Positions 1-23,391 of a stretch of 23,391 bases of DNA are shown in pieces; positions within the stretch are counted from its first letter, which is position 1, and the number at the start of each line of letters is the position of its first letter. Both the position numbers and the translations under genes were made by a program. The notes under the pieces are model-generated. The model was not told where the DNA came from, made no database searches, and saw nothing but the letters and a program-made list of their open reading frames with translations. The stretch lies in the NCBI GenBank assembly GCA_002348045.1, contig DDYO01000243.1, positions 13,299 to 36,689 on the forward strand. The letters run 5' to 3'. Origin of the DNA: Anaerolineales bacterium UBA2232 (GTDB taxonomy: Bacteria > Chloroflexota > Anaerolineae > UBA2200).

Positions 1-182
1 ACGCCAAGATCCGTAACGCACAGATGCAAAAGGTGCCCTACATCTTGGTGATGGGTGACCGCGAGGTTGAGGCGGGCAGCGTCGCCGTGCGCCTGCGCAC
101 CGAGGAGAACCTGGGAGCCAAACCGGTGGATGAGTTCATTGCCATGGCACGCGAGGCCATCACCAGCAAGGGCAACGTCTAG
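1..182 (+). CDS. thrS: Threonyl-tRNA synthetase, C-terminal fragment
   Basis: This is the 3' end of a gene that begins before the window; the reading frame starts at base 3 and stops with TAG at 180-182. The 59 visible residues match the end of the anticodon-binding domain of class II threonyl-tRNA synthetase. They include the KIRNAQMQKVPYILVMGDRE stretch, the EAGSVAVRLRTEENLG strand region and a final helix containing VDEFIAMAREAI. The enzyme charges tRNA-Thr in the cytoplasm, and this domain reads the anticodon. Class II relatives such as ProRS and HisRS share the fold, but the Q-x-VPY and VRLR-x(4)-LG pattern is typical of ThrRS. The gene faces the minus-strand comEA-like gene, with a strong hairpin between them. 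Confidence 0.9.
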   Translation, partial: AKIRNAQMQKVPYILVMGDREVEAGSVAVRLRTEENLGAKPVDEFIAMAREAITSKGNV

Positions 183-230
183 CTGGAGTTGAGAGAGCTG
201 GCTTCACCTCGCGGAACCAGGCACCGACAT

Positions 231-264
231 CGGCTGGGCCGGGCGGCACGATCCGGCCCAGCCG
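231..264. terminator. Long perfect hairpin between convergent genes
   Basis: The arms at 231-242 and 253-264 are perfectly complementary over 12 bp (CGGCTGGGCCGG and its complement) around a 10-nt loop. The hairpin lies 49 bp past the thrS stop and 66 bp before the end of the convergent comEA-like gene, so it is placed to end transcription from either side. No clear T tract follows on either strand, so efficient intrinsic termination is uncertain. Confidence 0.55.
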
Positions 265-282
265 AGTCTTCATCGCGGCAGC

Positions 283-319
283 TCAGACGAGCATTGGTTT
301 GATCCATTTATTCGTCTGA
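283..319. repeat. Inverted repeat just past the comEA-like gene
   Basis: TCAGACGA at 283-290 and TCGTCTGA at 312-319 are perfect 8-bp inverted repeats around a 21-nt AT-rich spacer. The pair starts 11 bp past the stop of the minus-strand gene at 330-959. It may be a second weak terminator or mRNA 3'-end structure, but the loop is long and there is no T tract. Confidence 0.3.
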
Positions 320-329
320 TTGCCCGCCT

Positions 330-959
330 CTAATCAACCGTCACCTGGTCCCGAATGCGCGCCAGAGTGGCCTCGCCGATCCCGCGAACCTTCTCAAGCT
401 CCTCGATGGACTTGAACGGCCCATGTTCAGTGCGATAGTCCAGCATTCGCTGTGCGATAGCGGGGCCGATTCCCGGAAGCGCCTCCAGGTCCTGCGCAGT
501 AGCCTGATTGACATTGATCTTCTGGCCGGGCCCAGTCATGCCCTTGGCGATAGCCGGTGCGGCCGAAGTCGGAAGCACGGGGGTCTCGGCCTCGAGCCGA
601 GTGGGAATATAGATTTGCTGTCCATCCACCACATGACCCGCCAGATTCACTCGTACCAGGTCCGCATCGGCCGTCGCCCCGCCAGCCGCATCCAGTGCTT
701 GGACCACCCGGCTGTCCCATGGGATGGTATACACCCCTGGGCGAACCACCGCTCCCACTACATACACCGCGACCGGATCGGGCACGGTTGTGGGACGCGC
801 GCTGGGTGTGGGCAGCGGAGTAATCGGGCGGATGACGATCGGCGCCGGCACCGGGCGCCGCGCCAGCACATAGGTAACCAGCACCGCAAGAACCGCCACG
901 ATGCCCATCCAGAGGGCCACCAACGCTGCCTGTCGGTTCTTCTGCAGCCACTGTACCAT
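330..959 (-). CDS. comEA: ComEA-like membrane-anchored DNA-binding protein (SLBB + helix-hairpin-helix)
   Basis: This 209-residue protein has the ComEA layout. There is one membrane segment at about residues 12-33 (rich in A, V and L), a Pro/Thr-rich linker to about residue 60, and an SLBB-type domain at about 62-120 containing YVVGAVVRPGVY. A C-terminal double helix-hairpin-helix at about 147-208 contains INVNQATAQDLEALPGIGP and VRGIGEATLARI. In the family, the protein holds double-stranded DNA outside the membrane during natural transformation. The ComEC channel gene, often adjacent, is not in the window, so a competence role is inferred and the gene may have another envelope or DNA role. 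It lies 35 bp downstream of the cation transporter on the same strand and may be cotranscribed with it. Confidence 0.85.
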   Translation of the reverse strand: MVQWLQKNRQAALVALWMGIVAVLAVLVTYVLARRPVPAPIVIRPITPLPTPSARPTTVPDPVAVYVVGAVVRPGVYTIPWDSRVVQALDAAGGATADADLVRVNLAGHVVDGQQIYIPTRLEAETPVLPTSAAPAIAKGMTGPGQKINVNQATAQDLEALPGIGPAIAQRMLDYRTEHGPFKSIEELEKVRGIGEATLARIRDQVTVD

Positions 960-994
960 GTTCGCCCCGTTCAGCTTCCGAGTCAGCGCCTTTG

Positions 995-2386
995 TTAGCC
1001 GGCCGGCTCCATGTGAATGGTCACGCGCGCGATTTCCGGACGCTCGTTGCGCAAGCTTTCCTCAATGCGGGTAGCGATTTCGTGGGCTTCAGTGAGCGGA
1101 GCTCCCTCTGCACACGAGCAGGCCATGGTTATATGGACTCTGTCATCAAGGCGCCGGACTTTGATGTCGTGACACTCCACAACGCCCATGGTTGCCGCGA
1201 GCCGACGCGCGCTAACGCGGATCTCCTCGTCAGCCTGCTCATTACCAGGTTCTGAGCAGGCCATGGACATGGGCTCGATGTGCGTGATGATATCCGCCAC
1301 AGCAGGAACTGCAGCCTTGATGCTTTCCTCGACCCAGGTAGCCTGGCGGTGGGCATCATTCAGGGTCAGATCACTGGGCACTTCCAGGTGAAGATCAACC
1401 GAATACTGGCCGCCAATTTCGTGAGCATGCAGGTGGTGTATGGTTACCCCTGCCCTCTCGACCACGTCCCGGACTTGGGCGAGCACGTTATCCCCCAGCA
1501 GCACCGCCCGGCCTGGCTCGGGTTCTACATGGACAACGACGTCGTGCAGGCCGGCAATGGATTCCTGCAGCGCCCGCTGCACTCCATGGGCTACCTGGTG
1601 AGCCTGAACCAGCGGCATGTTGGGCTGCACGCGTATGTGCAAGTCCAGATGCAGATCATCCTGTTGACCACGACTGCGAATACGATGATAACTCTCCACT
1701 TCAGGTATGCGCTTTAGAACAGCCTCAACCCGATCCTCCTCGATCGCAACCCCGTCAACCAGGATCCGCGAAGTGCTGCGGATAATGTCCACGCCGATCT
1801 TGGCGATGATTCCAGCAATCACTACCGCCATCACCGTGTCAACGATCGGGTATCCCATCCTCACCACGACGAGACCGGCTATGACCCCCAATGTGACCAG
1901 GATATCGGCACTGGTGTGGGCTGCATCGGCCAGCAGGAACTCGCTCTTGAGCTCATGGCCGCGCCGCTTCTCATAGGCCGCCACATACATATGTACCGCA
2001 ATGCTCAGGCCGAGGACGCCAAAACTCCAGACGCCTACCTCGGGCACAATGGGATTGAGCCATCGCTCGTAGGCGCTGCGCAGGAGCTGGGCACACGTGA
2101 CAAAGAGGAGCACCGCCACGGAGAGGGTCATGAGAATCTCATAGCGCCGGTGGCCATAGGGATGATCCTGATCAGGCGGCCGACGCGACAGGTAGATGGC
2201 CACCAGCCCAAGCACGTTGGTCACAGAGTCAAACAGAGAGTCCACACCATCGGCGATGATGCTCAAGGATCCCGTAAGATAGCCAACTCCCAATTTGGCC
2301 ACCGTGACCAAGACATTGAGCCCCATGGTGTAAAGCAGCACGAAACGGACTGCCGAAAAGCTCTTCAACTTGCGATGCTCCTGCAC
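995..2386 (-). CDS. Cation diffusion facilitator family transporter with three tandem C-terminal domains
   Basis: This is a divalent-metal/proton antiporter of the CDF family. The membrane part carries the expected TM2 site ADGVDSLFD (D-x3-D, as in YiiP), the loop motif DHPYGHRRYE, and the TM5 site HTSAD (H-x3-D). The soluble part is unusual: the ZT-dimer-like fold appears three times, at roughly residues 219-290, 301-373 and 389-463. The copies end in HDVVVHVEPE, ADIITHIEPM and ARVTIHMEPA. Ordinary CDF proteins have one such domain and about 300 residues; this one has 463. I chose the GTG start at 2386 because it follows a GAGGTCAGG ribosome-binding site and a promoter at 2406-2433. The open frame extends to 2512, but that stretch holds the promoter and does not resemble the family. 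The metal could be Zn, Fe, Mn or Co; the sequence does not settle it. Confidence 0.88.
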   Translation of the reverse strand: MQEHRKLKSFSAVRFVLLYTMGLNVLVTVAKLGVGYLTGSLSIIADGVDSLFDSVTNVLGLVAIYLSRRPPDQDHPYGHRRYEILMTLSVAVLLFVTCAQLLRSAYERWLNPIVPEVGVWSFGVLGLSIAVHMYVAAYEKRRGHELKSEFLLADAAHTSADILVTLGVIAGLVVVRMGYPIVDTVMAVVIAGIIAKIGVDIIRSTSRILVDGVAIEEDRVEAVLKRIPEVESYHRIRSRGQQDDLHLDLHIRVQPNMPLVQAHQVAHGVQRALQESIAGLHDVVVHVEPEPGRAVLLGDNVLAQVRDVVERAGVTIHHLHAHEIGGQYSVDLHLEVPSDLTLNDAHRQATWVEESIKAAVPAVADIITHIEPMSMACSEPGNEQADEEIRVSARRLAATMGVVECHDIKVRRLDDRVHITMACSCAEGAPLTEAHEIATRIEESLRNERPEIARVTIHMEPAG

Positions 2387-2405
2387 CCTGACCTCAGGTA
2401 CTTGA

Positions 2406-2433
2406 AGGATACAGCAAACAGGTGCCACGTCAA
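2406..2433 (-). promoter_or_regulatory. Putative sigma70 promoter of the CDF-comEA pair
   Basis: On the minus strand, TTGACG (2433-2428) and TATCCT (2411-2406) are separated by 16 bp. Transcription would begin near 2399 and leave a short leader holding the GAGGTCAGG site before the GTG at 2386. This favours the short start for the transporter. Confidence 0.5.
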
Positions 2434-2519
2434 GTCGCAACAAGGCATAGCCGAAGCTGCTGTCCACCACCAGTGCCCCTGCTAGCCTGCACATAACCCA
2501 AGCACCGTACACTGCTGTT

Positions 2520-2548
2520 TTGACTAACCTGCCCCTTGGCAGTAAGAT
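2520..2548 (+). promoter_or_regulatory. Putative sigma70 promoter of the glycosyltransferase operon
   Basis: TTGACT (2520-2525) and TAAGAT (2543-2548) are separated by exactly 17 bp. Transcription would begin near 2555 and give a leader of about 85 nt containing the hairpin at 2565-2600. It is divergent from the transporter promoter about 90 bp away. Confidence 0.55.
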
Positions 2549-2564
2549 ACAGTCTGGGTCACCG

Positions 2565-2600
2565 TTGCCCCCCCGTTCGCGCTGCGAAACCGGGGGGCAA
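2565..2600 (+). promoter_or_regulatory. GC-rich hairpin in the 5' leader of the glycosyltransferase operon
   Basis: TTGCCCCCC (2565-2573) pairs perfectly with GGGGGGCAA (2592-2600). Inside it, TTCGC (2576-2580) pairs with GCGAA (2584-2588) around a GCT loop. The structure sits between the predicted transcription start and the AAGGAGA ribosome-binding site at about 2625. It could stabilise the mRNA, attenuate transcription or bind a protein. There is no U tract, so it is not a standard terminator. Confidence 0.45.
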
Positions 2601-2641
2601 GTTGTCAGTGGGCCACTACCACCAAGGAGACTGCCATCTCA

Positions 2642-3754
2642 ATGCGAGTGGGCATAGACGCTCGTTTGGTCTATTATCGTAAAGCCGGCATCAGCCAATA
2701 CACCCTTCGATTGCTGGCGGAGTATGCCAAACTGGGCTTACACGATGAGTTTGTGATCCTCCAGAGTCGTAAGGACAGGACAATCCTCGTCGATCAACCC
2801 AACTTTCGCCGCCGGTCCATTTGGACACCACCCCATCACCGTTTGGAACAGATCCTGCTGCCACTAGAGCTTGCGTCTCTGGACATCCAGGTGCTGCACA
2901 GCCCCGACTTTATCCCTCCTTTCCGCCGCCGGCGCACCTGCCGATCCGTGATCACCATCCACGATTTGAATTTCTTGCTCTATCCCGAGTTCTTGACGCC
3001 AGAGAGCGCCAGCTACTATGGACAGATCGATCAAGCAGTGCGTAACTGCGATCACATCATCGCCGTATCGGAAAGCACCAAGCGTGACATCATTCGCCTC
3101 ACGGGTGCTCCAGAGAACAAGATCACGGTGGTGTACGAGGCGGCTCATCCCCTATACCGACCCGTTCACGATGAGGCCTTCCTGCAGGGTATCAGGAGCA
3201 AGTTCAGTCTGTCCGACCCGTTCATCCTTTTCGTCAGCACCATCGAGCCAAGGAAGAACGTTACCCGTTTGCTGGAAGCCTACCGCCATCTGTTGGATAG
3301 CTACCACTCTCCAGCCAACCTCATCCTGGCCGGCGAAAAGGGATGGTTGTTCGACGAGGTCTTTGCGCTGGTGCACAAACTTGGGCTTCAGGAGCGTGCC
3401 CGCTTCATCGGCCGTGTGTCTCCAGAAGACCTCCTGGGCCTATACAATGCAGCCGCCGTGCTGGTCCACCCAGCCTTCTACGAGGGTTTTGGCCTCCCGC
3501 CGCTGGAAGCGATGGCCTGCGGCACGCCGGTGGTGATCTCGAATCGTTCGGCCCTGCCCGAGATTGCTGGCGACGCTGCCCTCATGGTTGATCCTACCGA
3601 TGTCGAAGGCATGGCGGTTGCCATCTGGCGCCTGCTGACAGACCAGGCCCTGCATCAGCAAATGTCTGAGAAAGGACTTACCCGGGCTCGCCTCTTCTCA
3701 TGGGAGAGAGCAGCCCAAGAAACCCTCGAAATCTACCGCCGCCTGGCCCAATGA
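2642..3754 (+). CDS. GT4-family glycosyltransferase
   Basis: This 370-residue GT-B enzyme transfers a sugar from an activated donor to a glycan or lipid acceptor at the cytoplasmic membrane face. The N-terminal acceptor half begins MRVGIDARLVYYRKAGISQY and includes SVITIHDLNFLLYPE. The C-terminal donor half has FVSTIEPRKN and the retaining GT4 signature EGFGLPPLEAMACGTPV, with the EX7E pair at E281 and E289. Length is normal for the family. The ATG at 2642 follows AAGGAGA at a suitable distance. It is the first gene of a three-gene operon, with the next gene starting 6 bp past its stop. The GIDAR start and EPRKN motif resemble mannosyltransferase-like GT4 enzymes of O-antigen or exopolysaccharide clusters, but donor and acceptor cannot be named from sequence. 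Confidence 0.88.
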   Translation: MRVGIDARLVYYRKAGISQYTLRLLAEYAKLGLHDEFVILQSRKDRTILVDQPNFRRRSIWTPPHHRLEQILLPLELASLDIQVLHSPDFIPPFRRRRTCRSVITIHDLNFLLYPEFLTPESASYYGQIDQAVRNCDHIIAVSESTKRDIIRLTGAPENKITVVYEAAHPLYRPVHDEAFLQGIRSKFSLSDPFILFVSTIEPRKNVTRLLEAYRHLLDSYHSPANLILAGEKGWLFDEVFALVHKLGLQERARFIGRVSPEDLLGLYNAAAVLVHPAFYEGFGLPPLEAMACGTPVVISNRSALPEIAGDAALMVDPTDVEGMAVAIWRLLTDQALHQQMSEKGLTRARLFSWERAAQETLEIYRRLAQ

Positions 3755-3760
3755 CGGTCA

Positions 3761-4975
3761 ATGGGCAAGCGCATTCTCTTTCTAACGCCACAGCTACCCT
3801 ATCCTCCTCAGCAAGGTACAGCCATTCGGAACTATAACCTCATCGTGCAGGTAGCGCAGCGCCACGAGGTGCACTTGCTCTCCTTTCTCGATGCAGGTCA
3901 AGCTGCTGACCCAGGTCCGCTCCGAGAGATCTGCGCCCGCATCGACACCGTTCCAGTGCCCGTTCGATCTTTCCAGCGGCGCTTGCTCACTGTGGCTGCT
4001 TCGCCTCTGCCAGACCTGGCACATCGCCTGGCTTCTCGAGCCTTTGAGCAGCGCTTGCAGGGCTGGCTCAGTCAGAATCCCTTTGACGTCCTACAGGCTG
4101 AGGGACTCGAGATGGGTCAGTATGCGATCGGAACGGCGAAGCTGGCTAAGAAGCGCCCACGTCTGGTCTTTGACGCCCACAACGCCGAGTTCTTGCTGCA
4201 GCAGCGCATCTTTGAGTCCGATACGAGAAATCCAAGGCGATGGGTGGGAGCGCTGTACTCGCTGCTGCAGTGGGCCAAGCTGCGCCGTTATGAACGCGCT
4301 CTCTGCAGCCAGGTGGATCAGGTGTTGGCCTGCTCGCCCGCCGACGGCCAGGCCCTTACCAGTCTTTGTCCAGGACTGAAACCGGTGATCGTACCCAATG
4401 GCGTGGATACTCATCACTATCGGCCCGATGCCGTCGCTGCCGCCTCGCTGAAGACGCCAGCCCTTGTTTTTACGGGCAAGATGGATTTCCGCCCCAACGT
4501 GGATGCGATCTTGTGGTTTGCCTCCGAGGTATTTCCGCGCATCCGCCATATACAACCGAACGCGCACCTTTACGTTGTGGGCAAAGACCCCCACTCCCGG
4601 CTCTCACTCCTGACCCAGACGCCAGGCATCACGGTCACGGGTTTTGTAGACGACGTGCGGCCGTACATTGCGGCGGCGGCCATCTACGTGGTGCCTTTGC
4701 TCACCGGCGGCGGTACCCGTCTCAAAGTTCTGGAAGCAATGGCCATGGGCAAGGCCATCGTCTCCTCCCGGCTGGGCGCGGAGGGCATTCCCGTACAGGA
4801 TGGACGTGACCTGCTGATGGCCGACACCGCCGCCGCTTTCGCGCATTCCGTTTTGACTCTACTGAAAAGCGAGGCGCAGGTTCGACAGCTGGGCCAGTCT
4901 GCACGAAGATTCGTGGAGCGCCACTTTGACTGGCGGCAGGTCACGGCGCCGCTAGAACAGGTCTATGCCCAGTAG
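3761..4975 (+). CDS. GT4-family glycosyltransferase, exopolysaccharide type
   Basis: This 404-residue GT-B glycosyltransferase is the second gene of the operon. The N-terminal half begins with RILFLTPQLPYPPQQGTAIR, a glycine-containing loop typical of this subgroup. VFDAHNAEFLLQQR and VPNGVDTHHYRP mark the middle. The donor-binding half has FTGKMDFRPNVDAILWF and LTGGGTRLKVLEAMAMGKAI. In this subgroup the first Glu of the EX7E pair is commonly replaced by the TGGGTR loop, as here. Similar proteins occur in exopolysaccharide and PEP-CTERM/EpsH-type sugar transferase clusters. No strong ribosome-binding site precedes the ATG, which lies 6 bp after the previous stop, so translational coupling is likely. 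The sugar specificity is unknown. Confidence 0.86.
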   Translation: MGKRILFLTPQLPYPPQQGTAIRNYNLIVQVAQRHEVHLLSFLDAGQAADPGPLREICARIDTVPVPVRSFQRRLLTVAASPLPDLAHRLASRAFEQRLQGWLSQNPFDVLQAEGLEMGQYAIGTAKLAKKRPRLVFDAHNAEFLLQQRIFESDTRNPRRWVGALYSLLQWAKLRRYERALCSQVDQVLACSPADGQALTSLCPGLKPVIVPNGVDTHHYRPDAVAAASLKTPALVFTGKMDFRPNVDAILWFASEVFPRIRHIQPNAHLYVVGKDPHSRLSLLTQTPGITVTGFVDDVRPYIAAAAIYVVPLLTGGGTRLKVLEAMAMGKAIVSSRLGAEGIPVQDGRDLLMADTAAAFAHSVLTLLKSEAQVRQLGQSARRFVERHFDWRQVTAPLEQVYAQ

Positions 4976-6182
4976 CCGCCGACGATTGCGCCTGGCCCTC
5001 CTGCGCGCATTTGCCTTCATTGGCAGTCCGTGGCGCCGTAGCTTCGGGCTGCCAGTGAGCAGTTCTCCCCGTGTCCTGCTCATGCGGCCGGACCACATCG
5101 GCGATCTGCTGTTCACCACTCCCACAATACGCACCCTTCGCCAGGCTTTGCCCGCTGCGCACCTAGCCGTTCTGGTCGGTTCCTGGGGCATGCCCGTCAT
5201 AGAAAACAACCCTCGGGTCGACGAACGTCTGGCATGCGAATTTCCCGGCTTTAGCCGCCAGCGAAAGGACTCTTGGTGGGCACCGTATCGCCGTCTTTTG
5301 GCCTGTGCCCGCCGTCTGCGCAGCGAGCGCTACGACGTCGCCCTCATCCTGCGATTTGACCATTGGTGGGGCGCTCTACTGGCCTACCTCGCCGATATTC
5401 CTTGCCGCATTGGTTATGCCATCCCCGAGTGTTCGCCGTTTCTGACCCATGCCGTACCCTACGAAAGCCAACGTCACGAGGTACTGCAGAATCAGACCCT
5501 GGCCGAGCAGGTCCTGTTGGTCGCCGACCACGTTTCTCGACCACCTGGCATTTCGTCAAGCACAGTGAGTGCCATGCCCCTCGAGTTCTTTTCCCAAGAT
5601 GACGACACCCATCAAGTCGAGGGGTATCTGCAAGCTAGGGGATGGTTCCGGAAACAGCCGCTGGTCGTTATCCATCCGGGAGCAGGCGCGCCCGTCAAAC
5701 AGTGGCGGCCGGACGGTTTTGCCGAGGTTGCCAACGAGCTGCAGCGCCAGTACAAGGCCACCATCGTTCTGACCGGCAGCAGCAGTGAACTGGATCTCGC
5801 CTGGACCATCGCCGCCCAGATGGATACTGATCCCATCGTCGCGTGCGGTGACACGACCCTGGGGCAGCTAGCGACGCTCTTCCAACTCAGTCAACTGGTC
5901 ATTGGACCTGACAGTGGACCGTTGCACCTGGCGGTTGCGGTTGGAACGCCCACCGTGCACCTGTATGGGCCCGTCGACCCGGCCAAATTCGGCCCGTGGG
6001 GCCCTGCCACCACGCACAGAGTCCTCGTTGGCTCACACGACTGCATTCCCTGCAACCGACTGGACTATACTACAGCAGAGCTACCGGAGCATCCGTGTGT
6101 GCGCGAGATCGAGGTGAGCGCGGTCCTCGGGGCAGCACGGCAGCTGCTAGATCAGGTGGATACATCTCCTGATATCGTCTAG
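4965..6182 (+). CDS. GT9-family (heptosyltransferase-like) glycosyltransferase
   Basis: The 405-residue protein has the GT9/ADP-heptose:LPS heptosyltransferase layout. An N-terminal MRPDHIGDLLFTTPTIRTLR forms the D-x-x-GD acceptor-site loop, VVIHPGAGAPVKQWRPDGFA starts the donor half, and GPDSGPLHLAVAVGTPTVHL is the conserved nucleotide-sugar binding segment. DCIPCN follows in the C-terminal region, as in many GT9 proteins. The ATG lies inside the end of the upstream gene (11-bp overlap), showing operon organisation and coupling. In Gram-negative bacteria the family builds the LPS core; in organisms without LPS, GT9 homologues act on other surface glycans. The true substrate here is unknown. 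The gene ends 3 bp before the convergent cupin gene. Confidence 0.87.
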   Translation: MPSSRRRLRLALLRAFAFIGSPWRRSFGLPVSSSPRVLLMRPDHIGDLLFTTPTIRTLRQALPAAHLAVLVGSWGMPVIENNPRVDERLACEFPGFSRQRKDSWWAPYRRLLACARRLRSERYDVALILRFDHWWGALLAYLADIPCRIGYAIPECSPFLTHAVPYESQRHEVLQNQTLAEQVLLVADHVSRPPGISSSTVSAMPLEFFSQDDDTHQVEGYLQARGWFRKQPLVVIHPGAGAPVKQWRPDGFAEVANELQRQYKATIVLTGSSSELDLAWTIAAQMDTDPIVACGDTTLGQLATLFQLSQLVIGPDSGPLHLAVAVGTPTVHLYGPVDPAKFGPWGPATTHRVLVGSHDCIPCNRLDYTTAELPEHPCVREIEVSAVLGAARQLLDQVDTSPDIV

Positions 6183-6185
6183 TCC

Positions 6186-6530
6186 CTAGTCGGACGCGTC
6201 CCCACCGGCCTCGCTCGCAGCCACTTTGTCCCCCGGGATAGCTGGACAGTGAAGGACAAAATGGAAGTAGTCAGCGCTGCTGGCGGCGAACGTGTGAACC
6301 TCGCCAGGTTCAACCACGATCACGTCTCCAGGCTCCAGCTCAACGACCTCTCCGTTGACGAATAGTGTGCTGTTGCCTCGAGCAACCAGGTAGACCTCGC
6401 GCAGGCATCGGTGGTAGTGAGGCTCGTTGATTCCCTTGCAGGCGAAACCGATGGCGGGCAATGCCGGGTCGGTCAGCTGCAGGTACCAACCCTTGGCAGG
6501 TGAGGTCTCATCATTCCGTGCAAGGAGCAT
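6186..6530 (-). CDS. Small cupin-domain protein
   Basis: This 114-residue single-domain cupin shows motif 1 around residues 35-55 (NEPHYHRCLREVYLVARG) and motif 2 around 66-85 (ELEPGDVIVVEPGEVHTF). The visible metal ligands are H-x-H, a Glu and a later His, which suggests a bound metal. The function is unknown; small cupins can be sugar isomerase-like enzymes, oxygenases or sensors. The start is well supported by GAGGAGGG 5 nt before the ATG. The gene lies 13 bp after the methyltransferase on the same strand, so the two are probably cotranscribed, although no functional link is evident. It converges with the GT9 gene at a 3-bp gap. Confidence 0.8.
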   Translation of the reverse strand: MLLARNDETSPAKGWYLQLTDPALPAIGFACKGINEPHYHRCLREVYLVARGNSTLFVNGEVVELEPGDVIVVEPGEVHTFAASSADYFHFVLHCPAIPGDKVAASEAGGDASD

Positions 6531-6543
6531 TCGGGCCCTCCTC

Positions 6544-7104
6544 TCAGTAGTAGACCCGCATCATCCTGACGCGACCTGACACGTCGAATTCGACTCCTTC
6601 CATTTCCAATAGCATCCGCTTCATCGGCAGGCCGCCCTGGAATCCACCCAGTTCGCCGCCAGCTCGTACGGCCCGGTGGCATGGGATAACCAGCGGGAAA
6701 GGATTCGTCGCCAAGGCCGAGCCCACTGCCCTGGCGGCTTTGGGGACGCCGAGGTATCCGGCCAGCCTTCCATAAGTACTCACCCATCCGCGAGGGATCC
6801 CGTGCTCAGCGAATAACACTTTGCGCTGAAACATTGTGCAGGTATCCAGAGCGAGCAGATCGACTCCGATGGCAACCGCCTCGCCAGCAAGAAAGGCAGC
6901 CATGTCGTTCACCAGATCAGTGATGATCGCACTGGAGCCTTTGGTAGCCCGGGGATAGTCCACTGCGATTCGTCCCCTGATAGACTCCTCTGGTCCCGGC
7001 AAATAGATCCGTTGCACCGCGACGGAAAGAGGAGTCTCTTCCCAGACGATGCCTACGCTCCCCAGATGGGACGGCACCATGACATACGCCCACGATTCCC
7101 TCAA
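6544..7104 (-). CDS. ogt: Methylated-DNA--protein-cysteine methyltransferase (O6-alkylguanine repair)
   Basis: This suicide repair protein moves the alkyl group from O6-alkylguanine in DNA to its own cysteine. The C-terminal domain contains VSTYGRLAGYLG, the NPFPLVIPCHRAVRAGGELG active site with the acceptor Cys in PCHR, and GGFQGGLPMKRMLLEMEG. An N-terminal domain of about 70 residues precedes it, as in Ogt/MGMT. The start is uncertain. I use TTG at 7104, which has AGGGGGG 5 nt upstream; ATG at 7080 is possible, and the open frame reaches a TTG at 7200. The extension from 7105 to 7200 does not look like the family. It is divergent from the histidine kinase gene and probably heads a two-gene unit with the cupin. 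Confidence 0.88.
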   Translation of the reverse strand: MRESWAYVMVPSHLGSVGIVWEETPLSVAVQRIYLPGPEESIRGRIAVDYPRATKGSSAIITDLVNDMAAFLAGEAVAIGVDLLALDTCTMFQRKVLFAEHGIPRGWVSTYGRLAGYLGVPKAARAVGSALATNPFPLVIPCHRAVRAGGELGGFQGGLPMKRMLLEMEGVEFDVSGRVRMMRVYY

Positions 7105-7250
7105 TTCAACCCCCCTCGACGTACCCACCAGACGGCTGCCCCCAGCACAGCCGGCGACGATCTGGCCGCCGCGCCTGCGCGATTGTCTCCAATACGACAA
7201 GATGGTGTAGCGACGCCGCGGCCGAAGAACCGATTGTCGGCTATCCAGTG

Positions 7251-7279
7251 ATTATACCTGATCGTGCGGAGCCACCGAA
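7251..7279 (-). promoter_or_regulatory. Possible promoter of the methyltransferase-cupin pair
   Basis: The minus strand carries a perfect TATAAT at 7256-7251. The -35 position (TTCGGT, 7279-7274, 17-bp spacer) is poor. If used, transcription would begin near 7244. The site lies in the divergent spacer ahead of the histidine kinase. Confidence 0.35.
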
Positions 7280-7316
7280 CGCAGGTTGGCGTGATTGGGC
7301 TGCTTCATGCAAGAGA

Positions 7317-7345
7317 TTGGTCCACGCTCATGCCCATGATATAAT
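7317..7345 (+). promoter_or_regulatory. Strong sigma70-like promoter abutting the histidine kinase start
   Basis: TTGGTC (7317-7322) and a perfect TATAAT (7340-7345) are separated by 17 bp. The expected transcription start, about 7 bp past the -10, falls at 7352-7353, the first base of the ATG ATG pair at 7353-7358. This points to a leaderless or nearly leaderless mRNA and argues against the longer open frame from GTG 7248. Confidence 0.5.
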
Positions 7346-7352
7346 CGGCGAG

Positions 7353-9467
7353 ATGATGTACACGTCAGGCCATGCAGACCAATGGACGAGAGCAGAACTG
7401 GCTTGTTTCCATGAGCTTGCCGACCGCCTTGATAGCAGCGCGGCAGTGGATCGCTGCGCTGCCTTCACCCTGGAGGCCCTGCGGACTCTGGCTGGCGCGT
7501 GCGCTGGCGCCGTGTATCTGCGGGATGGAACAGCGTGGCGCTTGGTCGCCAGCGAAGGCGAATGGGCAGCGATTCTACCTCAGTCGCACATCCCTGGACA
7601 GGCCTGGCCCACCTGGTGGGGCCAGCTCGTGGAGCAACAACGGACGGTGCGATCGCAACAACCTCTCGACCCACAGAACCCCTTCATCCCGGTGCCCCAT
7701 GGGCAATGCGCGCTGAGCAGCTGGATTGCTGTCCCTTGTGTCGCCGGAGGGCAAGCCCGGGCTCTGCTCTTTATTGCCAGCCGCCGTCGCAAGGGATTCC
7801 AGGAACATACCATCCTCTTCGTTGAGCAAGCTGCTTCCTACCTGGCCAGGTCCATGGAGCGCAATGACTATGTGGCAGCACTGGAGAGCGCCAAGGCACA
7901 TTCCCAGCAACTGGGCAGAGAGCTGTCAGCTCTGAACGCCATTTCTGCTACGGTCAGCGAAGCGCAGGACATCACGTCTCTTCTCCAAACGTGTCTGGCT
8001 CAGGTCCTCCAAGTGATGCGCTTGCGGGCAGGATGGGTCTTCCTGAGCCTCGATAGCGGAAGACGACTTGGGCTGGTGGCCGAGCAAGGTCTCTCGCGGC
8101 AGTTTGCTGATGAGGAAGCGAGGCTTCCCCTTGGCGACTGTGCCTGCAGCCTGGTCGTGCGCACCGGAGAACCAGTGATTGTGGAGGATCTCCTCGCCTG
8201 TCCGCGGCTTCGACCCGCCACGTTGCAGGACGAAGGTTTACAAGCCCACGCTAGTGTGCCCCTCAAGTCTAAGAACATGGTTCTGGGCGTGATGAACGTG
8301 GCGGCCGACGACCCACAGGAGCTACGCGGCGCTAACCTCGAGCTGCTGACCGCTATTGGTCGCTACCTTGGGGTCGCGATTGATGGTGCCTTGTCGTTCG
8401 CCACGACGCTCAAGGAGCGCGCAACGCTCCGCAGCGTCATGGAGAGCATGGTGGATGGCCTGATCTTGGTGGATACCGAGGGCAAGATCACGTACTGGAA
8501 CCCCCGCGCCAGCGAATTCCTGGGAATCGCCGGCAGTTCGGCAACCGGCAAGCCGGCCATGGGCATCGCCCGACGCATCGCCATGGGAAGTACGCAGCCA
8601 GAACGCGTCAGTGAGCAGCTGGCAGAAGCGTTCCTCCATTTCGAGGAGTTCCCGGTCATCGAGTACGAATTGCTTCGTCCAACCAATCGTACCGTACAGT
8701 CCCTCCTGTTTCCCATCGTGGGTGATCGTTCGGAAGCCCTCGGTTTCGGCATCACGCTCCGCGATGTCACCCGAGAAAAAGAATCCGACCGGATGAAGCT
8801 GCAGCTTTTGTCCACCGTGTCCCATGAGCTGCGCACCCCGTTGGCCTCTATCAAAGGTTTTGCCAGCACTTTGCTTCGCCAGGATGTTCGATGGGACGAA
8901 AAGACCCAGCAGGACTTTGTGCAGATCATTGACGAAGAGAGTGACCGGCTGTCGGAATTGGTTGATAATCTGCTGGATATGTCGCGCATCGAGGCCGGCA
9001 CACTGCGAATAGAGAAGGAGCAAGTCCAGCTGTGCACCTTGCTCACCGACGTTATCGAAACGACCAGACTCCACAGCGACCGGCACACTTTTGTCCTGGA
9101 GGCACCCCCTATCCCTCCCGTGATCGCCGACCCGCGGAGAGTGCGTCAAGTGGTCCACAACCTCCTCCAGAACGCCATCAAGTACTCCCCCAAGGGGGGG
9201 AAAATCACCGTGCTGGTTGAGATGGAGACCAATCGCGTTATCGTGCATGTCACCGATCAGGGTATCGGGATTCCCAAGGCGCAACAGAGGCGCATCTTTG
9301 ACCGTTTTTTCCAAGTTGACAGCGCATCCACCCGCGTTAGTGGCGGGAGCGGGCTCGGTCTTGCAATCAGCAAGAGCATCATCGAAGCTCATGGTGGTCA
9401 GATGTGGTTTGGCAGCGAGCCCGGACAGGGTAGCACATTTAGTTTTGCACTGCCCATTAGCTCTTAG
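7353..9467 (+). CDS. Sensor histidine kinase (GAF-GAF-PAS-HisKA-HATPase)
   Basis: This 704-residue protein is a two-component sensor kinase that autophosphorylates on His and passes phosphate to the adjacent regulator. In order it has a GAF-like domain at about 25-150, a short helical linker, a second GAF domain at about 180-340, and a PAS domain at about 355-470 with MVDGLILVDTEGKITYWNPR. HisKA follows with the phospho-acceptor H491 in TVSHELRTPLASIKGF. The ATPase domain has N607 in the N box (HNLLQNAIKYSPKGG), the G1 box DQGIGIP and the G2 box GSGLGLAISKS. No membrane segment is visible, so it is probably a cytoplasmic sensor of a small molecule or redox signal. The start at 7353 is chosen from the promoter position; the frame is open from a GTG at 7248. 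The regulator gene follows after 22 bp. Confidence 0.92.
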   Translation: MMYTSGHADQWTRAELACFHELADRLDSSAAVDRCAAFTLEALRTLAGACAGAVYLRDGTAWRLVASEGEWAAILPQSHIPGQAWPTWWGQLVEQQRTVRSQQPLDPQNPFIPVPHGQCALSSWIAVPCVAGGQARALLFIASRRRKGFQEHTILFVEQAASYLARSMERNDYVAALESAKAHSQQLGRELSALNAISATVSEAQDITSLLQTCLAQVLQVMRLRAGWVFLSLDSGRRLGLVAEQGLSRQFADEEARLPLGDCACSLVVRTGEPVIVEDLLACPRLRPATLQDEGLQAHASVPLKSKNMVLGVMNVAADDPQELRGANLELLTAIGRYLGVAIDGALSFATTLKERATLRSVMESMVDGLILVDTEGKITYWNPRASEFLGIAGSSATGKPAMGIARRIAMGSTQPERVSEQLAEAFLHFEEFPVIEYELLRPTNRTVQSLLFPIVGDRSEALGFGITLRDVTREKESDRMKLQLLSTVSHELRTPLASIKGFASTLLRQDVRWDEKTQQDFVQIIDEESDRLSELVDNLLDMSRIEAGTLRIEKEQVQLCTLLTDVIETTRLHSDRHTFVLEAPPIPPVIADPRRVRQVVHNLLQNAIKYSPKGGKITVLVEMETNRVIVHVTDQGIGIPKAQQRRIFDRFFQVDSASTRVSGGSGLGLAISKSIIEAHGGQMWFGSEPGQGSTFSFALPISS

Positions 9468-9489
9468 GGGCATAAGCCGGAAGGAGACC

Positions 9490-10188
9490 ATGTCCGTCAA
9501 CAGAATCCTGGTTGTGGACGATGAACCCAACGTCATCAAGCTGCTGGAAGCGAACCTGCGCGTTGCCGGGTACCAGGTCCTGGCTGCGACCGAGGGCCGC
9601 AGTGCATTATCCTTAATGAACCAGGAATCCCCGGACCTCGTTGTATTGGACATTATGCTGCCGGGCATGGATGGCTTTGAGATTTGCAGGCGCGTCCGAG
9701 AGTTCTCAGCTGTTCCCATCCTCATGCTCACGGCTCGCGGCAGTGAGATGGATGTGGTCCACGGCTTTGACGTGGGAGCCGATGACTACCTCGTCAAGCC
9801 TTTTGCTGTGAATGAGTTGCTCGTAAGGGTGCGGGCCTTGCTCAAGCGCAGCAAGTTTCCCCAGGATGTAGTTCAACGGCCAGTCCTGACCAGCGGTGAC
9901 GTGACCATTGACTTTGGCAAGCGTTCCGTGATGCTCCGCAAACGCGAACTCAAGCTTAGTCCCATCGAATACACCTTGCTGACCAAGCTGGTCCTCAATG
10001 CTGACCGCGTGGTCCTGCACCAAGACCTCTTGCGCGATGTGTGGGGCACAGAGTTCCGGTCAGAGACAGAGTACCTGCGTACTTATATTTACTACCTGCG
10101 CCAGAAGATCGAGACCGATCCATCTCGCCCGACTCGCATTATCACCTACCCAGGAGCTGGGTACATGTTTCGCAAGGACGGCCCCTAA
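9490..10188 (+). CDS. OmpR/PhoB-family response regulator
   Basis: This 232-residue response regulator has a receiver domain (residues 1-120) with the acidic pair D10/D11, phospho-acceptor D54 in VVLDIMLPGMDGFE, T81 and K103 in DDYLVKPF. A C-terminal winged-helix DNA-binding domain (about 135-230) contains LKLSPIEYTLLTKLV, the recognition-helix region SETEYLRTYIYYLRQKIE and PGAGYMF. The second part is closest to the KdpE/PhoB style. The ATG at 9490 follows AAGGAGA (9481-9487). The frame is open further upstream, but that part overlaps the kinase gene out of frame and is not coding. It forms a two-gene operon with the kinase. Its targets are unknown; the redox island starting at 10384 is an obvious candidate by position only. 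Confidence 0.92.
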   Translation: MSVNRILVVDDEPNVIKLLEANLRVAGYQVLAATEGRSALSLMNQESPDLVVLDIMLPGMDGFEICRRVREFSAVPILMLTARGSEMDVVHGFDVGADDYLVKPFAVNELLVRVRALLKRSKFPQDVVQRPVLTSGDVTIDFGKRSVMLRKRELKLSPIEYTLLTKLVLNADRVVLHQDLLRDVWGTEFRSETEYLRTYIYYLRQKIETDPSRPTRIITYPGAGYMFRKDGP

Positions 10189-10265
10189 CCCCGCCAGCTC
10201 CCCATGTTCTTGACATCTTTTTGATACTCTCCCACTCCCTTTCCATGGCTTTCCCACGCGAAACC

Positions 10266-10274
10266 TGCTACGAT
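10266..10274 (+). promoter_or_regulatory. Possible extended -10 promoter element before the redox island
   Basis: The 195-bp spacer 10189-10383 holds TGCTACGAT at 10266-10274, an extended -10 (TGn plus TACGAT). Its -35 position is weak (TGGCTT, 10246-10251). A separate TTGACA at 10210-10215 has no matching -10. I see no terminator hairpin after the response regulator. The promoter of the island is therefore only tentatively placed. Confidence 0.3.
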
Positions 10275-10383
10275 TGAAGAGCACCTTGCGAATTACCCAG
10301 TGCTTTTGTGGCTGCTTGTGGCGAATGCTGTCCCAAGATGCTTCCGTCAGCTAAAGTGATTGCTGCTCTAAAGGAGGATTCAC

Positions 10384-11163
10384 GTGAGTCTCATGGGGAA
10401 GCGAGTTGCGGTTCTAGCCGAACAAGATTACGAAGACCTGGAGTTGTGGTACCCATTGCTCAGATTGCGTGGGGAAGGCGCCAGTGTAATCGTCGTTGGC
10501 ACGGGCAGTGCGGCGACCTACACGAGCAAGTACGGCTATCCCGTCAATGCGGATGTCGCCGCCGAGCAGGTGGATGCCAAAGACGTTGATGCGGTGGTCG
10601 TCCCTGGAGGCTATGCCCCGGACAAACTCCGTCGCTACCCTGCAGTCCTCAACCTAGTCCGCCAAGTCTTTGAACAGGGCAAGTTGGTAGCCTTCATCTG
10701 CCATGGCGGCTGGGTCCCCATCTCGGCCGGTATCGTAAAGGGGCGACGGCTGACATCGGTCTCGGCCATCAAAGATGACCTGGTCAACGCGGGGGCAACC
10801 TGGGTAGACGAAGAGGTGGTACAAGATGGCAACATGATTACCTCCAGACGCCCACCTGACCTGCCGGCCTTCTCTGACGCTATCGTTGCGTATCTGCAAG
10901 GGTCCGAAGCGAGTATCCTGGACCGGGTCACCTCCAAAACCGGCGCCCTGGAAGCACTGCGCATGGCTATCCACGCTGAGGAAGCAGCCAGTCGATTCTA
11001 TTCCATGGCTATGGAGAAGACCAGGGATCCCGAGGCGAAGCATGTCTTTAACGATCTCGCCAAGGAGGAGGAGCGTCATCGCTCCATCGTTCAGGATGAG
11101 TACAATCGCCTTACAATGAACCCGGAATGGGATCGCTACAGTATCTGGCGAGAAGTGATGTAG
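10384..11163 (+). CDS. PfpI/DJ-1-family protein fused to a ferritin-like half-domain
   Basis: This 259-residue protein joins two parts. Residues 5-175 are a PfpI/DJ-1 domain with YEDLELWYPLLRLRGEG, the nucleophile elbow FICHGGW (C106) and the typical segment SAIKDDLVNAGATWVDEEVV. Relatives act as stress proteins, described as proteases, deglycases or chaperones. Residues about 187-245 are a two-helix ferritin/rubrerythrin-like hairpin with a Glu on helix A (AIHAEEAASRFYS) and ExxH on helix B (KEEERH), followed by an NPEW segment. One hairpin has only half the ligands of a diiron site, so it would need to pair with another copy. The GTG start has AAGGAGG at 10372-10378. It is the first gene of the plus-strand island. 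The fusion is read directly from sequence; its joint function is unknown. Confidence 0.88.
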   Translation: MSLMGKRVAVLAEQDYEDLELWYPLLRLRGEGASVIVVGTGSAATYTSKYGYPVNADVAAEQVDAKDVDAVVVPGGYAPDKLRRYPAVLNLVRQVFEQGKLVAFICHGGWVPISAGIVKGRRLTSVSAIKDDLVNAGATWVDEEVVQDGNMITSRRPPDLPAFSDAIVAYLQGSEASILDRVTSKTGALEALRMAIHAEEAASRFYSMAMEKTRDPEAKHVFNDLAKEEERHRSIVQDEYNRLTMNPEWDRYSIWREVM

Positions 11164-11206
11164 AGGCGAGTAGCCCACAGGCGCTGTACGATACAGGAGC
11201 ATCGTG

Positions 11207-11815
11207 ATGAGGATCCTTGCTGTTGCCGGAAGTCCACGGCGTGGAGGCAATACCGACACTCTGCTGAAGCACGCCATTGCTGGCGCTTCCAGCCGGGGGG
11301 CCCAGGTTGACCACGTTGTCCTCAGCGAACTCCAGATAGCACCATGCATCGAATGCAACCGATGCTACGCCACTGGCCGTTGTGCCGTAATCGATGATTA
11401 CCAAGCCGTCTTTGAAAAGACCTTGGCTGCCGACGGTATCCTGTTGGCCGCGCCCGTGTTCTTTATGAACGTTAGCGGGTTTGCCAAGGCATTCATCGAC
11501 CGGTTCCAGTGCCTGTGGGCTCTAAAGTACGTACTGAAGCTGCAGGTGCCGCCGCCTCCCATGGGAGGCCAGCGGCGGGCCGTTTTCCTGTCCGCCGCCG
11601 GAGCGCCTCAGACCAAGTTCGATGGGACACTGTCCACCGTGCGCGCTTTTTTCAGCACCATTGATGCCAAAATGATAGGCCGGCTTTGTGTCAATGGTAT
11701 CGACGACAAGGGAGACGTTGAGCAGCATCCGGAGCTCTTGGAACAAAGCCGTGCTCTCGGCGTCCTTCTGGCCTCGGTAGAGGCACAGACAGAAGTAGGA
11801 GCGCGAGTTGTCTGA
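11207..11815 (+). CDS. Iron-sulfur flavoprotein-like NAD(P)H-dependent FMN reductase
   Basis: This 202-residue flavodoxin-fold protein begins RILAVAGSPRRGGNTDTLL, the FMN phosphate-binding loop. It has a compact cysteine motif C47-x2-C50-x2-C53-x5-C59 (CIECNRCYATGRC), matching the [4Fe-4S] site of archaeal/anaerobe iron-sulfur flavoproteins. AAPVFFMNVSGFAKAFIDR is the second FMN-contact region. In the family such proteins move single electrons between ferredoxin or NAD(P)H and acceptors, including oxygen and peroxide. I prefer the ATG at 11207, 7 nt after AGGAG; GTG at 11204 is also possible. It lies 43 bp after the PfpI fusion, and its stop overlaps the next gene's start, indicating an operon. 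The partner is not determinable here. Confidence 0.87.
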   Translation: MRILAVAGSPRRGGNTDTLLKHAIAGASSRGAQVDHVVLSELQIAPCIECNRCYATGRCAVIDDYQAVFEKTLAADGILLAAPVFFMNVSGFAKAFIDRFQCLWALKYVLKLQVPPPPMGGQRRAVFLSAAGAPQTKFDGTLSTVRAFFSTIDAKMIGRLCVNGIDDKGDVEQHPELLEQSRALGVLLASVEAQTEVGARVV

Positions 11816-12488
11816 TATCATGATGGATGTTCCCCTCTTCCCCCTATCCGTAGTGTTGTTTCCGGGCATGGTCCTCCCGCTCCACATCTTTGAGGAGCGC
11901 TACAAGACCATGATCAGTCACTGCCTGGAAGGCAAACACCAGTTCGGGGTAGTATTGGCCACTCCCACTTCAAACGGTGAGACCGTCACAGAGGCTCACT
12001 GGGTAGGCACCCTGGCGCATATCACGAGCGTCGAGAGACTGGAAGACGGCCGCATGAATATAGAGACGGTAGGTCTCGAGCGTTTTCGCGTAATCAAGCT
12101 CCTGCACAAGGAGCAATACCCCTCGGGAGATATCAAGATCCACCCCCTGGCAGAGGATGCCTCGCAAGAGATTGCCGAGGCGCTGAAAGACATCGGGGAT
12201 CTCTTTGTCCACTACCTCCGGCAGATGGGCGAGGTGATCGGTACCAACATACAAATCGATAGCGTGCCGCGGGATGCCCAAAGCTTGGCCTACCTCGTAG
12301 CCATGGCGCTGCAGGTGCCCCTCGAAGAGAAGCAAGATCTGCTTGCGGCGAGAGGCCTATCCAGCATGGTGAGTAGGGAGCGGTCATTGCTGCAGAGGGA
12401 AGCTAAATTGCTGGAACGGATGCGAGAGATGCAAGACACAAACACCGGCTATTTCCGGGGATCGACGGACTTTGTCTCGTTGAACTAG
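11808..12488 (+). CDS. LON-substrate-binding-domain protein (stand-alone)
   Basis: This 226-residue protein contains the N-terminal substrate-binding (LAN) domain of Lon protease: VPLFPLSVVLFPGMVLPLHI, FEERYKTMI, GTLAHITSVERLEDGRMNI and VGLERFRVIKL. A helical region follows, with AYLVAMALQVPLEEKQDLLA. The AAA+ and protease parts of Lon are absent; this is the usual short stand-alone form, not a truncation. Such proteins are thought to recognise unfolded or damaged substrates, but their role is poorly defined. The TTG at 11808 has AGGAG 6 nt upstream and overlaps the previous stop; an ATG at 11820 is the alternative. The neighbourhood suggests a role in handling oxidised protein, which is inference. 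Confidence 0.85.
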   Translation: MSDIMMDVPLFPLSVVLFPGMVLPLHIFEERYKTMISHCLEGKHQFGVVLATPTSNGETVTEAHWVGTLAHITSVERLEDGRMNIETVGLERFRVIKLLHKEQYPSGDIKIHPLAEDASQEIAEALKDIGDLFVHYLRQMGEVIGTNIQIDSVPRDAQSLAYLVAMALQVPLEEKQDLLAARGLSSMVSRERSLLQREAKLLERMREMQDTNTGYFRGSTDFVSLN

Positions 12489-12587
12489 TCTGTTCGGGCG
12501 GGTGTGTTGGGGAGAAGGCTCTCGGTTCGACCGCACTCCGCCAGCCAGCACGATTGGGGCAAGTGTTTCTGGGAGGATTACCTAACT

Positions 12588-14594
12588 ATGGACAAGCACA
12601 TTTCTGAATTGCCCGAGGCTTGGCAGCTGGCCATACGTCGCGAAGAAGAGTCGTACAACTACTATCGGCGTATGGAACAGAGTACACCTGACGCCAGCCT
12701 GAAGACTCTGTTCCAGACCCTGGCCGAACAAGAGGCGAAACACCGGCAGCTCCTGGAAGCCGAGTATCGGCGCCTGTTCGAGACAGACATTGAGGAAAGC
12801 CGCGGACGGTCAGGCACTTTCGAGCACGTCGCCAAGGCCAAGGTACCCCCTCTGGTCTCATGGCATGAATGGGACGATGAGGCCTTTCGTCTGGCCAAGG
12901 AACTCGACGTGCCTGTCCTGTTGAGCATCAGCGCGGTGTGGTGCCACTGGTGTCATGTCATGGACCGTACAACGTTCTCGGACCCCGAAGTGGCAGCATT
13001 GCTGGATGCCCACTTTGTCGCCATACGCGTGGATAACGACAAACGCCCAGACGTTAACGCACGGTACAACATGGGCGGCTGGCCGACGGTAGCCTTCCTG
13101 ACGCCTGAAGGCGAGATCCTCACCGGCGGCACCTACATGACGCCTTCTGCCTTTAAAGATGTCTTGCGACGGGTGAGTGAGTACTATCGGGACAACCGGA
13201 CGACCATCCAGCAGCGTCTGACTGACACTCGTGAGCAGCGCAAAGCGATGCTTGCTTGGCAGCCACCGAGCTCCAGAGAGGTGAGCCCAAACACTTCTGA
13301 ACAGATCTACCAATCGGTCAGCCAAGAGTACGATAGTCAGTACGGGGGGTTTGGGCAGGACCAAAAGTTCCCACAGGTGGACGCCATCGAGCTCGCCATG
13401 GCCCGATACCACCGCACAGGCGATCTCGCGGCACTGGAGATTGCAGTAAGCACCCTCAAGGCCATGTGTACAGGCGGCCTCTATGATTCCGAGATGGGCG
13501 GCTTCTTCCGCTACTCCACCACCCGCGATTGGACAGTACCACACTTTGAGAAGATGCTGGAGGACAATGCACGCTTGCTCTCGGCGTGCATGCACGCTTA
13601 CCAGCTCACGCGGCTCACGACCTTTCGTGATGCCGCCAGCGGCGTCGTAGACTATGTCAGTCTTACTCTCTACGATCGCCCCCGTGGATACTTCTACGGA
13701 AGTCAGGACGCCGATGAACGGTACTATAGCCTACCCAAGGCCGAACGTCTCACCATGACCGCCCCATTCGTCGACAAGGTAGCTTACACCTCTTGGAACG
13801 CCATGATGGCCTCGGCCCACCTGGATGCATGGCTGCTGTTGGAGAGACCCGATCTTGCCCAGACCGCCTTAGGTGCGTTGGAGTTTCTGTGGCAGCACTG
13901 TTGGACCCCCGATCAAGGTATGTGTCACTATTGGGACGGCGAAGCGCATGTGCCAGGATTGCTGACTGACCAGGTTTGGATGGTCAATGCCCTTTTGGAC
14001 GCGTATGAGTACAGCGGCGCCTGGGAGCACGTTGAGCGGGCAGAGAAGGTAATGCGCTGGGCGCACGCCGCGCTTTCGACGCCCTTGGGACACTTTCGCG
14101 ATAGACCGTCAACTCCGGATCTCGGATTGCTGAACCAGGCCGATACTCCCATCGCCGAGAACGCCGTAGCGGCAACCGCCCTGATCCGTTTGTCACGGCT
14201 GACCGGACATGAGGAGTATCTCCAGTGGGCGCGCAGTGTTTTGGCAGCTTTTGCCGAGAGCTACAGCCGTTATGGTCTCTTTGCCTCGGCATACGCATTG
14301 GCTGTGGATAGACTACTGCACGACCCATTGCGGGTGGTCGTCGTTGGCAGCGCGGACGACCCAGTGACCCTGCAGTTGCTCAGGGCTGCCCGTGAGCCCT
14401 ACTCGCCGGACCGAATGCTGGTGACCGTTGATCCCACCTGGGAACCGGATAGGCTGCAGGCCCTCGGCTATCCTGCCGAACCTGCGCCACGAGCCTACGC
14501 GTGCTGGGCACAAACCTGTGCCGAGCCCGTGTCCGAGTCTTCGGAGTTGGTTGATGTGCTCCAGAGTCTGCGCCAACAGGAACGCCAGCCATGA
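12588..14594 (+). CDS. Ferritin-like half-domain fused to DUF255/YyaL thioredoxin-fold protein
   Basis: This is a 668-residue fusion. Residues about 5-65 form a ferritin-like two-helix hairpin with Glu residues on helix A (AIRREEESYNYYRRM) and ExxH on helix B (LAEQEAKHRQLLEAEY). Residues about 85-200 are the thioredoxin-fold DUF255 domain with the C119-H-W-C122 centre in VWCHWCHVMDRTTF. The rest is an (alpha/alpha)6-barrel-like region with GGFFRYSTTRDWTVPHFEKM, GSQDADE and SWNAMMASAHLDA, as in YyaL and SPATA20. The usual N-terminal NPVDWYPW-like segment of DUF255 proteins is reduced to LVSWHEWDDEAF. The ATG at 12588 has GGAGG 11 nt upstream; the frame is open from 12504, but without family resemblance. 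The family's reaction is not established; a thiol-disulfide role is inferred from CHWC. Its stop overlaps the next gene (ATGA). Confidence 0.88.
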   Translation: MDKHISELPEAWQLAIRREEESYNYYRRMEQSTPDASLKTLFQTLAEQEAKHRQLLEAEYRRLFETDIEESRGRSGTFEHVAKAKVPPLVSWHEWDDEAFRLAKELDVPVLLSISAVWCHWCHVMDRTTFSDPEVAALLDAHFVAIRVDNDKRPDVNARYNMGGWPTVAFLTPEGEILTGGTYMTPSAFKDVLRRVSEYYRDNRTTIQQRLTDTREQRKAMLAWQPPSSREVSPNTSEQIYQSVSQEYDSQYGGFGQDQKFPQVDAIELAMARYHRTGDLAALEIAVSTLKAMCTGGLYDSEMGGFFRYSTTRDWTVPHFEKMLEDNARLLSACMHAYQLTRLTTFRDAASGVVDYVSLTLYDRPRGYFYGSQDADERYYSLPKAERLTMTAPFVDKVAYTSWNAMMASAHLDAWLLLERPDLAQTALGALEFLWQHCWTPDQGMCHYWDGEAHVPGLLTDQVWMVNALLDAYEYSGAWEHVERAEKVMRWAHAALSTPLGHFRDRPSTPDLGLLNQADTPIAENAVAATALIRLSRLTGHEEYLQWARSVLAAFAESYSRYGLFASAYALAVDRLLHDPLRVVVVGSADDPVTLQLLRAAREPYSPDRMLVTVDPTWEPDRLQALGYPAEPAPRAYACWAQTCAEPVSESSELVDVLQSLRQQERQP

Positions 14595-15109
14595 CGTCCA
14601 GCCGAGAGGCAACCGACATCCTGTACGAGGCCATGCAAATCGAACAAGCGTGCTATTCCTTGTACTGCACAGCGGCAACCCAAACCAGGGACCCGACAGC
14701 GGTGCGGTTGTTCCTGACCCTCGCCCGTGACGAAATGGGACATCTCGCCAAGTTGGAGACCGTGTCGTCTGCTGTGAGCCAGGGCCGGGAGTGTCTGGTA
14801 GCCCCGTTTCCCTCATCGCCGTTTACCCGGTGCATTCTGCCGAGTGCGGCCCAGACCGATGCTACTCCCACGGCAGAAGCAACCGAGATGGCCGCCTTGG
14901 ACCGAGTTATTCAGGCTGAGCGCGACTCTGTTGACTTTTATCGTTGCGCGAAAGGCAAGGCCAGTCATTCCGCCTCACGGCACCTGTACGAGTACCTGTT
15001 GGAACAGGAAGAGGCCCATTTGAACATCTTGATAGCCGAGCGAGAGCATCTCTGCCGCACGGGTTTGTGGTTCAACTACTTGGAGCTCACCCTGGAAGCA
15101 CAAGGCTGA
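14591..15109 (+). CDS. Tandem ferritin-like (rubrerythrin-type) protein
   Basis: This 172-residue protein contains two copies of the E...ExxH hairpin. Copy 1 is at about residues 5-58 (helix A with EAMQIEQACYSLY, helix B with ARDEMGHLAKLE) and copy 2 at about 98-155 (VIQAERDSVDFYR, LEQEEAHLNILIAE), closing with RTGLWF. Together they can form one four-helix ferritin-like bundle with a diiron site. Rubrerythrins of this fold reduce peroxide, but no rubredoxin CxxC pair is present, so electrons must come from another protein. The linker has two cysteines (near RECLVAPF and FTRCILP). It starts inside the stop of the DUF255 fusion, so the two are translationally coupled. Classical iron storage is less likely at this size. 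Confidence 0.85.
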   Translation: MTSSREATDILYEAMQIEQACYSLYCTAATQTRDPTAVRLFLTLARDEMGHLAKLETVSSAVSQGRECLVAPFPSSPFTRCILPSAAQTDATPTAEATEMAALDRVIQAERDSVDFYRCAKGKASHSASRHLYEYLLEQEEAHLNILIAEREHLCRTGLWFNYLELTLEAQG

Positions 15110-15139
15110 AGCAGAATGTGACCCAACATAGGAGGATAG

Positions 15140-15448
15140 ATGGCTGACTACACGTGGGCCGCCGAGGCCAAAGACCTGATCCCTGGGACGATGCTGGCAG
15201 CAAGGGTAGACGGCAAAGCCTTGCTGCTGGTCAACCTGGAGGGCGAACTGTACGCCATGAGTGACTTTTGCACACATCAGAAATGCTACCTGCACAACGG
15301 CAAGTTGGAAGGCAAGGTCCTGACGTGTCCGTGTCATTCCGCCGATTTTGATGTTACCACGGGCGCAGCCCTATCCGCGCCCGCCAAGGACCCATTACCT
15401 ATGTATTCGGTAAAGGTCGAGGGAAACGACATCCTTGTAGAAATCTAA
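15140..15448 (+). CDS. Rieske-type [2Fe-2S] ferredoxin
   Basis: This 102-residue protein is a soluble single-domain Rieske ferredoxin. Its cluster ligands are C44-T-H46 and, 16 residues later, C63-P-C65-H66, the standard C-x-H...C-x2-H pattern with two His and two Cys. There is no signal peptide or membrane segment, so it acts in the cytoplasm, as in NirD or dioxygenase-type ferredoxins. AGGAGGA lies just before the ATG. No ring-hydroxylating oxygenase or nitrite reductase is nearby, so it more likely carries electrons for the neighbouring ferritin-like proteins or flavoenzymes, which is inference. An extra cysteine, C49, lies between the ligand pairs. Confidence 0.92.
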   Translation: MADYTWAAEAKDLIPGTMLAARVDGKALLLVNLEGELYAMSDFCTHQKCYLHNGKLEGKVLTCPCHSADFDVTTGAALSAPAKDPLPMYSVKVEGNDILVEI

Positions 15449-15499
15449 GAGCTCTATTGACGGACGAGCTACCTTATGGAATTCAAAGGAGGATTCCTC

Positions 15500-16042
15500 A
15501 TGACTACTAACGACATGCTTGACCTCATACGGAAGCGACGCAGCATCCGCAAATTCACCGACAAGTCCGTTAGCGATGAACAGTTGGAGATGCTTCTTGA
15601 TGCCGGTTCCGTGGCGCCCAGCCGCCTGGACCGTCGTCCTGTTCACTATCTTGTCATCCGTTCTCCAGAGACCAAGGCCAAGCTCGCGGAGGCCCTGCGG
15701 GTCCGCCCCTACATCGAGCAAGCTTCGGTCATTATCGCCGTCTGCGCCAGCCCTGAAATCTCGAGCGTGTGGGAGCTCGACGGGAGCGCCGCGATTGAGA
15801 ACATCCTCCTGGCTGCAACGGCCCTCGGCCTGGGCGCAACCTGGGTAGGCTCTAGAGGCAGCGAGTTCTGGGGGCGAACCATAGAGGTTTTGCGCGAATC
15901 CCTGCATCTGCCCTCTGGTATTGATGTGGTATCACTGGTATGTGTCGGCCATCCTGCGGAAGAAAAGCGTGCCTACGAACCGCGAGAGAAGCTTGATTCA
16001 GCCCGGATCCACTATGATCACTGGGACAACCTCAAGCTCTAG
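15500..16042 (+). CDS. Nitroreductase-family FMN oxidoreductase
   Basis: This 180-residue member of the nitroreductase superfamily begins with LIRKRRSIRKFTDKSV, the FMN-phosphate-binding RRS-x-R motif. VAPSRLDRRPVHYLVI forms the second FMN contact and ENILLAATALGLGATWVGSR the dimer helix and flavin region. In the family, homodimers use NAD(P)H to reduce nitro groups, quinones or flavins, and the physiological substrate is often unknown. The start at 15500 is clear from AAAGGAGG at 15485-15492; an in-frame ATG at 15476 would place the ribosome-binding site inside the gene. It lies 51 bp after the Rieske gene and 18 bp before the disulfide reductase-type gene. Confidence 0.9.
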   Translation: MTTNDMLDLIRKRRSIRKFTDKSVSDEQLEMLLDAGSVAPSRLDRRPVHYLVIRSPETKAKLAEALRVRPYIEQASVIIAVCASPEISSVWELDGSAAIENILLAATALGLGATWVGSRGSEFWGRTIEVLRESLHLPSGIDVVSLVCVGHPAEEKRAYEPREKLDSARIHYDHWDNLKL

Positions 16043-16060
16043 GCTTCCTGAGGAGGGCAG

Positions 16061-17416
16061 ATGGCAACCAACAAGAAACGGCTCGTTGTCATAGGAGCTG
16101 TGGCTGCTGGGACAAGCGCAGCAGCCAAGGCCAAGCGAACGGACCCGGACATAGATGTGGTGCTGTTGGAGCGAGACCAGGACATCTCCTATGGCGCCTG
16201 CGGGCTTCCTTACCTCATCTCCGGTGTCATACCCGAGGCTGAGGCACTCATCGCCCGCACGCCAGAGCAGTTTCGCAAGGCAGGCATCGACGTGCGGACC
16301 TCTCACGAGGTGCTTTCCATCGATACGGAGAATAGAAAGGTACTGGTGGCTGACCTGCCAGCCGCTCGAGACTATACGCTCCCCTTCGACCAGTTGGTCA
16401 TCGCCACTGGGGCGACGTCATTCCGCCCTCCGGTTCCAGGCCTGGACCTCCCGGGCGTCTTTGCTCTTCGTACTTTGTCCGAGGGACTGGCGCTGCGCCA
16501 GGCCATTGCCGCCAACCGGCCCCACAACACTGTGATCGTGGGCGGTGGCTACATCGGCCTGGAGATGGCGGAGGCGTTTCGCGCCCTTGATTTGCCCGTG
16601 ACCATCGTCGAGATGGCTCCGCAACTCATGGTCAATCTCGACGAGGATATGAGCGCCCTGCTCCTACCCGAGGTGCAGCGCCAAGGGGTGCGCGTGTTGC
16701 TGAACGATGGGCTCGTCCGCCTCGAGGGCAATGGGCGAGTCGAGAAGGTCATCACCCAACACGGCGAGGTGCCAGCCGACCTGGTGTTGGTAGCCATCGG
16801 CGTGCGGCCCAATACCAAGCTCGCTGAGCAGGCTGGCCTTGAGCTGGGCGCGGGAAGAGCCATCGCCGTGGACGAGTTTCAGCGCACCAGCATGGAAGGG
16901 ATCTATGCCGTCGGCGATTGCGCCGAGGCCCTTCATCAAGTGACCAGGGAAAAAGTGTACATCCCGCTGGGCACGACCGCCAACAAGCAGGGCCGAGTGG
17001 CAGGTGCACACATCGCCGGCATGACGTGTGCATTCCCGGGAGTGGCGGGCACTGCAATCGTCAAGGTGTTTGACCTGCAGGTAGCGCGCACCGGACTAAC
17101 GCATAAGGAAGCTGTCGCCAAGGGCTTCCCAACAGAGGCCGTGACCATCCAAACCACCGACCACGCTGGCTACTACCCAGGCGCCAAGCCGCTCCATGTC
17201 AAACTGGTCATGGACCGCAGCACCAGGCGGCTGCTGGGGGCCCAGATGGTTGGAGGAGGCGGCGCGGAGAAACGGATTGATGTGGTCGCCGCGGCTCTCT
17301 ATGCGAGAATGACCGTGGATGACCTGGCGAGCGTCGACTACGGATACGCTCCTCCTTATGCTTCCGTCTGGGATGCCACTCTGGTGGCCGCTAACGTCGC
17401 CGGTCGTTGCAAGTAG
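16061..17416 (+). CDS. CoA-disulfide reductase / NADH oxidase-family flavoprotein
   Basis: This 451-residue FAD- and NAD(P)H-binding protein belongs to the single-cysteine disulfide reductase group. The FAD loop is VVIGAVAAGTSAAAKAK. The redox-active C47 sits in DISYGACGLPYL, where CoA-disulfide reductase has its Cys43. The second nucleotide loop is VIVGGGYIGLEMAEAF, and GIYAVGDCAE contacts FAD. The C-terminal dimerisation domain has VDYGYAPPYASVWD with the tyrosines typical of CoA-disulfide reductase. Relatives reduce CoA disulfide, persulfides or oxygen. No C-terminal rhodanese domain is present. GAGGAGG precedes the ATG. By context it may reduce low-molecular-weight disulfides, or serve as NADH entry to the Rieske and ferritin-like proteins; the sequence cannot separate these. 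Confidence 0.88.
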   Translation: MATNKKRLVVIGAVAAGTSAAAKAKRTDPDIDVVLLERDQDISYGACGLPYLISGVIPEAEALIARTPEQFRKAGIDVRTSHEVLSIDTENRKVLVADLPAARDYTLPFDQLVIATGATSFRPPVPGLDLPGVFALRTLSEGLALRQAIAANRPHNTVIVGGGYIGLEMAEAFRALDLPVTIVEMAPQLMVNLDEDMSALLLPEVQRQGVRVLLNDGLVRLEGNGRVEKVITQHGEVPADLVLVAIGVRPNTKLAEQAGLELGAGRAIAVDEFQRTSMEGIYAVGDCAEALHQVTREKVYIPLGTTANKQGRVAGAHIAGMTCAFPGVAGTAIVKVFDLQVARTGLTHKEAVAKGFPTEAVTIQTTDHAGYYPGAKPLHVKLVMDRSTRRLLGAQMVGGGGAEKRIDVVAAALYARMTVDDLASVDYGYAPPYASVWDATLVAANVAGRCK

Positions 17417-17475
17417 GACGCGCACCTATGTATCGTGGAATCAATAGAATCGTGCACATTGGGTTCGATATGCTG

Positions 17476-17516
17476 GGCCTGGACCTATCCCGTCACCGGG
17501 ATAGCCCAGCCAGGCC
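17476..17516 (+). promoter_or_regulatory. Hairpin in the leader of the oxoacid oxidoreductase operon
   Basis: An outer 7-bp stem GGCCTGG/CCAGGCC (17476-17482, 17510-17516) encloses a perfect 8-bp stem CTATCCCG/CGGGATAG (17485-17492, 17497-17504) with a TCAC loop. An alternative pairing of CTGGG (17473-17477) with CCCAG (17505-17509) is possible. It ends 36 bp before the start codon of the alpha subunit, and no U tract follows. The 135-bp spacer also holds a weak promoter-like TTGCAA (17407) and TATCGT (17431). Roles as a processing site, attenuator or operator are all possible. Confidence 0.4.
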
Positions 17517-17551
17517 ACATGAGCCGTTGCCAAATCGGCAAGGAGTAAGCT

Positions 17552-19294
17552 ATGAGCACAAACGAGCTGACAGTGATGATTGCGGGGGAAGCTGGGCAGG
17601 GTGTCGAGTCCACCGGCCGCGGCTTTGTAAGAGCCATTGTCCGCGGCGGGTTGCACGTCTTTGGAGTGCAGGACTACTACTCGCGGATTCGAGGCGGACA
17701 TAACTTTTACCAAGTCCGCATTTCTGAGAACGCGCTGCATTCCCACGACGAGCGGGTACACCTGTTGTTAGCCATGAACGCAGCTGTTATCGATCGCCAT
17801 CTCGATGAAATCGTCCCCGATGGCGGCGTGATCTATGACTCCGCCCTGGATGTGGATGAAGAGTCTTTGACCGCTCGCTCTCTGCATGCCTTTCCGATGC
17901 CTCTAGAGCAGATCGCTCTGGCCGAGGGTGGTAGCAAGATCATGAGCAACACAGCGGCCATAGCGGCAGCCGCTGGCGTCATGGGCTTTGGCCAGGAATC
18001 CATTGACAGCGTTATCGGCGACAATTTCAAGAAAAAGGGCGCACAGGTCGTGGATGCCAACCTCAAGGTAGCACGGACGGCTTACCAGTATGCTGTGGAC
18101 AAATACGCGGCGCTGTTTCCCTTCAAGGCCCAGGTCCGCACGGCACCTACGAGAATGGTCATCCCCAGTAACGACGCGCTTGCCCTTGGAGCAGCTTTGG
18201 CGGGGTGCAAGTTTGTCGCCGGGTACCCCATGACGCCCACGACCTCCATTCTGGAATGGATGGCCGCCCGCAGCCAGGACTATGGCATCGTCCTCAAGCA
18301 TGCCGAGGATGAGATCGCGGCGATGAACATGGTGATTGGCGCTGGGCACATGGGGGTGCGCGCAATGACGGCGACATCCGGCGGCGGTTTTTCCTTGATG
18401 GTCGAGGCCCTGGGACTGGCTGGAATGACCGAGACCCCCGTAGTGATCGTCCTGGGCCAGCGCCCTGGACCCTCCACAGGCCTGGCGACGCGTCACGAGC
18501 AAGGGGACCTGCTGTTCGCCCTCTACGCTTCGCAGGGAGAGTTTCCCCGGATTGTCTTGGCGCCTGGCACCGTCGAACAATGCTTTGAAGCCGGGTGGCG
18601 CTCTTTCAACTTGGCGGAAAAGTACCAGTGTCCGGTCATCATCATCACCGACACCTTTCTGGTGCATTCTCTCCGAGACCTGGAAATGGACGCCCTGGAC
18701 CTGAATGTGCCCATCGAGCGAGGAGACCTTCTCACCGATGCTCAACTGGACAAACTGAACGAGCGTTACAAGAGACATGCTTTCACCGACTCTGGAGTGT
18801 CTCCGCGTGCCATTCCCGGACATCCTCGGGCTGTGTACGCCGTCACCAGCGACGAGCATGACGAGTACGGCCAGATCAGTGAAGAGGCGTCCAACCGTAC
18901 GCAGATGATGGACAAGCGCATGCGCAAGTTGGAAGCGGCTGGTGCGGAAATGCGGGGCCCGATACACTACGGTGTCCCAGATGCCGATCTGACCTTTGTC
19001 GTGTGGGGCTCCGCCGTTGCCCCCCTCCGAAGTGCGGTGGATATCCTCAACGCCAATGGGCAATCCGCCGAGTTGTACCAGATCGTCGATATCTGGCCTT
19101 TCCCCTCGGAGTTGATCGCCGCAGCCCTCAAGGATGCCAAGAAACTCGTCTGTGTAGAACAGAACTACACCGGACAGATGGCAACCCTTTTGCGTGCCTA
19201 CGCCAACGTCCATGTGGATGGCCTCATCACCAAGTACGATGGCCGACCCATGTCCCCAGAGTATATCCTGAGACGTTTGAAGGAGGTAGCGTAG
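17552..19294 (+). CDS. 2-oxoacid:acceptor oxidoreductase, fused gamma-alpha subunit
   Basis: This 580-residue protein combines the gamma domain (about 1-185) with the alpha/pyrimidine domain (about 195-400) and the following transketolase C-terminal-like region. The gamma domain shows MIAGEAGQGVESTGRGFVRA and DYYSRIRGGHNFYQVRI. The alpha domain shows GCKFVAGYPMTPTTSILEWM, the conserved E in KHAEDEIAAMNMVIGAGHMG, and TATSGGGFSLMVEALGLAG. With the beta subunit it oxidises a 2-oxoacid (2-oxoglutarate, pyruvate or branched-chain) to acyl-CoA with reduced ferredoxin, or runs in reverse. The gamma-alpha plus beta layout is common in 2-oxoglutarate-type (KorAB) enzymes, but the substrate is not proven. 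The gene ends 2 bp before the beta subunit. Confidence 0.92.
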   Translation: MSTNELTVMIAGEAGQGVESTGRGFVRAIVRGGLHVFGVQDYYSRIRGGHNFYQVRISENALHSHDERVHLLLAMNAAVIDRHLDEIVPDGGVIYDSALDVDEESLTARSLHAFPMPLEQIALAEGGSKIMSNTAAIAAAAGVMGFGQESIDSVIGDNFKKKGAQVVDANLKVARTAYQYAVDKYAALFPFKAQVRTAPTRMVIPSNDALALGAALAGCKFVAGYPMTPTTSILEWMAARSQDYGIVLKHAEDEIAAMNMVIGAGHMGVRAMTATSGGGFSLMVEALGLAGMTETPVVIVLGQRPGPSTGLATRHEQGDLLFALYASQGEFPRIVLAPGTVEQCFEAGWRSFNLAEKYQCPVIIITDTFLVHSLRDLEMDALDLNVPIERGDLLTDAQLDKLNERYKRHAFTDSGVSPRAIPGHPRAVYAVTSDEHDEYGQISEEASNRTQMMDKRMRKLEAAGAEMRGPIHYGVPDADLTFVVWGSAVAPLRSAVDILNANGQSAELYQIVDIWPFPSELIAAALKDAKKLVCVEQNYTGQMATLLRAYANVHVDGLITKYDGRPMSPEYILRRLKEVA

Positions 19295-19296
19295 CC

Positions 19297-20169
19297 ATGG
19301 TAGACATCAAGGACTATGCCAGTCCAGTGCGCCCGACCTGGTGCACCGGATGCGGTAACTTTGGCATCTGGAACGCCCTGAAGAAAGCGCTGGCAGACGC
19401 CAGCGTGGCGCCCCATCAGGTCATGCTCGTCAGCGGCGTCGGATGTGGATCCAAACTGCCCGACTATACCACTGCCAACGGCTACATGAGCTTGCACGGT
19501 CGCACCCTTGCTGTCGCCAATGGCGTGCGCCTGGCGAACCATGAGCTCAAGGTCATTTGTACCCACGGGGATGGCGATGGCTACGGCGAGGGCGGCAACC
19601 ACTTTGTCCACACCGTCCGGCGCAACATCGGCCTTGTCGACATTGTGCAAAACAACCGCGTCTATGGCCTGACCAAAGGCCAGTACTCGCCAACGAGCCC
19701 CGCCGGGTTTGTCAGCAAGACCTCACCGCGGGGAGCACCCGAGCTAACCTTTAATCCCCTGGCGGTCGCCTTGGCGGCAGGAGGCACCTTCATCTCCCGT
19801 GGTTGGTCTGGCGATATCGAACATCTCTCATGGCTCATTCAGGAGGCCTTACAGCACCGCGGATACGCCCTTATTGACGTCCTGCAGCCCTGCGTGACCT
19901 TCAACCGCATGTACTCCTATGATTGGCTGCGTCCCAAGGTGTACAAGGTGCAGGATGAACCCGGCTATGACCCCAACAATATAGAGAAGGCATTTGTCAA
20001 AACCCTGGAATACGGCGAGCGCATTCCCATCGGCATCCTCTACCGTACCGAGGACAAACCAGCCTATGAGGAACAGGAACCCGCCCTTCAGGTCGGCGCT
20101 CTGGTCAACCAGCCCTTGCGGATCAAACCGCTGGAGCAGTATGAAGCTCTGAAACAAGATTACGTGTAA
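19297..20169 (+). CDS. 2-oxoacid:acceptor oxidoreductase, beta subunit (TPP- and Fe-S-binding)
   Basis: This 290-residue beta subunit carries thiamine diphosphate and one [4Fe-4S] cluster. C16 and C19 lie in TWCTGCGNFGIW, and later cysteines occur in SGVGCGSKLPDY and LQPCVTFN. The TPP motif is GDGDGYGEGGNHFVHTVRRN, followed by VQNNRVYGLTKGQYSPTSP. Length is normal for KorB-type subunits. The ATG at 19297 follows AAGGAGG (about 19279-19285). The frame is open further upstream, but that overlaps the alpha subunit out of frame. No delta (2x[4Fe-4S] ferredoxin) subunit gene is adjacent, so electrons go to a free ferredoxin or another carrier. The selenoglutaredoxin gene starts 14 bp later. Confidence 0.92.
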   Translation: MVDIKDYASPVRPTWCTGCGNFGIWNALKKALADASVAPHQVMLVSGVGCGSKLPDYTTANGYMSLHGRTLAVANGVRLANHELKVICTHGDGDGYGEGGNHFVHTVRRNIGLVDIVQNNRVYGLTKGQYSPTSPAGFVSKTSPRGAPELTFNPLAVALAAGGTFISRGWSGDIEHLSWLIQEALQHRGYALIDVLQPCVTFNRMYSYDWLRPKVYKVQDEPGYDPNNIEKAFVKTLEYGERIPIGILYRTEDKPAYEEQEPALQVGALVNQPLRIKPLEQYEALKQDYV

Positions 20170-20183
20170 TCCGGGAGGAACCC

Positions 20184-20681
20184 ATGGACGTAGCTGTCTA
20201 TTCCACCAAAACCTGACCCTGGTGCCATCACGCGAAAGAGTTCCTTTCGCAGCGCGGCATACCCTATCAGGAATTTGACGTTAGCCGAGATCAGGAAGCC
20301 GCCACGCGGATGATCCGCCTGTCTGGTCAGTCTGGCGTGCCAGTGATCACCATTGACGACCAGGTCGTGGTAGGTTTCGACCGCAAGCGTATCGAAGCTC
20401 TTCTGGTCAAGCCAGCCGATGCCCCTCGCTTGGGGGCTGTGGTCGCTGATGCGGCTGGCCGTACCCAGCGGCCTGGCGCCTTCGTCGGGCGTGTCCTCGC
20501 AGGATCGCCGGCAGAGCGAGCCGGTCTTCAAGCAAAAGATGTCATCATCGAGCTGAACGGTAAGGCTATCGAAGACGCCACCGATTTGGAGAACGTTCTG
20601 ACTAGCCTCCGGCCAGGTGACCGCCCGATGCTCACCTTGATGCGTGGTGGTCAGCGCAGGCAGTTTGAGCTGCCGCTCTAG
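20184..20681 (+). CDS. Selenocysteine glutaredoxin fused to a PDZ domain
   Basis: This is a 165-residue protein if the in-frame TGA at 20214-20216 is read as selenocysteine. Residues 1-75 are a glutaredoxin: VAVYSTKT, then U11-P-W-C14 as the active site, HHAKEFLSQRGIPYQEFDV, cis-proline P53 in SGVPVITIDDQVVVGFD, and a final helix. Residues about 82-163 are a PDZ domain with GRVLAGSPAERAGLQAKDVI. The ATG at 20184 has GGGAGGA 5-6 nt upstream, and the frame stays open and conserved on both sides of the TGA. UGA ends normal genes nearby, so the code is standard. A SECIS-type hairpin follows. A gene finder would either start at the internal ATG 20310, losing the catalytic site, or miss it. A base error of TGC/TGT to TGA is the main alternative. 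The likely role is thiol/selenol reduction of a partner held by the PDZ domain. Confidence 0.85.
20223..20259 (+). promoter_or_regulatory. Putative bacterial SECIS element
   Basis: GCGAAAG (20232-20238) pairs perfectly with CTTTCGC (20244-20250) around an AGTTC loop. A lower stem TGCC/GGCA (20223-20226, 20256-20259) is set off by a symmetric 5x5 internal loop. The apical loop begins 22 nt after the TGA, has G in its second position, and the upper stem is 7 bp. These values fall within the loose consensus for bacterial SECIS elements, which lie inside the coding region just after the UGA and bind SelB. Confidence 0.7.
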
Positions 20682-20722
20682 TACGTGTATCGCAGCAGGA
20701 AATCGAAGGGAGAATGAAAAGA

Positions 20723-21220
20723 ATGTCCACTCAAGACGCCCTCAAGGCATTGGAAGAGGCCAAGTGCCTCGAGCAGGAAGGACAGGCCTTCTACCGCAAG
20801 GCAGCAGAGCAGGCGAAAGATGAAAAGGGTCGGCAGGTCTTTCTCTCGCTGATCGGCGATGAGGTGAACCACGAGCGACTGATTCAGAGGGAGATTGACA
20901 ATCTCACCCGCGAGGGAAAATGGGCGCGCCTGACGGAAGTCAGCCCGGTCAAGTGCGATCTGACCGAGCCCATATTCCCCCAGGGACGCGCGGGACTTCA
21001 GAAGGCGGTCAAAGCCGACACTGGCGAAACCGAAGCATTGTTGGTCGCGCTGGAGATGGAGAATAACAGCTATGACCTATACCGACGCCGCGCCGAGGCC
21101 AGCACCAACCCGCCGGAACGTGCCATGTACGAGTTCCTGGCATCCCAGGAACGCACCCATTTTGACCTGTTGATGGCAAACTACGAGGCTATGGTGAGCC
21201 TGGGCGGTTGGGCAGACTAG
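20723..21220 (+). CDS. Tandem ferritin-like (rubrerythrin-type) protein
   Basis: This 165-residue protein has two E...ExxH hairpins. Copy 1 (about 4-60) has AKCLEQEGQAFYRKAAEQ and IGDEVNHERLIQREI, closing with REGKWARL. Copy 2 (about 105-162) has ALEMENNSYDLYRRRA and ASQERTHFDLLMANY, closing with LGGWAD. Together they form a likely four-helix bundle with a diiron site for peroxide or oxygen chemistry. There is no rubredoxin domain. The linker carries one cysteine in PVKCDLTEPIFP. I chose the ATG at 20723 because AAGGGAG at 20706-20712 is 10 nt away; the upstream in-frame ATG at 20714 is only 1 nt from it. The gene lies 41 bp after the selenoprotein. Confidence 0.85.
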   Translation: MSTQDALKALEEAKCLEQEGQAFYRKAAEQAKDEKGRQVFLSLIGDEVNHERLIQREIDNLTREGKWARLTEVSPVKCDLTEPIFPQGRAGLQKAVKADTGETEALLVALEMENNSYDLYRRRAEASTNPPERAMYEFLASQERTHFDLLMANYEAMVSLGGWAD

Positions 21221-21264
21221 TTCAGCACCCCATCCTCACACAGACAGCATGGAAGGAGAACAAC

Positions 21265-21804
21265 ATGAACAAAGAGACCTGCCAAGTAGCCCTGACAGCA
21301 CTGGAGCTGGCCATGGAGGAGGAACGACAAGGCAACGCGTTCTATTCTCAGGCTGCCGAGCGCGTGCAGGATCCCATGGGTAAGGCGGTATTTCAGGCCC
21401 TGGCAAAGGACGAGATCAAGCATCTTCACCTTCTGCAAGCCCAGCACGAAAAGCTCAGCGCAGACCAGGAGTGGATGGAACTGGATGAGGCCTTGGTATG
21501 CGAACCGAGGACGCCAATCGATATCTATCCTGATAAGCGGGATGCGGCGCTCATGATCCCAGGCGAAGCCTCTGATCTGGATGCCCTAGCGCTAGCTATG
21601 GATCTGGAGCAAAAGGGCTACGATCTCTACGCCAAGGCGGGGGCCGAGACCGACGACCCGGCAGGGAAAAAGGTTTTTGCCTTTCTGGCCAAGCAGGAGA
21701 ATGAACACTATGTCTTCCTGCAAAAGACAAAGGAGTACTTGAGCACCGAAGGTGCCTGGTACTTTGAGGAGCAAGAGTTCCCCATGTTCGATGGGGCCCG
21801 ATAG
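21265..21804 (+). CDS. Tandem ferritin-like (rubrerythrin-type) protein
   Basis: This 179-residue protein is a paralogue of the preceding gene with the same layout. Copy 1 (about 8-65) has LAMEEERQGNAFYSQAAE and LAKDEIKHLHLLQAQ, closing with DQEWMEL. Copy 2 (about 105-165) has AMDLEQKGYDLYAKAGAE and LAKQENEHYVFLQK, closing with TEGAWYFEEQEF. The linker again has one cysteine before a proline-rich stretch (VCEPRTPIDIYP), matching the KCDLTEPIFP segment of its neighbour. The ATG at 21265 follows AAGGAGA; the frame is open from 21208, but that overlaps the previous gene. The likely role is diiron peroxide or oxygen removal, with electrons from another carrier. It may form a hetero-oligomer with its neighbour, which is inference. 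Confidence 0.86.
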   Translation: MNKETCQVALTALELAMEEERQGNAFYSQAAERVQDPMGKAVFQALAKDEIKHLHLLQAQHEKLSADQEWMELDEALVCEPRTPIDIYPDKRDAALMIPGEASDLDALALAMDLEQKGYDLYAKAGAETDDPAGKKVFAFLAKQENEHYVFLQKTKEYLSTEGAWYFEEQEFPMFDGAR

Positions 21805-21815
21805 TAGGAGCGCCT

Positions 21816-22088
21816 ATGAAAAAGTGGGAGTACGATATCACAGCATACTCTGCCGCGCAGGTGCTTGCCGAAAGGGACAAGCTGGGGGTTCAGGGCGAGG
21901 CGCCAGAATCGACGCTCTTTTGCACTGAGAAGGGCGTGTGCTTTTTTGACGAGCTACCGAACCCCAATACCCAGGCCATCCTGAGCCTCATCAATGCCCG
22001 GGGCCAGGAAGGCTGGCAGATGGTCTCGGTAAGCTTTCGCGCCGAAGAGATGATCTGTTTCTGGATGCGCGAGGTCCAGCAGGATTGA
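21816..22088 (+). CDS. Small DUF4177-like protein
   Basis: This 90-residue protein begins MKKWEYDITAYSAAQ and ends with LINARGQEGWQMVSVSFRAE and CFWMREV. The opening W-E-Y strand and the LxxxGxEGW(E/Q)(L/M)VS segment are the hallmarks of DUF4177, a small domain of unknown function. A middle segment, TLFCTEKGVCFFDELP, adds two cysteines. The start lies 11 bp after the previous stop, and the gene is part of the same plus-strand run. No function can be assigned; it may be an accessory or regulatory protein of the adjacent ferritin-like proteins. Confidence 0.7.
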   Translation: MKKWEYDITAYSAAQVLAERDKLGVQGEAPESTLFCTEKGVCFFDELPNPNTQAILSLINARGQEGWQMVSVSFRAEEMICFWMREVQQD

Positions 22089-22136
22089 TCCCGCGCCTGC
22101 GGTAGCCACCACCTTGCGAAAAAGGAGAAGACGGAC

Positions 22137-22841
22137 GTGATCGGCACTATCCTAAACGTCGCTGCCGTTCTTGCGGGTGGCACCGCGGGCGCGATCCTTG
22201 GGCAACGCTTCCCAGACAGGATCCGCCAAACGGTCATGCAGGGCCTAGGGCTGGTGACCATGGTCGTGGGCCTGCGCATGACCGCCGATTCGGCCAATAT
22301 CCTGATCGTCATGGGCAGCATCCTCGCGGGTGGCATCCTCGGCGAATGGTGGCAGATCGAGGACCGGATGCAGTCGCTGGGAACCTGGATTCAGGAGCAT
22401 CTTCACCTCAGCAGCAGCACAACCCTCGCTCAGGGTTTTGTTACGGCCAGTCTGATTTTCTGCGTCGGTCCTATGACCGTCTTGGGATCCATCAGGGATG
22501 GCTTGGTGGGCGATTACAGCCTCCTTGCCATCAAGTCCTTACTGGATGGCTTTGCTGCCCTCGCGCTGGCTTCGTCCCTCGGCATCGGCGTGATACTCTC
22601 CGCCGTGACCGTGCTGGTCTACCAGGGTCTGCTGACCCTGCTGGCGGGCATGGCCCAGGTAGCCATGAGCGAGGCGATGATCGCTGAGATGACAGCCTCG
22701 GGAGGCGTGATCATTGTGGGCATCGGCCTAGTCCTCCTCGACCTCAAGCGCATCCGCATCGGGAGCTTCCTGCCCGCCATCTTCATCGCGCCGCTGATCG
22801 TCGCCTTGCTGACGAGGCTCGGCGTACCCATTGCACCTTGA
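22137..22841 (+). CDS. DUF554-family membrane protein
   Basis: This 234-residue integral membrane protein has about six to seven hydrophobic segments. It shows GTILNVAAVLAGGTAGAILG at the start, GLVTMVVGLRMT, SILAGGILGEWW and FCVGPMTVLGSIRDGLVGDY, a pattern of the DUF554 (YdfK/YqgA) family. The GTG start follows AAGGAGAAG. The family is widespread and is presumed to be a transporter, but no substrate is established. It lies 48 bp after the DUF4177-like gene and 17 bp before the final Fe-S-type gene. No specific link to the redox island is visible. Confidence 0.85.
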   Translation: MIGTILNVAAVLAGGTAGAILGQRFPDRIRQTVMQGLGLVTMVVGLRMTADSANILIVMGSILAGGILGEWWQIEDRMQSLGTWIQEHLHLSSSTTLAQGFVTASLIFCVGPMTVLGSIRDGLVGDYSLLAIKSLLDGFAALALASSLGIGVILSAVTVLVYQGLLTLLAGMAQVAMSEAMIAEMTASGGVIIVGIGLVLLDLKRIRIGSFLPAIFIAPLIVALLTRLGVPIAP

Positions 22842-22858
22842 GCCAAGGACATTAGATA

Positions 22859-23391
22859 GTGGCCAGACCGGTTTGGTTCGTCAGGCTCATCCAAGCCACG
22901 TTTCCGCAGCGACACATTGTCGCTCGACTGACGCGAGTGCCCGTCGTAGGAAGACTGCTCGATCGCTGGCTGTTCGAAGATGATGATCTCTTCTACCTGC
23001 CCAAGTCCCAGGTGCTGGCCATTCACCAACCCGTTGAGCAAGCCGGCGAGATGGCACTCCCCTATGCGGCGGTCGAGCACTTTATTCAGCAAGCCTCCCA
23101 CCATTGGATCATGAACGAGTGTATCTGCCGCGAAGCGGAGCAGTGCACGGACTATCCGCGCGACCTGGGATGTCTCTTTCTGGGGGAACCCGTGCTGGGC
23201 ATCAATCCCAAGCTCGGTAGGGTGGTGAGCAAAGAGGAAGCGCTGGAGCATGCTCGCCGCTGCCGGGAGGCTGGACTCGTGCACCTCATTGGCCGCAACA
23301 AGCTGGACACGGCCTGGCTGGGAGTAGGACCCGGACGCAAGCTGCTGACCATCTGCAACTGCTGTCCCTGCTGCTGCCTGTGGAAGATGCT
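22859..23391 (+). CDS. Cysteine-rich probable Fe-S protein (5' part, runs off the window)
   Basis: The frame opens with GTG at 22859, 9 nt after AAGGA, just after an in-frame TAG at 22853-22855, and continues past the window end without a stop. The 177 visible residues begin ARPVWFVRLIQATFPQRHIV. After about 80 residues comes NECICREAEQCTDYPRDLGC with four cysteines, then LFLGEPVLGINPKLGRVVSK and CREAGLVHLIGRNK. At the end is the dense cluster ICNCCPCCCLW. I recognise this pattern from proteins annotated broadly as 4Fe-4S ferredoxin-like, but the exact family name and reaction are unknown to me. Cluster binding is inferred from the cysteine spacing. Electron transfer to its neighbours is possible. 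Confidence 0.72.
   Translation, partial: MARPVWFVRLIQATFPQRHIVARLTRVPVVGRLLDRWLFEDDDLFYLPKSQVLAIHQPVEQAGEMALPYAAVEHFIQQASHHWIMNECICREAEQCTDYPRDLGCLFLGEPVLGINPKLGRVVSKEEALEHARRCREAGLVHLIGRNKLDTAWLGVGPGRKLLTICNCCPCCCLWKM

Follow-up and report, generated by a model that had tools for sequence, protein, structure and literature searches.

A probable selenocysteine-containing glutaredoxin-PDZ protein in an Anaerolineales genome and its relatives in Chloroflexota

The analysis of a 23,391-nucleotide stretch of DNA from Anaerolineales bacterium UBA2232 (hereafter, the window) suggests that it harbors, on the forward strand at positions 20184-20681, a gene coding for a glutaredoxin-PDZ selenoprotein of 165 residues with selenocysteine (Sec) at residue 11. 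On the basis of the sequence comparisons reported here, we consider it very probable that the UGA at codon 11 is read as Sec and that the product plays a thiol-disulfide redox role. Moreover, the same comparisons support the idea that we are dealing neither with a sequence error nor with a one-off, but with a widespread selenoprotein architecture. The presence of Sec at residue 11 had been proposed in a first-pass annotation of the window, and it is supported by the exchange between TGA and Cys codons in 57 homologues, by a hairpin linked to the TGA, and by the Sec machinery found in relatives.

The reading frame opens with the ATG at 20184, 4 nt downstream of the motif GGGAGGA (20173-20179, forward strand), which we take to be the likely ribosome-binding site; it encounters TGA at codon 11 (20214-20216) and thereafter stays open until the TAG at 20679-20681, the TGA being the sole in-frame stop between the two. 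When TGA is translated as U, the protein reads MDVAVYSTKTUPWCHHAKEF...GVPV...GFD..., and the putative Sec-UGA codon, on the forward strand, takes the place of the first Cys of CPWC, aligning with TGC/TGT in 21 homologues and with TGA in 35 others. With C substituted for U, the Pfam models for glutaredoxin (PF00462, residues 3-62, positions 20190-20369, forward strand) and for the PDZ domain (PDZ_2, PF13180, residues 83-165, positions 20430-20678, forward strand) gave 68.2 bits against a cut-off of 22.9 and 55.5 bits against a cut-off of 27, respectively. The sequence, the frame and these domains thus bear out the original description, in which TGA occupies the first Cys position of the CPWC motif of a glutaredoxin and the frame, intact on both sides, passes from a glutaredoxin into a PDZ domain. 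It had also been stated, citing five genes, that UGA is an ordinary stop of the neighbouring genes and that the code is unchanged. Indeed, TGA closes 7 of the 24 genes marked in the window, including those five (a response regulator, also among the 24, was marked in the wrong frame, its real stop being TAA), and we therefore consider the genetic code of the window to be the usual one. The absence of other in-frame TGA codons from the open reading frames of the window is no evidence, since open reading frames are cut at stops.

A protein search retrieved 446 relatives of the window protein. The alignment of Cys and Sec at residue 11, which the first-pass annotation had recommended as a check, was carried out on loci comprising the best 80 of 447 from genome collections and the 30 best-scoring of a longer list from a sample of 400 genomes belonging to the same phylum as the nearest relative (Chloroflexota), leaving out five loci repeating counted genomes (L084, L086, L096, L102, and L111) and those whose frame fell outside 155-199 residues (e.g., L046, which encodes a glutaredoxin alone yet shares the TGA and the hairpin). 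Among the resulting 57 distinct glutaredoxin-PDZ genes, codon 11 is TGA in 36 (the window included) and TGC/TGT in 21, a ratio that is biased because the loci are the best scorers of longer lists and because the query alignment held Sec-type sequences. In the 400-genome sample, 41 matches spanning both domains were listed at 130 bits or more, in 40 genomes; 32 of them have one TGA, 8 have no stop, and 1 has a TAG. The best 30 of these 41, taken as loci, carry TGA exactly at codon 11 in 25 cases and Cys in 5, the remaining 7 single-TGA matches being counted with the position of their TGA unread. Ten weaker two-domain matches listed from the same sample (70-91 bits) have no stop. In the first-pass annotation, a PDZ fusion beside an oxoacid oxidoreductase and ferritin-like proteins had looked new; the fusion of a glutaredoxin with a PDZ domain is, however, not rare, full-length Cys forms with CxxC accounting for 85 of the best 120 protein matches and single-TGA matches occurring in 32 of the 400 phylum genomes. 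Viral contigs yielded one weak relative and plasmids 196 records, all below 60% identity, two of which cover 80% of the query.

The PDZ domain does not always accompany the TGA form: in a Chloroflexota genome, a glutaredoxin-only gene (L046:8001-8237) has its TGA at this codon too, followed by a hairpin of 8 bp in the same position. Other glutaredoxin-only matches in the 400-genome sample contain one or two TGA (two each in G205:C126 and G043:C454), some of which may be terminal stops.

Downstream of the UGA, the mRNA can fold at 20232-20250 (forward strand) into a bSECIS-like stem-loop, GCGAAAG-AGUUC-CUUUCGC, with a free energy of -7.9 kcal/mol, in which a 7-bp stem (20232-20238 with 20244-20250) closes the loop AGUUC (20239-20243); the stem begins 15 nt 3' of the UGA and the loop after 22 nt. 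The bacterial SECIS model, as given in a passage of PMC13188914, has a loop of 3-9 nt, a stem of 4-16 bp, a G in the first two loop positions, a distance from the UGA of 16-37 nt, and a minimum free energy of -7.5 kcal/mol or lower, and the window hairpin falls within every one of these limits (5-nt loop, 7 bp, AG, 22 nt, and -7.9 kcal/mol). Hairpin energy alone was rejected as proof: among the 699 TGA triplets of the window, as many as 34 are followed by a bSECIS-like hairpin at -7.5 kcal/mol or better, the one at codon 11 ranking 30th by energy. Against dinucleotide shuffles, the z of the fold depended on the stretch chosen, its extremes being -0.65 for 42 nt and -3.24 for 47 nt. No Rfam entry was found in the window at gathering scores, nor were any tRNA genes.

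It is the comparison with relatives that raises the hairpin above chance. In a fixed register, all seven stem pairs are present in 29 of the 36 TGA genes and six in the other 7, as opposed to none of the 21 Cys genes with seven pairs and one with six (Fisher P for 7/7 pairs = 6e-10, kinship being ignored). In the 28 TGA rows with a 5-nt loop, 96.9% of the cells pair, versus at most 63.8% in slid versions; column pair 20-36 is occupied by CG in 12 rows, UA in 10, and UG in 1, with 5 unpaired, and column pair 23-33 by AU in 25, GC in 2, and GU in 1. For these rows, three measures exceed every one of 500 shuffles, namely the cells paired, the cells doubly changed, and the covariation score; two others do not, namely the count of doubly changed pairs (2, reached by 48 of 500 shuffles) and that of further pair types (5, reached by 112 of 500). 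The seven genes with a 4-nt loop, four of which are labelled Thermomicrobiales, pair in 100% of the cells and exhibit one UA/GC exchange, in two genes, with double-change pairs and further pair types each reached by 263 of 500 shuffles. In the Cys rows, 51.0% of the cells pair, with no excess over shuffles.

The hairpin was also compared with what synonymous codons would give, using a codon table slightly tainted by the response regulator entered in the wrong frame. For the window, 5000 draws gave P values of 0.011 by pairs and 0.005 by energy, and, among the 36 TGA genes, P fell below 0.05 for 30 when pairs were counted and for 33 when energy was used. Synonymous codons alone could yield an equally good hairpin in L014 (P 0.12 by pairs and 0.33 by energy) and in L002 (0.185 and 0.29), the latter being closely related to the window and sharing its operon. 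L085 is weak on both, by energy narrowly (P 0.064), and L088, L100, and L025 are weak by pairs.

In bacterial Sec insertion, SelB binds a hairpin and delivers Sec-tRNA to the UGA. If this established mechanism also operates here, the stem-loop at 20232-20250 probably directs Sec insertion at the UGA at 20214-20216, with SelB binding the hairpin and bringing Sec-tRNA to that codon. The machinery was looked for in the genomes of 15 relatives, 14 of which carry the TGA form of the fusion gene, and the remaining one (L046) the TGA glutaredoxin-only gene. SelA scored over its cut-off in 14 of the 15 and is split over two contigs in the fifteenth; SelD did so in 13, in 12 of which it has an in-frame TGA of its own; and SelB in 12, with apparent fragments in two more. 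In the 1.1-Mb genome G025, neither SelB nor SelD was found. A tRNA-Sec scoring at least 60 bits is present in 10 of the 15 and was not found at that score in the other 5, the 60-bit line being our own choice, as ordinary tRNAs also pass the family cut-off of 47. Throughout the phylum sample, SelB is over its cut-off in 307 of the 400 genomes; among the 32 genomes with a TGA match, a strong SelB (best E 2.4e-88 or lower) occurs in 28, the exceptions being G017, G025, G033, and G059. We rejected this co-occurrence as proof and regard it as a consistency check, not as an association, because SelB is widespread in the phylum anyway.

As far as the structure of the protein is concerned, the AlphaFold2 model, built on 49 aligned sequences and including the PDZ domain, has a mean pLDDT of 90.7 and a pTM of 0.60. 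The 50 Foldseek matches listed for it are HtrA/DegP-type chains, one being the lone PDZ domain 7l71 (rmsd 2.0 A), with no glutaredoxin chain among these 50; the closest solved relative by sequence is glutaredoxin 7c10 (E 1.6e-24). The best NCBIfam match of the window protein is the YruB family (TIGR02196, 92.2 against a cut-off of 88.55), and the Uxx-star subfamily model NF041212 is also passed (68.5 against 66). Among three relatives scanned with the latter, L001 lies on the cut-off (66.0), while L026 (62.0) and L112 (53.8) lie below it, so that NF041212 leaves the fusion family as a whole uncovered. Scores below the cut-off were obtained by the window protein for UXX-star families 1, 2, and 3 (NF041114, NF041211, and NF047338: 45.6, 40.9, and 36.5 against 72, 100, and 97), for the NCBIfam glutaredoxin 3 model (61.1 against 90), for the Trx7/PDZ (seleno)protein NF041199 (33.1 against 300, through the PDZ part only), and for the HtrA/DegP protease TIGR02037 (60.7 against 416.2, again through the PDZ part only), which gives no membership in that protease family. 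It also falls short of the NrdH model TIGR02194 (49.0 against 85.75) and is not a member of that family, although it may work in an NrdH-like way. No NCBIfam model of a whole-length glutaredoxin-PDZ protein appears among the matches listed for the window protein (best 25 of 35), L001, L026 (scanned without its last residues), and L112.

The gene belongs to a cluster on the forward strand. Directly upstream lies the beta subunit of a 2-oxoacid:acceptor oxidoreductase (KorB, 19291-20169; TIGR02177, 342 bits, cut-off 261.9), preceded by the alpha subunit (KorA, 17552-19294; TIGR03710, 650 bits, cut-off 482.75) and, in the same cluster, by a CoA-disulfide reductase-like flavoprotein (16061-17416; NF007123, 472.1 bits, cut-off 458). 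Directly downstream there is a rubrerythrin-like protein (20714-21220; PF02915), followed by a second one (21208-21804; PF02915). The best 80 of 447 loci include 31 of the glutaredoxin-PDZ type. In 9 of these, a co-oriented KorB precedes the gene and rubrerythrin-like genes follow it; three are Sec loci (L001, L002, and L003) and six are Cys loci (L011, L013, L015, L018, L019, and L020). In L011, L013, and L020, about 1 kb with a nitroreductase-like gene separates KorB from the glutaredoxin gene (the neighbour names Rieske, nitroreductase, FMN reductase, and DUF554 were assigned by eye). The remaining 22 of the 31 loci have no KorB upstream, and the neighbours scanned in six other loci include ClpC-like genes (L004 and L022), MutS (L005), an SMC/RecN-like gene (L014), a spermidine-synthase-like gene (L025), and GMP synthase (L027). 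The operon with KorB and rubrerythrin-like genes is therefore a context found in a part of the family, and does not define it.

The chemistry that we envisage for the predicted U-P-W-C site is that of a disulfide reductase: the selenolate of residue 11 would attack disulfides, and Cys14 would resolve the resulting intermediate, the PDZ domain possibly steering the reductase to, or holding it on, partner proteins. Glutathione synthetase, the one component of the glutathione route examined, is over its cut-off in none of the 15 TGA genomes, with weak matches in six (the missing enzyme may reflect incomplete assemblies), and thioredoxin-reductase matches occur in all 15, over the cut-off in 9. 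In addition, the same glutaredoxin type heads frames of 375-395 residues in 18 of the best 80 of 447 loci, labelled Methanoregula or other Methanomicrobiales, and the only one of these that was scanned (L032:7992-9140) codes for a glutaredoxin fused to a thioredoxin-reductase-like domain. These observations make thioredoxin reductase the likelier electron donor, and we tentatively suggest that it, rather than glutathione, re-reduces the protein. As for the partners, 2-oxoacid oxidoreductases are oxygen-sensitive as a class and rubrerythrin-like proteins point to peroxide; in the window operon, the protein might serve the neighbouring 2-oxoacid oxidoreductase and the rubrerythrin-like proteins, a role that for any given partner appears possible and yet rather doubtful. 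The docking of the PDZ domain on the C-terminus of KorB was considered and found unsupported. The window KorB ends in -QDYV. After removal of three repeats and of L101, which is out of frame, 11 distinct KorBs remain that are followed by a glutaredoxin-PDZ gene, and all of them end in V, L, I, or M; however, so do 22 of the 29 KorBs without such a gene in the downstream stretch examined, and this tail is therefore no sign of docking.

The protein might, on the other hand, be a selenoprotein whose Sec site reduces peroxide or binds metals and does not act as a general disulfide reductase. The rubrerythrin-like neighbours would be in line with a peroxide substrate, and the glutaredoxin domain of the window does pass the cut-off of the Uxx_star subfamily, a family whose Sec, according to a passage of PMC13188914, may bind metals. 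However, the resolving Cys (U-x-x-C) is retained in every TGA form listed, as in disulfide-reducing glutaredoxins, and UXX-star families 1, 2, and 3 remain far below their cut-offs. We consequently regard this alternative as unlikely, although it retains some weight.

A different possibility is that the UGA acts mainly as a stop and that a shorter protein starts at the internal ATG at 20310, its 123 residues comprising an incomplete glutaredoxin domain and the PDZ domain. This ATG does exist, and the mechanical open reading frame and the public record match such a product exactly. The first-pass annotation had anticipated that automated annotation would truncate proteins of this kind, and this is what we observe: the window's own record and 34 others of the best 120 protein matches (of 446) begin past the UGA position at codon 11. 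Gene callers that place the start beyond a stop codon would be expected to produce such records, and some of the 35 may be cut by contig ends; 13 of them bear the source name S1-C subfamily serine protease. Conversely, the short form would lack the first 42 residues and hence the active site, and the conserved hairpin, as well as the residues kept before and just after the UGA in the TGA forms, would be purposeless, so that we judge the internal start to be very improbable. Reading the UGA as Sec accounts for the public records that begin in the middle of the glutaredoxin domain.

Two further explanations can be set aside almost entirely. That the TGA arose by a sequencing error, or by recent nonsense mutation in a Cys codon, is hardly credible, even though a single base separates TGA from TGC and Cys forms are common: the same TGA occurs in 35 other genes from other genomes, and it goes with a hairpin that is absent from the Cys genes and whose pairing is kept through double changes at two pairs. 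An altered code or a suppressor tRNA that would insert Cys or Trp at the UGA, even though the codon stands in place of a Cys, has practically no standing next to the marked window genes that end in TGA, a hairpin that would be unneeded, and the SelA and tRNA-Sec of the relatives.

The distribution of the two forms was examined on a tree of the 57 proteins in which residue 11 was masked. The tree implies 8 Sec/Cys changes versus 17.2 for shuffled labels, 5 of the 8 being forced by starred branches; its bootstrap was not quite settled, and gain and loss of Sec are not distinguishable from it. The window protein clusters with L001, L002, and L003, all Sec (support 99/95). Close Sec/Cys pairs occur on well-supported branches, namely L005 (Cys) with L098 (Sec) and L016 (Cys) with L106 (Sec), the latter being sisters with support 100/93; such pairs amount to a natural experiment on the reasons for which Sec is retained or lost. 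The Cys gene L016, sister of the TGA gene L106, keeps 6 of the 7 SECIS stem pairs (L016:8031-8078), with the loop G replaced by C, and its hairpin may be a fossil SECIS.

Selenoprotein forms of glutaredoxin-like proteins were said from the outset to be known in bacteria, and this agrees with passages of reviews (PMC13188914 and PMC9312934) in which Sec glutaredoxins already figure, alongside a distinct Sec-thioredoxin-PDZ family. The window protein resembles the Sec glutaredoxins (UxxC, PF00462; PMC13188914, in the part concerning them) in its glutaredoxin domain, in the Sec replacing the first Cys, and in the resolving Cys that is kept; in contrast, those are presented in the relevant passages of PMC13188914 and PMC9312934 as small oxidoreductases, with no PDZ domain mentioned there, whereas the window protein has one. 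The NCBIfam models that it passes are likewise single-domain models without PDZ, of 70 positions for Uxx-star NF041212 and of 74 for YruB-family TIGR02196. The joining of a Sec redox domain to a PDZ domain is shared with Trx7/PDZ NF041199 and with a MucD-like CxxC/U protein fused to PDZ that a passage of PMC9402790 reports from marine data; however, these have CxxU and, by name and Pfam entry (PMC9312934, in part), a Thioredoxin_7 fold, whereas the window protein is a U-P-W-C glutaredoxin. The Methanoregula fusion L032 has the same glutaredoxin type (TIGR02196, 89.7 bits), but it is a Cys form with a reductase-like domain instead of PDZ. In the main texts of the open-licence literature searched, no mention of a glutaredoxin-PDZ selenoprotein was found. 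A 2006 survey counted three selenoproteins for Chloroflexota, according to a passage of PMC1794560, and the present analysis would add to this phylum a common selenoprotein architecture for which no family model was found.

We can speculate, albeit with considerable doubt, that these proteins constitute phylum-wide PDZ-guided selenoredoxins, in which Sec would be the usual state in Chloroflexota, repeatedly swapped with Cys, and the PDZ domain would direct the selenolate reductase to selected redox enzymes, which in the window would be the 2-oxoacid:ferredoxin oxidoreductase together with the rubrerythrin-like proteins that guard it; many members would be hidden by gene callers as short fragments, some of them named serine protease. 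If this were true, the protein would provide the first case of a docking domain targeting a selenoenzyme of the glutaredoxin type.

Lastly, rubrerythrin-like modules recur elsewhere in the window. A PfpI/DJ-1 family protein encoded at 10384-11163 carries a C-terminal rubrerythrin-like stretch (PF01965 and PF02915, the latter at residues 190-246), and its full length of 259 residues is matched in L001, L002, and L003. A DUF255/Thioredox_DsbH protein encoded at 12504-14594 has an N-terminal rubrerythrin-like stretch at residues 42-96 (26.1 against 22.8 bits), and, since this protein also carries one, the genes of the cluster with rubrerythrin-like modules are five.
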